A stretch of DNA of 64,000 nucleotides from an uncultured Pelagibacteraceae bacterium (lineage in GTDB: Bacteria > Pseudomonadota > Alphaproteobacteria > Pelagibacterales > Pelagibacteraceae). The notes under the pieces are model-generated. The model had not been told where the DNA came from, ran no database searches, and saw only the letters and a list, made by a program, of their open reading frames with translations. A program made the translations under genes and the position numbers. Location: the NCBI GenBank assembly GCA_902615425.1, contig CACMPD010000005.1, positions 1-64,000 on the forward strand, written 5' to 3'. Shown piece by piece: positions 1 through 64,000 of the stretch (its first letter is position 1; each line of letters begins with the position of its first letter).

Positions 1-512
1 TTTACTTAATTTTTTTTGTTTCAAAATTTACATACATTAAAAATAGATTAATATCTTTTATAGACTCCGAAACCGGAACTTACAATTTTCAATCAGACAA
101 AGCTTTAGAATCTATTACGAGTGGAGGCTTTTTTGGGAAAGGTATAGGTGAGGGGACTTTAAAAAATAGAGTTCCAGAGGCACATACAGATTATATTATT
201 TCAGTAATTTCTGAAGAGTTTGGTGTAATTGCCATAATTTTAATCTTTTTATTGTTTTTAGTATTTATTTACTCAGTGTTTAAAAAAGTTAATTTTGAAA
301 ATGATGAAACTATTAAATTAATTTTAGTTGGATCTGTAAGCCTTATATTAATGCAAACCATAATTCATATTGGAGTAAATATAAGATTATTTCCTACAAC
401 TGGTATGACATTACCATTTATAAGTTATGGTGGTTCCTCAATAATAAGTATTTCAATTTTATCTGGAATAATTTTGAATTTTACAAAAAGAAATCTAAAT
501 CAAAATGAATAA
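1..512 (+). CDS. ftsW: FtsW, septal peptidoglycan polymerase (5' end outside window)
   Basis: SEDS-family membrane glycosyltransferase that polymerises lipid II at the division septum. The reading frame is open from base 3, so the ORF-track start at 252 is an internal Met. Visible family motifs are PEAHTDYIISVISEEFG in the periplasmic loop and the C-terminal TGMTLPFISYGGSS before the last membrane helix. The last 8 bases overlap murG, as is usual in this cluster. The N-terminal half is missing only because the window starts here. FtsW is preferred over RodA because of the murG-murC-murB context. Confidence 0.95.
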   Translation, partial: YLIFFVSKFTYIKNRLISFIDSETGTYNFQSDKALESITSGGFFGKGIGEGTLKNRVPEAHTDYIISVISEEFGVIAIILIFLLFLVFIYSVFKKVNFENDETIKLILVGSVSLILMQTIIHIGVNIRLFPTTGMTLPFISYGGSSIISISILSGIILNFTKRNLNQNE

Positions 513-1569
513 AAATTACTTGATAACTACAGGAGGATCAGGGGGCCATGTAATTCCCGCAGTAATACTTTATGAACATTTGTCTAGAGATGCAAAAGTA
601 ATAATCACAACTGATAAGAGGGGCTTAAAATATTTAAATGATGAAAATTATCAATTAAGAATTATTGATACCCCAAGGTTAAATAATATATTTTTATTTC
701 CAATCAATTTCATATTAGTAATTATACTGACAATAAAATCATTTTTGTTATTAAAAAAAAATAATATTGAGAAATTATTCTCTACCGGGGGTTATATGTC
801 TCTTCCATTGTTATTAGCAGCAAAATTCTTAAGATTAAAGATTTACCTGTTAGAACCCAATCAAGTTTTGGGTAGAGCAAATAAATTTTTTTTAAGCTCG
901 TGTAAAAAAATAATTTGTTACAAAGAAAATATAAAACATTTTCCATCAAAATATGAAAATAAAATCGAAACTATATTTCCCTTGGTAAGAGAAAAATTTT
1001 ATAGTTTAAAACGAAAAAATTTTAACCATCAAAAAATAAATTTGTTGATTGTTGGAGGAAGTCAGGGAGCAAATATCTTTGATATTAATCTAAAAAACAA
1101 AATTGTTAATATTTCAAAAAAACACCCAATCAGAATTTTACAACAAACAAATGAAAAAAATATTCTCAATTTAAAAAATTTCTATGATAAAAATAATGTT
1201 GAATGTTTAATCTTCAGTTTCAACAAAAATTTTGAAGAAATAATTAATAATTCAGATGTTTGTATAACTAGATCCGGTGCTTCAACTTTAGCTGAATTAT
1301 CTTTATTAAACATACCATTTATCGCAGTACCATTACCAAACTCTAAGGATAATCATCAATTTGAAAATGCTTTATTTTATAAAGAAAAAGAATGTTGTTG
1401 GCTTCTTAATCAAGAGACATTTGAGGACAATATAGAGCAACTTTTAACCAATATATTATCTAATAATTCTGAATTTTTACAAAAAAAGGAAAATTTAAAA
1501 AAATTAAATTACAAAAATACTTGGACTAATGTAAATCAAAAAATATTAAATATAATTAATGAAAATTGA
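505..1569 (+). CDS. murG: MurG, UDP-GlcNAc:lipid I N-acetylglucosaminyltransferase
   Basis: Peripheral inner-membrane enzyme that adds GlcNAc to lipid I to make lipid II. It is 354 aa, normal for the family. The N-terminal glycine-rich loop TTGGSGGHVIPA, the EPNQVLGRANK segment and the second-domain GGSQGANIFD loop are all present. The C-terminal nucleotide-sugar site contains CITRSGASTLAELSLLNIPFIAVPLP. It overlaps ftsW by 8 bases and murC by 11, which implies translational coupling in a single cell-wall operon. Confidence 0.97.
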   Translation: MNKNYLITTGGSGGHVIPAVILYEHLSRDAKVIITTDKRGLKYLNDENYQLRIIDTPRLNNIFLFPINFILVIILTIKSFLLLKKNNIEKLFSTGGYMSLPLLLAAKFLRLKIYLLEPNQVLGRANKFFLSSCKKIICYKENIKHFPSKYENKIETIFPLVREKFYSLKRKNFNHQKINLLIVGGSQGANIFDINLKNKIVNISKKHPIRILQQTNEKNILNLKNFYDKNNVECLIFSFNKNFEEIINNSDVCITRSGASTLAELSLLNIPFIAVPLPNSKDNHQFENALFYKEKECCWLLNQETFEDNIEQLLTNILSNNSEFLQKKENLKKLNYKNTWTNVNQKILNIINEN

Positions 1570-2953
1570 ATTAGCAAAAACTGAGGTTATTCACTTCATT
1601 GGCATTGGCGGTATTGGCATGAGTGGACTTTCTTTAATTATGAAAGGTAAAGGATTTAAAGTTCAAGGTAGTGACCTATCATCAAATAAAAATATAGATA
1701 GATTGAAAAAAGAAAAAATAAAAGTTTTTATTGGTCAAAAAAAACAAAATTTAAAGAATGCAACAATAGCAGTCATTTCCTCAGCAATAAAAAAAAATAA
1801 TTCAGAATATATTGAAGCTAGAAGAAAAAAACTTCCAATTATTACCAGAGGAAGAATGTTAGCTCATATTGTTTCTCTTATGAAAAATATTGTTGTAGTT
1901 GGTTCACATGGTAAGACCACAACAACTTCTTTAATCACCTCAATACTGCAAAAAACTAAATTAGATCCAACAATTATTAATGGAGGGGTTATAAATTCTA
2001 TTAAAAATACTGCTAAGTTAGGAAAGAGTGACTGGACAGTTTTGGAAGCAGATGAGTCTGATGGCAGTTTCCTTCATATACCTCCTACTTATTCAATTAT
2101 TACAAATATAGACAGAGAGCATATGGATTTTTACAAATCTATGGATGATTTAGAGAAATATTTTATTAATTTTATAAAAAAAGTTCCTTCTTTTGGAAAA
2201 TCATTTATTTGTTTAGATGACCCTGTAAATAATAAGATAATTAAAAAATTAAGGAGTAGAAATTTTTATACCTACGGACTTAATCCAAAATCAAATTTTT
2301 TTATTAAAAATATTAATCAAAATAAAAATTTTACAGAATTTGATATATTAGTAAATGTCCCAAATAAGAAAAAAATAAAGATTAAAAAAATAAGAATACC
2401 ATTACTGGGTATTCATAATGTAAGAAATTCTGTTGCAGCTACTGCTGTTGCAATTACTATTGGTATTTCAATTTCTGATATAAAAAAAGGATTAAAAAAT
2501 TTTAAAGGTGTTCAAAGAAGATTTAATAAAATATTTACTTACAACAACATTGATTTTTATGATGATTATGCTCATCATCCAACTGAAATAAAAGTAGTTT
2601 TGGATGGTGTTAACAAGGTTTATAAAGATTATCAAAAAGTTTGCATTTTTCAACCACATAGAGTGTCAAGACTTAAAGATTTAAGAAAAGAATTCTCTTT
2701 TGCGTTTAAGAATGCTGATATTGTTGTTCTATGCCCCGTATATTCAGCGGGAGAAAAAATTAAGTTAGGATTTAATTATATAAATTTTGCTAAAGAGTTA
2801 ATAAAAAATTCAAAAGTAAAATTATTTTTAGTAAATGATAATTTTCAACTAGCCAAATTTATCAAAAAAAATATGAATGGAAAAAAAATTGTTATTGGAA
2901 TGGGTGCGGGCACTATCTCTAATTGGATGAGAGAACTGCCAAAATTAATATAA
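1559..2953 (+). CDS. murC: MurC, UDP-N-acetylmuramate-L-alanine ligase
   Basis: Cytoplasmic Mur ligase that adds L-alanine to UDP-MurNAc. The N-terminal Rossmann motif FIGIGGIGMSGLSLIM, the P-loop GSHGKTTTTS of the central ATPase domain and the C-terminal DDYAHHPTEI signature are all visible. Length is 464 aa, typical. The stop codon shares bases with the next start (TAATG), so murB is translationally coupled. Confidence 0.97.
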   Translation: MKIELAKTEVIHFIGIGGIGMSGLSLIMKGKGFKVQGSDLSSNKNIDRLKKEKIKVFIGQKKQNLKNATIAVISSAIKKNNSEYIEARRKKLPIITRGRMLAHIVSLMKNIVVVGSHGKTTTTSLITSILQKTKLDPTIINGGVINSIKNTAKLGKSDWTVLEADESDGSFLHIPPTYSIITNIDREHMDFYKSMDDLEKYFINFIKKVPSFGKSFICLDDPVNNKIIKKLRSRNFYTYGLNPKSNFFIKNINQNKNFTEFDILVNVPNKKKIKIKKIRIPLLGIHNVRNSVAATAVAITIGISISDIKKGLKNFKGVQRRFNKIFTYNNIDFYDDYAHHPTEIKVVLDGVNKVYKDYQKVCIFQPHRVSRLKDLRKEFSFAFKNADIVVLCPVYSAGEKIKLGFNYINFAKELIKNSKVKLFLVNDNFQLAKFIKKNMNGKKIVIGMGAGTISNWMRELPKLI

Positions 2954-3861
2954 TGAAATTAGACCAACTAAAAACTTTATTTAGAGAATTTGATGAAAAT
3001 ATAAGATTTGAGCACGATCTTAAAAAAAAAAATTGGTTTAACATTGGTGGAAAAACAAAAGTTTTTTTTAAAGCTAATAATCTTCATGAACTGATTAAAT
3101 TTTTGAAAATAGTAAATAATCAGGAAAAAATATTTATTCTTGGAGCTGGTTCTAACACTTTAATATCCGATGATTTATTTGATGGTATAGTTATAAAATT
3201 AGGAAAAAATTTTAATAATATCTCACTTCTTGGAGATGATGTGATTATTGCTGGAAGTGCTGTGACTGACAAGTCTTTATCAGATTTTGCTGTAAAAAAT
3301 AGTCTCAGCGGATTTGAGTTTTTATCTTGTATACCGGGCACAATAGGAGGTGGAATTAGAATGAACGCAGGTTGTTTTAATAAAGAATTTAAAGATATAT
3401 TGATATCAGTTCAAGCAATCGATAAATCTGGAAATATCATTACTATCCCAAGTAAAGAAATAAAATTTGAGTATAGAAAAAGTAACTTATCTGATGATTT
3501 GATTTTTTTAAGTGCTTCATTTAAAGGATCAAAGTCTAATTTTTCTCAGATAAAAAATGAAATTGAGAATTTAATTAAAAAAAAGGAAAAAGCACAACCT
3601 ACTAGAATCAAAACTAGTGGAAGCACTTTTAAAAATCCTAAATCACAAACAAATAAGAAAGTTTGGGAGTTAATTAAGGAGTCAGTTCCTTTAGACAAAA
3701 GTTTTGGCGATGCCTGTATTTCAGAAAAACATTGTAATTTTTTCGTAAATAAGGGTAGCGCTTCTTTTAATGATATGAACAATTTAATTGAATTTGTATC
3801 AAAAGAGGTTTTAGAAAAAACTGGTATAAAATTAGAAAAAGAAATTAAGATTTTAAAATAA
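2953..3861 (+). CDS. murB: MurB, UDP-N-acetylenolpyruvoylglucosamine reductase
   Basis: FAD enzyme that reduces UDP-GlcNAc-enolpyruvate to UDP-MurNAc. The ORF track starts at 2923. The ATG at 2953, inside the TAATG junction with murC, is preferred because the extra ten residues lie in murC coding sequence. FAD-binding motifs FILGAGSNTLISD and SCIPGTIGGGIRMNAGC are seen, with the catalytic serine segment TSGSTFKNP and the glutamate in CISEKHCNFF. About 302 aa, normal for the short type of MurB. Confidence 0.96.
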   Translation: MKLDQLKTLFREFDENIRFEHDLKKKNWFNIGGKTKVFFKANNLHELIKFLKIVNNQEKIFILGAGSNTLISDDLFDGIVIKLGKNFNNISLLGDDVIIAGSAVTDKSLSDFAVKNSLSGFEFLSCIPGTIGGGIRMNAGCFNKEFKDILISVQAIDKSGNIITIPSKEIKFEYRKSNLSDDLIFLSASFKGSKSNFSQIKNEIENLIKKKEKAQPTRIKTSGSTFKNPKSQTNKKVWELIKESVPLDKSFGDACISEKHCNFFVNKGSASFNDMNNLIEFVSKEVLEKTGIKLEKEIKILK

Positions 3862-3862
3862 T

Positions 3863-4774
3863 TTGAAAAAAATATTAATAATTTCAGGTGGAATTTCGAA
3901 AGAAAGAGCAATCAGTCTTGATACTGGAAAACAAGTAGCTAAGGAATTAAAAAAAAATAATTATTTTGTAAAAATAGCAGAGCCAAATTTCCAGTTATTT
4001 GATGTTATTAAAAAATTTAGACCAAACAAAATTTTCAATGCGTTGCATGGTCAGTTTGGTGAGGATGGTTATATACAAACAATATTAGAGAGTTTTAAAA
4101 TTCCTTATACTCATTCAGGTGTAATTTCATCATCAATAGCAATGGATAAAGTGTTATCCAAAAAAATTTTTATAAAGAATAAAATATTGACTCCAAAATT
4201 CTTTACCTTTTCTTTCGGCAAGGATGAAAAAAATGTTGTTAGAACCATTGAAAAAAAATTTAAATTTCCAGTTGTGATAAAACCAATCAATGAGGGTTCA
4301 AGTGTAAATGTGTTTATATGTACAAAAAAAGATATTAAACAAAAATTGATGTATTTAGAAGATTATAAAAAAATAATTATTGAAGAATTTATACCTGGTA
4401 GAGAGATTCAGGCTGCGATGATTGGTTCTAAGAAACTTGGTGCAATTGAATTAAAACCAAAAAGAAAATTTTATGATTATCAGGCAAAATATAATCCAAA
4501 AGCAAAAACGGAACATATTATACCAGTGGATTTACCAAAAAAAAAATACGAGCAAATAATGAAAATTTCTTACAAAGCACATAATTTAATAGGTTGTCGA
4601 GGAGTTACCCGATCAGATTTCAAATATTACAAGGGTAAGTTTTATCTTTTAGAAATTAATACTCAGCCAGGAATGACAAAACTTTCTTTAGTACCTGAGA
4701 TTGCTGCATTTCGTGGTATAAGTTTTATTAAACTTATTGAATTAATTTTGAAAGATGCTTCAACAAATAAATAG
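3863..4774 (+). CDS. ddl: Ddl, D-alanine-D-alanine ligase
   Basis: ATP-grasp ligase that makes the D-Ala-D-Ala dipeptide for peptidoglycan. The start is TTG, one base after the murB stop. Family motifs are NALHGQFGEDGYIQ near residue 60, YTHSGVISSSIAMDK, the ATP-binding KPINEGSSVNV and the metal-binding C-terminal EINTQPGMT. 303 aa. It overlaps ftsQ by 20 bases. Confidence 0.95.
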   Translation: MKKILIISGGISKERAISLDTGKQVAKELKKNNYFVKIAEPNFQLFDVIKKFRPNKIFNALHGQFGEDGYIQTILESFKIPYTHSGVISSSIAMDKVLSKKIFIKNKILTPKFFTFSFGKDEKNVVRTIEKKFKFPVVIKPINEGSSVNVFICTKKDIKQKLMYLEDYKKIIIEEFIPGREIQAAMIGSKKLGAIELKPKRKFYDYQAKYNPKAKTEHIIPVDLPKKKYEQIMKISYKAHNLIGCRGVTRSDFKYYKGKFYLLEINTQPGMTKLSLVPEIAAFRGISFIKLIELILKDASTNK

Positions 4775-5423
4775 GAAAATTATTTTTTATATTTCATTAG
4801 TAATCATTCTTGGCACTTTCAATAACAAAAATTTAAAAAATTTTGAACTTCCTAAAATTGATATAGTTAATATAGAAGGAATAGAATTTGATAATAATGA
4901 ATTTCTCAAAATCACGAATTTGACTAAATTTAATAACCTATTATCTATTCAAAAATCCCAGATAAAAGAAATATTAAACTCTAATAATTTAATTGAAGAA
5001 TATGAAGTATTTAAAAGATATCCATCATCTCTTGAAATCAAAATTGAAAAAACAGATTTTTTAGCATCTACTAATATAAATGGAAAAAATTATTTAGTTG
5101 GATCTAATGGGAAATTTATTCATACAAAAGACTATTCTCAAAATTTACCTTATATTTTTGGAAATTTTGAAACAGAAAAATTTTTAGAATTCAAAAATAT
5201 TATTTTTCAAACTAATTTTAAATACAATAATATCAAAAATTTTTATTATTTTCCCTCTGGTCGATGGGATATTGAAATGATCTCAGGAGTTTTAATTAAA
5301 TTACCAATCACAGGAATTAAAAAGACCTTAAATTTATCAATTGATTTACTTGAAGATATAGAATTTAGTAATATAAAAATTTTGGATATGCGTCAAAAAA
5401 ATCAAATTATTATAAATGATTAG
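4755..5423 (+). CDS. ftsQ: FtsQ, divisome scaffold protein
   Basis: Bitopic division protein with a short cytoplasmic N-terminus, one membrane helix (residues about 8-22) and a periplasmic POTRA domain (IDIVNIEGIEFDNNEF...). A beta domain follows (WDIEMISGVLIKLP). The identification rests on this architecture and on the position between ddl and the ftsA-like gene. At 222 aa it is shorter than most alphaproteobacterial FtsQ proteins and sequence conservation is low. Confidence 0.85.
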   Translation: MLQQINRKIIFYISLVIILGTFNNKNLKNFELPKIDIVNIEGIEFDNNEFLKITNLTKFNNLLSIQKSQIKEILNSNNLIEEYEVFKRYPSSLEIKIEKTDFLASTNINGKNYLVGSNGKFIHTKDYSQNLPYIFGNFETEKFLEFKNIIFQTNFKYNNIKNFYYFPSGRWDIEMISGVLIKLPITGIKKTLNLSIDLLEDIEFSNIKILDMRQKNQIIIND

Positions 5424-6120
5424 AGAAACAGGTTTTCAAACTTATCTTTATATAAATACTACTCAATATATGATTTATGTTACCAACAATACTACAAATG
5501 AGAAAATTTTTTGTGAAAAATTTGAAATAAAAGAAAATTTAATAGAATTAAAATTGATTAAATTGGATGAATTTTTAGAATCTAATATATTTAAAATTGA
5601 AAAAAAATTAAATAGTTTTATTAAAGATATATATGTTATCTTGGATAGTAAGGAATTTCATTCAATTAAACTGTCAATCAAAAAAGATAATAATGGAAAT
5701 CTTATAAACTCAGATGCTTTAATTCATCCATTAAGTGATTTAAAAAATTTGTGTCAATCAAATTTACAAAATGAGAAAGTTATACATTTTCTTATAGAAA
5801 AATACGTGATAGACAATAAAAATTATAAAACTTTACCAGAAAATGTTAATTGCAATATTTTTTCTTTAGATACAGAATTTATCTGCCTTTCAAAAAATTT
5901 AATTGAAAATATAGAAAAGATATTAAATAAATATCACATTTCGTTAAATCAAATTTTAAGTGCTAATTATTTAGAAAAATTTAAAGACAATACAGATAAT
6001 AGTATTTTTACAACAGCTAGTAGAATTATTTCAGGCCATAATAGCAATGAGGTTTTGATGGTTGGTAAAATTAACAAAAAACAAGGTTTTTTTGAGAGAT
6101 TCTTTAATTTTTTTAATTAA
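5416..6120 (+). CDS. ftsA: Reduced FtsA-like division protein
   Basis: Sits where ftsA belongs and overlaps ftsQ by 8 bases. At 234 aa it is far shorter than a normal FtsA (about 400-430 aa). The middle part (VIHFLIEKYVIDN...NIFSLDTEFICLSKNLIENIEKILNKYHISLNQI) matches the style of the FtsA 1C subdomain, including the turn before the second actin lobe. The end (KKQGFFERFFNFF) looks like the amphipathic membrane-targeting helix that closes FtsA. The adenosine and phosphate loops of the second actin-like lobe are not visible. My inference is an FtsA that kept the 1C interaction domain and membrane tail but lost ATPase lobe 2. The domain match is by eye. Confidence 0.65.
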   Translation: MIRETGFQTYLYINTTQYMIYVTNNTTNEKIFCEKFEIKENLIELKLIKLDEFLESNIFKIEKKLNSFIKDIYVILDSKEFHSIKLSIKKDNNGNLINSDALIHPLSDLKNLCQSNLQNEKVIHFLIEKYVIDNKNYKTLPENVNCNIFSLDTEFICLSKNLIENIEKILNKYHISLNQILSANYLEKFKDNTDNSIFTTASRIISGHNSNEVLMVGKINKKQGFFERFFNFFN

Positions 6121-6183
6121 TTAGTAGTTTACTGTAATATTTGTTGTTTTTAGTTTTTTTACTTAACATATTAAAAGCTCCAT

Positions 6184-7104
6184 GTGTCATTGTTAAATCA
6201 AAAAACTTTAAAAAAAATAGCAACTTTTAGTGGAGTTGGACTTCATAATGGAAAATTAGCTAAAGTATTAGTAAAACCCTCTGAACCAAATACAGGAATT
6301 GTTTTTAAAAGAGTAGATTTACAATCAAACAATTATGTTTATCCAAGTTTTAATAATGTAACTAATACATTATTAAATACAACTATATCTAACGAGTACG
6401 GAGTAAAAGTATCAACTATAGAACATTTAATGGGTGCTTTATTTGGATTAGGGATTGATAATGCACTTGTGGAAATAAACAATGAAGAGGTACCAATTTT
6501 AGACGGATCAGCTAAAGAATTTATAGAAATTTTAAAAAGTTGTGGATTAGAAAAAAGTGAAGCACCTATTAAGATAATCAAAATACTTAAAAAAATAAGA
6601 TATAATCACGGAGAGAAGTTTATTTCTATTGAGCCTTCAAAATTAAGTTTGGATATTAACTTTAAATTAAAGTTTGAGGATTGTTTGATTGGAAATCAAC
6701 AAAATAAAATAAATGTGTACGAAGATGATTTAGCAGATATTTTTAACTCAAGAACTTTTTGTTTATTCGACGATGTAGAGAAAATCAAAGAAAAAGGTCT
6801 CGCAAAAGGTGGGAGTTTAGATAATGCAATAGTTGTTAAGGGTAATGAAATCTTAAATTCTGGAAATCTTAGAAATCCCAAAGAGTTTGTTAATCACAAA
6901 ATACTTGATTGTATTGGCGATCTATACACAAGCGGTTATAGAATGATTGGAAATGTAAACTGTTCACAAGGTGGCCATTTTCTGACTAATCAGTTGTTAA
7001 AGAAGGTGTTTGAAAATAAAGAAAACTTTTCAATAATTGAGATACAAGAAAGAAATCTTCCACATACAATTCTAAATAAAAGCTTATTAAGATCAATTGC
7101 TTAA
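6184..7104 (+). CDS. lpxC: LpxC, UDP-3-O-acyl-GlcNAc deacetylase
   Basis: Zinc deacetylase catalysing the committed step of lipid A synthesis. The GTG at 6184 is chosen as start because it gives the canonical N-terminus (TLKKIATFSGVGLHNGK). Zinc and catalytic residues are visible: His in VSTIEHLMGALFG, His and Asp in FVNHKILDCIGDL, and the general-base His in QGGHFLTN. 306 aa, normal. The 63-base gap after the ftsA-like gene holds no ftsZ. Confidence 0.96.
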   Translation: MSLLNQKTLKKIATFSGVGLHNGKLAKVLVKPSEPNTGIVFKRVDLQSNNYVYPSFNNVTNTLLNTTISNEYGVKVSTIEHLMGALFGLGIDNALVEINNEEVPILDGSAKEFIEILKSCGLEKSEAPIKIIKILKKIRYNHGEKFISIEPSKLSLDINFKLKFEDCLIGNQQNKINVYEDDLADIFNSRTFCLFDDVEKIKEKGLAKGGSLDNAIVVKGNEILNSGNLRNPKEFVNHKILDCIGDLYTSGYRMIGNVNCSQGGHFLTNQLLKKVFENKENFSIIEIQERNLPHTILNKSLLRSIA

Positions 7105-7151
7105 CATATATTGATCTTTGAAATTTTCAGCTAAGTCTGTATAAAATAACT

Positions 7152-8000
7152 ATGTTCAAATTAAAGATTTTAGTTTGTTTTTTAATTCTTATTTTATTTG
7201 GCTCTTGTTCAAAAGAAGTCTCAAAAAATACTTTAATTAAGGAAAAAAGTTTGGAATTACAAGTAGAGGAAGCTTACAAAGATGGCATGGAGGCTTTGAA
7301 TGATGGTGATGTTTTATTTGCAGCAAAAAAATTTAATGAGGCAGAAATATTATTCCCTCAAGCTGACTCAGCACCTCAATCAGCTTTAATGGCTGCATAT
7401 TCTTATTACACACAAGATTATTATGGTGATGCAATAGCTGAGTTAAAAAGATTTTTGAAAGTTTACCCTTCTCATAAAGATCTGGGTTATGTGTATTATT
7501 TATTAGCAGTTTGTTATTATGAGCAAATTGTAGATGAGAAAAAAGATTTACAATCAATTATAAATGCTAAAGAAAATTTCAATATAATTATAAAAAATTA
7601 TCCTAATACAGAGTATGCTATTGACGCAGAATTTAAGATAGATCTTATAGACGATATTCTTGCAGCTAAAGAAATGTATCTAGGCAGATATTATTTTGAT
7701 AAAAAAAAATGGATACCTGCAATAAACAGATTTAGAGAGATAATTGATAATTATGATACTACTATTTATGCGGAAGAAGCTTTGCATAGATTAGTTGAAG
7801 TACATTATACAATTGGTCTAATTGATGAGGCTGAAAAATATGCACAATTATTAGGCTACAACTATCAATCCTCAAAGTGGTATGAAAATTCTTATAGTTT
7901 ATTTGATAAAACCTACAAAAAAAGAAAAAAAGAAAGATTTAATACCTATCAAAAAAAGAGTGGAGGTCTTATAAAAAAATTTAAAACTCTTTTAGAATGA
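7152..8000 (+). CDS. bamD: BamD, outer-membrane assembly lipoprotein
   Basis: Lipoprotein of the BAM complex that inserts beta-barrel proteins into the outer membrane. It has a lipoprotein signal peptide with lipobox LFGSC (Cys19), then TPR-type repeats with the pattern AYKDGMEALNDGDVLFAAKKFNEAE, YYGDAIAELKRFLKVYP and YAIDAEFKIDLIDDILAAKEMYLGRYYFDKKKW. 282 aa, typical. The lpxC-bamD-ligA order is alphaproteobacterial, but recN, commonly present before ligA, is absent here. Confidence 0.93.
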   Translation: MFKLKILVCFLILILFGSCSKEVSKNTLIKEKSLELQVEEAYKDGMEALNDGDVLFAAKKFNEAEILFPQADSAPQSALMAAYSYYTQDYYGDAIAELKRFLKVYPSHKDLGYVYYLLAVCYYEQIVDEKKDLQSIINAKENFNIIIKNYPNTEYAIDAEFKIDLIDDILAAKEMYLGRYYFDKKKWIPAINRFREIIDNYDTTIYAEEALHRLVEVHYTIGLIDEAEKYAQLLGYNYQSSKWYENSYSLFDKTYKKRKKERFNTYQKKSGGLIKKFKTLLE

Positions 8001-8001
8001 G

Positions 8002-10032
8002 ATGGATAAAAATAAGATTAAAAAAAGATATAATGATAAAATTCAAAATTTAGTAAAACTAAATAAACATTATTACAATCTTAGCAAACCTTTGGTAAAT
8101 GATGATGAGTATGATCAACTTAAAGCAGATATATTATTTTTAGAAAAAAAATACGACTTTTTGGAGAGCGAAAATTCACCCTCAAAAATAGTAGGTTTTA
8201 AACCATCTAAAACTTTTAAAAAAGTTTTACACAGAGTCCCAATGCTTTCACTCTCAAATGCATTTGATGAGGAAGATCTAATAAATTTTGAAAAAAAAAT
8301 TAATAATTTTTTAGACCAAAAAAACTCTAATGAGTTAGAGTATAGTGCTGAACCTAAGATTGATGGTATTTCTGCTTCATTAATTTTTAAAAAAGGAAAA
8401 TTTATAATGGGACTTTCAAGGGGTGACGGTAAAGAAGGAGAAGATATTACAAATAATTTAATGACAATTGATGATATTCCTAAAAATATTTCAGCTGAAA
8501 ATTTTCCTAATGAAATAGATATTCGGGGTGAAGTATTTATTCAAAATAAAGATTTTGAAAATCTTAAAGACAAGTTCGCTAATCCAAGAAATGCTGCATC
8601 TGGATCATTACGACAAAAAAATCCTAAAGATACAAAGAAAATTCCTTTAAAGTTTATTGCTTACACATTTGGGTATGTAGATAATATTGAAATAAAAAAT
8701 CAAAGCAACTACTTACAACAATTAAGTGAGTGGGGTTTTAAAACAAATCCATTAAATAAAATTATAAAAGGTATTAAAAATTTGATGAAAAATTACCATG
8801 AAATAGAAAAAAAAAGAAATGAGATTGATTTTGACATTGATGGTATCGTTTACAAAATAAATAGTTTTGATTTACAGAAACGTTTAGGCAACGTAGCAAA
8901 TTCACCTCGTTGGGCTATTGCACACAAGTTTTCTTCTAATAAAGGTATTTCAAAGATTTTAAATATTGAGATTCAAGTTGGTAGGACAGGGGCATTGACA
9001 CCTGTTGCAAAAATAAAACCAATTAATATTGGTGGTGTAGTTGTATCGAATGCAACACTTCATAATGAAGATGAAATAATAAGGAAAGATATAAGAATAG
9101 GAGATATAGTAGTCGTAGAGAGAGCAGGGGATGTTATTCCACATATAATTGAGGTAGATTTTAAAAAAAGAAAAAAGAGCTTAAAAAAATATATTTTTCC
9201 AATCAAGTGTCCATCTTGTGGGGCTAGAACAATTAAAGAATACAATTCGATTACTAAAAAAAAAGATGCAGTAAGAAGATGTTCTAGTGAGGGATATGAA
9301 TGTGATAAAATTACTATAGAAAAAATTAAGCACTTTGTATCAAAAGAAGCTTTTAATATTGATGGTTTTGGAAAAAAAATTGTAGAAAATTTTTGGAAAC
9401 TGAAAATGATTAGATTACCACAAGATATTTTTGTTTTGAATTATGAAAAAATAAAAAAAATGGATGGATGGGGGCAACAATCTGTTGCTAATTTAAAATA
9501 TGCAATTGAAGAAAAGAAAAATATTTCTTTTGAAAAATTTATATATGCTCTCGGAATAAGACACATTGGTTTTGAAAATGCTAAATTGATTGCCAAAACA
9601 CTAAAAAGTCCTGAAAATTTCATGAATCTCTCTAAAGAAAATAAAATTGATGATTTATTAAATATTGATGGGATCGGTGAAACTCAAATAACTTCTTTAA
9701 AAAAATTTTTTTTGAATAAGACTAACTTAAAGGTAATTCACGATCTTCAAAAAATTCTAAAAATCAAGAAAACTGTAGAAAATAAAAAAGATGGTGTATT
9801 AAGCGATAAGATATTTATGTTTACAGGAAAATTAACAGGCATGAGTAGAGCGGAAGCTAAGTCTTTAATAGAAAAAAATTCAGGGACAATAATTAGTAAT
9901 GTCTCAAAAAAACTTGATTATCTGATAATTGGAGAGAAACCCACTAAACGCAAAGTTGAAGCTGCAAATGAGTTAAAGATTAAAATTATAGATCAATCGG
10001 AATTGTTTAAATTACTGAATGAAAGTAGCTAA
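8002..10032 (+). CDS. ligA: LigA, NAD-dependent DNA ligase
   Basis: Seals nicks during replication and repair. The adenylation-site lysine lies in AEPKIDGISASL. The nucleotidyltransferase motif SRGDGKEGEDITNN, an OB-fold, a Cys4 zinc finger (CPSCG...RRCSSEGYEC), helix-hairpin-helix repeats (LLNIDGIGETQITSL) and a C-terminal BRCT domain (FMFTGKLTGMSRAEAKSLIEK) follow in the expected order. 676 aa, full length. Its 3' end overlaps the convergent pepP by 21 bases. Confidence 0.97.
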   Translation: MDKNKIKKRYNDKIQNLVKLNKHYYNLSKPLVNDDEYDQLKADILFLEKKYDFLESENSPSKIVGFKPSKTFKKVLHRVPMLSLSNAFDEEDLINFEKKINNFLDQKNSNELEYSAEPKIDGISASLIFKKGKFIMGLSRGDGKEGEDITNNLMTIDDIPKNISAENFPNEIDIRGEVFIQNKDFENLKDKFANPRNAASGSLRQKNPKDTKKIPLKFIAYTFGYVDNIEIKNQSNYLQQLSEWGFKTNPLNKIIKGIKNLMKNYHEIEKKRNEIDFDIDGIVYKINSFDLQKRLGNVANSPRWAIAHKFSSNKGISKILNIEIQVGRTGALTPVAKIKPINIGGVVVSNATLHNEDEIIRKDIRIGDIVVVERAGDVIPHIIEVDFKKRKKSLKKYIFPIKCPSCGARTIKEYNSITKKKDAVRRCSSEGYECDKITIEKIKHFVSKEAFNIDGFGKKIVENFWKLKMIRLPQDIFVLNYEKIKKMDGWGQQSVANLKYAIEEKKNISFEKFIYALGIRHIGFENAKLIAKTLKSPENFMNLSKENKIDDLLNIDGIGETQITSLKKFFLNKTNLKVIHDLQKILKIKKTVENKKDGVLSDKIFMFTGKLTGMSRAEAKSLIEKNSGTIISNVSKKLDYLIIGEKPTKRKVEAANELKIKIIDQSELFKLLNESS

Positions 10033-11712
10033 CCATCTTTTTTCACTCGGGTTTAAATATTTATGAAGTTTTGTGTAAATATCTAAATTATATCTCCAAA
10101 GGTAATTTTTTTCATCATTTGTTAATAAATTGAAATTTATTAAATCTTTGTCAATTGGAGCTAGAGTAAAATTTTCAAAATACAATTTATTTCTATCTTT
10201 TTTAACATAAATCAAATTTTCTATACGAATCCCAAATTTATCTTTTTTATAATATCCTGGTTCATTACTTAAAATCATTCCCTCAAGTAACTTTATCTTA
10301 TTAAATTTAGAGATACCTTGGGGTCCCTCATGCACATTTAGAAAAAAACCTACACCATGTCCAGTTCCATGTTGGTAATCTAAGTTGATCTCTTTTAAAA
10401 ATTTTCTTGCCCTTAAATCTATCAGATAACCAAAGGAATATTTATTTAAATTAGATTTTACAACCGCAATATGACCTTTTAATACCCGTGTGAAAATATT
10501 TTTTATATTCTTTTTGGGTTTTGAGAAACAAATTGTCCTAGTCACATCTGTCGTACCATATTTATATTGACCCCCAGAATCACATAAAAAAATATCTTTT
10601 TTATCAATTTTTTTTGTATTTTTTTTTGTTGCTCTATAATGAACAATAGCTCCATTTCCTCCGGCACCAGCAATAGTATCAAAACTTGGATATAAATAAC
10701 TTTTATTTCTTTTTCTAAAATTTTCTAATTTATTTTGTGCATCAAACTCAGTAATTGTTTTTTTGTTAATGTTTTTAATCCAATAAATAAATTTTGTTAA
10801 TGCAACACCATCAAAAATATGAGCATTTAACATATTTTTTATTTCTGTTTTGTTTTTTAATGATTTTAGTGAATAAATTGGATCTACAATACTAAAAATT
10901 TTGAATTTTTTTTTTAGAATATTTTCAAAAAAAATTGAGCAAGTATTTTTATCAACTATAATTTTTTTACCTTTAAGATTTGAAATGAATTTATTGAAAT
11001 TCTTTGGCTCAATTACTTGATCAGATTTTATTTTTTTTTCATTAATTAACTTTGAAACTTTATTCTTAGATGAAATCAAATAAAAACTTTTTTTATTGTT
11101 TATGATTAATTGACAGTTAGGAATAGGACTATTTGGATTGTCATGTCCCCTTATATTAAGAAGCCATGCAACATTTTCAGGTGCTGTGATAAATAAATAA
11201 TCTGATTTATTTTTGTTTAAGTATTTCCTTATTTTTTTTATTTTATTCTTATAGTTTTCTCCAACTATTTTGTTTTTAAGAGAAAAAAAAGGTTTACTAG
11301 ATTTAACTTTATTTTTGTGAATTTGATCAATTAAATTTGACCCAATGCTTTTGACTTTATTATTCTTATAAAAAAACCTCTTAATTTGAATAGATGTAAA
11401 GAACTTTGGATCAAAACCTATTGTCAAATTTTTGAACAAATTACAATTAATAATTTTATGGAATTCTATAATTTGAAAGTTTTTGCCCGCTTCTTTTTTT
11501 GCTTGTATAGTGTATCTCCCATCAACAAATAAATAGTTTTTCTTTTTTAAAATGATTGAATAGCCAGCAGAGCCAGAAAAGTTTGAGATAGTTTTAAGCC
11601 TATCGTTTGTAGCGTATTCTGAAAAAAATTCGTCATTTTTGGGAATAATATATCCATCTATATTGTATTCCTTAAATTTACTTACTAGTGTGTTTATTCG
11701 ATTATTAATCAT
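10012..11712 (-). CDS. pepP: Xaa-Pro aminopeptidase (M24 family)
   Basis: Removes N-terminal residues preceding proline; a cytosolic dinuclear metallopeptidase. At 566 aa it belongs to the long AMPP form with two creatinase-like N-terminal domains. All five metal ligands are seen: the two Asp in CDSGGQYKYGTTDVTRT, His in HGTGHGVGFFLNVHEGP, Glu in NEPGYY and Glu in GIRIENL. The start overlaps the stop of the upstream uvrD by four bases, so the two are cotranscribed. Confidence 0.93.
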   Translation of the reverse strand: MINNRINTLVSKFKEYNIDGYIIPKNDEFFSEYATNDRLKTISNFSGSAGYSIILKKKNYLFVDGRYTIQAKKEAGKNFQIIEFHKIINCNLFKNLTIGFDPKFFTSIQIKRFFYKNNKVKSIGSNLIDQIHKNKVKSSKPFFSLKNKIVGENYKNKIKKIRKYLNKNKSDYLFITAPENVAWLLNIRGHDNPNSPIPNCQLIINNKKSFYLISSKNKVSKLINEKKIKSDQVIEPKNFNKFISNLKGKKIIVDKNTCSIFFENILKKKFKIFSIVDPIYSLKSLKNKTEIKNMLNAHIFDGVALTKFIYWIKNINKKTITEFDAQNKLENFRKRNKSYLYPSFDTIAGAGGNGAIVHYRATKKNTKKIDKKDIFLCDSGGQYKYGTTDVTRTICFSKPKKNIKNIFTRVLKGHIAVVKSNLNKYSFGYLIDLRARKFLKEINLDYQHGTGHGVGFFLNVHEGPQGISKFNKIKLLEGMILSNEPGYYKKDKFGIRIENLIYVKKDRNKLYFENFTLAPIDKDLINFNLLTNDEKNYLWRYNLDIYTKLHKYLNPSEKRWLATFIQ

Positions 11713-13742
11713 TTAATTCTTTTTTGATATCTTAACCATCCAGGACTATTTATACCGCTTTCATTTTCAATATCTTGATTAAATTCAAATTCTTCTATCT
11801 CTTCTTTAGTTTCATCGAAAAAAGAATTTTTTTCTAAATATTTATCTGGTAATTCGTCAATAAATCTTGACGCCATACTATCCATCCAATCACCTTGGTA
11901 AAACCTATTCATCGAAAAAGATACTACTACTTTTTTTTTAGCTCTGGTTAAACCGACATAAGCCAGCCTTCTTTCTTCTTCTAAACCACTCTGGCCCTTT
12001 TCTTCGATAGATTTTTGATGGGGAAAAAGTCCTTCTTCCCAACCAGGTAAAAAAATTACATCAAACTCAAGACCTTTTGCGGCGTGCATTGTCATCATAT
12101 TAACCTTTTCACCTTCCCATTCTTGATCAATTGATGTTGCTAGTGAAACATGATCTAAAAAACTTTCCAAATTATCGAATTCTTTCATCGCGCTTAACAA
12201 TTCTTTTATATTTTCAAGTCTGTTTTCATTTTCTAGATCTTTTTTATTTTTGAGTATTGCTGAGTATCCAGATTCATCAAGAATAGTTTGTAATAATTTA
12301 ACATGACCCACTTTTTTTATTGTTAGATCATTTCTCCATTTTGAAATTAAATCTAAAAAGGATGTTAAACCAATTTTCGCTTTAGGTTTAATCAAGTTTT
12401 CTTCTATCATTTTTCTTGAAGAAATCTCTAAACAATCTTTTTGCTTTTTTGCAAACTCATGAATACTTTTTAGCGTACTATCACCAATCGAGCGTTTTGG
12501 ATTATTAACAATTCTTTCAAAAGCTAAATCATCTTTTTCTTGGTAAACTAATCTTAAATATGCAACACAATCTTTTATTTCAGCTCTCTCATAAAATTTT
12601 ATTCCTCCTAAAATTCTGTAAGGTAGTCCAATTTTTAAAAATCTTTCCTCAAATTCTCTTGTTTGAAATATCGCTCTTACCAGAATGGTAATATTATTAT
12701 ATGAATATTCTTTTTTTATTTTTTCAATTTCGTCTGAAATTCCAATAGCCTCGTCTTTTCCGTTTTTATAACAATTTAACTTGACTAATTCACCCTCATT
12801 TAAAGTTGTCTTTAATGTTTTGCCAACTCTATTTTCGTTATTTGCTATCAAGCTCGATGCTACTGCTAGAATATTTTCAGTGGATCTATAATTTTCCTCT
12901 AGTCTAATCACTTTTGTATTTTCATAAACTTGATCGAACTCTAAAAAATTTTTTATTTCTGCTCCTCTCCAACTATAAATTGATTGATCATCATCTCCTA
13001 CACAGCAAATATTTTTATTTTTTTCTGAAAGTAATTTAAGCCATTTACTCTGTATAAAATTTGTATCTTGATATTCATCAACTAGAATATATTTAAAATT
13101 TTTTGAGTAAATTTCTCTTATATCTTTATTTTTTTCGAGGATTTTGACTGCATGAAGAATTAGATCACCAAAGTCACATGAGTTTAAATCAATTAACTTC
13201 TGTTGATAAATCTTATAAATTGGCAATATAGTTTTTTCGTAAATATCCTTTTGATTGATTATCACTTCACTTGGATAAAATCCTTTATTTTTCCACTTAT
13301 CAATTATTGCAAGAATATATCTTGGAGCTAATTGTTTAATATCAATATTTTCTGCTTTACATATATTTTTAATTAGCCTCGTTTGGTCATCAGTGTCTAT
13401 TATTGTAAAATTTGAATTAAGATTTACTGCTGGAGCATGTTTTCTTAAAAGTTTTGCGCAAATAGAGTGAAAAGTTCCAAGCCATGATAAACCTGTTGCT
13501 GAAGAGCCTAAAATTTTGCTTACTCTAATTTGCATTTCTTTGGCTGCTTTATTGGTGAATGTTACTGCTAGTATTTGATTAGGGTAAGCTTTTTTTTCAT
13601 TAATTATATTTGCTATCCTTGTTGTTAGTACTTTAGTTTTTCCAGAGCCAGCTCCAGCAACGATTAAAAGAGGTCCATCAAGATATGTAACTGCCTCTTT
13701 TTGAGCTTTATTGAGATTTTTTAAATATTCAGAGTTTAACAT
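11709..13742 (-). CDS. uvrD: UvrD/PcrA-type superfamily 1 DNA helicase
   Basis: ATP-driven 3'-5' helicase of excision and mismatch repair. Motif I AGAGSGKTKVL, motif II VDEYQDTN, motif III GDDDQSIYSWRGA, motif IV LEENYRS, motif V MTMHAAKGLEFDVIFLPG and motif VI RRLAYVGLTRAKK are all present in order. 677 aa, on the short side but complete. The start codon lies only 34 bases from that of the divergent AsmA-like gene. No LexA box was seen in that gap. Confidence 0.95.
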   Translation of the reverse strand: MLNSEYLKNLNKAQKEAVTYLDGPLLIVAGAGSGKTKVLTTRIANIINEKKAYPNQILAVTFTNKAAKEMQIRVSKILGSSATGLSWLGTFHSICAKLLRKHAPAVNLNSNFTIIDTDDQTRLIKNICKAENIDIKQLAPRYILAIIDKWKNKGFYPSEVIINQKDIYEKTILPIYKIYQQKLIDLNSCDFGDLILHAVKILEKNKDIREIYSKNFKYILVDEYQDTNFIQSKWLKLLSEKNKNICCVGDDDQSIYSWRGAEIKNFLEFDQVYENTKVIRLEENYRSTENILAVASSLIANNENRVGKTLKTTLNEGELVKLNCYKNGKDEAIGISDEIEKIKKEYSYNNITILVRAIFQTREFEERFLKIGLPYRILGGIKFYERAEIKDCVAYLRLVYQEKDDLAFERIVNNPKRSIGDSTLKSIHEFAKKQKDCLEISSRKMIEENLIKPKAKIGLTSFLDLISKWRNDLTIKKVGHVKLLQTILDESGYSAILKNKKDLENENRLENIKELLSAMKEFDNLESFLDHVSLATSIDQEWEGEKVNMMTMHAAKGLEFDVIFLPGWEEGLFPHQKSIEEKGQSGLEEERRLAYVGLTRAKKKVVVSFSMNRFYQGDWMDSMASRFIDELPDKYLEKNSFFDETKEEIEEFEFNQDIENESGINSPGWLRYQKRIK

Positions 13743-13776
13743 TTTTTATTTTAAATTATAACTTGTTTCAATTTAT

Positions 13777-15264
13777 ATGAGAAAACAAAATTTTTTATCA
13801 AAAAAAATTGGAAAACAAATTTTATCTATAAATAATTTATTAGAAAGTTATTTCAATAGATTAAGACGCTTCATATTAGACATAAAAAGATTAAGGTTTG
13901 ATAAGGATAATAAAGTTTTTTTAGTCATCATTTCAATTATATTTTTGACACTTGTGTATTTTTTAATACCCACTGCTTACAATAAAGAATTGATCCAGAA
14001 AGAAATAAAGAATCAAATTTATCAAAAATATAATGTAATAGTAAAATTTGATAGTGAGATACGATATAATTTTTTTCCTAAACCGCATTTTAGCTCAAAA
14101 AACTTACTTATACTTAACGATCAAAAAAAAATTGGAGAAGTTAAAAATTTTAGAATTTACATTAATTTTAAAAATTTTTTCAAATTTAATCAAATCCAAA
14201 CTCAAGATATACTTCTCGATAAAGTTGATTTTAATTTAAAAAAGTCTGACTTAATTTTTTTTACAAATCTTCTTAAAACAGAACCAAATCGGAATAAGTT
14301 AAAAATTAAAAGAAGTAATATTTTTTTTACTAACAAAAATGATGAAGTTTTATTTATCAATCAAATAAATGATAGTCAGTTTTATTATGATCTTAAAAAT
14401 TTGAAAAATGTTTTAGTTTCAAAAAATAAAGTTTTTAATGTTCCCTATAAATTAATAATAGGAAATGACAAATTAAATGAAATTTTAGATTTTGAATTCG
14501 TTTCTAAAAAACTGGTTTTAAAAATTGAAAATGAGACAGATTATAAAAAGAAAAATGATACTGGAAATTTGAAAATAAGTTTTAAAAATAAAAACAATAC
14601 CTTTGAATATCAAATTAATAAAAACACTTTAGATATTATTTCAAAAGATAATAATAAAACATTTAAAGGGTTAATAGAATTTAAGCCATTTTACTTGGTT
14701 TCAAATTTTAAATATCAGACTTTTCGAATTAAAGATCTTATAGAAAACCCTTTTTTTATGGAAATTTTAAAATCCCAAATTTTAAATAATAAAAATCTTA
14801 ATGCTTTAATAAATTTTGATGTAAAAAATGTTTACGACTTTGATAGATTTTCGGATTTATCAATAAAACTGAAAATAGAGGAAGGAAATTATAATTTTTC
14901 AAATTCAAATATAATCTGGAAAGAAAATGTTAATTTAAGTTTTTCAGACTCATTTTTAAATTTTGATAAAGGAAAAATTAACTTAAATGGGAGAACATTA
15001 TTTAATGTTAAAAATCAGGACGAGTTCTATAAATTTTTTCAAATAAAAAAAGATTTGAGAAAAAATATTAAAAAAATAGAGCTTGATTTTAATTATGATT
15101 TAAATGAGGAGAAAATTACTTTTGATAATTTAAGAATAGATAATAAATCCAATAAAAAGATTGAAGAAATAGTCTCAGAATTTAATTCAAATAGCAAAAA
15201 ATTTTTTAATAAAGTAACTTTTAAAAACTTCGTAAATGATATTCTACTAGCTTATTTTGGATGA
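13777..15264 (+). CDS. AsmA-like envelope protein
   Basis: 495 aa with a basic cytoplasmic N-terminus, one membrane helix at about residues 48-68 ([19 protein letters not shown]) and a long extracytoplasmic region of short beta-rich repeats. The segment [32 protein letters not shown] resembles the N-terminal AsmA/Mdm31 module, in which a low-complexity chorein-like groove starts with 'FFPxPxxxxxNxxI'. AsmA-family proteins act in phospholipid transport or outer-membrane biogenesis. Family assignment is by eye and the exact role is unknown. Confidence 0.7.
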
Positions 15265-16640
15265 ATCATTTTTTTCGGATTTACAATTTTATCAAAATCT
15301 TTTTCATTAATTAATTTTGTTTTTAAAGCTTCCTCTTTTAGAGTTGTACCTTTTTTAAGCGCTGTCTTAGCTATTTTGGCAGAGTTATCATACCCAATAT
15401 GAGGAGCTAGTGCAGTAACTAGCATTAATGAGTTATCCAAAAATTTTTTAATTTTTACTTTATCTGCTTTAATTCCTTTGACACAATATAAAGCAAAGTT
15501 TTTAGTACTATCTGCAAGAAGATCAATAGATTGTAAAATATTGTGAGCAATTAAAGGTTTAAAAACATTTAACTCAAAATGTCCATGTGAACCTGCCATT
15601 GTTATTCCATTATGATTACCGATTACTTTAACACAAACCATTGTCACTGCTTCTGATTGTGTTGGGTTTACTTTTCCAGGCATAATTGATGAACCTGGTT
15701 CATTTGCTGGTAAAATTATTTCACCATATCCGGCTCTGGGTCCCGAACCTAAAAATCTTATGTCATTTGCAATTTTCATTAAACTAACAGCAGTAGTATT
15801 TAAGGTTCCAGAAAAATTTACTATTTCATCATGTGCTGCCAAAGCAGCAAATTTATTCTTGGTTGGTTTAAAGGGTAGTTTAGTTATTTTTTTTATTTCA
15901 TTTATTACTTTTTTATCAAAACCTTTTTTACTATTAATTCCTGTGCCAACTGCAGTACCACCTTGAGCTAAATAGTAAATTTCATTTAAGGCATTTTTAA
16001 TTCTTACAATACAATCCTCTAATTGAGATTGATATCCCGAAAACTCTTGTCCTAATGATAATGGGGTTGCATCCTGAAGATGAGTTCTTCCAACCTTAAC
16101 AATATTTTTAAATTGGGAAACTTTTTTTTTCAATTGTTTATTTAAAAGCTCAAGAGATGGTAGCAACTTATTTTTAGTTTCCATAGCTATAGCTATATGC
16201 ATTGCTGTAGGAAATACATCATTGGTAGATTGAGATTTATTTACATGATCATTTGGATGAACTGGTTTTTTTGTACCTTTTCTTCCACCTAAAATTTCAA
16301 TCGCTCTATTTGCAATTACTTCATTTACATTCATATTAGTTTGAGTACCAGAGCCAGTTTGCCAAACTTTTAGTGGAAAGTGTTCATCTAATTTACCACT
16401 AATTACTTCGTTGGACGCTTTTACAATGGCATTTGAAATTTTTGGTACTATTTGTTTTTCTTTTCTATGAACTATAGCAGCAGCTTTTTTAATGATTGCA
16501 ATAGATTTAATTAAAACCGGTCTAACTAAAAACTCACCAATATCAAAATATTTTTTTGATCTTTGTGTAGAAGCTCCCCAATATTTATCATTAGGAACAT
16601 TAATTGTTCCAATACTATCGAATTCTTTTCTTAATTTCAT
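15252..16640 (-). CDS. fumC: Class II fumarate hydratase
   Basis: TCA-cycle enzyme converting fumarate to malate. The superfamily signature [16 protein letters not shown] is present. The other conserved blocks [19 protein letters not shown] and [20 protein letters not shown] are also intact. 462 aa, normal for the iron-free tetrameric class. It converges on the AsmA-like gene with a 13-base overlap. Its start faces the MazG-like gene across 66 bases. Confidence 0.97.
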
Positions 16641-16706
16641 TGATTAATAGACAAATATTAAATTACTATAAATATACATTAATTTTATAAAACTTACAGG
16701 AGCATT

Positions 16707-17078
16707 ATGTCAAATTTTAGTAAGGTTGGAATTTTTATGAAAACCTTTGGTCAAGAAGTTAAAAATAAACCTTCATTTAGCACAGATAAAATCAATAAAC
16801 TGCGATTAGATCTAATAAAAGAGGAATTAAGTGAGCTTACAGATGCAATGAATAATAAGGATTTATTAGAGGTTGCTGATGCTTTAACTGATATTTTATA
16901 TGTTACTTATGGGGCAGGACATGCTTTTGGAATTGATTTAGATAAGTGTTTTGATGAAGTTCAAAATTCTAACATGAGCAAGTTAGACGAGAATGGAAAA
17001 CCAATTTATAATGAAAATGGTAAAGTAATGAAAGGTCCAAATTACTTCAAACCAGATCTTTCAAAATTTGTTAATTAA
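16707..17078 (+). CDS. MazG-like NTP pyrophosphohydrolase
   Basis: Small all-alpha NTP-PPase (123 aa). The metal-binding pattern EELSELTDA followed by EVADALTDILYV matches the ExxE...ExxD arrangement of the MazG/phosphoribosyl-ATP pyrophosphohydrolase superfamily. It probably hydrolyses a non-canonical or housecleaning nucleoside triphosphate. It is unlikely to be HisE because it stands alone next to NAD genes. A Shine-Dalgarno-like ACAGGAG precedes the start. Confidence 0.8.
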   Translation: MSNFSKVGIFMKTFGQEVKNKPSFSTDKINKLRLDLIKEELSELTDAMNNKDLLEVADALTDILYVTYGAGHAFGIDLDKCFDEVQNSNMSKLDENGKPIYNENGKVMKGPNYFKPDLSKFVN

Positions 17079-17908
17079 ATTTCTAATTTAAAATCAATCG
17101 CTGGTGCGCTATGAGTTATGCTACCCACAGAAATTCTATCTACCCCAGTTTTTGCGATCGATTTAACTTTTTTGAGATTTATATTTCCCGAAGCTTCAGT
17201 TTGATAATATTTTTTTGCCAGCTTAACTCCTAATTTTAAATTTTTAATAGTCATATTATCAAATAAAACACAATCAAATTTTAATCCAATTATTTTCTTA
17301 AGCTGTTTAATTGTGTCTACTTCTACAGTTATTCTTTTCCTTTCTTTTTTTTTGATTGCCAAACTAACTAATTCCCTTATGTCTGAATTTGCAATATGAT
17401 TGTCTTTTATCAAAAATTCATCACTTAAATTAAATCTGTGATTAGTTCCACCACCTAATTTTACAGCATATTTTTGTATAACTCTTAAATTAGGTATAGT
17501 CTTTCTAGTACAACAAATTTTACATTTCTTACCCACCAATCTTACAAATTGATTTGTTTTTGTAGCTATACCTGAAATATGCGATAAAAAATTTAGTGCA
17601 ACTCTCTCTGCTACTAAAATATTTTTTTTATTTCCTCTAATAATTGCAATTGTTGAATTTTTTTTAACAAAAGATCCATCTTTCGTTTTTACAATAAATT
17701 CAATTTTTTTATCAATAAGTGAAAATGTATATTTAACAAATAGGAGCCCACCAATCACAGCGTTTTGGTTAGATATTAATTTTGCTTCTATAACCTTATT
17801 ATTTTTAATTAAACCAGAAGTAATATCGCCAGATGGATATAAATCTTCATTGAGAGCAAGTTTAACGTTACTTTTTATAAAATTTTCGCTAAGTTTTATT
17901 TGAGACAC
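17075..17908 (-). CDS. nadC: NadC, quinolinate phosphoribosyltransferase
   Basis: Decarboxylating transferase that makes nicotinate mononucleotide from quinolinate and PRPP. Conserved blocks are NLRVIQKYAVKLGGGTNHRFNLSDEFLIKDNHI, the ExD-like EVDTIKQL, DCVLFDNM and the C-terminal GVDRISVGSITHSAPAIDFKLEI. 277 aa. It lies 6 bases after nadA on the same strand. Its stop shares TTAA with the stop of the convergent MazG-like gene. Confidence 0.95.
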   Translation of the reverse strand: MSQIKLSENFIKSNVKLALNEDLYPSGDITSGLIKNNKVIEAKLISNQNAVIGGLLFVKYTFSLIDKKIEFIVKTKDGSFVKKNSTIAIIRGNKKNILVAERVALNFLSHISGIATKTNQFVRLVGKKCKICCTRKTIPNLRVIQKYAVKLGGGTNHRFNLSDEFLIKDNHIANSDIRELVSLAIKKKERKRITVEVDTIKQLKKIIGLKFDCVLFDNMTIKNLKLGVKLAKKYYQTEASGNINLKKVKSIAKTGVDRISVGSITHSAPAIDFKLEI

Positions 17909-17914
17909 AAAAAG

Positions 17915-18904
17915 TTATCTACCAATAGCGACCATTTTTTCAACTGACATTCTTGCTTTACTTATTGTTTCTTGATCCATAACAATCTCACCAGTTTCAT
18001 TCTCTAAACAATCTAAAATTTTAGGTAAAGTTATTTTTTTCATGTGAGGACACATGTTACATGGCCTGATAAATTCTACATTTGGATTCTCAACTTGAAT
18101 GTTATCACTCATTGAACATTCAGTAACCATCATAACTTTCTTTGGTTGATTATCTCTAACATAGTTTATCATTCCTGAAGTTGATCCAGCAAAATCACTT
18201 GCCTTGATTACATCTGGTGGACACTCAGGATGAGCTATGATTTTTATACCTGGGTTATTCTTTCTAATGCTTCGAATTTCTTTTTCGTTAAATTGATCAT
18301 GAACAATACAAATTCCTTTCCAAGAAATGATCTCAACATCTGTTTGAGAGGCAACATATTTTGCAAGATAATCATCTGGAAGAAAAATTACTTTCTTAAC
18401 TCCTAAAGATTTTACAATCTTTACAGCATTTGCAGATGTACAACACACATCTGTTTCAGCTTTAACATCTGCAGAAGTATTGACATAAGAAACTACTGGA
18501 ACACCAGGATATTTCTCTTTTAATAATCTTACATCTTTTCCTGTAATTGAAGATGAAAGAGAGCAACCTGCTTTCATATCAGGTAGTAAGACTTTTTTAT
18601 TCGGACTCATTAATTTTGCAGTTTCAGCCATAAAATGTACACCAGCCATAACAATTATATCTGCTGAAGTTTTTGAAGCTTCCACAGCAAGAGCCAGAGA
18701 GTCTGCTGAGAAATCTGCAATACCATGATAAATTTCTGGTGTTTGATAATTGTGAGCTAAAATTACTGCGTTCTTTTCTTTTTTAAGTTTATTTATTTTA
18801 TGTATATAAGGAGCATGCACTGACCATTCAATTTCAGGCATAACCTTGGAGATCTTTTTATAAATAGGATCAGTTGCTTGTTTTACTTCCTCATTAAATT
18901 CCAT
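17915..18904 (-). CDS. nadA: NadA, quinolinate synthase
   Basis: [4Fe-4S] enzyme that condenses iminoaspartate with dihydroxyacetone phosphate to quinolinate. The three cluster cysteines are recognisable in MKAGCSLSSS or DVCCTSANAV and in RPCNMCPHMKK, and the active-site loop AHNYQTPEIYHGIADFSADSL is intact. 329 aa. It is the first gene of a two-gene nadA-nadC operon. No L-aspartate oxidase (nadB) is adjacent, so iminoaspartate must come from an enzyme encoded elsewhere. Confidence 0.95.
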   Translation of the reverse strand: MEFNEEVKQATDPIYKKISKVMPEIEWSVHAPYIHKINKLKKEKNAVILAHNYQTPEIYHGIADFSADSLALAVEASKTSADIIVMAGVHFMAETAKLMSPNKKVLLPDMKAGCSLSSSITGKDVRLLKEKYPGVPVVSYVNTSADVKAETDVCCTSANAVKIVKSLGVKKVIFLPDDYLAKYVASQTDVEIISWKGICIVHDQFNEKEIRSIRKNNPGIKIIAHPECPPDVIKASDFAGSTSGMINYVRDNQPKKVMMVTECSMSDNIQVENPNVEFIRPCNMCPHMKKITLPKILDCLENETGEIVMDQETISKARMSVEKMVAIGR

Positions 18905-18961
18905 AATAAAAATTTATCAATTTGAAACCTACTTGTCATTGATTTAATGTGGGTCAAATTT

Positions 18962-19047
18962 GCGGCTATGCTGAAATTGGTAGACAGGCACGGTTGAGGG
19001 CCGTGTGGACCTAGTCCATGAGAGTTCGAGTCTCTCTAGCCGCACCA
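18962..19047 (+). tRNA. tRNA-Leu (anticodon GAG), CCA encoded
   Basis: Acceptor arms GCGGCTA and TAGCCGC pair perfectly. The anticodon stem CACGG/CCGTG encloses the loop TTGAGGG with anticodon GAG. A long class II variable arm (TGGACCTAGTCCA) and a T arm with GTTCGAGTC are present, and the 3' ACCA is genomically encoded. 86 nt. Its last 34 bases are part of a 35-bp direct repeat whose other copy is at 20738-20772, marking it as the attachment site of the following island. Confidence 0.97.
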
Positions 19048-19048
19048 A
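19014..19048 (+). repeat. Left attachment repeat inside tRNA-Leu
   Basis: 35-bp sequence starting GTCCATGAGAGTTCGAGTCT and ending CCGCACCAA, identical to 20738-20772. It covers the end of the variable arm, the T arm, the acceptor 3' strand, CCA and one base beyond. The base on each side differs between copies, so 35 bp is the exact limit. Confidence 0.93.
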
Positions 19049-19102
19049 AATGAAATTTTTATGGGGACTTTTTAATTAAAAATCTCAAACTTTTGAGCTA
19101 AG

Positions 19103-19131
19103 TGTGCTCAGAGTGTGCTCGTATTGTGCTC
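19103..19131 (+). repeat. Left arm-type repeats, 3 x TGTGCTC at 11-bp pitch
   Basis: TGTGCTC begins at 19103, 19114 and 19125, so the three copies have an exact pitch of 11 bp, about one DNA helical turn. The array starts about 55 bp inside the left attachment repeat. The same orientation and pitch recur near the right end. Equal phasing suggests cooperative binding by the N-terminal arm-binding domain of a tyrosine recombinase; that role is inferred. Confidence 0.8.
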
Positions 19132-19228
19132 ATTATTTTTTTCAATTTAAAACAATTTAGACTCAACGTTTAGGATTTGATAATGTTGGATCATGAAAAA
19201 ACTTTTATAGATCGTGGTTCTGGGCTAG

Positions 19229-19792
19229 ATGATAAAATTCAAAAAAAAATTATTATTCATTACAAATAATATTAAAAAATCATTTAAGAATTCTTTTAAT
19301 TATAAAGGAAGATCTCCTAGATCAGAATTTTGGATTTTACAAATATTTTCTATAATTTTTACTTCTGTAGTCATTTTTATCTTTATAGAGATGGAAACAT
19401 ATATGCTGGATAAAACCCAAAATAGTATATTTATGAATTTTGGTACGGAACTAGATAAAGGTCTCACTGGTGATGATTTGATGAAAAAATATGAAAAGCA
19501 ATTAGATATATACTTAAATTTAGTGTTTTATTTTTCTTATGCAATATTTTTATTTCCTTTGCTATCGCTAACAGTTAGACGCCTACATGATTTTGGAAAG
19601 TCAGGATATGTGTTAATTTTATTTTTAATGATTTCAGTCCCATTAGAAATAATAGATTTAAAAAGAGGCTGGATAGCTGATGATACGAATTTAACTTATT
19701 TTTGGTATGCCTTTACTATTGTTTGGCTTTTATATTTGTCTCAGAAATCTGATAAAAGAAAAAATAAATATGGACCAGTGCCAAAATATTAA
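19229..19792 (+). CDS. DUF805 family membrane protein (island cargo)
   Basis: 187 aa with the DUF805 hallmarks: FNYKGRSPRSEFW after a basic N-terminus, VRRLHDFGKSGYVLI after the second hydrophobic segment, and KNKYGPVPKY at the C-terminus. About four membrane helices are visible (residues ~34-55, ~95-115, ~125-140, ~155-172). The loop between the first two is longer than usual for the family and carries the acidic stretch TELDKGLTGDDLMKKYEKQ. DUF805 proteins are common on mobile elements and have no settled function. No other start codon is better supported. Confidence 0.85.
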   Translation: MIKFKKKLLFITNNIKKSFKNSFNYKGRSPRSEFWILQIFSIIFTSVVIFIFIEMETYMLDKTQNSIFMNFGTELDKGLTGDDLMKKYEKQLDIYLNLVFYFSYAIFLFPLLSLTVRRLHDFGKSGYVLILFLMISVPLEIIDLKRGWIADDTNLTYFWYAFTIVWLLYLSQKSDKRKNKYGPVPKY

Positions 19793-19888
19793 AAATAATG
19801 AAAAAACTAAAGCCCATCTAGTTTTATTTGAGGGAATTAAAATTCAGCTAATTAAAAAAGGGATTGCTTTTAAATGACACAAGATAGT

Positions 19889-20148
19889 TCAATGTCTATC
19901 TATATCTTTTTTAATCTCATGCGCCATCTCTTTTTCATCAAGTAAAGAAGAGTTTCTAGATAAAACATCCATAAAAGTAATTGAAGTAGCAATTGTTAAA
20001 TAAAGTATTCCAATTGAGTAAATAATTATGGCATTAGTTGAAAATAAACCTTCTCTAAAGGCTATTATTATAATGAAAATAAATATAACTATACCTAATA
20101 AAATTAAAACAGATTGAAGTTTATTTATTTTTTTTTTCTTGAAGACAT
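19889..20148 (-). pseudogene. Frameshifted small membrane-protein ORF (A10 run)
   Basis: This lies in the 460-base stretch (19793-20252) that the ORF track leaves empty. Reading the minus strand back from the stop at 19889 gives a 97-codon open frame with no ATG, GTG or TTG start before its two hydrophobic segments (LQSVLILLGIVIFIFIIIIAF and NAIIIYSIGILYLTIATSI). Its tail is charged (SLLDEKEMAHEIKKDIDRH). In another frame an ATG at 20148 reads MSSRKKK and then a stop, through a run of ten A. One extra A in the run, or a -1 slip there, would join them into a two-helix protein of about 79 aa. It could be a decayed gene, a sequencing or assembly indel, or programmed slippage. GGAG lies upstream of the ATG. 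Confidence 0.55.
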
Positions 20149-20252
20149 ATGACTTGAATATACTCCAAAAAATAAATAATATCTATTTGTCCGTGATTTA
20201 GAAAAAACTCTACTTGCTTCGGACATAAAACAATAACGCTAAAGGAGGAAAT

Positions 20253-20435
20253 ATGGCTACCGTAAAAGGTATCTACAATCTAATAAAACAAGACCAGCTC
20301 AAAGGTATTAAAATATCTGTAATGGATCAGGCTATTATTGATGCTTGTGAAGCTGAAAACTCAAAAACTACAAAGGAAGTCAATTTAACTTTCATCAAAT
20401 ATAAAAAAGATGGGGGTGAAAATGGCAACAATTAA
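20253..20435 (+). CDS. Island microprotein A (60 aa, paralogue of microprotein B)
   Basis: Not recognised. A strong Shine-Dalgarno AAAGGAGG lies 5 bases before the ATG, which supports real translation. The protein begins MATVKGIYNLIKQDQ, has a helix-like middle ending MDQAIIDACEAE and a beta-like C-terminal TKEVNLTFIKYKKDG. Residue by residue it matches the following ORF (MAT-K--Y-L-K, Q--I-A-E, TKEV---FIKYK), so the two arose by tandem duplication. It is soluble with no membrane helix or cysteine cluster. It may be a small DNA-binding or regulatory protein, but nothing in the sequence proves that. Confidence 0.75.
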   Translation: MATVKGIYNLIKQDQLKGIKISVMDQAIIDACEAENSKTTKEVNLTFIKYKKDGGENGNN

Positions 20436-20595
20436 AAGTGTCTATGAACTTTTAAAAAAAAAGAAAGCTTCAGGTGAAAAGATTGGAATACTTGGACAAT
20501 CTTTAATTGAGGCCTTTGAGGAAGAAAAGGAAATTTCGAACACAAAAGAAGTTCATGTCTCCTTTATTAAATATAAAGACAAAAAGGATAAATAG
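20422..20595 (+). CDS. Island microprotein B (57 aa, paralogue of microprotein A)
   Basis: Not recognised. The ORF track starts at 20410. The ATG at 20422 is preferred because it gives MATIKSVYELLKKKK, aligning exactly with microprotein A, and because GGGGGTG precedes it. It overlaps microprotein A by 14 bases, so translation is probably coupled. Conserved with A are the N-terminal MAT-K--Y-L-K, a middle Q-LIEAFE and the end TKEVHVSFIKYK. Retention of two intact copies suggests a functional protein. Confidence 0.75.
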   Translation: MATIKSVYELLKKKKASGEKIGILGQSLIEAFEEEKEISNTKEVHVSFIKYKDKKDK

Positions 20596-20609
20596 ATCCT
20601 TTATAAATT

Positions 20610-20633
20610 CTCTGGCTTCTAATGGAGCCAGAG
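20610..20633 (+). terminator. Hairpin after the island microproteins
   Basis: Perfect 8-bp stem CTCTGGCT/AGCCAGAG with an 8-base loop, 15 bases after the stop of microprotein B. No T-run follows, so it is either a weak terminator or an mRNA-stabilising hairpin. A competing GATCCT/AGGATC pairing overlaps it. Confidence 0.5.
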
Positions 20634-20666
20634 GATCAGTTTAAAATGATAATAATTTTTTCTGAC

Positions 20667-20684
20667 TGTGCTCAGATTGTGCTC
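20667..20684 (+). repeat. Right arm-type repeats, 2 x TGTGCTC at 11-bp pitch
   Basis: TGTGCTC begins at 20667 and 20678, the same 11-bp pitch and orientation as the left array. The spacer after the first copy (AGAT versus AGAG) is also nearly the same, giving an 18-base near-identity (TGTGCTCAGANTGTGCTC). The pair lies 53 bp inside the right attachment repeat. Confidence 0.8.
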
Positions 20685-20737
20685 GTTGAAAGTTGTATTT
20701 GCAAAATTAGTAAGTTAATTAATATTTAATAGACAAT

Positions 20738-20772
20738 GTCCATGAGAGTTCGAGTCTCTCTAGCCGCACCAA
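20738..20772 (+). repeat. Right attachment repeat (orphan tRNA-Leu 3' fragment)
   Basis: Exact 35-bp copy of 19014-19048. The upstream bases (AATAGACAAT) bear no relation to a tRNA, so this is an attachment-site remnant and not a second tRNA gene. It lies three bases from the stop codon of the core gene ygfZ. Confidence 0.93.
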
Positions 20773-20775
20773 TAT

Positions 20776-21663
20776 TTAAATTTTTAGCCATTCGGGCACG
20801 AAAACTCTAAAAGAACTGTTTTTACCCTGAAATATTTTGTTTTTTTCAAAATTTGAGTCTAAATATTTAATTAGGGCAAAAGGATACGTTTCATTAATTA
20901 AGACTTTCCCAATCTCAACATTATTATTAAAAACACTTTCATTCTCAATTAATTCTCCATTAATAATTTCGATTGGTAGTAATCTTTTTGAAAGCTTATT
21001 CTTTAATTTTATTCTGGCAGTATTTTCTTGCCCAACATAACATCCTTTTTTAAAGTCAATACCATTTAGCTCTTCAAAGTTACACTCGATACCAAATAAT
21101 TTATTTTTCAATTTATTTAAGTCTTTTGGAACTATACCAAGCTTATGACTATGAATATAATAGTTTTCAATTTTATCGTTTTTAAGATCAAGTTTTTTCA
21201 AAGATAAATAAAGTTTTTCAAGATTAATTATAAGTCTAGCACCCAAGTGTTTATTTCTTGGATCTATAAAAATAGGATCTTCTCTATACTTAAATGTAAA
21301 ACCCAAGACATCCTTTGCACCTTCAATAGATAAATATTTTTCATATCCAAAACTAGCAACTACAAATTCGTTACTTAAATTAAGAATTTCTACTTTTGAT
21401 CTTAATTTATATAAATTTAATTGCTTAAATATCTCTTCAGATTGAGATTTTTCACAATCAATAAAGTAGCCCAATTTGTGTTTTACAACCATGAATTCAT
21501 ATAAAAACTTACCTTGTGGAGTAAACAATGATGCAAAACAACTGGAGTTATCTGTAACTTTATTAATGTCATTGCTAATCAGATTTTGCAAAAAATTTTT
21601 TGCATCTGAACCATTGACGTAAAGTATGGCTCTATCTTCTAATATATAAACACTATTATTCAT
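20776..21663 (-). CDS. ygfZ: YgfZ-type folate-binding Fe-S cluster protein
   Basis: GcvT-like tetrahydrofolate-binding protein that supports repair or assembly of certain Fe-S enzymes. The family signature KGCYVGQE is present (GIDFKKGCYVGQENTAR). The track start at 21726 would run into dihydroorotase. The ATG at 21663 gives the expected N-terminus MNNSVYILEDRAILYVNGSDAKNFL, about 295 aa. It is divergent from dihydroorotase with 43 bases between starts. Confidence 0.88.
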   Translation of the reverse strand: MNNSVYILEDRAILYVNGSDAKNFLQNLISNDINKVTDNSSCFASLFTPQGKFLYEFMVVKHKLGYFIDCEKSQSEEIFKQLNLYKLRSKVEILNLSNEFVVASFGYEKYLSIEGAKDVLGFTFKYREDPIFIDPRNKHLGARLIINLEKLYLSLKKLDLKNDKIENYYIHSHKLGIVPKDLNKLKNKLFGIECNFEELNGIDFKKGCYVGQENTARIKLKNKLSKRLLPIEIINGELIENESVFNNNVEIGKVLINETYPFALIKYLDSNFEKNKIFQGKNSSFRVFVPEWLKI

Positions 21664-21706
21664 ATTTGATTGATATCTGATTTTAATATAATAACTTTTC
21701 TCAAAA

Positions 21707-23014
21707 ATGTTAGATCTAATAATCAAAAATGGGCAATGTTATATTAACGGGAAGTTAGAGAATAAAGATGTTGCTATTAAAGATGGCAAGATATCAAAAA
21801 TTGGTGAAGTATCAGAAGAAGCAAAAGAAGTGTATGATGCAAAAAACCTTATAGTGCTACCTGGATGCATTGATACCCAAACTCATTTTAGAGAACCAGG
21901 CTCAACAGACACAGAGGATCTTCATTCTGGAAGTAGAGCTGCAGTCGCAGGAGGTATCACTGCAGTATTTGAAATGCCAAATACCAATCCGCCCACATCC
22001 AACATTAAAGAATTTCAAAGAAAATTAGATCTTGCGAAAAATAGAATGTATTGCAATTACGCTTTCTATTTTGGTGCAACAGCAGAAAACGTCAATCAAT
22101 TAGCAGAACTCAAAAATTTAGAGGGATGCTGTGGTATCAAATTATTTGTAGGTTCATCAACAGGTAATCTTTTGGTAGCACTTGAGGAGGATATCGATAA
22201 AGTCTTTCAACATTGCTCAAGAATTGTTGCTGTTCATTCGGAAGATGAGGAAATTTTAAATAGGAATAAAAAATTAATTAAAAGTGGAGATGTACATTCG
22301 CACCCTGTTTGGAGAAGTGAGGAGTGTGCTATTTCTTCAACTAGAAGAATTGTTAGAATTGCAAAAAAATATAATAAGAAAGCTCATGTTCTTCATATTA
22401 CAACTAAACAAGAAATAGATTTTTTATCTCAACACAAAGGCAATATTACTTTTGAAATTACCCCACAACATTTAACAATCTATGCACCAGATTGTTATGA
22501 TAAACTTGGAACATATGCGCAAATGAATCCGCCAATTAGAGATAAATCTCATTACGATCGATTATGGTATGCGGTTAAAAATAATATCAATGACACCATT
22601 GGCTCAGATCATGCTCCACACTTAAAAGTAAACAAAGATAAAGAATATCCCAATTCACCCTCAGGAATGCCAGGTGTCCAAACACTTATGCCAGTGATGT
22701 TAAACCATGTTAATAATGGAAAATTATCACTCAATCGATTAATGAGTCTGGTATGTGAAAATCCAATTAAAATATTTGGAATAAAGAATAAAGGATTTAT
22801 TAAAGAAGGCTATGATGCTGATTTCACGATTGTTGATATGAATAAAAAGATTGTGATTAAAAATGAAAATATTGAGAGTAAATGTGGCTGGTCACCTTTC
22901 AATGACGTTGAATTTAAAGGCACTCCGGTTGCAACAATTATCGCTGGTAAAACAAAAATGAGAGATGGTAAAATTTTAGGAGATCCAGAAGGAACCCCAT
23001 TAGAGTTTAATTAA
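21707..23014 (+). CDS. pyrC: Dihydroorotase
   Basis: Amidohydrolase of pyrimidine synthesis that interconverts carbamoyl aspartate and dihydroorotate. Metal-site motifs are DTQTHFREPG, the carboxylated-lysine segment GIKLFVGSSTG, VHSEDEE, HVLHITT and the catalytic GSDHAPH. 435 aa, the long class I form used by many alphaproteobacteria. Allantoinase and hydantoinase are relatives, but the sequence reads as the standard alphaproteobacterial DHOase. Its tail overlaps the convergent SMR gene by 8 bases. Confidence 0.9.
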   Translation: MLDLIIKNGQCYINGKLENKDVAIKDGKISKIGEVSEEAKEVYDAKNLIVLPGCIDTQTHFREPGSTDTEDLHSGSRAAVAGGITAVFEMPNTNPPTSNIKEFQRKLDLAKNRMYCNYAFYFGATAENVNQLAELKNLEGCCGIKLFVGSSTGNLLVALEEDIDKVFQHCSRIVAVHSEDEEILNRNKKLIKSGDVHSHPVWRSEECAISSTRRIVRIAKKYNKKAHVLHITTKQEIDFLSQHKGNITFEITPQHLTIYAPDCYDKLGTYAQMNPPIRDKSHYDRLWYAVKNNINDTIGSDHAPHLKVNKDKEYPNSPSGMPGVQTLMPVMLNHVNNGKLSLNRLMSLVCENPIKIFGIKNKGFIKEGYDADFTIVDMNKKIVIKNENIESKCGWSPFNDVEFKGTPVATIIAGKTKMRDGKILGDPEGTPLEFN

Positions 23015-23339
23015 GCTTAATTGTATAACTATTTACTAACACTACTCCAATCACAATTAAAAATAATCCCAATATTGCCTGCCAAGATAAAGTTTGCTTA
23101 AAAAAAATGTAACCTAATATTGCAATCGTAAATATTCCAAGACCGCTCCAAGTGGCATAAACTATTGCTATTGGTAGCTTGTTCACTACAAAAGTAAGTA
23201 AATAAAAAGCAGTTAAATAAAATATTGCGAGAGAACTTGTAGGAATTAATTTGGTAAAGTTTTGTGATACTGGTAATAACATAGTACCGGCCACTTCACA
23301 AAAAATTGCACCAATTAAAAATAAATAAGTTTTAAGCAC
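23007..23339 (-). CDS. SMR-family small multidrug efflux protein
   Basis: 110 aa with four membrane helices. The functional membrane glutamate of the EmrE/Sug family is in LIGAIFCEVAGTMLL, and the YATWSGLGIF segment of the third helix matches the drug-proton antiporter branch better than SugE. It would exchange protons for cationic compounds or guanidinium-type metabolites. Its start overlaps the end of the upstream prpE by 8 bases. Confidence 0.88.
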   Translation of the reverse strand: MLKTYLFLIGAIFCEVAGTMLLPVSQNFTKLIPTSSLAIFYLTAFYLLTFVVNKLPIAIVYATWSGLGIFTIAILGYIFFKQTLSWQAILGLFLIVIGVVLVNSYTIKLN

Positions 23340-25233
23340 TTTTTAATATATTATTTTTGATTAAATCCTCTTTAATCTCATCTAAAATTGCTGGATCATC
23401 AATGGTTGGAGGAATTTTATATTCAACACTATCAGCGATTTTTCTTATTGTTCCTCTCAAAATTTTACCTGATCTTGTTTTTGGAAGTCTTTTAATAACT
23501 ATTGCAACTTTAAATGCTGCTACTGGTCCAATTTTATCTCTTACCATTTGGATACATTCTTTAGAAATTGTCTCGTTATCTTTATCCACTCCCGCTTTTA
23601 AGACAATTAATCCAATAGGCAATTGACCTTTTAATTTATCAGCTATTCCAAGAACCGCACATTCTGCAACGGATTGATGTTCTGATAAAACTTCTTCTAT
23701 TGCTCCCGTTGATAATCTGTGCCCTGCAACATTGATAATGTCATCAGTTCTAGACATGATCCAAATGTAACCATCTTCATCGATGTGACCGGCGTCATAA
23801 GTTTGATAATACCCCTCATAATTTGACATGTAATTTTCTTTATATCTTTGATCTGCATTCCACAGAGTTGGAAAAGTTCCTGGAGGCAAAGGTAACTTTA
23901 CTACAATATCCCCCATTTCGTTTGGTTTAGCTAACGTTTGATCTGATTTTATAATTTTAACATCATAACCCGGTACAGCTTTACAAGCTGAGCCATATTT
24001 TGTTTTCATCATTTCAATACCAGTACAATTTGAGCTAATCGCCCAACTCGTTTCAGTTTGCCACCAGTGATCAATTACAGGAACTTTTAATAAATTCTCT
24101 GCCCATTTAATTGTATCTGGATCAGCTCGCTCTCCAGCAAGAAATAAACTTTCAAATTTACTTAAATCATATTTTGAAAAAAACTTTCCATCAGGATCTT
24201 CTTTTTTAATAGCTCTAAAAGCTGTTGGCGCAGTGAATAAAGATTTTACTTTATAGTCAGAAATAATTTTCCAGAACGCTCCAGCATCAGGTGTACCCAC
24301 GGGTTTACCTTCGAATAATATAGTGGTGCATCCTTTGAACAATGGAGCATAGACAATGTAGGAGTGACCGACGATCCAACCAATATCACTTGCTGACCAC
24401 CAAATATCATCTGCATCAATGTTATAAATATTTTTCATTGTCCATTTTAATGCAACAATGTGGCCCCCAGTATCCCTAACGATCCCTTTTGGAGTTCCAG
24501 TAGTGCCTGAGGTGTAAAGTATGTAGGCAAATTCATTTGAATTCATTTCAACACAATCAGTATCTTTGGCATTAACATGTGCCTCATCCCAACTTATCTC
24601 CATTGGAGCATTTAATTTAACTTCATGACCCTTTCTTTGAAATAAAATCATCTTACTAATTTTATGTTGAGCCTGTTTGATTGCTTCATCTACCAAAGGT
24701 TTGTATTCAACAGTTCGTCCTGGTTCAAAGCCACATGATGCGGTCACTAAAAGTTTGGCTTTACTATCATCAATTCTGCTTGCAAGTTCATTTGAAGCAA
24801 ATCCACCAAATACCACAGAGTGTATGGCACCAATTCTTGCACAAGCAAGCATTGCAACAACTGCTTCAGGTATCATTGGCATGTAAATTATTACTCGATC
24901 CCCTTTATTGACTCCTTGAGCTTTAAGTGCACCTGCAAATTTTGAAACTTTTGATCTTAATTCCTCGTAAGTGAACTTATTTTTGTTTCCTGTAATAGGA
25001 CTATCGTAAATTAAAGCAGTTTTATTTCCTTTTCCTTGATCAATATGAATATCTAATGCATTGTAGCAAGTATTTGTTACCCCATCTTCGTACCATTTAT
25101 AAAAAGGAGGATTAGATTTATTTAAAATTTTTGTGGGTTTCTTAAACCAAAAGATATCATTAGCAGCTTCTTGCCAAAATTTTTCAGGATCTTTAATAGA
25201 AAGATCATAAATTTTGCTGAATTTCTCTGACAT
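23332..25233 (-). CDS. prpE: Propionate-CoA ligase (PrpE-type acyl-CoA synthetase)
   Basis: AMP-forming synthetase activating propionate or another short-chain acid. The adenylation motif YTSGTTGTPKGIVRD, DHWWQTETSW, the hinge GRTDDIINVAGHRLS and the C-terminal catalytic lysine in PKTRSGKILR are present. PrpE is preferred over Acs because of NTCYNALDIHI, TASCGFEPGRTVEYKPLVDEAI and the typical IYDSPITGNK. 633 aa. It would feed propionyl-CoA into the methylcitrate or methylmalonyl route. Confidence 0.87.
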   Translation of the reverse strand: MSEKFSKIYDLSIKDPEKFWQEAANDIFWFKKPTKILNKSNPPFYKWYEDGVTNTCYNALDIHIDQGKGNKTALIYDSPITGNKNKFTYEELRSKVSKFAGALKAQGVNKGDRVIIYMPMIPEAVVAMLACARIGAIHSVVFGGFASNELASRIDDSKAKLLVTASCGFEPGRTVEYKPLVDEAIKQAQHKISKMILFQRKGHEVKLNAPMEISWDEAHVNAKDTDCVEMNSNEFAYILYTSGTTGTPKGIVRDTGGHIVALKWTMKNIYNIDADDIWWSASDIGWIVGHSYIVYAPLFKGCTTILFEGKPVGTPDAGAFWKIISDYKVKSLFTAPTAFRAIKKEDPDGKFFSKYDLSKFESLFLAGERADPDTIKWAENLLKVPVIDHWWQTETSWAISSNCTGIEMMKTKYGSACKAVPGYDVKIIKSDQTLAKPNEMGDIVVKLPLPPGTFPTLWNADQRYKENYMSNYEGYYQTYDAGHIDEDGYIWIMSRTDDIINVAGHRLSTGAIEEVLSEHQSVAECAVLGIADKLKGQLPIGLIVLKAGVDKDNETISKECIQMVRDKIGPVAAFKVAIVIKRLPKTRSGKILRGTIRKIADSVEYKIPPTIDDPAILDEIKEDLIKNNILKSA

Positions 25234-25379
25234 AGTTATTTTGATTCGTTATTAAAATTTGTTGTGGTTTTTAAATCACAAATTGTATTTAATTTTAAAA
25301 AACAAGTAAAATCAATGTAAATTAATGACAATTAAGTCTTCAATAAAGTCTTTTAATTTGTTATTTAACCACAACTTTT

Positions 25380-25413
25380 GCTTGGGGAAACCTAAGCTTA
25401 GTTTATATAAACT
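25380..25413 (+). promoter_or_regulatory. Hairpin and palindromes in the proteorhodopsin leader
   Basis: GCTTGGG-GAAA-CCTAAGC (25380-25397) can fold into a 7-bp stem closed by a GNRA-type tetraloop. It overlaps the perfect 10-bp palindrome CTAAGCTTAG (25392-25401). Immediately next to it is the perfect 14-bp palindrome AGTTTATATAAACT (25400-25413). These sit 30-60 bases before the start of proteorhodopsin, in a 210-base intergenic region. An operator, a promoter -10 overlap or an mRNA-stabilising leader are all possible. Confidence 0.5.
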
Positions 25414-25443
25414 AATAAAAACTAACTAAAGAGGGAGTTTTTT

Positions 25444-26214
25444 ATGAAAAAACTTAAAATGTTTGCATTAGCAGCTGTTGCCCTTATCGGTATTACAGGT
25501 GTTGCAAACGCAGCGACCACTATGTTAGCTCAAGATGACTTTGTTGGGATATCTTTCTGGATAATTTCAATGGGTATGTTGGCTGCTACTGCTTTCTTCT
25601 TCATGGAAAGAGGAACTGTGGCTCCTGGCTGGAAAACGTCAGTAACTGTTGCTGGTCTTGTAACTGGTATTGCATTCATCCATTACATGTACATGAGGGA
25701 TGTATGGGTGACTACTGGTGATTCACCTACAGTGTATAGATATATTGACTGGTTAATTACTGTGCCATTACAGATGATAGAGTTCTACTTAATTCTAGCA
25801 GCTGTAAGAAAAGCAAACTCTGGAATGTTCTGGAGATTGTTAATCGGTTCATTAGTAATGTTAATCGGTGGATATTTAGGAGAAGCTGGATATATCAACG
25901 CTACACTTGGTTTTGTAATCGGTATGGCAGGTTGGATATACATTCTATATGAAATATTCTCAGGAGAAGCTGGAAAAGCTGCTGCTAAGAGTGGAAACAA
26001 AGCACTTGTTACTGCTTTTGGTGCAATGAGAATGATCGTAACAGTAGGATGGGCTATTTACCCATTAGGTTACATTTTTGGTTACCTAACAGGTGGAGTA
26101 GACGCTGACTCACTAAACGTGATTTACAACTTAGCTGACTTTATTAACAAAATTGCATTCGGTCTAGTAATCTGGGCTGCTGCAGTAAGTTCAGCTGGTG
26201 CAAGAGCAAGATAA
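25444..26214 (+). CDS. Proteorhodopsin, blue-type light-driven proton pump
   Basis: Seven-helix retinal protein, 256 aa, with a signal peptide ending VANA. All pump residues are seen, at an offset of 5 from the classical green proteorhodopsin numbering: His80 (H75), Asp102 (D97, proton acceptor), Glu113 (E108, proton donor) and Lys236 (K231, retinal Schiff base). The spectral-tuning position (classical 105) is Gln110, which indicates blue absorption as in open-ocean types. A strong GAGGGAG ribosome site precedes the start. A terminator follows the stop, and the ferredoxin and reductase genes lie downstream as in other SAR11 genomes. Confidence 0.98.
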   Translation: MKKLKMFALAAVALIGITGVANAATTMLAQDDFVGISFWIISMGMLAATAFFFMERGTVAPGWKTSVTVAGLVTGIAFIHYMYMRDVWVTTGDSPTVYRYIDWLITVPLQMIEFYLILAAVRKANSGMFWRLLIGSLVMLIGGYLGEAGYINATLGFVIGMAGWIYILYEIFSGEAGKAAAKSGNKALVTAFGAMRMIVTVGWAIYPLGYIFGYLTGGVDADSLNVIYNLADFINKIAFGLVIWAAAVSSAGARAR

Positions 26215-26234
26215 TTACGCTTTAAAATAAATTT

Positions 26235-26275
26235 ATAGGGCGAGTATGTTTTTACATACTTGCCCTATTTTTTTT
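26235..26275 (+). terminator. Rho-independent terminator after proteorhodopsin
   Basis: 14-bp stem ATAGGGCGAGTATG/CATACTTGCCCTAT (one G-T wobble), loop TTTTTA, followed by seven T. It sits between proteorhodopsin and ferredoxin on the same strand, so it should limit read-through and make proteorhodopsin mRNA much more abundant than that of the downstream genes. Confidence 0.92.
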
Positions 26276-26294
26276 CATACTTATATCTAATCCA

Positions 26295-26615
26295 ATGGCA
26301 AAAATTACATACATTACCCACGACAATCAAAAGCACGAAGTTGAAGTTCAAAATGGACTGACTGTTATGGAAGGGGCTGTGCAAAATGATATTCCAGGAA
26401 TTGACGCTGATTGTGGTGGAGGAATGGCTTGTGCAACTTGCCATGTTTATGTCAAAGAAGATTGGTTTAATAAAATTCCAAAAAAAGAAGATGGTGAAGA
26501 AGATATGTTAGATATGGCATTTGAACCTAAAACAAATAGTAGACTGAGTTGTCAAATTGTAGTCTCAGATGAAATTGATGGTCTTGAAGTAAATATACCA
26601 TCGAAGCAAGCTTAA
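26295..26615 (+). CDS. [2Fe-2S] ferredoxin, adrenodoxin type
   Basis: 106-aa electron carrier. Cluster ligands are in [14 protein letters not shown] and the distal Cys in RLSCQIVV, the pattern of vertebrate-type (FdxB/adrenodoxin-like) ferredoxins. Its stop codon abuts the start of the ferredoxin reductase with no spacer, so the two probably work as an electron-transfer pair. The partner that uses the electrons is not encoded nearby. Confidence 0.92.
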
Positions 26616-27635
26616 ATGATTAAAACAGATGCATTAATAATTGGTGCAGGTCCAACAGGTTTATTTACTGCGCATCAATTAAAATTAATTGGTCTTAATT
26701 GTGAAGTGGTTGATAATTTAGATAAAATTGGTGGCCAATGTATTGAACTTTATCCAGATAAACCAATTTATGATATACCTGCTGTGCCTGAATGTACGGG
26801 TGAAGAATTAACAAATAACTTAGTTAATCAACTAAAACCATTTGATATTAAATTTCATTTAAACGAGAGAGTAGAAGAAGTTAAAAAAGAAAATGATAAT
26901 TGGTTAGTGAAAACTAATAATGGCAAATCTTTTTCGACACCCAATGTTATAATTGCTGGTGGTGTTGGCTCATTTGAACCTAGAAAGTTTTCCCCAAAAG
27001 AGTGTGAAAAATTTGAAAATAAATCTTTATTTTATTCGGTAAAAGATAAAAAGATATTTACCGGTAAAACTGTATCAATTTTTGGTGGAGGGGATAGTGC
27101 ATTAGATTGGGCTGTTGAATTATCGAAAGAATGTAGTGTTAATTTGATACATAGAAGAGACGAATTTAGAGGTGCACAAGCCACAATTGATAAAGTGCAT
27201 CAACTTGTAAAAGATGGAAAAATAAATCTATTTACTCAATATCAAATGGTCTCTGTTAAAGGAGACAAAAATTTAGAAAGTATTGATATCAAACACGATA
27301 ACAATGATATTAAAAACTTAAAAACTGATTATGTATTAGGTTTTTTTGGTTTAATTATGCAACTTGGACCAATTGCTAATTGGGGTCTAAATATTGATAA
27401 AAAAACTATTGAAGTAGATACAGAAAAATTTGAGACCAATCAAAAAGGAATTTATGCAGTAGGGGATATTTGTAATTACCCTGGCAAATTAAAATTAATC
27501 TTATCTGGTTTTCATGAAGGTGCTTTAGCTGCAAGAGCTTGTTTTAAATTAGCTAGACCTAATGAAAAATATCGATTTGAATTTACCACTTCATCAAAAA
27601 CCATTAAAGAGCGTCTTGGTGTAAAAGGTGATTGA
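26616..27635 (+). CDS. Ferredoxin-NADP reductase, thioredoxin-reductase-like type
   Basis: 339-aa FAD/NADP flavoprotein. The FAD motif IIGAGPTGLFTAHQL, the NADP motif SIFGGGDSALDWAVEL and the C-terminal GIYAVGDICNYPGKLKLI are visible. The CxxC redox pair of true thioredoxin reductase is absent from the NADP domain, which marks it as the TrxR-like ferredoxin/flavodoxin-NADP reductase. It directly follows ferredoxin. Its end overlaps the GST start by 8 bases. Confidence 0.92.
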   Translation: MIKTDALIIGAGPTGLFTAHQLKLIGLNCEVVDNLDKIGGQCIELYPDKPIYDIPAVPECTGEELTNNLVNQLKPFDIKFHLNERVEEVKKENDNWLVKTNNGKSFSTPNVIIAGGVGSFEPRKFSPKECEKFENKSLFYSVKDKKIFTGKTVSIFGGGDSALDWAVELSKECSVNLIHRRDEFRGAQATIDKVHQLVKDGKINLFTQYQMVSVKGDKNLESIDIKHDNNDIKNLKTDYVLGFFGLIMQLGPIANWGLNIDKKTIEVDTEKFETNQKGIYAVGDICNYPGKLKLILSGFHEGALAARACFKLARPNEKYRFEFTTSSKTIKERLGVKGD

Positions 27636-28254
27636 TCTTTATTCTGCTAATACTCCTAACGGAAAAAAAATAAGTATCATGCTTGAGGAGATTGGCTATG
27701 AATACAAAGTAATTAATATAGATCTCAACAAAGGTGATCAATTTAAACCTGAATTTAAAAAGATAAGTCCATTAAGTAAAATACCAGTGATCATTGATCA
27801 GGATAATAATAAGAATATTTTCGAGTCAGGAGCAATTTTAATGTATTTAGCCGAACAAAGTGGAAAATTTTATGACACAAAAGATCGATTAGAGATAAAC
27901 CAATGGTTGATGGCGCAGATGGGTTATGTTGGACCTATGTTAGGACAACATCATCAATTTCATCATTACAATCCTGGCAAAAGTCAGTTTGGCGAAGAAA
28001 GATATTTCAAAATATCCAAAAGAATATATGAGGAATTAGACGAAAGATTATCTCAATCAAGATTTCTAGCTGGAGAAGATTATACAATTGCTGACATTGG
28101 AACTTTTCCTTGGATAGCACGACACGAGTGGCATGACATTGGTCTTAAAAATTTTAAAAATCTTACAAGATGGTATGTTGAGATATCTGAAAGAGAAGCG
28201 GTGAAGAAGGGTTTTAAATTTATGAATAAAGATGAAGTTCCACCAAAACCTTAG
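27628..28254 (+). CDS. Glutathione S-transferase family protein (YfcG-like)
   Basis: 208 aa with an N-terminal thioredoxin-like domain (MIDLYSANTPNGKKISIMLEEIGYEYKVINIDL, then SKIPVIID and ESGAILMYLAE) and a C-terminal helical domain containing AGEDYTIADIGTFPW. The N-terminus resembles YfcG/Ure2p-type disulfide-bond oxidoreductases, which have an Asn near the active site rather than Ser or Tyr. The GTG start lies inside the reductase gene, so it belongs to the same operon. Confidence 0.88.
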   Translation: MIDLYSANTPNGKKISIMLEEIGYEYKVINIDLNKGDQFKPEFKKISPLSKIPVIIDQDNNKNIFESGAILMYLAEQSGKFYDTKDRLEINQWLMAQMGYVGPMLGQHHQFHHYNPGKSQFGEERYFKISKRIYEELDERLSQSRFLAGEDYTIADIGTFPWIARHEWHDIGLKNFKNLTRWYVEISEREAVKKGFKFMNKDEVPPKP

Positions 28255-28355
28255 TTCATTGAGCTAATTAACCTAAATAGTGAAGCAAAAATCCCGTGAC
28301 CAGATAGTTCTATAGCAACAATTGCAATAATTATTAAAATTAATTTTTGGTTCAT
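28251..28355 (-). CDS. 34-aa membrane microprotein
   Basis: Too short for the ORF track. The frame reads MNQKLILIIIAIVAIELSGH and continues to a stop at 28251; residues 4-18 form a single hydrophobic helix. Its ATG follows the stop of the 41-aa ORF with no spacer (TAAATG), so translation is likely coupled. The stop shares TTAG with the stop of the convergent GST gene. Function is unknown. Tight packing after another small ORF favours a real gene, but there is no homology evidence. Confidence 0.5.
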   Translation of the reverse strand: MNQKLILIIIAIVAIELSGHGIFASLFRLISSMN

Positions 28356-28481
28356 TTAATTAATGAATACGAATAATAATAACAGAACCCAAAAAAAACC
28401 ATAATAATAGTAAATATATTTTTTGGTAAAATTATAAGTAATTGGGTTATGAACTTTCTTACTTTTCTTTTTTTTAGTCAT
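28356..28481 (-). CDS. 41-aa membrane microprotein downstream of dksA-like gene
   Basis: Too short for the ORF track. It begins MTKKKKSKKVHNPITYNFTK and ends in one membrane helix (YYYYGFFWVLLLLFVFIN), so the layout is a basic cytoplasmic tail and a C-terminal anchor. The start overlaps the last eight bases of the dksA-like gene (ATGACTAA), a typical coupled junction in this genome. Function is unknown; it could be a small subunit of a membrane complex. Confidence 0.55.
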   Translation of the reverse strand: MTKKKKSKKVHNPITYNFTKKYIYYYYGFFWVLLLLFVFIN

Positions 28482-28998
28482 CGGCATGAACCTTTTCATC
28501 CTTTTCATGTTTTTCTTGTGCAGCTATAGTATATTTTGCAACAGGTCTTGCCATGAGCCTTTTTAGCCCTATTGGTTCTGCAGTATCTAGACAAAATCCG
28601 TAAGTATCTTCCCTTATTCTAGCTAAAGCTTTATCAATTTCTGAAATCAGTTTGATTTGTCTATTGATTGCTTTCATTTCAACATTTTTATCTGTGTATG
28701 AACTTGCTTGATCGACAATATCGGCTGAAATACTATTATCATCCATACTGCCATTATACAGAGCTTCATTATTTGCTCTTACTAAATCCTTTTTCCATTC
28801 TTGTAATTTCATTCTAAAGAACACCTTATGTTTTTCGCACATATATTTTTCAGTTTCTTTTGGAATATATGTTTTGGAAATTTTAATAGGCCCCTTGCTA
28901 ATCTCTTTTGGTTTGCTAGTAACCTTTGGTTTTACTTTAGTTACAGTTTTAGTTTTAGCTTTAGTAACCTTTTTTTTAACTTTACTAGTTTTAGGCAT
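28474..28998 (-). CDS. dksA: DksA/TraR-family transcription factor
   Basis: 174 aa. The N-terminal 45 residues are a low-complexity Lys/Thr/Val/Pro tail. A coiled-coil (FRMKLQEWKKDLVRANNEA... to EIDKALARIREDTYG) and the conserved YGFCLDTAEPIGLKRLMARPVAKYTIAAQE segment follow. Only one of the four zinc-finger cysteines of E. coli DksA remains, as in many alphaproteobacterial forms. It should bind the RNA polymerase secondary channel and adjust stable-RNA and amino-acid promoters, possibly with ppGpp. Confidence 0.88.
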   Translation of the reverse strand: MPKTSKVKKKVTKAKTKTVTKVKPKVTSKPKEISKGPIKISKTYIPKETEKYMCEKHKVFFRMKLQEWKKDLVRANNEALYNGSMDDNSISADIVDQASSYTDKNVEMKAINRQIKLISEIDKALARIREDTYGFCLDTAEPIGLKRLMARPVAKYTIAAQEKHEKDEKVHADD

Positions 28999-29076
28999 CT
29001 TTCAATTTGAATTCGAGGGAGTATATTCAGCAAAATAGGGGTGTCAAGCAACGTTAATTATTGTAAATATTTACTT

Positions 29077-30399
29077 ATGAATGTCTTAAATAGAAATATT
29101 AATAATATATTTTTTATTTTTGCATTATCGCATTTAATAATTTGGACACTGATTCCCTCTTTAACAAATAAAAATTTACCATTAGACACAATTGAAGCTT
29201 TAGCTTGGGGAAGTAATTTAGATTGGGGTTTTAATAAACATCCACCCATGAGTGCTTTTTTTCCTGAAGTATTTTTTCAAATCTTTGGTTCTCAAGATTG
29301 GGTTTATTATTTATTAAGTCAAATATTTGTGATAATTGCTTTTTATTACGTATTTAAATTTGGTTTTGAAATCTTTAGAGATTTAAAATTAAGTTTAATT
29401 TCTGTTTTATTATTAGTTTCTATCTATTTCTACAATTTCACCACTCCAGAATTTAATGTAAATGTTTGTCAATTACCATTTTGGTCATTAGTTGTTTATT
29501 ATTCATGGAAAATTTATTCATCACAGGAAATAAAATTTTCAGATTGTTTTCTAGTTGGATTATTTGGTGCGGTTGGTTTTTTATCTAAATATTTATTTAT
29601 CTATCTTTTGGTATCAATAGATTTATTGTTTATTTACTTAATCTTTTTCAAAAAAACTAAAAAATTTGATTTTAAATATTTAATAACAATTGAGGTCTTT
29701 TTAGTTTTATTAGTTCCTCATTTAATTTGGCTCTTTAACAATGATTTTATAACAATAACTTATGGATTAAATCGAACAGGATTAGAGGGTTCTGGTATTT
29801 TAGATCACATTAGTAATCCAGTATTATTTTTAACAAAACAAATTGGAATACTAGTTCCTTTCTTCTTTTTAATTTGGTTACTCACTAAACAGATAAAATT
29901 TAAGCTAAATACAAAAGATAAAAAATTGATGTTTCTACTATTTATTAACTTTATGCCTATTGTCTTAATGTTTCTGACATCACTTATTACTGGTTCAAAA
30001 ATTAGAACAATGTGGATGACGCCTTTTTATTTATTTTTTGGAGTTTTATTTTTATATCTTTTAAAATCACAAATTAATTTAAAAAAAATCAATTCATTTC
30101 TTTATGGATTTCTTTTTCTATTTTTTTTATCACCTATTCTTTATTCTTATGTTTCATTATCACAGACGGATAAACGAACGGATTATCCAGGAAAAGAAAT
30201 TGCAATGAAAATTCAATATGTTTGGGATCAAGATTTTGATAAAGAAATTCAATTTGTAACTGGCGATGAATGGAAAGCTGGGAACCTCTCATATCACTTA
30301 AAATCTAGACCAAAGTGGGAGGGATTTAATAATAAAGAGATACTCAATAACTCATCACAATTTATTTGTGTGGGTGATGTTTGTTTGGGAAGATATTAA
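29077..30399 (+). CDS. GT39/ArnT-like membrane glycosyltransferase
   Basis: Polytopic glycosyltransferase (about 440 aa, ten or more hydrophobic helices) that uses a polyprenyl-phosphate sugar. The first extracytoplasmic loop holds the family pattern LDTIEALAWGSNLDWGFNKHPPM, with the catalytic acidic residue and the KHPP motif. The GTG at 29041 gives 12 extra polar residues; the ATG at 29077, just before the first helix, is preferred. The GT2 gene 7 bases downstream probably makes its lipid-linked donor. Confidence 0.85.
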   Translation: MNVLNRNINNIFFIFALSHLIIWTLIPSLTNKNLPLDTIEALAWGSNLDWGFNKHPPMSAFFPEVFFQIFGSQDWVYYLLSQIFVIIAFYYVFKFGFEIFRDLKLSLISVLLLVSIYFYNFTTPEFNVNVCQLPFWSLVVYYSWKIYSSQEIKFSDCFLVGLFGAVGFLSKYLFIYLLVSIDLLFIYLIFFKKTKKFDFKYLITIEVFLVLLVPHLIWLFNNDFITITYGLNRTGLEGSGILDHISNPVLFLTKQIGILVPFFFLIWLLTKQIKFKLNTKDKKLMFLLFINFMPIVLMFLTSLITGSKIRTMWMTPFYLFFGVLFLYLLKSQINLKKINSFLYGFLFLFFLSPILYSYVSLSQTDKRTDYPGKEIAMKIQYVWDQDFDKEIQFVTGDEWKAGNLSYHLKSRPKWEGFNNKEILNNSSQFICVGDVCLGRY

Positions 30400-30406
30400 T
30401 TTTTAA

Positions 30407-31276
30407 ATGAAAATTAAAATTTTAGTACCTATTTATAACGACTGGCAATCAGTTTCAAAATTGCTGGACGAAATTGATAATAATATTTCAGATTTAGATC
30501 ACGAAATCTCTGTGATTATTGTCAATGATGCTTCAACACACGATCGTCAAGAGGAGCAAACAGATTTTAAAAATCTACTTTCAATTAAAATTCTAAATAT
30601 GAAAATTAATCAAGGTCATGCTAGATGTATTGCAACTGGATTGAAATATATCTTTGAAAAAGAAGACTTTGATTATGTAATTCCAATGGATGGAGATGGA
30701 GAAGATAGACCAGAAGAAATTAAAGAATTTATCAATCAAATTGATAATTCAAATAATTGTCCAATAGTAGGTGAAAGAGTGAAAAGATCGGAAAAATTAA
30801 TTTTTAAAATTTGCTATCAATTACATAAATTAATCACACTTACTTTTACTGGTAAATCAATTAAATTTGGAAATTATACATGCTTGCCAAAAAGCACAGT
30901 TGAAAAAATGATTAAAGAAAAAGCGACCTGGAATAGTTTTTCAGGATCATTAAAAAAAATTGAAAATAATTTATTGCCAATACCATCTACTAGAGGGAGT
31001 AGATATTTTGGTCCATCAAAAATGAGTTTTTTTAATTTGATAAAACATTCGCTTTCAATCATGAGTGTTTTTAGAAAAACATTTTTAATTCGCTCAGGTT
31101 TATTTATCATTTTGTATATTTTATTTATTAAGGGTAATGCCTCTGTGGTGACAGCATTGCCATTGTTATTTTTATTAATTGCTGTTTACTCAATTTCTAA
31201 TTTAGCTTTAAGAGAAAATACGGCTGAATTTGATAAAGCTTTATCTAACATAAACAATATTGAAAATATTAAATAA
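30407..31276 (+). CDS. GT2-family glycosyltransferase with membrane anchor
   Basis: 289 aa. The N-terminal GT-A domain shows ILVPIYNDWQSVSKLLDEI, VNDASTHD and the acidic metal-binding stretch IPMDGDGEDRPEEI. Two C-terminal helices (SGLFIILYILFIKG and VVTALPLLFLLIAVYSIS) anchor it. This is the layout of polyprenyl-phosphate sugar synthases such as dolichol-phosphate mannosyltransferase, fitting a partnership with the upstream GT39 enzyme. The sugar cannot be read from sequence. Confidence 0.83.
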   Translation: MKIKILVPIYNDWQSVSKLLDEIDNNISDLDHEISVIIVNDASTHDRQEEQTDFKNLLSIKILNMKINQGHARCIATGLKYIFEKEDFDYVIPMDGDGEDRPEEIKEFINQIDNSNNCPIVGERVKRSEKLIFKICYQLHKLITLTFTGKSIKFGNYTCLPKSTVEKMIKEKATWNSFSGSLKKIENNLLPIPSTRGSRYFGPSKMSFFNLIKHSLSIMSVFRKTFLIRSGLFIILYILFIKGNASVVTALPLLFLLIAVYSISNLALRENTAEFDKALSNINNIENIK

Positions 31277-31281
31277 ATTTT

Positions 31282-32112
31282 ATGAAAAAATTTTTTTTTA
31301 TTCTTCTTATAAGTGTATTTCTTTTAGAACCATCGAATTTATTAAACAAAGTTAATGCGAAAGAAATTACAAATCTTCAATGGAAAAAAAGTGTAGCAAA
31401 AGGCAAGAAGCTTTCTAAGTTCAGAGAAACTGTCACCTCTCCAGCTTTAGGGGAAAAAGCTTGGAAGATAACATTGCTACCTCGAGATTGCGGCAGGGAT
31501 CAAGATGGTGATTATTCAGATTGTATAAATAATGGTAGAGATGCTGTGGTTGGACATGGCGGAGGAGATCGAGCAAGAAGTGAGTATTCAGCAAAACCGA
31601 GATATACAGGAGAGAAATGGATTTCAGTAAGTATTTTTATCCCAAAAGATTTTAAAACAGTCGAACCAGTTAGCACTTCTCTTTTTCAGATATATGAATG
31701 GGGAAATACTAATCAACAAAGACATCCTAGGATGATGCTTAGAGTTAAAAGAGGTAATTTAGAACCGAGATATTTCGCTGTAAATGGAATGGACTCTCAA
31801 GGATTGATATACAAGCATTTAAAGATTGATGACATGAGGGGCAAGTGGACAACTATTATATTTCATACCAAAATGTCTAAAGATCCAGACAAAGGATTTA
31901 TTAAGATGTATGTGGATGATGTACTCTATAATGATTACAAAGGAAGAACAGGTTATGGCGGCAAATTTTTTAATAAATTTGGAATTTATCATAGCTGGAT
32001 TAGTAGATGGAACGATGAATTACATGGAGAATACCCAACACAAGTTGTTTACTATGACAATCTTTTTAGAACAAGTAGTAAAGAAAAACTTTTAAAATTA
32101 ATTCAAAATTAA
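31282..32112 (+). CDS. Secreted polysaccharide-lyase-like protein
   Basis: 276 aa with an N-terminal signal peptide and a beta-jelly-roll body typical of heparin-lyase-I-like and PL7/PL20-like enzymes. Segments include RSEYSAKPRYTGEKWISVSIFIPKDF, TSLFQIYEWGN, GKWTTIIFHTKMS and GFIKMYVDDVLYNDYKGRTGYGG, followed by KFGIYHSWISRW. It would cut or bind an acidic polysaccharide in the periplasm or outside. It directly follows two glycosyltransferases, so it may trim or secrete the glycan they make. Fold assignment is by eye. Confidence 0.7.
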   Translation: MKKFFFILLISVFLLEPSNLLNKVNAKEITNLQWKKSVAKGKKLSKFRETVTSPALGEKAWKITLLPRDCGRDQDGDYSDCINNGRDAVVGHGGGDRARSEYSAKPRYTGEKWISVSIFIPKDFKTVEPVSTSLFQIYEWGNTNQQRHPRMMLRVKRGNLEPRYFAVNGMDSQGLIYKHLKIDDMRGKWTTIIFHTKMSKDPDKGFIKMYVDDVLYNDYKGRTGYGGKFFNKFGIYHSWISRWNDELHGEYPTQVVYYDNLFRTSSKEKLLKLIQN

Positions 32113-32116
32113 TTGT

Positions 32117-33394
32117 TTAAGCTCTTATCGTTGGTAGACAATAAAAATCAGCAGTATCTATTTTAGACGAATATTCTCTTCGCATATTCCATTTTTTATG
32201 AACCCCAGCGCTTGCAAGACTTAAAGTGGATCTGCCATATCTATAATTGGTGTTATCAATTGATCGCATTAAACTTTTTATTTTTTCATCTTTTTCAGAT
32301 GAAAATAAATTTTTTCTACCATCCTCATTACGCAGTCCTGTCAGCATCACACCCGCTTTTTGATAACGATAACCATTTTTGAATATATTTTCTAGTATCG
32401 CAACTGCAGCTTTAACAGTTTCAATGCTATTGTTTGTTGCAATTGGAAAATCAATTGTTTTAGCATTTGAATAATAACCATAGTCTCTTTGAAAAGGACT
32501 GGTTCGAACAAAAACTGTAATTGCTTTTGCAACTAAAGATTCTGATCTAATTTTTTCAGATGCATTCAAGCAGTAATTGGCAACTGCTTCTTTTAGTTCT
32601 TGAAATTTTTCAATTCTTTTACCAAATGACCTTGAAACTACACAACTCTTTCTTTTACTTTGGGTAGTTTCTAAATTGATACAAGGTATTCCTCTAAGCT
32701 CCATTGCAGTTCTAGAGCTTAAAACGTTAGAACATTTTTTAATCCAGGTATTAGATTTATTCTTAAGTTGTTTAGCATTGTAGATACCATTTTTTTGATA
32801 GAATTTTGTTAACTGCCTACCAACGCCCCATATGTCATTTATTTCAACTTTTTCTAAAATGGGGTCTAAATTTTCTATCCCAATTAAACTCGTTACCCCT
32901 GATTGTTTTTTCTTGGCGATATGATTTGCAACTTTGCTTAAAGTTTTAGTTTTAGCAATACCGATACTGGTTGGAATACCAGTCCATTGCAAAACTGTTT
33001 CTCTAATTTCTCTACCAACTTTTTCAACTTCAGAATCTGGAAAATTGGATAAGTCTATAAATGCTTCATCGATAGAATACACTTCTATTTCAGTATTAAA
33101 TCTTTTAAGTGTTCTCATTACTCTTCTAGATAAATCGCCATATAAAGAATAATTTGATGAAAAAACCTCAACTTTATTTTTAACAATAATATCTTTTGCT
33201 TTAAAATAAGGTTCACCCATTTTAATCCCCAAAGCTTTTGCTTCATTGGATCTAGAAATAATGCAACCATCATTATTTGATAGTACAACTACAGGTTTTT
33301 TTCTTATTCTTGGATTGAATAATCTTTCACATGAAACATAGAAAGAGTTACAATCAACTAAGCCTATTTTTTTAGTACGTTGAATGGATGACAT
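32117..33394 (-). CDS. umuC: UmuC-type Y-family translesion DNA polymerase
   Basis: Catalytic subunit of DNA polymerase V. Catalytic motifs are LVDCNSFYVSCERLFNP at the N-terminus and YSIDEAFIDLS, with the helix-hairpin-helix region (EKVEINDIWGVGRQLTKFYQKNGI) and little-finger domain after them. 425 aa, as in E. coli UmuC. It overlaps umuD by 23 bases. Expression is probably SOS-controlled through the LexA box before umuD. Confidence 0.94.
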   Translation of the reverse strand: MSSIQRTKKIGLVDCNSFYVSCERLFNPRIRKKPVVVLSNNDGCIISRSNEAKALGIKMGEPYFKAKDIIVKNKVEVFSSNYSLYGDLSRRVMRTLKRFNTEIEVYSIDEAFIDLSNFPDSEVEKVGREIRETVLQWTGIPTSIGIAKTKTLSKVANHIAKKKQSGVTSLIGIENLDPILEKVEINDIWGVGRQLTKFYQKNGIYNAKQLKNKSNTWIKKCSNVLSSRTAMELRGIPCINLETTQSKRKSCVVSRSFGKRIEKFQELKEAVANYCLNASEKIRSESLVAKAITVFVRTSPFQRDYGYYSNAKTIDFPIATNNSIETVKAAVAILENIFKNGYRYQKAGVMLTGLRNEDGRKNLFSSEKDEKIKSLMRSIDNTNYRYGRSTLSLASAGVHKKWNMRREYSSKIDTADFYCLPTIRA

Positions 33395-33767
33395 AAGTCA
33401 CAACCCCCCAAATAAAGACATCTTCTTCTTCATTTATCAAAATTCTATTAGAAAAATCTTTAGAGCCTGAGGATAGAAATTTTTTATCTCTTTCTTGAAC
33501 TAAAGTTTTAACTACAAGCTCGTCATGAACATTTGCAATAACGGTTGAAAAGTTTTTTGGTTTTAAACTTTTGTCGACAACTAATAAATCCCCGTCATTA
33601 ATCCCAACATCGACCATAGATTTTCCCTGTACTCGGATGATGAAAGTGGCAGGAACATTTTTGATTAAATGCATGTTTAGATCGATATCTTCTTCGATAT
33701 AATCAGTTGCAGGCGATGGAAAACCAGCGCCAGCTTTATGCAGATAATAAGGAATAGTCAGCTTCAT
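33372..33767 (-). CDS. umuD: UmuD, self-cleaving S24 peptidase subunit of Pol V
   Basis: 131 aa. The cleavage region KAGAGFPSPATDYIEEDIDLN matches UmuD; the residue before Gly is Ala rather than the Cys of E. coli, closer to LexA's Ala-Gly. The catalytic Ser is in VQGKSMVDVGI and the catalytic Lys in ELVVKTL. RecA filaments would trigger cleavage to UmuD'. It is the first gene of umuDC, with its start codon touching a LexA box. Confidence 0.92.
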   Translation of the reverse strand: MKLTIPYYLHKAGAGFPSPATDYIEEDIDLNMHLIKNVPATFIIRVQGKSMVDVGINDGDLLVVDKSLKPKNFSTVIANVHDELVVKTLVQERDKKFLSSGSKDFSNRILINEEEDVFIWGVVTYVIHSTY

Positions 33768-33782
33768 GTTCTTGTTTTGTTC
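33768..33782 (-). promoter_or_regulatory. LexA (SOS) box of umuDC, GTTC-N7-GTTC
   Basis: GTTCTTGTTTTGTTC on the plus strand (GAACAAAACAAGAAC in the umuD direction) is a perfect match to the direct-repeat SOS box of Alphaproteobacteria. It ends directly against the umuD ATG. A repressor there would block elongation or initiation very close to the start codon, which suggests a very short or leaderless mRNA. Confidence 0.85.
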
Positions 33783-33930
33783 TTATTTGTAGCGCAGTTA
33801 TACAATGCAGTCAATAGGTTGTATTTTGAGTCCGTAATTGAATCAAAACTGAATCAAAACGTGAACATCGAAACTATATTTTGTATGCTTGTGGATAACT
33901 TTAACCAAGGATAGTTTAATTGAATATCAA

Positions 33931-34479
33931 ATGAGAGTAATTTTAATAATTTTAATTTCAATACTAACCTTAAATTCTCAAGTTATGGCATACGAGGAAG
34001 CAAATTATGAAATAGTAAAAGAAAATAAAGAATATGAAATCAGAAAATATTCTGATCGTTTAGTCATTGAAACAAATTCCATACAAGGTAATGGTTTTAG
34101 AAAACTGTTTAACTATATTTCAGGAAATAATGAGGAGAAAAAAGAAATTAAAATGACAGTTCCTGTTACTCAAGAGGTCAAAAATGGAAATATGACAATG
34201 CAATTTTATCTACCTTCAAAATTTAATAAAGAAAATACGCCAAAGCCATCCAATTCAGAAATAAAGGTTTTAACTATAGAGGGTGGGTACTTTGCTGTTA
34301 TTAAATATTCTGGAAGATCTTCAGATCAAAACTTTTTAAAGAACAAAGACATCTTAGAAAAACAGCTTAAACAAGATAATATTACTATTTTAAGTCCTCC
34401 AATAAGAGCATCTTATAATTCACCATTTACTTTGCCAATGTTAAAAAGAAATGAAGTAATGTATAGAATAGACTTATAA
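33931..34479 (+). CDS. SOUL-family heme-binding protein, exported
   Basis: The ATG at 33931 gives a proper signal peptide (MRVILIILISILTLNSQVMA) and a mature SOUL domain starting YEEANYEIVKENKEYEIRKYSDRLVIET. Conserved parts include IKMTVPVTQE and the C-terminal SPFTLPMLKRNEVMYRI. The track start at 33889 adds 14 residues that spoil the signal peptide. SOUL proteins bind heme or hydrophobic porphyrins; the role here is unknown. The stop directly abuts the next gene. Confidence 0.85.
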   Translation: MRVILIILISILTLNSQVMAYEEANYEIVKENKEYEIRKYSDRLVIETNSIQGNGFRKLFNYISGNNEEKKEIKMTVPVTQEVKNGNMTMQFYLPSKFNKENTPKPSNSEIKVLTIEGGYFAVIKYSGRSSDQNFLKNKDILEKQLKQDNITILSPPIRASYNSPFTLPMLKRNEVMYRIDL

Positions 34480-34842
34480 ATGAAAAAATTAGTTTGCCAT
34501 TGTGGTGCTGTAGAAGCAGAAATTAATTTAGATGGAGATTTATCTAAAGTAATAAAATGTAATTGTTCTATTTGTAAAAGAAAAGGAGCGATCATGTCGA
34601 TGGTAAAAAATGAAGATTTTAAAATTACTAAAGGTGAAGATAAATTAAAACTTTATCAATTTCATTCAAAAGTAGCGAAACATTACTTTTGTTCTGACTG
34701 TGGGATTTACACACATCATAATCCAAGAATCAATCCGGCAATGACAGGATTTAATGTTGGTTGTATTGATGAAATAAATACTTTCGATATGAAAGAAGTT
34801 CCAGTAAACGATGGTCAAAATCATCCATTAGATAAAAAATAA
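34480..34842 (+). CDS. GFA/CENP-V zinc-domain protein
   Basis: 120 aa with the zinc-binding Mss4-like fold: VCHCGAVEAEI, the paired CNCSICKRKG and the distal HYFCSDCGIYTHHNPR. The family is named after glutathione-dependent formaldehyde-activating enzyme, but most members have unproven activity. It follows the SOUL gene with no spacer. Confidence 0.88.
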   Translation: MKKLVCHCGAVEAEINLDGDLSKVIKCNCSICKRKGAIMSMVKNEDFKITKGEDKLKLYQFHSKVAKHYFCSDCGIYTHHNPRINPAMTGFNVGCIDEINTFDMKEVPVNDGQNHPLDKK

Positions 34843-34847
34843 TTTTC

Positions 34848-35777
34848 ATGCAACAATTCAGCTTATGCTTTGGTAAGGTAAAAAAAGATTGTTTAAAGTT
34901 TATTAAATCTCAAGAAACAAAAGCAGATAAATTTAAGAATAAGGAAAGAATGATAAAGTCTTTCTTAATTCCATTATGTTTTTGGATTAGTAAAAAAGCT
35001 GATAAAAAAAGACCTTATTTTGTGGGTTTAGCAGGAGGTCAAGGTACAGGCAAAACCACAATTAGTTCACTCATAAAAATTATTTTAACAAAGTACTTTA
35101 AATTAAAGGTTTTTAGAATTTCTATAGATGATTTTTATAAAACCAGAAGAGAAAGAATTAATTTATCTAATAAAATTCACCCAATGCTTTTAACTAGAGG
35201 AGTACCAGGAACACATGATATTAATATGATGTTGAGTTTTTTTAGAAAGACAAAAAGTAGAAAATTTAAAAGGTTGAAGTTGCCAACATTTAATAAAGCA
35301 ATAGATGACCGATTTCACAAAAAGAATTGGTATGATTTAAAAGTTAGACCTGATGTAATTATTTTTGAAGGTTGGTGCGTTGGTGCAAAATCAGAAAAAA
35401 ATAAAACTTTAAAGAAAAATATCAATTCTCTGGAAAAAGCCAAAGATCAAAAACAAATTTGGAGAAAATACGTAAACCGGCAATTGAAATCAAAATACAA
35501 AAACTTATATTCTCAACTTAATTGTTTGATTTATTTAAAAGCAAAAAATTTTAGTTTGCTTCAGAAATGGAGATTGAAACAAGAGAGAAAACTTTGGGTG
35601 AAAAGTAAAATAAAATCGAATTTAAAAATAATGAGTAGAGGAGATGTCATCAATTTTATGCAGACATATCAAAGAATAACCCAGAATATGTTTAAAAATA
35701 TGCCTAAATACGCATCTATAATATTTAATCTAAATAGTAACCATCAGATCAAATCTGCAGTATATAAAAGTAAATGA
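34848..35777 (+). CDS. P-loop kinase, D-glycerate 3-kinase-like
   Basis: 309 aa. Walker A GLAGGQGTGKTTISSL, then SIDDFYKTRRERINLSNKIHPMLLTRGVPGTHDINMM and FEGWCVGAK match the GLYK/Tda10-like kinase family related to phosphoribulokinase and uridine kinase. It probably phosphorylates glycerate to 3-phosphoglycerate, a plausible route for glycolate or glycerate use. Substrate is inferred from the family only. It overlaps tolC by four bases (ATGA). Confidence 0.8.
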   Translation: MQQFSLCFGKVKKDCLKFIKSQETKADKFKNKERMIKSFLIPLCFWISKKADKKRPYFVGLAGGQGTGKTTISSLIKIILTKYFKLKVFRISIDDFYKTRRERINLSNKIHPMLLTRGVPGTHDINMMLSFFRKTKSRKFKRLKLPTFNKAIDDRFHKKNWYDLKVRPDVIIFEGWCVGAKSEKNKTLKKNINSLEKAKDQKQIWRKYVNRQLKSKYKNLYSQLNCLIYLKAKNFSLLQKWRLKQERKLWVKSKIKSNLKIMSRGDVINFMQTYQRITQNMFKNMPKYASIIFNLNSNHQIKSAVYKSK

Positions 35778-37069
35778 AAAAAATAATTTTAATTTTTTTT
35801 GGAACATTCTTTTTATCCGCTCAAGTAAATGCTGAGACCTTTTCTAGTGCTTTATCAAAAGCCTATAAAAATAATTCAGAGCTTAACGCAGAAAGAGAAA
35901 ATATTAATGTTTCTGAGCAAGATCTAAATATTGCAAGAGGATCTTATTTACCAACCATTACACTTGAGGGAACTAAAAGTCAGGAAGATACCAACAAACT
36001 TACTAATCAAAGTGGGGGAGATGCTTCAATTAGTGATGTGGATCCTTCAACAAGATCAGTTTCAATTACTCAAACTTTAATAGATTTTGGAAGAGGTGCA
36101 GATCTTGCAAAAAATAAGATAGGCATTGATCTCGCGAAAGCGAAATTATTAAAAAAAGAACAAGATATTCTATATAAAACTACCGAGGCTTACACTGGGT
36201 TAATTTCAGCAAATGAAAAGTTGGAAATTAATAGGTCAAACGTTGATCTTTTAAGTAGACAAGTTGAAACCGATAGAATTAGACTTAGTAGAGGTCAAAT
36301 TTCTTTATCAGATGTTTCTCAATCAGAATCCTCTTTAGCAGGCGCTGAGGCACAATTTATTAAAGCACAAAATGATTTATTAACTAGTAAATTAAATTAT
36401 GAAAATATTATAGGTAGCATCAATGATGTGCAATCATTGGATAAAAGTTCAATTATTAATTACGAACTTCCAGGAAATCTTAATTCAGCAATTGAGCTTT
36501 CAAAAAAAAATAATCCTGATTTAATAATTGCAAAGTTAGAGTATGAACAATCTATTAAAGATAAATCAATAGCTAAATCTGATTTAGCACCTACTGCGAA
36601 ATTATCTTTTGAAAGATCATATACTGAAGATTTAAATACAACATATGATGAGAGAGAAAAAGATACTGTTAAAGCAACTGTTTCATGGCCTTTTTTTTCA
36701 GGTGGAAAAAACATTGCTAAATATAAAAAAAATCAAAGTTTAGAAAATAGAAAAAGATTGATTTTGGATAGTGCTATAAAACAAAATCAAACTGATGTAG
36801 CTAGCGCATGGTCTAATTATCAATCTAATAGAAGTTTACTGAATTCTGTTCAATCCCAAGTTAAAGCAGCTGAAATTGCTAATGAGGGAATTACGGCTGA
36901 ATATAATAGTGGGGCAGGAAGAACAACTTTAGAGGTCATTCAATCCAACTCATTACTTTTGAATGCTCAAATTTCTTTGGCAGATTCTGAGAGAAATTAC
37001 ATTTTATCTCAGTTCAATTTGTTAAAGTCCTTAGGATTGCTAAACAGCGATTACCTGAAAATAAGATAA
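35774..37069 (+). CDS. tolC: TolC-family outer-membrane efflux channel
   Basis: 431 aa with a signal peptide (cleavage after VNA) and two homologous repeats of long coiled-coil helices and beta strands. The first repeat begins TFSSALSKAYKNNSELNAERENINVSEQDLNIARGSYLPTITLEG and the second LNSAIELSKKNNPDLIIAKLEYEQSIKDKSIAKSDLAPTAKLS. It would form the exit duct for type I secretion or RND/MFS efflux pumps encoded elsewhere. Confidence 0.92.
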   Translation: MKKIILIFFGTFFLSAQVNAETFSSALSKAYKNNSELNAERENINVSEQDLNIARGSYLPTITLEGTKSQEDTNKLTNQSGGDASISDVDPSTRSVSITQTLIDFGRGADLAKNKIGIDLAKAKLLKKEQDILYKTTEAYTGLISANEKLEINRSNVDLLSRQVETDRIRLSRGQISLSDVSQSESSLAGAEAQFIKAQNDLLTSKLNYENIIGSINDVQSLDKSSIINYELPGNLNSAIELSKKNNPDLIIAKLEYEQSIKDKSIAKSDLAPTAKLSFERSYTEDLNTTYDEREKDTVKATVSWPFFSGGKNIAKYKKNQSLENRKRLILDSAIKQNQTDVASAWSNYQSNRSLLNSVQSQVKAAEIANEGITAEYNSGAGRTTLEVIQSNSLLLNAQISLADSERNYILSQFNLLKSLGLLNSDYLKIR

Positions 37070-37110
37070 TTATTGGTTTTTTGAAGAAAAATAAAATATC
37101 TTGCCAATGA

Positions 37111-37125
37111 GAACAAAATGTGTAC
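37111..37125 (+). promoter_or_regulatory. Candidate LexA box before recA (one mismatch)
   Basis: GAACAAAATGTGTAC, read as GAAC-N7-GTAC, matches the GAAC-N7-GAAC form of the alphaproteobacterial SOS box with a single mismatch. It lies 49 bases before the recA start, a normal operator position. The perfect box at umuD in the same window makes LexA control plausible. Confidence 0.5.
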
Positions 37126-37174
37126 ATTTACTATATGATTCGAGTGTTAAAAAAAGCAAGAAAAGAGGCAAAAA

Positions 37175-38323
37175 ATGACAAAAAATAACTTAAAAGTAGT
37201 TAAATCTACGAAAGATCAAGAATTGGATATTAAAGAAAAAAATAAAGCATTAGATGCTGCGATTAGCCAGATAACTGACAATTTTGGAAAAGGTTCAGTT
37301 ATGAAGCTGGGCGAAAAAAGAGCGATGGATATCGAGTCGATATCTACAGGTTCTTTAAGTTTAGATTTAGCTTTAGGAATAGGTGGTTTACCTAAAGGAA
37401 GAATTATTGAGGTTTATGGACCAGAGAGTTCTGGAAAAACAACATTAGCATTACAAGTAGTTGCTGAAGCCCAAAAAGCGGGTGGAATTTGTGCATTCGT
37501 TGATGCAGAGCATGCTTTAGATCCAGTCTATGCAAAAAAATTAGGAGTGAATACTGAAGAGCTTTTAATTTCTCAACCAGATGCAGGTGAGCAAGCTTTA
37601 GAAATCGCTGATACGTTAGTAAAATCAGGCTCTATTTCAGTTATCGTAATTGACTCTGTTGCAGCTTTAACTCCAAAAGCTGAAATTGAAGGTGAGATGG
37701 GTGATCATCATGTTGGTCTTCAATCAAGATTAATGAGTCAGGCTTTAAGAAAATTAACTGGTTCAATTTCAAATACAAACACAATGATGATTTTCATTAA
37801 CCAAATTAGAATGAAAATTGGAGTTATGTTTGGAAGTCCAGAAACAACATCAGGTGGAAATGCGTTGAAGTTTTATTCATCTGTAAGAATGGATATTAGA
37901 AGAATTGGTGCTATCAAGGATAAAGACGAAATTATTGGAAATACCACAAGAGTAAAAGTAGTTAAGAATAAAGTTGCACCACCATTTAAAGTTGTTGAGT
38001 TTGACTTAATGTATGGCAGAGGAATTAGTAAAATGGGTGAGTTAGTTGACCTAGGTGCTAAAGCTGACATTATTGAAAAATCAGGAGCATGGTATGCTTA
38101 TAAGGGTGAAAAAATAGGCCAAGGTAGAGAAAACGCAAAAACTTATCTTGCTCAAAATCCTAAAGTCGCTGCAGAAATAGAAATGGCAATTAGAGAAAAA
38201 GCAGGTGTGATTTCAAAGAAAATTGAAGGAAATCCATTAAGTCCTGAAAAAATTGAAAAAGAGAAGAAAGTAGCTGAAAAAGAAGAGGCTGCAAAAGAAG
38301 CTACTCCTTCTAAAAAGAACTGA
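37175..38323 (+). CDS. recA: RecA recombinase
   Basis: Strand-exchange protein and SOS co-protease. Walker [14 protein letters not shown], the signature [14 protein letters not shown] and DNA-binding loop L2 ([25 protein letters not shown]) are intact. 382 aa, with about 40 extra residues of Lys/Glu/Ala-rich C-terminal tail that may tune DNA binding. A terminator hairpin follows. A 23-codon upstream frame ends over its start. Confidence 0.98.
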
Positions 38324-38348
38324 AATTAAAGGTCATCTTTAAATTATA

Positions 38349-38373
38349 AAAGGCGCTTGTTATAAGCGCCTTT
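38349..38373 (+). terminator. Hairpin terminator after recA
   Basis: Perfect 10-bp stem AAAGGCGCTT/AAGCGCCTTT with a 5-base loop, 26 bases after the recA stop. The T-run is only three bases and is followed by CCCCC, so termination may be partial, with some read-through to alaS. Confidence 0.75.
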
Positions 38374-38423
38374 CCCCCTTTATCCCTAACTAGACATAGA
38401 ATAAAAAAGCTGTATTTTAAAGT

Positions 38424-41090
38424 ATGGCGGATAAATCATTAAATGAAATAAGAAGTACGTTCTTAAAATATTTTGAAAAGAATGATCATAAGATTGTTGA
38501 GTCTAGTAATTTAGTTCCAAATAATGATCCGACATTAATGTTTGCCAATTCTGGAATGGTTCAGTTCAAGAACGTATTTACTGGTTTAGAAAAAAGAGAT
38601 TATCAAAGAGCAACCACTTCTCAAAAATGTGTCAGGGCAGGAGGTAAACATAATGATTTAGAAAATGTTGGTTACACTCCAAGACATCATACTTTTTTTG
38701 AAATGTTGGGAAATTTTTCTTTCGGTGACTATTTTAAAGAAAGAGGAATTGAACTTGCATGGAATTTAATCACTAAAGATTTTGGTTTAGATAAAAATAG
38801 ACTTTACGTAACAGTTTTTCATGAAGATGATGAAGCCTTCAATTTCTGGAAGAAAATAGCGGGTTTTAGCGATGATAGAATTATCAGAATTTCAACATCA
38901 GATAATTTCTGGTCAATGGGTGAAACAGGTCCTTGTGGACCTTGCTCAGAAATATTCTACGATCATGGTGATCATTTAAAAGGTGGTTTACCCGGAACAA
39001 AGGATCAAGATGGAGATCGTTTTATTGAAATTTGGAACTTGGTATTTATGCAATATGAACAAGTTTCAAAAGATAAAAGAATAGATTTACCCAAACCATC
39101 TGTAGATACCGGAATGGGATTGGAGAGAATAGCTGCTCTTTTACAAGGCACACACGACAATTATCAAACTGATCATTTTAAAAAATTAATTAGTTCGATA
39201 TCAGATGTAACTAAAGTTAAACAAGCTGATAATAATATATCAAGTTTTAGAGTAATTGCTGATCACTTAAGAGCAAGTTCATTTCTTTTAGCTGAAGGTG
39301 TTCTACCGTCTAATGAGGGTCGTGGATATGTCTTAAGAAGAATTATGAGAAGAGGTATGAGGCATTCTCATTTACTAGGATCGAAAGAACCTATTTTTTA
39401 TAAAATTTTTGAGTCTTTAAAAAATGAAATGTCTAGAAATTATCCAGAGCTGGAGCGATCCAAATCTTTGATAACAGAAACATTAAAAATGGAAGAGGAA
39501 AAATTTTTAGTTTTACTTGATCGAGGAATTAAAATTCTGAATGATGAAATTTCAAAAATTGATAAAGTGTTGCCAGGTGAAGTAGGATTTAAATTATATG
39601 ATACTTATGGTTTTCCATTAGATCTCACAGAAGATATTTTAAAAAATAAATCATTAAAAGTTGATCATGAAAAATTTGATCTGTTGATGAAAAAAAGCAA
39701 AGAACTTGCAAAAAAAAATTGGAAAGGATCTGGGGACAGCTCAGAGGAAGCAATTTGGTTTTCAATTAAAGATAAAACTGGTCCTACAGAATTTTTGGGT
39801 TACGAGTCTAATCAATCTGAGGGAGTAGTGTTAAATTTAATTAAAAACAACCAGGAGTCAAAATCATTAGCTACTGGAGAAGAAGGAATGATTATAACTA
39901 ATCAAACTCCTTTTTATGGTGAGTCAGGAGGACAACTTGGAGATAAAGGCACAATAGTTTCTGGCAATTCAGTTTTTGAAGTTGAGGATACACAAAAAAA
40001 ACTTGGAGATTTATTTGTTCATTATGGATCAGTTAAAACTGGAGAAATTAAAATTAATGATGTAGTTGAAATGAAAATTGATATTGAGAGAAGAGACAAT
40101 TTAAAAGCTTATCATTCTGCAACTCACTTACTTCATGAGTCTTTAAGAAGAACTTTAGGTAAGCACGTGATGCAAAAGGGATCATTAGTTGCACCAGATC
40201 GTTTGAGGTTTGACTTTAGTCACATGAAACCAATTACTAATGAGGAATTAGAGACAATAGATAAATTAGTTAACGAATATGTTAAAAATGGTTCTGAAGT
40301 GACCACAAGAATTATGACACCTAAAGCTGCAATAGAAAAGGGAGCGCTAGCTTTTTTTGGTGAAAAATATGGTGAAGAAGTTCGTGTCGTTTCAATGGGT
40401 AAGGAAAAAGATGCTTATTTTTCAACAGAATTATGCGGTGGAACCCATGTAAAAAACACCGGAGATATTGGAAAATTTAAAACAGTCAGTCAATCATCTA
40501 TTGCTGCAGGAGTAAGAAGAGTTGAAGCTTTAAGAGACAAACAGCTTGAGGATTTTATTAAGAATAAAGAAAAGCTCTCAACTTTATCTGTACAAAAAGA
40601 TGAGGAGACTATCAAAGATTTGTCATCATTAATAATCAAACTTGGAGGTAAACCGAAAGTTGATAATAAAGATTTAAAAGAAATTATAAAAAATCTTTCA
40701 AAACAACTTGAACAGTTAAATGTTAACTCGGTTCTTCAAGATAAAACAAAAAATATTATTAATGACCAAAAAATAAAGGATATAAAAGTTCGATTTCAAA
40801 AAGTTCAAGATTTACCTCCTAAAGATTTGAGAAAATTAGTTGATAGTGGAAAAAAAGAACTTGGTGATGGGATTGTAATTGTTTTTGCAAGTAGTGAAGA
40901 TAAAGTTGGTTTAGGAGTTGGTATTACTGAAAAGCTAGTTGATAAATATGATGCCGTAAAATTCGCAAAATTAGGTTCAGAAATTATTGGTGGCAAAGGT
41001 GGGGGTGGTCGAAAAGATTTTGCCCAAGCAGGGGGACAGGATAAAAACAAAATTGATGAGGCTTTTGAAAAACTAAAGGCTTTAATTTAG
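38424..41090 (+). CDS. alaS: Alanyl-tRNA synthetase
   Basis: Charges tRNA-Ala and edits Ser/Gly mischarging. The N-terminal class II catalytic core ([27 protein letters not shown]), the editing-domain zinc motifs [12 protein letters not shown] and [15 protein letters not shown], and the C-terminal DHHA1 domain ([19 protein letters not shown]) are all present. 888 aa, full length. Its end overlaps the convergent icd gene by 9 bases. Confidence 0.98.
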
Positions 41091-42296
41091 CTTCTGTTTA
41101 AGATTGTTATCAATTACATCCAGAAATTGATTGGTTGTTAAATATTTGCTTGAAGGTCCAACCAATATTGCAAGATCTTTTGTCATAGAGCCATTTTCAA
41201 CACTTTCAATACAAACTTTTTCAATTGTATTTGCAAATTTGATAAGTTCCTCATTACCATCAAGTTTTCCTCTATGTGCTAATCCTCTTGTCCATGCAAA
41301 AATTGAAGCAATTGGATTTGTGGAAGTTTCTTTACCTTGTTGGTGCATTCTATAATGTCTAGTTACTGTTCCGTGAGCTGCTTCTGCCTCCATTATTTTT
41401 CCATCAGGTGTAAGCAGTGTACTGGTCATTAAACCAAGTGAGCCATATCCTTGAGCCATGGTATCTGATTGGACATCACCATCATAATTTTTACATGCCC
41501 ATATATACTTGCCGCTCCATTTCATTGCACATGCTACCATGTCGTCAATTAATCTGTGTTCATAATTAATTTTTGCATCCTCAAATTTTTTTTTGAATTC
41601 TTTATTATAAACCTCTTCAAATATATCTTTAAATCTTCCATCATATTTTTTTAGAATTGTATTCTTAGTTGATAAGTAAACTGGCCAATTCTTAATTAAT
41701 CCATAACTAAAACAGGATCTTGCGAAATCCTCGATTGATTTATCTAAATTATACATTGAGAGTGCAACACCTGGACCGGTAAAATTAAATACTTCATATT
41801 TAATTTCATCTTTACCATCTTCAGAAGTCCATTTTACTTCCATCTTACCTTTGCCAGGCACTTTGAAATCTGTTGCTCTATATTGATCTCCAAATGCATG
41901 CCTTCCGATCACTACTGGGTCTGACCAAGAGGGTACAAGTTTTGGAATGTTAGAACAAATTATGGGTTCTCTAAATACAGTTCCTCCAATGATATTTCTA
42001 ATAGTTCCATTTGGAGATCTCCACATTTTCTTCAATTTAAATTCTTCAACTCTTGCTTCATCTGGAGTTATGGTTGCACATTTGATACCGACACCAATTT
42101 TTTTAATTGCATTAGCAGAGTCGATAGTGATTTGATCATCAGAGTCATCTCTACTTTTCATTCCTAAATCATAATATTCGATGCCAAGATCTAAATACGG
42201 AAGTATCAATTTTTTCTTGATAAATTCCCAGATTATTCTGGTCATTTCATCGCCATCTAACTCTACTATTGGGTTTTTAACGCTAATTTTGCTCAC
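41082..42296 (-). CDS. icd: NADP-dependent isocitrate dehydrogenase
   Basis: TCA-cycle enzyme of the eukaryote-like homodimeric type (404 aa), typical for Alphaproteobacteria. [16 protein letters not shown] at the N-terminus, [19 protein letters not shown] and [25 protein letters not shown] are family hallmarks. The NADP-binding [11 protein letters not shown] segment is present, supporting NADP use. Confidence 0.96.
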
Positions 42297-42370
42297 TTAT
42301 ATTTTTATCTTAATAATTGAATTTCGCGATTTTATATACATATTAATGACAAATTATCAAATAGAAGAAT

Positions 42371-43018
42371 ATGTTTAGTAAGATATTTCCAAAAATTCAC
42401 GCTGAAGGTTATAAATTTTTAGTTATAGCCGGAGTAATCACAATAGTATTATATATTTTTAGTAATTTCTTAGGTCTTATTGGTTTGGTCTTAACTATTT
42501 GGGTTTATTATTTTTTTAGAGATCCGGAGAGAGTTATTATCGATAATGATAATTATCTTGTTAGTCCAGCAGATGGTGAGGTGATTAAAGTTGAAGAAGT
42601 TGATGGGCCTAAAGAACTTGGTCTAGAGAATAAAAAATTTAAAAAGATTAGTGTTTTCATGAATGTTTTTGATTGTCATGTAAACAGAACTCCATGTGCA
42701 GGGAAGATTGAGGAAATCTTATATAAGCCAGGCAAGTTTGTAAATGCTTCATTAGATAAAGCAAGTGAGGATAATGAAAGAAATTACTTTAAAATTAAAG
42801 ACCCCCACAACAATGACATTATAGTCGTTCAAATAGCTGGACTGGTTGCACGAAGAATAGTTTGTGAGTCAAATAAAGATCAAGAGTTGAAACAAGGAGA
42901 TCGTATTGGCATGATACGATTTGGTAGTAGAGCTGATATATATTATGAAAATTATGAGCCACTTGTAAAAGTTGGCCAAAAAGCTATTTCAGGTGAGACA
43001 CTATTTGCAAAAAAATAA
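42371..43018 (+). CDS. psd: Phosphatidylserine decarboxylase, short form
   Basis: Makes phosphatidylethanolamine. 215 aa, the short alphaproteobacterial/archaeal-type form. A membrane segment (FLVIAGVITIVLYIFSNFLGLIGLVLTIWVYYFF) is followed by SPADGEVIKVEE, VFMNVFDCHVNRTPCAGKI and the self-cleavage site RFGSRADIY, where the Gly-Ser bond yields the pyruvoyl cofactor. One base separates it from pssA, so both steps of PE synthesis are coupled. Confidence 0.95.
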   Translation: MFSKIFPKIHAEGYKFLVIAGVITIVLYIFSNFLGLIGLVLTIWVYYFFRDPERVIIDNDNYLVSPADGEVIKVEEVDGPKELGLENKKFKKISVFMNVFDCHVNRTPCAGKIEEILYKPGKFVNASLDKASEDNERNYFKIKDPHNNDIIVVQIAGLVARRIVCESNKDQELKQGDRIGMIRFGSRADIYYENYEPLVKVGQKAISGETLFAKK

Positions 43019-43019
43019 T

Positions 43020-43823
43020 ATGGAACAAAAAAAACCAAATTTTAAAATTGTAGCAGATAAAAAAAGCGCAAGAATGATTTTACCAAATATGTTAACCCTG
43101 ATGGGCGTATGTATTGGTTTAAGTTCAATTCGATTTGCTTTGGACGGTAGATTTGAAATAGCAATTATTGCAATAATTTTTGCTGCTTTGATTGATGGCT
43201 TAGATGGAAGAATAGCAAGGCTTATAAAAGGAACCTCAAAGGTTGGAAAAGAATTAGATTCTTTGACGGATGTAATAAGTTTTGGGGTTGCTCCAGCATT
43301 CATTATGTATTTCTGGAAATTAAATACCTTAGGTCGATTTGGATGGTTATTATGTTTAGTTTATGTAATTTGTGTTGCTTTAAGATTAGCAAGATTTAAT
43401 GTTAATTCTAATCAAGAACCTTCCTGGAAAGATAACTTTTTTGAAGGAGTACCGTCTCCAGCAGGTGCTATATTATTATTAACTCCGCTAATAATAAGCC
43501 TTAGTGGTTTTGATTATATTCAGCTAAATTTTAATATCATTGTTCCGGTATTTTTTGTGGCAACATCATTGCTTCTAATTAGTAAATTTCCAAGTTATTC
43601 ATTTAAAAAAATAGTCATACCAAGAAAGACAACAATATTTTTATTATTTGGCATAGTTCTATTTTTTGGACTATTGTTAGTTTATACATTTAATGTAATT
43701 GCAATAAGTTCTTTAGTTTATGTGCTTTTATTACCAATTAGCTTTTTTCATTTTCAAAAACTAAAAAAACAACATGAAAATGACAAAATTCAAGAGGATG
43801 ATGATCTTGAAGACATACTTTAA
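43020..43823 (+). CDS. pssA: CDP-diacylglycerol-serine O-phosphatidyltransferase
   Basis: Polytopic membrane enzyme that makes phosphatidylserine for the adjacent Psd. The CDP-alcohol phosphatidyltransferase signature DGLDGRIARLIKGTSKVGKELDSLTD is intact. The track start at 42972 lies inside psd; the ATG at 43020 is preferred (MEQKKPNFKIV, 267 aa). The acidic C-terminus EDDDLEDIL is unusual. Its stop overlaps the next start (TAATG). Confidence 0.94.
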   Translation: MEQKKPNFKIVADKKSARMILPNMLTLMGVCIGLSSIRFALDGRFEIAIIAIIFAALIDGLDGRIARLIKGTSKVGKELDSLTDVISFGVAPAFIMYFWKLNTLGRFGWLLCLVYVICVALRLARFNVNSNQEPSWKDNFFEGVPSPAGAILLLTPLIISLSGFDYIQLNFNIIVPVFFVATSLLLISKFPSYSFKKIVIPRKTTIFLLFGIVLFFGLLLVYTFNVIAISSLVYVLLLPISFFHFQKLKKQHENDKIQEDDDLEDIL

Positions 43824-44734
43824 TGAAAAAAAACACAATAGTTTCTCTTGCTGATGCTAACTATTTTCCTTTATTAGAGGAATTAATAAATTCTATAAAA
43901 AGATTCAAAGAAAGTGAGAATGTTGCGATCTGTATTTTAGATGCAGGCTTGAACAAAGATCAAAAAGAAAAATTATCTACCAAAGTAGATGAAATTAAAT
44001 CTGCAGAGTGGGATATTGAAGTTCCTCAATCTAAAGTTAAAGAAAAGGAATGGCTTAAAAGCCAAGTTTCAAGAGCATTTTTACCTAAATATTTCCCAAA
44101 CTATGAAAAATATTTGTGGATTGATTGTGATGCTTGGGTAAATGATTGGAGTTCTGTTGAGCTTTATTTTCAAGCTTGCGACAATGGTAAGTTGGGTATT
44201 ACACAAACAATAGGACCAGGTTACAAGATTACGTCAAAAGTAAATTGGTTATTTGGAAAATTAGCAATAATCAAATCCCAGAATTTTAAACATGCAATAA
44301 AATCAAAAATTGGTGCTGATAAAGCTAGAAAACTTGCTTTTGCTCCACATATTAATATTGGCGTGTTTTCTTTGGAAAAAAACTCAAAAGGGTGGAGTTT
44401 GTGGCAAAAAAATTTATCAGAAACACTAAAGGCTGGGAATATTTTTGGTTCTGAAGGATTAGCAATTAATATGTCCGTTTATATTGATGATCTTAAAACA
44501 GAATTTTTACCCTTAAATTGTAATTGGATCACTAGCAATCTTTTACCAAAATATGATGAAAATCAAAAAACATTTGTAGAACCTTATCTTCCCAATTACA
44601 AAATAGGCATAATGCATCTTGCAGCTGGAATATGGCAAGATGGTAAAGATATGCGGGTAGATAAAAGTATAAAGATAGAATTAGAAACTTTAGACAATAA
44701 AAAGATTAATAAAAGTTTAAGATTTGATACTTAG
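43823..44734 (+). CDS. GT8-like glycosyltransferase, putative
   Basis: 303 aa. It opens with a Rossmann-like strand (NTIVSLADANYFPLLEELINSIKRF). The DxD metal motif is in YLWIDCDAWVNDW, as in GT-A retaining transferases that take up UDP-sugars. The segments APHINIGVFSL and EGLAINMSVYIDDLKTEFLPLNCNW resemble the acceptor side of GT8-like proteins. No membrane helix. The acceptor is unknown; position after PE synthesis genes is suggestive of envelope work but not proof. Confidence 0.65.
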   Translation: MKKNTIVSLADANYFPLLEELINSIKRFKESENVAICILDAGLNKDQKEKLSTKVDEIKSAEWDIEVPQSKVKEKEWLKSQVSRAFLPKYFPNYEKYLWIDCDAWVNDWSSVELYFQACDNGKLGITQTIGPGYKITSKVNWLFGKLAIIKSQNFKHAIKSKIGADKARKLAFAPHINIGVFSLEKNSKGWSLWQKNLSETLKAGNIFGSEGLAINMSVYIDDLKTEFLPLNCNWITSNLLPKYDENQKTFVEPYLPNYKIGIMHLAAGIWQDGKDMRVDKSIKIELETLDNKKINKSLRFDT

Positions 44735-45346
44735 TTGAAAAAAAATAAAATTTCAAAAAATTGGATTAATAAACAAAGAAGAGATACTTATGTTCGTCAA
44801 TCCAAAGTGGATGGTTATAGAGCTAGATCGGCATATAAATTAATTGAAATTGATGAAAAGTTTAAAGTTTTTAAGGGTGGAATTTCTGTAATAGATATTG
44901 GTGCTGCACCTGGAAGTTGGTCTCAATATGCTTCAAAAGTTGTAAAAAATGGGACTATTATCTCAATAGATTTAAAAAAAATGGAAAAAATTAATAACAC
45001 TATTCAAATTGAGGGTGATTTCACAGAGTCCAATATTCAAGCGAAAATAAAAAATAATCTTCACAATCCAGTTGATGTGGTTATGTCTGATATGGCAGTA
45101 AATACGACTGGAATAAAAGATGTTGATGCAATTCAAACTGGAGAGTTGTGTAAAGAGGCAATGGTATTTTCAAAAGATGTAATATCTGAAAAGGGTATTT
45201 TTATTGCTAAAATCTTTATGGGTAGATCTTTTAATGAAATTGTCGCACTAGGAAAAAAAATTTTTAAAGAAGTAAAGGTTTTTAAACCTAAGTCAAGTCG
45301 CAAAGATTCTAAAGAGAGTTTTATTATTTGTAAAAATCTTAGATAG
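44735..45346 (+). CDS. rlmE: RlmE, 23S rRNA 2'-O-ribose methyltransferase (FtsJ/RrmJ)
   Basis: Methylates U2552 of 23S rRNA late in 50S assembly. TTG start, with no spacer after the glycosyltransferase. SAM-binding motif VIDIGAAPGSWSQYA, the catalytic K-D-K-E set (KSKVDGYRARSAYK, SDMAVNTTG, AKIFMG, KESFIICK) and the normal 203-aa length support the call. Confidence 0.94.
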   Translation: MKKNKISKNWINKQRRDTYVRQSKVDGYRARSAYKLIEIDEKFKVFKGGISVIDIGAAPGSWSQYASKVVKNGTIISIDLKKMEKINNTIQIEGDFTESNIQAKIKNNLHNPVDVVMSDMAVNTTGIKDVDAIQTGELCKEAMVFSKDVISEKGIFIAKIFMGRSFNEIVALGKKIFKEVKVFKPKSSRKDSKESFIICKNLR

Positions 45347-45383
45347 ACACTTTTAATTTAAAAGGAATCATATATAAAAGATT

Positions 45384-46460
45384 ATGGTTCCTATAAAAGA
45401 AGCACTTACCTTTGATGATGTTACTTTAGTTCCTAAGTACTCTGAAATATTACCTTCAGAGGTTGATACGAGTATAAAATTAACAGACTCATTAAAACTT
45501 AAAATCCCACTTTTATCATCAGCAATGGATACAGTAACTGAAAGCAAAATGGCTATTGCTATTGCAAAATCTGGTGGACTAGGAATAATCCACAGAAATT
45601 TAGATATCAAAAAACAAGTTCTTGAAGTTAGGAAAGTAAAAAAACAAAAATTACTAGTAGGTGCAGCTGTAGGAGCAGGACCTAACGAGTTCAAAAGAGC
45701 TGAAGCACTATTAAAAGAAAAATTGGATATGATTGTTGTGGATACTGCTCACGGACATACCAAAAAAGTTTCTGAAATAATTAGATTTATCAAAAAAATT
45801 AAAAGTAAAAAAACAGCTCTATGTGCTGGAAATATAGCAACACCAGATGCAGCTAAATTTTTACTTAAATTAGGCGTTGATGTAATTAAGGTCGGAATTG
45901 GTCCCGGTTCTATCTGCACAACTAGGTTGGTTGCGGGTATTGGAGTTCCTCAATTAAGCGCAATATTAAATGTGAGAAACGGCATAAAGAATAAAAATGT
46001 AAAAATTATTTCTGATGGAGGGATAAAATACTCAGGTGACCTCGCTAAAGCTTTTGCTGCTGGCGCTGATGCAGTCATGATAGGCTCATTGTTTGCAGGA
46101 ACTGATGAAACGCCGGGTAAACTCATAAAAAAAAATAGTAAACTATTTAAAAGTTTTAGAGGTATGGGCTCGGTAGGAGCGATGAACAAAGGCTCGGCTG
46201 ATCGATATTTTCAAAAAAAACAAAAAGACAGTTCAAAGTATGTGCCCGAGGGAGTAGAAGGATTAGCAAAATACAAAGGTAAAGTTGATAAAGTTATTTT
46301 TAAATTAGTTGGTGGATTAAGATCATCTATGGGTTATCTTGGTTCCAAACAGATAAAATATTTAAGATATAAACCGCAATTTGTTAAAATTACAAAAGCT
46401 GGATTTTATGAAAGTATGGTTCATAATGTCGATATCGTTAAAAATGATAGTAAATACTAA
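45384..46460 (+). CDS. guaB: IMP dehydrogenase without CBS domains
   Basis: Oxidises IMP to XMP, the first step to GMP. The (beta/alpha)8 barrel is complete: [11 protein letters not shown], the phosphate loop and catalytic Cys in [43 protein letters not shown] and the flap region [16 protein letters not shown]. At 358 aa it is about 130 aa shorter than usual. The CBS pair normally inserted after [19 protein letters not shown] is replaced by a direct link to [11 protein letters not shown]. Loss of allosteric nucleotide control is inferred. Confidence 0.95.
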
Positions 46461-46900
46461 TGACAAAAATATTTAAACTAATTTCTTTATTATATTTAAT
46501 AATCAATAGCACGAGTATTGCTGTAGCGGACCAAAATTTTTTTAATAAAGGTTTAAAATTATTCAAAGATAAAAAATATGAGGATGCTAGGTTTATGTTT
46601 GAAAGAGGTATAGTATTTAATCCTAAAGACTCAAAATCTTATCTTTATTTAGCAAAAATTTACAACATTCAAGAAGATCAAGATAAAGAAGAAAAAAATT
46701 TGGAAGCAACATTATTAATTGAACCTAATAACGAGGAAGCAATATTAATGTCTATGAAAATAGCTTTAGAGAGATCTAATTATTCAAAAGTAAAAGATTT
46801 ATCTAATACTTTTTCTAAGGTTTGCAAAAAACTCTGTAATGAAAACAAAGAAATTTTAGACAATCTTGCAAATATAGAACCCAAAAAAAATGAGTCTTGA
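46460..46900 (+). CDS. Exported TPR protein
   Basis: 146 aa. A signal peptide ([17 protein letters not shown]) precedes at least two tetratricopeptide repeats ([33 protein letters not shown] and [33 protein letters not shown]). Role unknown; TPRs mediate protein contacts in the periplasm. It fills the space between guaB and guaA, overlapping both by 1 and 11 bases. Confidence 0.75.
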
Positions 46901-48452
46901 TAAGAATTTGAACAAAATCTTAATAATAGATTTTGGTTCACAATTTACTCAGTTAATAGCTAGGCGAATAAGAGAGTCAGGAGTTTATTCCGAAATTATA
47001 AGTCATAAAAAAGTTAAAAATAAAAATATTGATAATTCAATTAAAGGAATAATTTTATCAGGCGGACCATTAAATGTTTACCAAATTAATAAATATTCTT
47101 TTGATAAAAAAATTATCAAAAATCAAATACCAGTTTTAGGTATTTGTTTTGGTCATCAAATTTTATCAAAACTTAATGGTGGCAGAGTTAAACAATCAAA
47201 ATACAGAGAATTTGGATTAGTAAATATTCGCAAAAAGAGGGAAAGTATTTTAACAAAAAACTTTTTTAATAAAAAAAATATTAATAAAGTTTGGATGAGT
47301 CACGCTGATCAAGTTTCGAAACTTCCCAAAAATTTTAATGTTATTGCCTCAAGTCAAAACTCGAAATTTGCTATAATCGAAAATAAGAAAAAAAATTTTT
47401 ATGGTGTACAGTTTCATCCTGAAGTTACCCATACAGAAAATGGAAAAAAATTGATAAATAATTTTATATTCTTGATATGTAAAATTAAAAGAAATTGGTC
47501 ATCAAAAGATCAAAAGATTAAATTGATAAAAGATGTTCAAAATTTAGTCGGTAAAAATAAAGTAATATGTGCATTATCAGGTGGAGTTGATAGCAGTGTT
47601 GTCGCTCAACTTTTAAATAAAGCAATTGGTAAAAATTTATTTTGTATCTTCGTTAACACGGGTCTTCTTAGAAAAAATGAGGAAATACAAGTAGTTAAAA
47701 CTTTTAAAAAAAAATTGAAAATAAATCTAATTTATGTGAATGCAGAAAATGAATTTTTGAGAAAGCTCAACAATGTTTCTGACCCAGAGAAAAAAAGAAA
47801 AATAATTGGAAATTTATTTATCAAAATTTTTGAAAGATACGCTAAAAGAATAAAAAATGTAAAATTTTTAGCACAGGGAACTCTCTATCCAGATCTTATT
47901 GAAAGTAAGTCAGTGACTGGAAGCCAAACCTCAAAGATCAAATCTCATCATAATGTAGGTGGTTTACCAAAGAAAATGAAACTTAAATTAGTAGAACCAT
48001 TGAAATTTTTATTTAAAGATGAGGTTAGAAAATTAGGATTAGAACTAAAACTTAGTAAAGAAATTATTTTAAGACATCCGTTTCCAGGACCTGGTCTGGC
48101 GATCAGAATGCCTGGCATTATCACTAAAGAAAAAATCAAAATTTTAAAAGAAGCTGACAATTATTTTATTCAAGCTTTAAGAGATTACAATTTATATAAT
48201 AAGATTTGGCAAGCTTATGCTGCATTGCTTCCAGTTAAAACAGTAGGTGTCATGGGTGATAACCGAACTTATGAATATTTATGTTTGTTAAGAGCAATTA
48301 CATCTGAGGATGGAATGACAGCTGATTTTTATGACTTTAAAAAATCATTTATTCAAATGATTTCAAATAAAATTGTAAATAGCATAAGAGGAGTAAATAG
48401 AGTAGTTTATGATGTTACATCTAAACCACCGAGCACCATTGAGCTTGAATGA
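46890..48452 (+). CDS. guaA: GMP synthase (glutamine-hydrolysing)
   Basis: Aminates XMP to GMP. The class I glutaminase domain has the nucleophile in [11 protein letters not shown] and the His-Glu of [11 protein letters not shown]. The ATP pyrophosphatase domain has the PP-loop [16 protein letters not shown], and the C-terminal dimer domain ends [17 protein letters not shown]. 520 aa, normal. It overlaps the TPR gene by 11 bases and panB by 4. Confidence 0.97.
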
Positions 48453-49222
48453 AAAAAATAAAAAAAATTATAAATAAGAAAAATAAATCTAAAATTGTTT
48501 GTCTTACTGCGTATTCAAAAAATATTGCAGAAGAGGTAGATAAATATGTTGATATTGTACTAGTGGGAGACTCGCTAGGTTCAGTATTATACAATTATTC
48601 AACTACCAGAAAAGTTACTCTAACAGAAATGATTAATCATTCTAAGAGCGTAAGACTTGGAGTAAAAAAAAGTTTAATGGTTGTTGATATGCCATTTAAT
48701 ACCTATTCAACAACAAACACTGCTCTAAAGAATGCTAAAAAAATAATTAAGGAAACCAAGTGTGATGCAGTGAAGTTAGAAGGTGGGAAAAAAATAATCC
48801 ATCAAATTAAACTATTAACCAAAAACAAGATTCCTGTGATGGGCCATCTTGGATTATTACCCCAATCAACCAAAGGCAAATTTAAATCTAAAGGAAAGAC
48901 CACCAAAGAGATCAATCAATTAATTAATGATGCTTTATTACTTCAAAATAATGGAGTTTTTGCAATTGTCCTTGAATGTATAAAAACACCAATAGCAAAA
49001 CAAATTACAAAAAATTTAAATATCCCAACAATTGGAATTGGTTCGTCTGTTCATTGCGATGGTCAGGTTCTTGTTACGGATGATTTAATTGGACTAAATC
49101 AAACAAAAATAAAATTTGTTAAACAATTTCTAAACGTAAAAAAATATATCAATGCTGGATTAAGAAAATATGCCTCAGAGGTAAGATCTAAGAAATATCC
49201 AACTAAAAAGCATTCGTATTAA
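48449..49222 (+). CDS. panB: Ketopantoate hydroxymethyltransferase
   Basis: First step of pantothenate synthesis, using methylenetetrahydrofolate. Metal and substrate motifs include [34 protein letters not shown] and GHLGLLPQS, then VLECI and [18 protein letters not shown]. 257 aa. The partner panC is not adjacent. Its stop shares TTAA with the stop of the convergent TerC-family gene. Confidence 0.95.
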
Positions 49223-49830
49223 AAATATTTCTTAAATTGTTCGTTGATCGATAAAATTTCTAAGTCTACTAAACCTCCAATTACTAATTGAAGAGCTACT
49301 AAAAGAATAAAACCTAAACCAACATAGGCAATCCATAAATGTTTTTGAATATAACTTGCAAGATATGTCGCCATTGCTCCTGTTAGTATTACTGATAAAA
49401 CTAGTCCAAATATCATGAAGCCAAAATTACCTTTGGCAGCTCCTACTACACCTATCACATTGTCAAAACTGATAGTAATATCTGCAAATAAAACTTTATA
49501 AACACTTTGAATATAAGATGGTTCTTTAGATTTTTTTGTTGGCGATTTTACTTTCTTTATTTCAAAGAGATCTTTTCTTAAATCATTAACGATCCAGATT
49601 AAAAGTAAACCACCTAAAATTTTAATAAAATAAAATTTGAACAAGTAAGTTGCAAATAATGCAAAAATAATTTTAAATATTAAAGCTCCAGCCACACCCC
49701 ATAAAATAATTTGTCTTCTATGTTTTGGTGCAAAGTTTGCAGCAATCAAGCCAATGATGATTGCATTATCTGCTGCCAAGATTATATCAATAAAAATAAT
49801 CTGAACTAATATGAGTACTTCTTCTAACAA
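49219..49830 (-). CDS. TerC-family membrane protein (YjbE/YkoY type)
   Basis: 203 aa, about seven helices. The two acidic intramembrane motifs are seen: DIILAADNAIIIGLIAANF and DITISFDNVIGVVGAA. Characterised relatives export manganese or help load metal into secreted enzymes. It faces the TRAP operon across a 113-base divergent gap that should contain both promoters. Confidence 0.88.
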   Translation of the reverse strand: MLEEVLILVQIIFIDIILAADNAIIIGLIAANFAPKHRRQIILWGVAGALIFKIIFALFATYLFKFYFIKILGGLLLIWIVNDLRKDLFEIKKVKSPTKKSKEPSYIQSVYKVLFADITISFDNVIGVVGAAKGNFGFMIFGLVLSVILTGAMATYLASYIQKHLWIAYVGLGFILLVALQLVIGGLVDLEILSINEQFKKYF

Positions 49831-49943
49831 AGTAAGAGCATAATATTAAATATTAAAAATAATTCAATTAAAAGTAGTATTATTTTTTTATTGATAATTA
49901 TTTTAATACATAATGAAATAGTCTTAATAAAAATGGAGGACAA

Positions 49944-50915
49944 ATGAAATTCTTAAAATATTTATCAACTATTTTAGTTTCGTTAATTTTGTCAATTAAT
50001 CTTGCAATTGCAGAGAAATGGGACATGGCTCTAGCTTATGGAGCGGGTAACTTTCATTCTGCAAACGCAGCTGAATTCGCAAAAAATGTTACTGAAAAAA
50101 GTGGTGGCAAGTTAACAATTGTAACACACCCCGGTGGTTCGTTGTTTAAAGGTGGAGAAATTTTTAGAGCAGTAAGAACAGGTCAAGCTCAAATTGGTGA
50201 GAGATTTATGTCAGCTTTAGGAAAAGAGGATCCACTTTTAGAAGTAGACTCTCAACCATTCTTAGCAACGTCTTACGCTGATGCAATGAAGTTATATAAA
50301 GCATCAAAAGATGAAATCGTTAAAGGTTTAGACGAGAAAGGCTTAGTATTTCTTTATGCTGTGCCGTGGCCAGCACAAGGCTTGTATAGTAAAAAGGAAA
50401 TTAATTCTGTTGAGGATTTAAAAGGTCTTAAATTTAGAGCTTATAATTCTGCTACTATTAGAATTGCCGAGCTAACAGGAATGGCTCCTACAAAAATAGA
50501 GGCTGCTGAAATTAGTCAGGCTTTTTCTACGGGTGCAGTAGAAAGTATGATCACATCACCTACTACGGGTAAAAACTCTAAAATTTGGGAGAATGGTGTG
50601 AAATATTTTTATGATATTGCAGCTTGGTTTCCAAAAAACATGATAATTGTAAATAAAGATGCTTGGAATAAATTAGATCAGGCAACTAAAGATCTTGTTA
50701 TGAAACAAGCGGCTTTAGCTGAAAGAAAAGGTTGGCAATTATCAAAACAAGGTAACGTTGGTGACAAAAAAGCTTTAGCTGATGCTGGTATGGTAGTCGG
50801 TAAAGTAAATGCACCTCTTCAAGCTCATTTTGAAAAAGTTGGAGAGACTATGGCTAAGGAATGGTCTCAAAAAGCTGGTTCAAGAGGAGCTGCTGTTTTA
50901 TCAAGTTATAAATAA
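49944..50915 (+). CDS. dctP: TRAP transporter substrate-binding protein (DctP family)
   Basis: 323 aa with signal peptide (cleavage after LAIA). The body carries DctP hallmarks: SGGKLTIVTHPGGSLFKGGEIFRAVRTGQAQIGE, SVEDLKGLKFRAYN (with the carboxylate-binding Arg) and VESMITSPTTG. It would bind an organic acid in the periplasm; the ligand cannot be told. GGAGG precedes the start. A hairpin separates it from dctQ. Confidence 0.94.
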   Translation: MKFLKYLSTILVSLILSINLAIAEKWDMALAYGAGNFHSANAAEFAKNVTEKSGGKLTIVTHPGGSLFKGGEIFRAVRTGQAQIGERFMSALGKEDPLLEVDSQPFLATSYADAMKLYKASKDEIVKGLDEKGLVFLYAVPWPAQGLYSKKEINSVEDLKGLKFRAYNSATIRIAELTGMAPTKIEAAEISQAFSTGAVESMITSPTTGKNSKIWENGVKYFYDIAAWFPKNMIIVNKDAWNKLDQATKDLVMKQAALAERKGWQLSKQGNVGDKKALADAGMVVGKVNAPLQAHFEKVGETMAKEWSQKAGSRGAAVLSSYK

Positions 50916-50929
50916 TTCAATTCTTAAAA

Positions 50930-50960
50930 TTAAGGCCACTTAAAATTTGAGTGGCCTTAA
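50930..50960 (+). terminator. Intercistronic hairpin between dctP and dctQ
   Basis: 11-bp perfect stem TTAAGGCCACT/AGTGGCCTTAA with a 9-base loop, starting 14 bases after dctP and ending 6 bases before dctQ. No long T-run follows on the plus strand. It probably protects the dctP mRNA 3' end and attenuates, giving excess binding protein over the membrane subunits. It may also occlude the dctQ ribosome site. Confidence 0.8.
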
Positions 50961-50966
50961 ATTATT

Positions 50967-51449
50967 ATGTTAAAATCACTAGATAGAAATTTAAATAAAC
51001 TCTATAAATTTTCAGGTTATGTTGCTGCTTTTTTCTTAATTTTAGTAGCAGTTTTTATTCTTATTGGTATCTCATCAAGAATATTTGGTTTTTATATAAG
51101 AGGTCTTGCCGAATATTCAGGTTATTGTATGGCTGCCGCATCTTTTTTTGCATTAGCGTTCACATTTGTAGAAGGAGGGCATATCCGAATTACACTTTTT
51201 TTAGAAAAATTATCAGGTACAAAGAAAAAATTTATTGAAACCTGGTGTTTAAGTATCGCAAGCTTTTTTTCAGGATACTTAGCTTTTTACTTCATTAAAA
51301 TGTTAATTATTTCCTATAAATTTCAAGAACGAAGTGAAGGAGCAGATGAAATTTTGATTTGGATTCCTCAAACAAGCGTAGCTATCGGATCAACAATTTT
51401 TTTTATAAGCGTTTTTCATCAATTTATTTTAAACATCAAAAAGGATTAA
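50967..51449 (+). CDS. dctQ: TRAP transporter small membrane subunit (DctQ)
   Basis: 160 aa with four membrane helices. Family pattern SSRIFGFYIRGLAEYSGYCMAAASFFALAFTFVEGGHIRITLFLEKL is present. It works with DctM to move substrate delivered by DctP using a sodium gradient. The stop codon abuts the dctM ATG. Confidence 0.92.
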   Translation: MLKSLDRNLNKLYKFSGYVAAFFLILVAVFILIGISSRIFGFYIRGLAEYSGYCMAAASFFALAFTFVEGGHIRITLFLEKLSGTKKKFIETWCLSIASFFSGYLAFYFIKMLIISYKFQERSEGADEILIWIPQTSVAIGSTIFFISVFHQFILNIKKD

Positions 51450-52760
51450 ATGACCGAAATACTTTTAACAATTTTCTTTATCAGTGTTTTGCTATTTTTT
51501 TTAGGATCTGGAATTTGGGTTGCGTTGAGTATGATTGGTGTATCTGCTATCGGCATGATGTTATTTACTTCAAGACCAGTTGGTGATGCGATGGCCACAA
51601 CAATATGGGGCACATCATCCTCTTGGACACTTACCGCATTACCACTATTCGTCTGGATGGGTGAGATTTTATTTAGGACAAAGCTTTCTGAAAATTTATT
51701 CAAAGGATTATCTCCCTGGATGCAAAAATTACCAGGAGGTTTAATCCATGTTAATGTTGTTGGATGTGCATTATTTGCAGCAATTTCAGGATCTTCAGCA
51801 GCAACTGTTGCAACAGTAGGCAAGATGTCTATTCCCGAATTAAGAAAAAGAAATTATCCAGAAAAAATCTTACTAGGCAGTTTAGCGGGTTCAGGAACAT
51901 TAGGTTTACTCATACCACCATCAATTATATTGATTATCTATGGAGTTGCTGTCCAAGAGTCCATAGCAAAATTATTTATTGCTGGAATTATTCCTGGAAT
52001 AATGATTGCGCTAATATTCATGTCTTACGTAATTATCTGGTCTTTGATTAATAAAAAATCTATGCCAAAAATCCTTGAGGAGTACTCATTTTTTGAAAAA
52101 ATAAAAAGATCAAAACAACTTTTGCCAGTAATAATTTTAATATTAGCTGTTATTGGATCGATATATACAGGAGTTGCAACAGCTACTGAAGCAGCTTCAT
52201 TAGGAGTAGTTGGAGCATTAATATTATCTTACTTTCAAAAAAGTTTAACATTAAAAACTTTTAAATCCTCTTTACTTGGAGCAACTAAAACCTCTTGCAT
52301 GATTGCTTTTATTTTAGCAGGTTCAACATTTTTGTCTTTAGCAATGGGGTTCACTGGATTACCAAGAAATCTAGCTCTCTGGATCCAAAATATGGAATTA
52401 TCTCCATATGTTTTGATATTTGTTTTAATGATCTTTTATATAATTTTAGGAATGTTTCTTGATGGAATTTCAGCAGTTGTTTTAACAATGGCAATTATTG
52501 AGCCCATGATTAGACAAGCAGGTTTTGATATGATTTGGTTTGGTATTTTCTTAGTAATTGTTGTTGAGATGGCACAAATCACTCCACCTGTTGGTTTTAA
52601 TTTGTTTGTACTTCAAGGCATGGCAAAAAAAGATATGGGGTATATTGCAAGGAGTGCATTCCCATTATTCTTATTAATGGTACTAGCAGTTATATTAGTT
52701 GTGATCTTTCCAGAAATAGCTTTATGGATGCCGGAGCAAATGATTAAAAATATAAATTAG
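51450..52760 (+). CDS. dctM: TRAP transporter large permease subunit (DctM)
   Basis: 436 aa, about twelve helices, the transport channel of the TRAP system. Conserved patches are ALPLFVWMGEILFRTKLSENLF, GGLIHVNVVGCALFAAISGSSAATVATVGKMSIPEL, SGTLGLLIPPSIILIIYG and QITPPVGFNLFVLQGM. Full length. Its stop shares TTAG with that of the convergent TPR gene. Confidence 0.95.
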   Translation: MTEILLTIFFISVLLFFLGSGIWVALSMIGVSAIGMMLFTSRPVGDAMATTIWGTSSSWTLTALPLFVWMGEILFRTKLSENLFKGLSPWMQKLPGGLIHVNVVGCALFAAISGSSAATVATVGKMSIPELRKRNYPEKILLGSLAGSGTLGLLIPPSIILIIYGVAVQESIAKLFIAGIIPGIMIALIFMSYVIIWSLINKKSMPKILEEYSFFEKIKRSKQLLPVIILILAVIGSIYTGVATATEAASLGVVGALILSYFQKSLTLKTFKSSLLGATKTSCMIAFILAGSTFLSLAMGFTGLPRNLALWIQNMELSPYVLIFVLMIFYIILGMFLDGISAVVLTMAIIEPMIRQAGFDMIWFGIFLVIVVEMAQITPPVGFNLFVLQGMAKKDMGYIARSAFPLFLLMVLAVILVVIFPEIALWMPEQMIKNIN

Positions 52761-53242
52761 TATTTTGATTTTTCGCCAGCTATGACAGCTTTTAGTTGAT
52801 CATATTCTTCACAATTACAACCCTCTAAAACTCCGAGCCTTTCAACTGCAAGATTATGTCTGTTAGTTGCAACATACAATTCACCAAGATATTCGTTAAT
52901 ACCTTTATGTTTTGGATCAATAGCTAAACCTTGAAGATAATATTTTTCACCATTCTCAAAATCACCAAGCTTTCTAGTTGTGAAACCTAAGTAGTTAAGA
53001 GTATCAGCTTTACCAGGTTTTTTTTCATTTGATTTGATTAAAAGCTTCTGCGCTTTTGCATAACTTTTTTGCGCTTTTTCTAATTTTCCTTTTTTTTCGT
53101 ATTTTTTAGCACTTTTAATATGCACTACCGCTTTATCATAGTTTGTTTTTGTTGGACTTGATCCGCTAGAAGACGAGCCAGCTGCAAAAACGTTTGTTGT
53201 GATAAAGAAGGCAATAGATAAAGATAAGACAATTTTTTTCAT
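52757..53242 (-). CDS. Exported TPR protein
   Basis: 161 aa. Signal peptide (cleavage after NVFA), a Ser/Gly linker (GSSSSGSSPTK), then TPR repeats (AVVHIKSAKKYEKKGKLEKAQKSYAKAQKLL, ADTLNYLGFTTRKLGDFENGEKYYLQGLAIDPKHKG). A Cys pair (EGCNCEE) near the end may form a disulfide. Function unknown. It is downstream of pxpA on the same strand. Confidence 0.75.
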   Translation of the reverse strand: MKKIVLSLSIAFFITTNVFAAGSSSSGSSPTKTNYDKAVVHIKSAKKYEKKGKLEKAQKSYAKAQKLLIKSNEKKPGKADTLNYLGFTTRKLGDFENGEKYYLQGLAIDPKHKGINEYLGELYVATNRHNLAVERLGVLEGCNCEEYDQLKAVIAGEKSKY

Positions 53243-53243
53243 A

Positions 53244-54017
53244 TTAAATAAATTTTTTCATTTTGTTTAAAGTTTTTAATTCTAAACCATTTTCAACTAA
53301 GTTATCTCTTATCGACTTAGCCGTTGCTAATGAACTTAGATTGTCACCATGTATACAAACAGAGTCGATTTCACAAGGTATTTGCTTCCCGCTGTGACAA
53401 TTAAGCGACTGAGTTTGCACCATCTTTAATACATGTTTTTTTGCTAGCTCAGGGTCAGTTATTAATGCATGAGATTTCTTTCTCGATACAAGGTTGCCAT
53501 CATCCTCATAATTTCTGTCAGCAAATATTTCACAAGCGAACTTCATATCTAATTTCTTTGCTGCTTCCTGCATTTTTGATCCGGTAGGCACGAGATATAT
53601 TATGTCTTTATTAATATCCTTAATAGTTTTGGCTAAAATTGTAGCTAACTCAATATCTTCACACGCCATATTATTTAAAGCTCCATGAGGTTTTACATGA
53701 GATACACTTTCTCCATGAGAAGAAGCTATTTTTTGAAGAATTTCATATTGATCGATTATAAGTTTTTTTATTTCACTTCCAGAAAGATACATTCTTTCTC
53801 TGCCAAAATTTTCTGGATCATTAAAAGAAGGATGGGCACCAATACTCACTCCATTTTTTTTCGAAATTTTTACTACTTGATTCATGGTTTGCTCATCTCC
53901 GGCGTGATAGCCACAAGCAACATTGGCTGAATTTACGATTTCTAATAAATCTGGATCATACTTATTTGAGTGATGTTTTGATTTTTCACCTAAATCACAA
54001 TTTATATTAATTTCCAT
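53244..54017 (-). CDS. pxpA: PxpA, 5-oxoprolinase subunit A (LamB/YcsF family)
   Basis: Part of the three-subunit ATP-dependent 5-oxoprolinase that turns pyroglutamate into glutamate. Family motifs: ININCDLGE, NVACGYHAGDEQTM, GAHPSFNDPENFGRERM, SHVKPHGALNNMA, FADRNYEDDGNLVSR and VCIHGDN. The ATG at 54017 yields the usual MxIxxNCDLGE start; the track start at 54041 and an ATG at 54023 are alternatives. It is divergent from pxpB with only 27 bases between starts. Confidence 0.93.
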   Translation of the reverse strand: MEININCDLGEKSKHHSNKYDPDLLEIVNSANVACGYHAGDEQTMNQVVKISKKNGVSIGAHPSFNDPENFGRERMYLSGSEIKKLIIDQYEILQKIASSHGESVSHVKPHGALNNMACEDIELATILAKTIKDINKDIIYLVPTGSKMQEAAKKLDMKFACEIFADRNYEDDGNLVSRKKSHALITDPELAKKHVLKMVQTQSLNCHSGKQIPCEIDSVCIHGDNLSSLATAKSIRDNLVENGLELKTLNKMKKFI

Positions 54018-54044
54018 ACTCATAATTTGTAAGTATAACATGGC

Positions 54045-54719
54045 ATGATTAAAAATATATCAAATCTTGGTGACGCAGCTCTGTATTGTGATTTTGGGAC
54101 TGAGGTAAACAAAGAAATAAATAGTAAAGTAATTCGATATTTTAAAAGTATTCAAAAAGAAAATATTGATGGGATCAATAACTTAACTCCCTCATATAAT
54201 AAATTAATTATTTCATTCGATCTACGAAAAAAAAATTTTCAAACAATCAAACAACAAATTGAAAATTTAAATGTTATTAATGATGACGCTTTAGAGAGTA
54301 ATAAAATTAAAATACCTGTTTGTTGTGATGAAAATTTTTCATTAGATATAAAAAGATTAGAGGAAAAGTTACAAATAACTCGTGATAAAATTTATGAGAA
54401 ATTTTTCGGTAAGGAATTTTTTTGTTACATGACTGGTTTTATTGCAGGTATGCCTTTTCTAGGTGATCTGGAAAACGAGCTGCAGGCAAAACGTTTGGAA
54501 ACACCGAGAGTAAAAGTGCCCAAGGGTTCTGTTGGATTAACAGAACAATTTGCAAATGTTTATACATTCGAAAGTCCTGGTGGGTGGAATATCATTGGAA
54601 ATACACCACAAGTTATTTTTGATAGCACTAATGAGAATAATCCAAATTTAATTAATCCAGGTGATGTAGTTACTTTTGAGCAAATTACTAAAGATCAATA
54701 TTATAATAACAATGAATAA
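54045..54719 (+). CDS. pxpB: PxpB, 5-oxoprolinase subunit B (KipI-like)
   Basis: 224 aa, allophanate-hydrolase-subunit-1 fold. Visible are NLGDAALYCDFG, ESNKIKIPVCCDENFSLD, FCYMTGFIAGMPFLGDL and RVKVPKGSVGLTEQFANVYTFESPGGWNIIGNTP. It pairs with PxpC, whose start overlaps its end by 8 bases. Confidence 0.92.
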   Translation: MIKNISNLGDAALYCDFGTEVNKEINSKVIRYFKSIQKENIDGINNLTPSYNKLIISFDLRKKNFQTIKQQIENLNVINDDALESNKIKIPVCCDENFSLDIKRLEEKLQITRDKIYEKFFGKEFFCYMTGFIAGMPFLGDLENELQAKRLETPRVKVPKGSVGLTEQFANVYTFESPGGWNIIGNTPQVIFDSTNENNPNLINPGDVVTFEQITKDQYYNNNE

Positions 54720-55656
54720 AAATTATTTTGAAATTAAAAGAGCTGGAATAAACACAACATTTCAAGATCAAGGTAGAGGCAATCTTTATCATATTGGTAT
54801 TCCATTTAGTGGAGCAATGGATAATAGAAATTTTCAAATTTCTAACAAACTTGTTGGTAATAAAGTAAATTTTCCAATAATTGAATTTGCTTATCAAGGT
54901 CCTTTGTTAAAGTATTTTGGTGAAAATATAAATTTTGCAGTTACGGGAGATGTAAAATTTATAATTAGAAAAAAAAATAATGCTATCGAAGGAACTTGTT
55001 ATCAATCTTTCACTTTAGAAAATGGTGATGAATTGGATATTATAAGCACTAATAAATCTGTTTATGGATATTTAGCAGTAAGTGGTGAATTTGATGTAAA
55101 TTATCAATGGTCAAGTTGCTCTGTTAACACAAAAGCAAATATTGGTGCAAATAATGGAAAAAAAATAGAAGATGGACAAAAGATTTATATTTTAAATATC
55201 AATAAAAATTTAAGTGATAAAAAATTAAATTACATTAATACAAAAATTGAAAATATCAGAGTTATCCAAGGAACAAATTTTGACTATTTTTCTGACGAAG
55301 GAAAAAAGATTTTTTTTGAGAAAGAATTTGTAATATCAAAATTATCAGATCGTATGGGTATGAGGCTAGAGGGACCAAAAATAGAAAATATTGTTGATAC
55401 CAATATTAAATCAGAAGGTTTATTAAAAGGTGTTATTCAAGTACCAGCAGATGGAAATCCAATAATTATGCTTTCAGATCATGGCACTATTGGAGGTTAT
55501 CCTAAAATAGGAGTTGTTATCAGTGCAGATTATGACAAGTTGGTTCAATTAACCCCAGGTTCAAAGATTAAATTTAAAAAAGTCGAATTAGCTGATGCAG
55601 AAACATTATTTAAACTATATGACTTAGAGACGCAAAATTTAATTTCACAAATTTAA
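54712..55656 (+). CDS. pxpC: PxpC, 5-oxoprolinase subunit C (KipA-like)
   Basis: Biotin-independent carboxyltransferase-like domain (allophanate hydrolase subunit 2). The ATG at 54712 is preferred over the track start 54676, because it gives MNKNYFEIKRAGINTTFQDQGR. The segments HIGIPFSGAMDNRNFQISNKLVGN, SDRMGMRLEGPKI, SEGLLKGVIQVPADGNPIIMLSDHGTIGGYPKI complete the family pattern. About 314 aa. Confidence 0.92.
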   Translation: MNKNYFEIKRAGINTTFQDQGRGNLYHIGIPFSGAMDNRNFQISNKLVGNKVNFPIIEFAYQGPLLKYFGENINFAVTGDVKFIIRKKNNAIEGTCYQSFTLENGDELDIISTNKSVYGYLAVSGEFDVNYQWSSCSVNTKANIGANNGKKIEDGQKIYILNINKNLSDKKLNYINTKIENIRVIQGTNFDYFSDEGKKIFFEKEFVISKLSDRMGMRLEGPKIENIVDTNIKSEGLLKGVIQVPADGNPIIMLSDHGTIGGYPKIGVVISADYDKLVQLTPGSKIKFKKVELADAETLFKLYDLETQNLISQI

Positions 55657-56534
55657 TGACTTTTATAAGAAACTTACCTGGACCATTATTAATTTTTTTA
55701 GGTGCATTAAGTTTAAGTTTTGGTGGATTAATTGTAAAATCTTTTGAGGGAGCTACATTATGGCAAATTCTATTTTGGAGATCTTTATTTTTTTCTTTAA
55801 CAATTCTAGCTTTCTTAATTTTAAGTTATAGAGGAAAAACAATTGAGTCATTTTATAAATCTGGATTACCGGGATTTTTTGGTGGAATTATTTTATCTTT
55901 TGGTTTTTGTGGATATGTGTTTGCTATGTACAACACCACTGTTGCTAATACTAATTTTATTATTTCACTTCAAATACTATTTCTTGCAATATTTGGATAT
56001 TTTTTCCTTAAGGAAAAAATAAATTTAATTACTTTGTTTTCAATCTGTCTGGCGATGACAGGTGTTTTATTAATGGTTGGCAATTCATTATCTCCTGGAG
56101 AATTATCTGGAAACATTGCAGCTTTTACAATGCCAATTACTTTTGCAGTTTTAATAATGATTGTGAGAAAATTTCCCTCTGTGGATATGGTGCCAGCTCA
56201 GTTCGTTGCTGGTGTGAGTTCATGTCTAATTGGTTTTTTGCTTTCCACTAAAATCATGATTTCTCCACATGATATCTTTTTGGGTTTTCTCGCAGGTTTT
56301 TTTCAAGTTGGTTTTGGTTTTATATTTATAACTATCGGTGCAAGAACAACACCGTCTGCAATGGTTGGAATCATAATGTTATCCGAATCTGTCCTAGGAC
56401 CGATATGGGCATTCCTTTTCGTAAGTGAAAGACCCTCTTTATTTGGATTAATTGGTGGCGCAATTATACTTTCTGCGGTTTTATTACAATTTTACTCGCT
56501 TTTAAGTAAACAAAAAAAAATTGTTTCTGATTGA
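55656..56534 (+). CDS. DMT-superfamily (EamA) transporter
   Basis: 292 aa, ten helices in two EamA repeats (LPGPLLIFLGALSLSFGGLIVKSFEGATLWQILFWRSLFF in the first, GELSGNIAAFTMPITFAVLIMIVRKFP in the second). It overlaps pxpC by one base, so it may move a metabolite related to 5-oxoproline or its products. Substrate unknown. The glycine riboswitch of gcvT begins shortly after its stop. Confidence 0.85.
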   Translation: MTFIRNLPGPLLIFLGALSLSFGGLIVKSFEGATLWQILFWRSLFFSLTILAFLILSYRGKTIESFYKSGLPGFFGGIILSFGFCGYVFAMYNTTVANTNFIISLQILFLAIFGYFFLKEKINLITLFSICLAMTGVLLMVGNSLSPGELSGNIAAFTMPITFAVLIMIVRKFPSVDMVPAQFVAGVSSCLIGFLLSTKIMISPHDIFLGFLAGFFQVGFGFIFITIGARTTPSAMVGIIMLSESVLGPIWAFLFVSERPSLFGLIGGAIILSAVLLQFYSLLSKQKKIVSD

Positions 56535-56560
56535 CTTTTTTCCACACATGTAAGAATATC

Positions 56561-56722
56561 CCGTCACGGGAGAGACTACAGATTATCGTAGCGCCGAAGG
56601 AGCAACCACCCAGGAATCTCTCAGGCAAAAAGGACCGTAACATATTAACTCTGGAAAGAGATTTAATTCTCGCCGAAGGAGCAAAACTCTCAGGCAAATA
56701 TACAGATGGGTACAAAGAGTTA
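56561..56722 (+). promoter_or_regulatory. Tandem glycine riboswitch upstream of gcvT
   Basis: Two aptamers. The first runs from about CGGGAGAGACT through CGCCGAAGGAGCAA to CTCTCAGGCAAAAAGGACCG. The second (CTCTGGAAAGAGA..CGCCGAAGGAGCAAAACTCTCAGGCAAATATACAGATGGG) follows after a short linker. Both cores carry the canonical CGCCGAAGGAGCAA and CTCTCAGGCAAA blocks. It ends 2 bases before the gcvT start, so the switch probably acts by exposing or hiding the ribosome site (ACAAAGAG), turning on glycine cleavage when glycine is abundant. Confidence 0.95.
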
Positions 56723-56724
56723 AT

Positions 56725-57828
56725 ATGGAAACAAAAAAAACATCGCTGTACCAATTACATCAAGATTGTAATGCAAAATTTGTTGAATTTGCAGGCTATC
56801 AAATGCCGATACAATATTCGGAAGGTATTGTAGAAGAACACAAATTCACACGAAATCACTCAGGTATCTTTGATGTTTCCCATATGGGTCAGCTGTTTAT
56901 TTATGGTGGTGAAGACTTAATCAAAGATTTAGAAAAAATTTTTCCTTTAGATCTTAAAAATTTGAAATTAAATCATTCAAAATACAGCTTCTTAATGGAC
57001 AAAGATGCTGGGATACATGATGATTTAATTATCACAAAAACAAAAAAAGGTTTTTTGATAATCCTCAATGCAGCATGTAAAGATAATGACTTTAAAATTT
57101 TAAAAGAATTTCTTGGGGATAAGTACGAAATGATTCTGGATGAAAATAGATCTCTAATTGCTATTCAGGGTCCTAAATCATCAGAAATTCTTAATGATGT
57201 AATTAATGGTGTGAAAGATCTAAATTTTATGTCTGGAAACTGGTTTACATTTGAAAATCAGAAAGTTTATATTACGCGATCTGGTTACACAGGTGAAGAC
57301 GGTTTTGAGATATCAATTGTAAATGATTTTGTAGACCAATTAACTAGAGAATTAATCAACAAAGGATCTAAATTGATAGGTCTTGGAGCAAGAGATACAT
57401 TAAGACTGGAAGCAGGTTTATGTCTTTACGGTCATGATCTTGATAAAGACAAAACTCCAGTGGAAGCAAATTTAAAGTGGGCTATTTCAAAAGAAAGAAT
57501 TTCTAAGGGAGATTTTATTGGCTCTGACATAATTATTAAACAATTAAATGATGGTGTCAGTAAAATAAGAGTTGGAATTAAACCTGAAGGCAGAATTATT
57601 GCTAGAGAAAAAACAAAAATATTTAATCAATCAGATGTTCATATTGGAGAAATCACAAGTGGCACATTTGGACCAAGTGTCAATGGACCTGTTGCAATGG
57701 GTTATGTGGAAAATGAATTTTCGAAAAAAAATACTAAAGTATTTTTAGAAGTCAGAGGTAAAAAACATCCTGCAAGTATTTGCAGCTTACCATTTTATAA
57801 AAAAAGTTATGTCAAAGGGGTAAACTAA
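56725..57828 (+). CDS. gcvT: GcvT, aminomethyltransferase (T-protein)
   Basis: Transfers the methylene group from lipoyl-bound aminomethyl to tetrahydrofolate. Family segments are [48 protein letters not shown] and [35 protein letters not shown]. 367 aa. First gene of gcvTHP, controlled by the preceding glycine riboswitch. The last base of its stop is the first of gcvH (TAATG). Confidence 0.97.
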
Positions 57829-58208
57829 TGAGTGAAGTAAAATATTCAAAAGAACACGAGTGGATTAAATTAGATGGAGATGTTGCAACAATTGGTATCA
57901 CAAAACATGCTACAGAGATGTTAGGTGATATAGTTTTTGCAGAACTTCCAGAAAAAGGTTCTAGCGTAGAGAAAGATGGTACAGCTGGTGTTGTAGAGTC
58001 AACGAAAGCTGCTAGCGATGTATATACCCCTGTGAGCGGTGAAGTAGTTGATACCAATCAAGCTATAGTAGATGATCCATCAAAGATTAATCAAGACCCG
58101 GAGGACTCAGCGTGGTTTTTTAAACTAAAAATAAAAGATCCATCAGAAATGGATACTTTAATGAATAAAGACGATTACGATAAATTTGCAAAGGAGACTT
58201 CAGCATAA
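57828..58208 (+). CDS. gcvH: GcvH, glycine cleavage H protein
   Basis: 126-aa lipoyl carrier of the glycine cleavage complex. The lipoylated lysine lies in [20 protein letters not shown] (motif ESxKxxxD). N-terminal [37 protein letters not shown] is typical. It is coupled by one-base overlaps to gcvT and gcvP. Confidence 0.97.
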
Positions 58209-61078
58209 TGTTACCAAATTCAGAAAAAGATTTTTTAAAAAGACATATCGGTCCTTCAAAAGAAGACCAATCAAAAATGTTAAAAGAATTAAATTATAAA
58301 TCACTAGATGACTTGATTGACAATACTGTTCCAGAAAAAATAAAGTTTAAAGGTGAACTTAATATTGGTGACTCAAATTCAGAGTACGAGGCGTTAAGAA
58401 AGTTACGAGCAATTTCCAAAAAAAATCAAGTTTACTCAAATTTTATTGGTATGGGTTATTATGGAACCTATACACCCTATGTAATTTTGAGAAATATATT
58501 AGAAAATCCAGGTTGGTATACTTCCTATACACCTTATCAGCCTGAGGTAGCTCAAGGAAGACTTGAGATGTTATTAAACTTTCAACAAATGATTGTTGAC
58601 TTTACAGGGATGGATATTGCCAATGCATCTTTATTAGATGAAGGCACAGCAGCAGCAGAAGCCATGGGTTTAAGTCACAGATTAAATAAAAAAGATAGTA
58701 ATTTAGTTTTTGTTTCTGAAGATTGTCATCCTCAAACAATAAATGTAATTCAAACAAGAGCTGAACCTATGGGTTTAAAGGTTTTAGTCGGTAAAGAAGA
58801 TGAAGTTTTAGATCATCTAAAAGAGGATTTAGTTTGTGGAATTTTACAATATCCAGGAACTTTAGGAGATATTAAAGACCCAAGTGAAGCAATTAGCAAA
58901 ATTCACAAAAAGAATGGGAAGGCGGTATTAGCTTGTGATCTGTTGGCTTTAGCAAAATTAAAAACACCAAGAGAACTTGGTGCTGACATTGCAGTTGGAA
59001 GCTCTCAAAGGTTTGGTATTCCAATGGGATATGGAGGTCCACATGCAGCTTTTTTTGCAACAAAAGATGAGTTTAAAAGATCAATGCCCGGAAGGATTGT
59101 CGGTGTATCAGTTGATAGACATGGTAATAAAGCTTACAGATTATCATTACAAACGAGAGAACAACATATTAGAAGAGATAAGGCGACGAGTAATATTTGT
59201 ACTGCCCAAGCTTTATTAGCTATTGTGTCAGCAGCATATGCTATTTATCATGGTCCGGATGGAATTAAAAATATTTCAGAAAGAGTGTCTCAATTAGCAA
59301 AAAGTTTTGCTGATAAAATAAAACAATCTGGATACGAGCTGTATTCAAATAATTTTTTTGATACAGTAACGATTATTACCAAAGAAAAGACTGATCAAAT
59401 ATATAAGAACGCTCTGAATCAGAGAGTTAATATTCGAAAAGTAAATTCTGAAATGCTTGCTGTTTCATTTGATGAGAGAAAAAATGTATATAGAGTAAAT
59501 CAATTATTAAAAATTTTTAATGCAGCAGAATCAATCAAAAAAGAAGATCCATCAGTAAGTTTACCTAATCTTCCAAAAAATTTATTAAGAACTTCAAAAT
59601 ATTTAGAACATCCAGTTTTTAACTCATATCATTCCGAAACTGAAATGCTTAGATATTTAAAAAGATTAGAAGATAAAGATATAGCATTGAATAGAACTAT
59701 GATTGCACTTGGTTCTTGTACAATGAAATTAAATGCTGCTGCTGAAATGATCCCAATATCATGGAAAGAATTTGCAGAACCTCATCCATTTGTTCCAATT
59801 GAACAAATGGAAGGTTTTAGAGATTTATTTACTGATCTAAAAAATTGGTTGCGTTCTATAACTGGTTTTTCAGGTGTTTCTTTGCAACCTAATGCAGGTG
59901 CTCAAGGTGAATATGCGGGCTTAATGGTTATCAGAAAGTATCATTTAGATAGAGGTGAGGCTAATCGTAATATATGTTTAATTCCAAGTTCAGCACATGG
60001 TACTAACCCAGCAAGTGCACAAATGGTTGGAATGAGGGTGGTAGTTGTTAATTGTGATAAAGAGGGAAATGTTGATTTTGAAGATTTAAAGAAAAAAGCT
60101 GAACAACATTCGGAGAATCTTGGGGCACTAATGGTAACTTATCCATCTACCCATGGAGTATTTGAAGAAAAAATTACTGATATCTGTGAGCTAGTTCACA
60201 AACATGGTGGGCAGGTTTACATGGATGGAGCAAATTTAAACGCCTTAGTTGGAGTTGCAAAGCCTGGAAATTTTGGTCCAGATGTCTGTCATATTAATTT
60301 ACATAAAACATTTTGTATTCCACATGGCGGGGGAGGACCAGGTATGGGACCGATTGCTTGTAAAAGACATTTACAAGTTTATCTACCCAATCATCCAGTG
60401 ATAAAAGATTGTGGACCAACATCTGGCATTGGAGCAGTCTCGGCAGCTCCTTGGGGTAGTTCAAGTATTCTATCAATCTCTTGGATGTACATTAAAATGA
60501 TGGGATCTGCAGGGTTAAAGCTTGCTACTGAAGTAGCAATTTTAAATGCAAATTATATTGCTCATAGACTAAAAGATCACTTTCCAATTCTGTATAAAGG
60601 ATCAAATGGAAATGTTGCTCATGAATGTATTATTGATATTAGAAATATTAAATCAGAGACAGGAGTGACCGAAGAAGATATTGCAAAAAGATTAATAGAT
60701 TACGGGTTTCATGCACCAACCATGTCATGGCCAGTAGCTGGTACAATGATGATAGAGCCAACTGAAAGTGAGGGCTTGTCAGAACTCGATAGATTTTGTG
60801 ATACTTTAATTAAGATTAAAGAAGAAATTGAAAAAATTAAATCAGGTGAATTTGATAAAATAGACAATCCAATAAAAAATGCTCCTCACACAGACAGCGA
60901 ACTAGCTTCTGATGATTGGACACATAAATACTCAAGAGCGGAAGCTGCTTATCCAGCAAAATTCTTAAGAGCTAATAAATTTTGGCCTCCAGTTGCAAGA
61001 GTTGATAATGTTTACGGTGACAAGAATATATTCTGTACTTGTCCAAGCATAGATGAATTTAAAGAAGATGCAGCTTAA
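58208..61078 (+). CDS. gcvP: GcvP, glycine decarboxylase (P-protein)
   Basis: PLP enzyme that decarboxylates glycine. A single 956-aa chain in which the two halves (GcvPA- and GcvPB-like) are fused. The PLP lysine sits in HINLHKTFCIPHGGGGPGMGP. RHIGPSKEDQSKML at the start and SLLDEGTAAAEAM are further hallmarks. It supplies methylene-THF, the main one-carbon source in glycine-dependent SAR11 cells. The L protein is not nearby. Confidence 0.97.
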   Translation: MLPNSEKDFLKRHIGPSKEDQSKMLKELNYKSLDDLIDNTVPEKIKFKGELNIGDSNSEYEALRKLRAISKKNQVYSNFIGMGYYGTYTPYVILRNILENPGWYTSYTPYQPEVAQGRLEMLLNFQQMIVDFTGMDIANASLLDEGTAAAEAMGLSHRLNKKDSNLVFVSEDCHPQTINVIQTRAEPMGLKVLVGKEDEVLDHLKEDLVCGILQYPGTLGDIKDPSEAISKIHKKNGKAVLACDLLALAKLKTPRELGADIAVGSSQRFGIPMGYGGPHAAFFATKDEFKRSMPGRIVGVSVDRHGNKAYRLSLQTREQHIRRDKATSNICTAQALLAIVSAAYAIYHGPDGIKNISERVSQLAKSFADKIKQSGYELYSNNFFDTVTIITKEKTDQIYKNALNQRVNIRKVNSEMLAVSFDERKNVYRVNQLLKIFNAAESIKKEDPSVSLPNLPKNLLRTSKYLEHPVFNSYHSETEMLRYLKRLEDKDIALNRTMIALGSCTMKLNAAAEMIPISWKEFAEPHPFVPIEQMEGFRDLFTDLKNWLRSITGFSGVSLQPNAGAQGEYAGLMVIRKYHLDRGEANRNICLIPSSAHGTNPASAQMVGMRVVVVNCDKEGNVDFEDLKKKAEQHSENLGALMVTYPSTHGVFEEKITDICELVHKHGGQVYMDGANLNALVGVAKPGNFGPDVCHINLHKTFCIPHGGGGPGMGPIACKRHLQVYLPNHPVIKDCGPTSGIGAVSAAPWGSSSILSISWMYIKMMGSAGLKLATEVAILNANYIAHRLKDHFPILYKGSNGNVAHECIIDIRNIKSETGVTEEDIAKRLIDYGFHAPTMSWPVAGTMMIEPTESEGLSELDRFCDTLIKIKEEIEKIKSGEFDKIDNPIKNAPHTDSELASDDWTHKYSRAEAAYPAKFLRANKFWPPVARVDNVYGDKNIFCTCPSIDEFKEDAA

Positions 61079-61084
61079 CAGTTA

Positions 61085-62323
61085 ATGAAGATTGCTGTTG
61101 TCGGCTCAGGCATATCAGGATTAAGCGCCGCATATTATTTATCAAAAAAACATCATGTAGATCTTTTCGAGAAGGAAGATCATTTCGGTGGTCACTCTCA
61201 TACTATTGATTTATCGTTTGGTACAAAAAAAGTTCCTGTTGATATAGGTTTTATTGTATTTAATTACGCAACTTACCCAAATTTAATAAATTTTTTTGAA
61301 GAGAATAATATTGCAATTGAAAAAAGCGATATGTCTTTTTCTGTATCAGTTGAAAAATCTTCATTCGAATATTGCGGTCGAGGATTAAATGGAATTTTTT
61401 CGAATAAGACTAATTTGTTAAATTTAAGATTCCTAAAAATGTTTTTTGATATAATAAAGTTTTACAAAAAATGTGATAATATAAAAAAAATTGATCAAGA
61501 GACTATACTTGGTGATTATTTGAATAAGGAAAATCTTTCAAAAGAGTTTATCAACTATCATTTGATACCGATGGTCTCAGCTATATGGTCAATGCCACCA
61601 AGTGCTGCAAGTCAAATGCCGTTAAGATTTTTCTTAAAGTTTTTCCAAAATCATGGTTTGTTTAAATTAAAAAATAGACCCCAGTGGTACACTGTATCAA
61701 ATCGAAGTAGGACTTATGTTCAAGACATTATTTCAAAAATCAGTGGTGAACATTTTAAAAATTATCCAATCAAAAAAATTAAAACAAAAACAACAGGTAT
61801 AGATTTATATTATGGTGGAGAAAGTGAATATTTTGGATACGATAAAGTAGTTTTAGCAACACATGCAGATGAAGCTTTATCAATAATCGATAATCCAACC
61901 GACCAGGAAAAGAATGTTCTTTCAAATTATAAATATAAAGAAAATATTGCTTATATTCATACCGATGAACAAGCTATGCCGAAAAATAAAAAAGCTTGGT
62001 GTTCATGGAATTCATCAATGAAAAAGGATGAAATAGAAAAAAATTCAATTACATATTGGTTAAATTTATTACAAAACCTTAAATGTGAAGAAAATATTTT
62101 TCTTACCTTAAATCCTTATTTTAAAATTGATGAGAAGAAGATTTTAAAAAAAGTAAGATTTACACATCCATATTTTGATCAATCTGCACTTAATTTTCAA
62201 AGTCAGCTTACAAATTTACAAAATAAAAGAAATATTCTTTATTGTGGTAGTTATTTTGGTTACGGTTTTCATGAAGATGGAATAAAATCATCTATTGAAA
62301 TGCTTAAAACCCTTAATGACTAG
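61085..62323 (+). CDS. FAD-dependent amine-oxidase-like protein
   Basis: 412 aa. The dinucleotide motif AVVGSGISGLSAAYYLSKKHHVDLFEKEDHFGGHSHTIDL and DIGFIVFNYATYPNLINFF are typical of the NAD(P)-binding amine-oxidoreductase family that sits beside cyclopropane-fatty-acid synthases. The C-terminal FAD motif is degenerate (NILYCGSYFGYGFHEDG). It is probably a fatty-acyl oxidoreductase acting on membrane lipids. First of a three-gene set with DUF1365 and Cfa-like genes. Confidence 0.85.
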   Translation: MKIAVVGSGISGLSAAYYLSKKHHVDLFEKEDHFGGHSHTIDLSFGTKKVPVDIGFIVFNYATYPNLINFFEENNIAIEKSDMSFSVSVEKSSFEYCGRGLNGIFSNKTNLLNLRFLKMFFDIIKFYKKCDNIKKIDQETILGDYLNKENLSKEFINYHLIPMVSAIWSMPPSAASQMPLRFFLKFFQNHGLFKLKNRPQWYTVSNRSRTYVQDIISKISGEHFKNYPIKKIKTKTTGIDLYYGGESEYFGYDKVVLATHADEALSIIDNPTDQEKNVLSNYKYKENIAYIHTDEQAMPKNKKAWCSWNSSMKKDEIEKNSITYWLNLLQNLKCEENIFLTLNPYFKIDEKKILKKVRFTHPYFDQSALNFQSQLTNLQNKRNILYCGSYFGYGFHEDGIKSSIEMLKTLND

Positions 62324-63074
62324 TTGTATATATAATGGCGCTGTAATTCACAAAAGATTTAAACCAAAGATACACTTTTTTAAGTACAGGGTATTTTCAC
62401 TTTTAATTGATCTTTCTGAATTAGAAAAATTAGATAAAACGATTAATTTTTTTTCATACAATAAATTTAATTTAATTAGTTTTTTTGATAAAGATCATGG
62501 AGATAGAGATGGATCACTCTTAACCGATTGGGTTAAAAAAAATCTTAAACATAATAATATTAGTAGTGAAAATATTAGAATTAAACTTTTATGTTACCCA
62601 CGAATCTTTGGATATGTTTTTAATCCATTAAGTGTTTTTTATGTATACAATAATAATAATGATTTGATATCTGTATTATACGAGGTCAAAAATACTTTTG
62701 GTGAGCAACACACTTATGTTTTTAAAGTAAAAAATGACAATTTATTACAACACAATTGCGAGAAAAAATTTTATGTTTCACCATTCATTGAAATGAATTG
62801 TAGTTATTTTTTTAGAATTTTAAAACCTGCAGATAAGATCTCAGTAATTATAGATCAATATCAATTAAACGAAAAAATATTATATGCCTCTCAAGATGGG
62901 AAAAGAAAAGATTTTACAACTTCAGAGTTAATTAAATCTTATTTAAAACATCCCCTAATGACGTTTAAAATTATTGCAGCGATACATTTTGAAGCGTTTA
63001 AATTATGGACCAAAGGAATAAAATTTATCCAAAAAAAATTAAAAATAAGAAACAACATTTCTTTTGAAAATTAA
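62316..63074 (+). CDS. DUF1365 family protein
   Basis: About 252 aa, starting at the ATG at 62316 (MTSCIYNGAVIHKRFKP), which overlaps the upstream stop; the track start at 62295 lies inside the previous gene. Family hallmarks are HKRFKPKIHFFKYRVFSLLIDL, DHGDRDG, LLCYPRIFGYVFNPLSVFY and VKNTFGEQHTYVF. DUF1365 genes are almost always beside FAD-oxidoreductase and Cfa-like genes, so a role in lipid-tail modification is likely; the reaction is unknown. Confidence 0.88.
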   Translation: MTSCIYNGAVIHKRFKPKIHFFKYRVFSLLIDLSELEKLDKTINFFSYNKFNLISFFDKDHGDRDGSLLTDWVKKNLKHNNISSENIRIKLLCYPRIFGYVFNPLSVFYVYNNNNDLISVLYEVKNTFGEQHTYVFKVKNDNLLQHNCEKKFYVSPFIEMNCSYFFRILKPADKISVIIDQYQLNEKILYASQDGKRKDFTTSELIKSYLKHPLMTFKIIAAIHFEAFKLWTKGIKFIQKKLKIRNNISFEN

Positions 63075-64000
63075 TGCCTGTAAATAAACTTTCAGACAAA
63101 CTGGTTTTTAACATATTAGCTGGAATAAATGTTGGGTATCTAGAAATTACTAATTATCAAGGTGAAGTTTTTAAATTTGGTAATCCTCAGGATAATTTAA
63201 AAGCTAAATTGAAAATTAAAAAACCAAATTTTTCTTTTAATCTTATAAAGGGTGGCAGCATTGGTTTTGCCGAGTCTTATATGAGAGGAGAATTTGAAAC
63301 TGATAATTTATCCAATCTAATTGAAATAACAGCTCGAAATATCAAAATCATATACAAGTTTTCAGGTTTACTCGATTTTCCAATTATAAATTTTTTAAAA
63401 GGGATCTTTATAAAAAATACAAAAAATAGAAGTAAAGAAAATATTGCAAAACATTATGACTTAGGAAATGATTTTTTTTCTTTATGGCTTGATGAAACCT
63501 TAACTTACTCAAGTGGAATTTTTAGTGAGACCACCAAAGATCTTTCAGATGCACAAAATAACAAATATCAAAAAATGATAGATTTAATAAAACCAAATCA
63601 TGGCGACAAGGTTTTAGAAATTGGATGTGGCTGGGGTGGTTTTGCAGAATATTTAGGAAAAAAATATGATGTAAAATTAGATTGTATTACTATCTCAAAA
63701 AAACAATTCGAATACGCAAAAAAAAGAATTCATAATTGTGGTTTAAATGAAAAAGTAAATATTGAAATAAAAGATTATAGAGATTTAAAGAATAAATACA
63801 ATTCAATAGCGTCCATAGAAATGATTGAGGCAGTAGGGCAAAATTATTTGGAAAGTTATTTTAAAACAATTAAGAAAAACCTTTCTACAAATGGTAGGGC
63901 AGCCATTCAAGCAATTACAATAGATGATAGTTTATTCGATAGATATAAAACGAAACAAGATTTTATTCAAAAATATATTTTTCCAGGAGGATTTTTGCCA
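63074..64000 (+). CDS. cfa: Cyclopropane-fatty-acid-synthase-like methyltransferase (3' end outside window)
   Basis: Missing from the ORF track because it runs off the window. The frame opens at the ATG at 63074 (TAATG with the DUF1365 stop) and stays open for 309 codons. A Cfa N-terminal domain (GGSIGFAESYMRGEFETDNLSNLIEI) is followed by the linker ENIAKHYDLGNDFFSLWLDETLTYSSGIF and the SAM motif VLEIGCGWGGFAEYLG, then ASIEMIEAVGQNYLESYF. It methylates a double bond in membrane phospholipid acyl chains to a cyclopropane or methylated product. Confidence 0.93.
   Translation, partial: MPVNKLSDKLVFNILAGINVGYLEITNYQGEVFKFGNPQDNLKAKLKIKKPNFSFNLIKGGSIGFAESYMRGEFETDNLSNLIEITARNIKIIYKFSGLLDFPIINFLKGIFIKNTKNRSKENIAKHYDLGNDFFSLWLDETLTYSSGIFSETTKDLSDAQNNKYQKMIDLIKPNHGDKVLEIGCGWGGFAEYLGKKYDVKLDCITISKKQFEYAKKRIHNCGLNEKVNIEIKDYRDLKNKYNSIASIEMIEAVGQNYLESYFKTIKKNLSTNGRAAIQAITIDDSLFDRYKTKQDFIQKYIFPGGFLP

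Follow-up and report, generated by a model that had tools for sequence, protein, structure and literature searches.

A membrane microprotein frame split at a run of ten A in a tRNA-Leu insert of a Pelagibacteraceae genome, beside a candidate SAM-II-like leader

The present analysis concerns an open frame on the minus strand of a 64,000-nucleotide stretch (hereafter the window) of the genome of an uncultured Pelagibacteraceae bacterium (G000; 1.06 Mb, 40 contigs). This frame is, or was, probably a real gene, which would encode a two-helix membrane protein, and it is broken at a run of ten A (A10, Table 1). We consider it likely that the break is a one-base length change in the hypermutable run of a real, strain-specific gene, rather than a programmed signal; this explanation is favoured because nothing that was found points to a selected offset. 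Taken alone, the break adds a further case to the one-base homopolymer breaks of AT-rich genomes, and its main use is as a caution for small-gene annotation. The leader and the microprotein operon next to it are more interesting than the split frame: this operon is one of a SAR11-wide set of small proteins with a SAM-II-like leader, which matters more than the frame break, as does the run-length threshold derived below for this genome.

Table 1. Features discussed in the text (positions in the window)
Feature	Position	Strand	Evidence or remark
tRNA-Leu(GAG), integration target	18962..19047	+	ARAGORN
Left 34-bp direct repeat, tRNA 3′ end, att-like	19014..19047	+
DUF805 membrane protein, other private gene of the insert	19229..19792	+	Pfam PF05656, E 7e-19
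79-codon open frame with stop, two-helix membrane protein, charged C-terminal tail	19889..20128	-
Short ATG frame MSSRKKK, TAA right behind A10	20125..20148	-	translation
A10 homopolymer at the frame break	20128..20137	-	T10 on + strand
Conserved SAR11 leader, candidate SAM-II-like pseudoknot aptamer, overlaps Shine-Dalgarno GGAG	20186..20250	+	R1, 74.3 bits
Microprotein 1, 60 aa, MATVKGIYNLIK...	20253..20435	+
Microprotein 2, 57 aa, MATIKSVYELLK..., tandem paralogue of microprotein 1	20422..20595	+
Right 34-bp direct repeat	20738..20771	+

A preliminary description of this DNA had proposed (i) a hydrophobic frame with a charged C-terminal tail and no start codon, and (ii) an ATG frame, MSSRKKK, that runs through A10 into a stop. 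Translation of the minus strand confirms both. MSSRKKK starts with the ATG at 20148-20146, the run stands 11 nt from this ATG (four codons past it) and the TAA follows at 20127-20125. One base over, the strand is open for 97 codons, 18 before and 79 past A10. The 79 codons (INKLQ...DIDRH, 20128-19892, stop at 19891-19889; INKLQSVLILLGIVIFIFIIIIAFREGLFSTNAIIIYSIGILYLTIATSITFMDVLSRNSSLLDEKEMAHEIKKDIDRH) contain no stop, and a search of the 97-codon frame for an ATG, GTG or TTG ahead of helix 1, the first hydrophobic stretch, retrieved none. With one added A, MSSRKKK would continue into the 79-codon frame, as had been proposed, but the restored protein would have 86 aa (7 + 79) instead of about 79. 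Since no stop occurs in the 79 codons past the run, the split gene carries a single lesion; the several lesions of a decayed pseudogene were not found in these codons, which are stop-free and show coding-like codon use. Two traits associated with transcriptional slippage are present, namely an A/T run of about nine or more within the coding region and a one-base indel at this run that unites two open frames. The expected location and orientation also hold: the split frame lies in the largest gap of the window (460 bp, 19793-20252) and diverges from the microprotein operon that it was said to face. An upstream ATG (20226, in the same frame as MSSRKKK, MSEASRVFSKSR...) was dropped as a start, this stretch being the antisense of the conserved leader.

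Codon statistics, shuffled sequences and a structure prediction all agree with a frame that is coding-like, would encode a two-helix membrane protein and is split exactly at A10. The G+C content of the split frame is 12% at codon position 3 and 31% at position 1, and its position-specific composition is close to that of known membrane genes nearby. Its codon score (0.164) falls among those of true short genes, whose mean is 0.21, and exceeds that of 86% of spurious open frames, the gene calls used as controls being simple ORF calls; the other two frames of the same strand have negative scores. AlphaFold2, run without an alignment, predicts helices 3-26 and 31-78 with a mean pLDDT of 81. When the 460-bp gap was shuffled 5000 times with its dinucleotides preserved, 97 or more open codons in a row were obtained 27 times (about 0.5%). 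Frames of 79 codons or more that had two hydrophobic segments numbered four, and none additionally had a charged tail.

These data bear on the explanation that there is no frame break, either because translation begins at a non-standard start (ATA or ATT) in the open frame or because there is no gene at all, which we regard as unlikely. The frame is indeed open for 18 codons ahead of the 79, and chance alone gives a 97-codon frame in this AT-rich gap at the frequency of about 0.5% mentioned above. However, the combination of hydrophobic segments and charged tail that is missing from all 5000 shuffles and the gene-like codon score argue against the absence of a gene. As for a non-standard start, no Shine-Dalgarno sequence is placed for it, whereas ATG-SSRKKK would provide, in frame, a natural positively charged N-terminus.

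The split frame belongs to an insert of about 1.7 kb (19048-20737), located between two identical 34-bp repeats that are 1724 bp apart. Two observations indicate integration in the tRNA gene: its 3′ end is repeated directly on either side of the insert, and a relative (G481, 98% flank identity, L192) has an empty site, with ygfZ coming right after the tRNA; this empty arrangement is also that of many other members of the genus. Two genomes, G482 (L191, 98% flank identity) and G551 (L046), harbor inserts that share with this one its left end or its two microproteins and carry other cargo, and G582 (L049) has other genes at tRNA-Leu(GAG). In G551, the microprotein pair is kept at the same tRNA and the copy of microprotein 2 is 96% identical. 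No integrase was found between the repeats, where the only gene-sized ORFs are DUF805, the split frame and the two microproteins; the insert is therefore non-autonomous or decayed. A direct repeat, GTGCTCAGANTGTGCTCGT, is present just within both ends of the insert (19103-19122 and 20666-20685), and its copies are possibly recombinase arm sites.

Relatives of the 79-aa frame were sought in 397 genomes of the family and 399 of the genus (about 800 SAR11 genome searches), as well as in GTDB contigs, IMG/VR, phages and plasmids, and none was detected, an absence that applies to these collections at the stated sensitivity. Weak matches (E 4e-4 to 0.01) were judged to be due to chance, as they are scattered and often contain stops. 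At the DNA level, 101 genomes of the genus gave nothing beyond short AT-rich matches, and no family of Pfam, PHROGs, NCBIfam or PADLOC was found above cut-off. Even the genomes in which this tRNA carries an insert lack the split frame, and no carrier of an intact allele, or of the ancestral run length, was found among the genomes searched. For the other private gene, DUF805, no relative was detected at E<=1e-20 in 300 genomes of the genus. The comparison of these genomes thus points to the cargo that includes the split frame as strain-specific.

Homopolymers were counted in 464 kb of G000, corresponding to the window and 20 further stretches (L057-L076). This sample contains 63 A/T runs of at least 10, of which 52 are within intact ORFs, several of them directly behind the start codon. 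The length of A10 is by itself unremarkable in this genome. Nevertheless, when 387 genes were compared with their synonymous-codon shuffles, runs of at least 10 proved depleted in genes (49 observed vs 73.7 +/- 5.5 (s.d.) expected, and five vs 14.7 for A11), those of 7-8 were more numerous than expected and those of 9 were neutral. This depletion indicates that runs of at least 10 are costly and unstable in G000. Following the logic of Baranov et al. (PMC1088944), who give nine as the usual slippage threshold for A/T runs, about 10 is the run length where slippage of RNA or DNA polymerase turns costly in this genome; the threshold obtained from synonymous shuffles makes slippage measurable in streamlined SAR11 genomes. 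Since runs of at least 10 are under-represented in genes, slippage at A10 is physically plausible, but the depletion argues equally for replication slippage, i.e. for plain mutation. Only one plausible gene, the split frame, is broken at a run of at least 8 in the 464 kb. Other run-associated breaks corresponded to antisense frames, tRNA read-through or contig edges, and rpmB was dropped because, on inspection by eye, it has its own start. It follows from this single broken gene that the assembly is not full of homopolymer errors. A lone broken gene in 464 kb is also the pattern expected of an occasional indel, and as one event it fits mutation and artefact alike.

Under the favoured explanation, i.e. 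a one-base change by mutation or error, a recently intact gene for a membrane protein of about 86 aa, folded as a helical hairpin, would have been carried as private cargo by the tRNA-Leu(GAG) insert. A10 would then have lost a single A, or would read one A short, which would put the frame off by one. The missing A could result from a replication-slippage mutation in the cell lineage or from an amplification or assembly error. In this scenario, the ATG of MSSRKKK would be the original start and the change would be of recent date; slippage of RNA polymerase at A10 may still pass a little full-length protein.

Previous studies reported that homopolymer indels are frequent at the 5′ ends of genes (PMC2831843) and that slippage may offset part of the effect of frameshifts in poly(A) tracts (PMC3017870; PMC1088944). 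Slippage at an A10 of Buchnera is cited in PMC6260861, and it reaches 20-25% at A11 of Citrobacter rodentium tssM1 (PMC4256274); a genome-wide survey of Escherichia coli and Buchnera found zero frame-restoring transcription errors (PMC5574713). The split frame resembles the poly(A)-frameshifted genes of Buchnera and Blochmannia (PMC3017870, and Tamas 2008 as cited there) by the AT-rich genome, the one-base offset at an A run, the otherwise clean frame and a possible transcriptional rescue. However, those genes have orthologues showing selection, whereas none was found for the split frame, whose host is a free-living SAR11. In tssM1, likewise, the run lies shortly ahead of a stop and an added A opens a longer frame, but both length variants are functional, as shown experimentally, whereas the split frame is known from sequence only and its short product has 7 aa. 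Finally, as in phase-variable genes with 5′ homopolymeric tracts (PMC2831843), poly(A) is close to the start codon and an indel abolishes the protein; the split frame, known from a single genome, has one known allele.

These precedents raise the question of a utilised offset, where an A added by RNA polymerase, or a reversible A10/A11 phase variation, would set the level of the membrane protein; this seems rather unlikely to us. A10 falls in the documented slippage range, 11-A transcripts are expected in some fraction by the precedents of tssM1 and Buchnera/Blochmannia, the frame past the run is clean, G000 avoids long runs and the run is at the 5′ end, like in phase-variable genes (PMC2831843). 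However, the collections searched gave no homologue that could show a conserved run or frame, the unslipped product is here a 7-aa peptide, unlike the sizeable tssM1 protein, and one broken locus per 464 kb fits chance mutation. It should be emphasized that a slippage-dependent functional gene known from one genome would look identical. To our knowledge, no slippage-controlled gene has been described in SAR11; A10 would thus be the first if it were a used switch (by slippage or reversible A10/A11 change) metering a strain-private membrane microprotein within an insert at a tRNA, the other operon of which stands under a SAM-II-like leader; we hold this to be improbable. The suggestion that slippage is programmed here was not supported: no homologue was found, the sequence downstream of the run does not form a stable structure (z = -0.31) and the sole GGAG is 25 nt before the run. 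Although a slippery heptamer, A AAA AAA, is in the right frame within AGA AAA AAA AAA TAA with the stop close behind, -1 ribosomal frameshifting is very improbable, given that 56 of 200 shuffles fold as well as the downstream sequence with its z of -0.31, that neither this unstable fold nor a GGAG so far upstream constitutes a stimulator, and that an ATG only 11 nt before the run leaves no space for an internal Shine-Dalgarno stimulator.

The leader ahead of the microproteins has a further copy in the same genome (G000:C2:39399-39460; L060 19399-19460). A search with the pattern TGATTTAGAAAN{0,6}ACTCTACTTGC retrieved 88 stretches of GTDB genomes (L077-L164), nearly all labelled Pelagibacteraceae or Pelagibacter, and no match in IMG/VR. 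One of the contigs with a leader is labelled gammaproteobacterium AG-390-N19 (L140 4285-4308), which may reflect transfer or contamination. Behind nearly every copy, a Shine-Dalgarno sequence stands and a small ORF begins, in most cases of about 45-110 aa; a promoter-like -35/-10 pair tends to stand ahead of the leader. The small ORFs belong to several apparently unrelated families, and the six that were tested all lack a Pfam match above cut-off. In the basal stem GUCC/GGAC, the four core pairs are standard in every one of the 75 unique copies; compensatory changes (G-C to A-U and C-G to U-A) give AUCC/GGAU and GUCU/AGAC in some of them, so that P1 shows covariation.

The covariance model R1 detected the leader in 23 of 197 genomes of the family at E<=0.001, two weak matches included. 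All the weaker matches that were followed up lie upstream of methionine-pathway genes. In G000, such a match precedes metX (MetX by NCBIfam; L071 4787-4846, minus strand); in relatives, the downstream genes encode a Cys/Met-metabolism enzyme and BhmT look-alikes, as judged by eye. In Rfam, SAM-II (E 1e-4) and SAM_alpha (E 2e-5) match the metX leader best, with scores that do not reach the gathering thresholds (31.9 vs 44 and 30.2 vs 36), which is why Rfam-based annotation misses this SAM-II riboswitch. A sister copy of the leader can be aligned with SAM_alpha over the full length (E 0.017), at 18.2 bits for a cut-off of 36, and the leader of the window obtains 10.5 bits with RF00521, below the gathering score of 36.

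The leader shares with SAM-II (RF00521/RF01726), in the same order, the P1 stem, a UGAUUUA third strand, CUUGC, a UUUAAA linker and a CGCUAAA core. On our reading of PMC6061858, UGAUUUA, CUUGC, UUUAAA and CGCUAAA would be the triplex-core segments of SAM-II/SAM-V. The SAM contacts named in that study are U47, A50 and U20:A48.U9, and in a hand alignment the corresponding nucleotides fall in invariant columns of the leader. It differs from SAM-II by its loop, AGAAA..AACUCUAC, by its score below Rfam gathering and by the genes that follow, which encode small proteins without known function, whereas SAM-II precedes methionine genes. Its CUCU is predicted from the sequence to form P2a with GGAG, the Shine-Dalgarno sequence; covariation is lacking for these pairs because the columns are invariant and partly fixed by the search pattern. 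Overall, the leader is probably an undescribed or unlisted SAM-II subclass, for which translational control is predicted. It is absent from the motifs named in the 2009 survey of SAR11 RNAs (PMC2704228), and PMC6429828 contains an unnamed candidate of HIMB5 to which it might correspond. Since the small proteins have this SAM-II-like leader in common, our analysis suggests that they are, SAR11-wide, under a predicted control by S-adenosylmethionine. The two microproteins of the insert, which overlap in tandem and have no Pfam family, have single relatives at other sites in three genomes (G109, G202 and G517).

Follow-up and report, generated by a model that had tools for sequence, protein, structure and literature searches.

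Tandem microproteins of a pelagiphage-related family behind a SAM-II/SAM-V-like leader RNA in a SAR11 genome

In the stretch of DNA analyzed here (64,000 nucleotides of a Pelagibacter (SAR11) genome, in the following called the window), two adjacent small genes, A and B, lie in a segment of about 1.7 kb that is bounded on one side by tRNA-Leu(GAG) and on the other by a 34-nt stretch that repeats the 3' end of this tRNA gene perfectly. We favor, with modest confidence, the view that A and B are host-resident microproteins of a pelagiphage family that stand behind a translational riboswitch variant of the SAM-II/SAM-V type and likely act on related phage. Judged by their sequences, both proteins belong to a gene family of HTVC023P-related pelagiphages (the MAT family), and the RNA preceding A is a conserved, covarying pseudoknot that is predicted to hide the ribosome site. 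A sequence-only reading had already drawn attention to the tandem; it had missed the structured leader at 20186-20248, the phage relatives, and the occurrence of the same leader at unrelated microprotein loci.

A tandem of intact microproteins in a tRNA-Leu segment

The segment contains the following features.

18962..19047, + strand: tRNA-Leu (GAG), whose 3' end (19014-19047) is the left boundary repeat (ARAGORN; 34-nt perfect repeat)
19103..19131, + strand: three TGTGCTC units with a period of 11, possibly left-end integrase arm-type sites (pattern count)
19229..19792, + strand: DUF805 membrane protein, a passenger gene of the segment (Pfam PF05656, E 7e-19; PHROG 12855, E 4e-12)
19810..19852, + strand: 3'-end remnant of a DUF1330 gene (by eye against L003 near 4739-4782; DUF1330 assigned on L026)
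20253..20435, + strand: microprotein A, MAT family, 60 aa (ORF call, BLASTP, family searches, tree)
20422..20595, + strand: microprotein B, MAT family, 57 aa, sharing its first 14 nt with A (ORF call, BLASTP, family searches, tree)
20610..20633, + strand: inverted repeat CTCTGGCT..AGCCAGAG 3' of B, a possible transcript end (by eye; kept in L003 and L004)
20667..20684, + strand: two TGTGCTC units with a period of 11, possibly right-end arm-type sites (pattern count)
20738..20771, + strand: right boundary repeat, a second copy of the 3' end of tRNA-Leu (34-nt perfect repeat)

A and B are both intact ORFs, and B has an alternative, longer in-frame start at 20410. The proposed paralogy was borne out by BLASTP of A against B, in which 24 of 52 residues (46%) were identical with an E-value of 2e-15, so that the likeness is not due to chance. 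The 14-base overlap (20422-20435) and the strong ribosome sites were also found as described, with AGGAGG at 20243-20248, 4 nt upstream of A, and GGGGG upstream of B. For most diverged pairs of the MAT family, dN/dS was about 0.11-0.39, and the ORFs were intact in the related loci L003, L004, and L007-L010. Because of these two observations, we regard A and B as coding on comparative evidence.

The tandem had been said to match no recognisable family, and indeed no usable match was obtained in Pfam, PHROGs, NCBIfam, PADLOC, or the PDB sequences. Neither a housekeeping family nor stop codons in relatives turned up, neither A nor B matched a DNA-binding family in Pfam or PHROGs, and PADLOC gave no anti-phage defence profile match for A, B, or FFEKIGD, the microprotein family described below. 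Two helices were predicted both for the MAT family (pLDDT 71) and for FFEKIGD (pLDDT 87), and neither predicted fold had a match in the PDB or BFVD at E 0.001.

The 34-nt repeat agrees with the tRNA-bounded setting that had been proposed. TGTGCTC repeats with a period of 11 lie near each end within the segment, the pattern being found 3 times versus 0.01 expected per window; other genomes, whose cargo differs, likewise have these repeats next to tRNA-Leu. An integrase ORF was seen neither in the segment nor in the short tRNA-Leu segments of other genomes, a search for attachment sites in phage records returned matches to tRNA genes only, and the idea of a phage satellite met with neither an integrase nor packaging genes in the segment. 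The terminator scan called nothing at the inverted repeat 20610..20633, and a promoter candidate upstream of the leader (TTGAAT-17-TAATAT, by eye, 8/12) was under the cut-off of the promoter scan and is given no weight here.

Across genomes, the tRNA-Leu(GAG) site differs in its cargo (L003, L004, L009, L020, L023, and L026), and two of these loci, L003 and L026, have an intact DUF1330 gene there. As a side observation, this SAR11 site carries variable short cargo (DUF805, DUF1330, T5orf172, and unknown ORFs), with TGTGCTC repeats just past the tRNA gene in several genomes and no visible integrase; the segments are possibly elements moved in trans. Elsewhere, the window matches RF01827 (SAR11_0636 sRNA) with 111 bits at 33817-33906 and RF00504 (glycine riboswitch) with 64.6 bits at 56557-56647.

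Phage relatives and origin of A and B

Viral relatives were sought in IMG/VR with short peptide patterns and tblastn. The presumed link to phages was substantiated by MAT relatives in 19 viral contigs, 41-59% identical (family profile), and the ends of the gene preceding MAT were alike in 19 of 19. In the five contigs that were read gene by gene, the position of the MAT gene was constant, between a large gene (572-834 aa) on one side and a RecB-like exonuclease on the other, followed by a helicase on the opposite strand. By their neighboring genes, the nearest records include HTVC023P-type pelagiphages; the MAT gene itself had no match to any phage record in the record collection.

The SAR11 genome G118 and the phage contig L165 share 217 bp at 93% identity, of which about 49 bp belong to the terminal part of the phage gene that precedes MAT. 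As this match extends into the end of a phage gene, the G118 copy is best read as a capture by the host from a phage.

In a tree of 59 columns, with moderate support for such short proteins, A grouped with G232 and the phages L152, L161, L162, and L166 (support 82/84), and B with G149, G135, and G118 and the phages L163-L165 (support 91/91), with host and phage sequences interleaved in both clades. Since both clades include phage members, the split between A and B probably predates the tandem, and the two genes look less like the product of a simple local duplication than like two alleles stacked side by side. The earlier proposal of an ancient duplication kept by selection is therefore borne out only in part, since A and B probably diverged before they came to stand in tandem.

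MAT genes in other SAR11 genomes

In a profile search, the MAT family was clearly present (E below 1e-20) in 8 of 399 Pelagibacter genomes; completeness varies among these genomes, so absences are soft. The arrangement differs from locus to locus: the leader, a 48-aa ORF, and both A and B in L003; the leader, the 48-aa ORF, and a single B in L004; and the leader with one A-like gene in L009. Divergent members are found next to hisG in L014, where a Z1/HATPase cluster also adjoins, next to hisG in L015, close to a cytosine methylase, and upstream of a restriction helicase in L016. The question had been raised whether homologues lie on other tRNA-bounded islands or on phages; they do occur on other islands and in the 19 viral contigs, and a tRNA boundary was seen for the tRNA-Leu islands only. 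As to copy number, islands have one or two copies, and single copies are common (L004, L007, L009, and the phages that were read).

In four host operons (the window, L003, L004, and L010), the upstream gene ends 14 nt inside the MAT gene, and a G-rich ribosome site lies within the last codons of that upstream gene. This 14-nt overlap resembles a movable junction at which small genes could be exchanged for one another.

The surroundings of the divergent members deserve mention in their own right. Near hisG, L014 carries at 11596-19926 genes for a HATPase and a protein with a Z1 domain, together with additional ORFs and the C-terminal part of a cytosine-methylase-like protein, a cluster that resembles a restriction-like defence island with the MAT gene and leader at its edge. 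L014 (9178-9693) and L015 (10242-10685) also encode apparently related proteins of 171 and 147 aa, of unknown family, near the MAT genes.

One alternative is that A and B represent phage debris, neutral or in decay, whose expression behind a host leader is accidental and whose tandem has no function. Such a reading would be in line with the gene remnant at 19810-19852 and the lack of a visible integrase in the segment, with copy number and cargo that vary between strains (L003, L004, L009, and the window), and with the dN/dS of 0.46-0.89 among the closest B copies, which differ by few changes. However, the ORFs are intact, dN/dS is about 0.13-0.39 between diverged host and host-phage pairs, and MAT genes stand behind the same leader, or inside its operon, at several unrelated loci. 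We therefore consider debris improbable.

A conserved leader RNA overlaps the ribosome site of A

The leader has the following parts.

20186..20248, + strand: SAM-II/SAM-V-like leader RNA, 63 nt (covariance models, alignment)
20188-20193 with 20220-20225, + strand: P1 (alignment)
20195-20200, + strand: third strand GAUUUA (alignment)
20208-20217 with 20238-20247, + strand: P2, which overlaps the Shine-Dalgarno sequence AGGAGG at 20243-20248 (alignment)
20213, + strand: C at the position where SAM-II/SAM-V have A (alignment)

The 63-nt leaders differ little from locus to locus, although the proteins encoded there share only about 50% identity. With a covariance model (R1) built from seven leaders and roughly calibrated, the leader was found in 80 of 399 Pelagibacter genomes and in 52 of 397 genomes of the order, there confined to one family and 4 of 13 genera. 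A pattern search of viral contigs in IMG/VR did not find it, apart from two coincidental matches inside phage coding regions. The genes flanking the leader fell into 87 clusters; as 68 of these are singletons, the unit of leader and gene is scattered over many places.

Covariation was assessed in an alignment of 83 R1 matches, six of which are weak. P1 covaries, with 72 double-change cells versus 18 in shuffles and all six pairs affected, and its score of 0.518, reached by 0 of 500 shuffles, compares with 0.185 for shuffled alignments and at most 0.119 for slid registers. The GAUUUA third strand is present in nearly all copies. P2 pairs CUCUAxUUGC with GCUAAAGGAG, is nearly invariant, and holds most of the Shine-Dalgarno sequence; its core UUGC/GCUAAA is kept in 75 of 77 copies, and its extension CUCU/GGAG is paired in nearly all, via U-G or U-A changes. 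As P2 hardly varies, covariation supports P1 only. In two leaders, the P2 core has changed to UCGU with UCUAAA; L112 (1537-1598) stands before a truncated ORF and L114 (1588-1649) before no called ORF, and the two are either decayed copies or a further variant.

Genes behind the leader

Nearly all strong copies of the leader precede ORFs of about 50-90 aa, mostly of the FFEKIGD family and otherwise MAT, GGPVGP, or small basic ORFs. FFEKIGD, the commonest target, is without a known family and under purifying selection (median dN/dS 0.19). The window's own genome has a second leader copy before a 55-aa FFEKIGD microprotein (L036, 1507-1739; G000:C2 about 39398-39630). GGPVGP variants (L045 and L048) were placed distantly with the MAT family by MAFFT, and homology between MAT and FFEKIGD is unsupported (hhalign probability 0.7%). 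In one pattern search of IMG/VR, FFEKIGD was not found in viral contigs, and for this reason the switch is, by its distribution, not primarily an anti-phage device.

An overlapping pair of unequal paralogs could also be a small regulator or a toxin-antitoxin-like pair, and FFEKIGD has weak HicA-like matches (PF07927, E 0.055, in 3 of 15 members; PHROG 353 toxin, E 0.042). These hints are under any cut-off, however, and concern FFEKIGD rather than A and B, which have no DNA-binding family match; moreover, the common single-copy MAT genes argue that a fixed pair is not needed. This makes such a pair very doubtful. By Pfam, FFEKIGD does not qualify as a HicA toxin, its best E-value of 0.055 falling short of the cut-off, and A and B gave no HicA match.

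Relation to SAM-II and SAM-V and the question of the ligand

No Rfam family was reached at the leader at gathering scores. SAM_alpha (RF00521) is, however, a recurrent sub-threshold match exactly there, in 9 of 20 scanned loci with 19.5-27.5 bits, and with an E-value of 7e-5 in a focused search. The window leader scores 10.5 bits and others up to 27.8 bits, under the gathering score of 36 bits, which the genuine metX SAM-II of SAR11 (25.3-30.4 bits) likewise fails to reach; in the complete genome G298, the leader has 27.8 bits versus 29.2 bits for the genuine metX SAM-II. Reciprocally, model R1 finds the bhmT SAM-II weakly (25 bits). RF01826 (SAM-V) has no match at the leader, its sole copy in the window's genome preceding metY, and RF01726 is absent among the Rfam matches up to E 10. 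Upstream of that metY, SAM-II and SAM-V stand in tandem (L033, 1441-1567). The SAM-II half has only 12.7 bits against RF00521, and the Rfam thresholds therefore miss SAR11 copies of SAM-II.

The leader has P1 and the GAUUUA third strand 5' of P2, as in SAM-II/SAM-V, and the pocket feature UUG(C) opposite (G)CUAAA in P2, which is near-invariant and without covariation support. In SAM-V, SAM is contacted by U8-U10, U19, U20, G21, U47, and A48-A50 (PMC6061858), and the contact positions have counterparts in the leader, A18 excepted. A18, which in SAM-V pairs with the amino-acid-binding A50 (PMC6061858), is A in six SAR11 SAM-II/SAM-V sequences (metX, bhmT, and metY SAM-II; metY SAM-V) and C in 76 of 77 leaders, the one copy with A being L113. 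Because of this near-invariant pocket base and the unreached Rfam cut-off, we do not file the leader as a member of either class, although it probably works like a SAM-II/SAM-V switch.

As A18 is replaced in 76 of 77 leaders, the ligand may not be SAM. The leader could be a SAM-II-derived aptamer with a changed ligand, for example SAH or another sulfur or methyl metabolite, and A and B would then be metabolic rather than anti-phage proteins. The A kept in the methionine-related SAR11 switches named above fits this view, as does the commonest downstream family, FFEKIGD, being host-only in the searches made. On the other hand, the leader retains every other named SAM contact, the U-A-U triple next to the sulfonium among them; a C at the A18 position can still provide an amino group; L113 is a natural copy with A; and a purely metabolic role is difficult to reconcile with the existence of phage relatives of A and B. 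We consider a changed ligand rather unlikely.

Proposed mechanism

Under the preferred reading, a riboswitch variant that governs phage-family proteins, the leader would form an H-type pseudoknot in which the Shine-Dalgarno sequence of A is part of the P2 extension (CUCU with GGAG). At high levels of the ligand, most likely SAM, this pseudoknot would close and A would not be translated; such an OFF switch is expected by analogy with SAM-V switches, in which abundant SAM prevents translation (PMC6061858, PMC5069961). When the ligand falls, A would be translated, and B would follow, probably by coupling through the 14-nt overlap. One leader would in this way drive a small set of exchangeable microprotein genes, FFEKIGD and the phage-derived MAT, at many genomic places in SAR11.

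Low SAM would be a mark of sulfur or methyl stress, which infection may also cause. SAR11 genes controlled by SAM-V rise under sulfur limitation (PMC5069961), and infection with HTVC027P, which is of the HTVC023P type, raises the cysteine/methionine and DMSP-demethylation genes of SAR11 (PMC12753301). Taking these two reports together, it is plausible that SAM drops upon infection and that translation of A and B is thereby released. The phage-derived proteins might then act on a related phage, for instance by serving as decoys of the phage's own protein or as its partners, and such interference is our leading guess for their function. In its strongest form, the proposal is a riboswitch-triggered immunity, in which a SAM-reading switch sits over captured phage alleles and the disturbance of methionine metabolism by HTVC023P-type infection releases interfering proteins; we put this forward as speculation that is unlikely to hold in full. 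If the preferred reading is true, SAR11 may switch virus-derived genes on and off by a metabolic gauge, and a metabolite riboswitch would be linked to genes taken from phages, for which a limited literature search found no precedent.

Comparison with known systems

The phage contigs with MAT genes resemble HTVC023P in the exonuclease (52% identical), the helicase neighbor, and a 263-aa gene (38% identical, and 38-46% across the HTVC023P-type records), but HTVC023P has no MAT gene at the corresponding place. Among the riboswitches, RF01726, known from Bacteroidetes and from marine DNA, is a long-loop variant of SAM-II (Weinberg 2010, PMC2864571) and is similar in this respect. The leader shares with SAM-V (RF01826) the translational layout, in which a P2/P2a helix occludes the Shine-Dalgarno sequence, and the same contact nucleotides except A18, but it lacks the P3 hairpin and is not matched by RF01826. 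From SAM-II (RF00521), it differs in that it scores under the gathering score, has C at A18, has longer loops in L1 and L3, holds the Shine-Dalgarno sequence in an extension of P2 by 4 bp, and precedes microproteins instead of methionine genes. Nevertheless, it has in common with SAM-II the H-type pseudoknot, the GAUUUA third strand, the UUGC/GCUAAA core, the A-rich L3, and the alphaproteobacterial occurrence, and its covariance-model score is similar to those of the genuine metX and bhmT SAM-II of SAR11.
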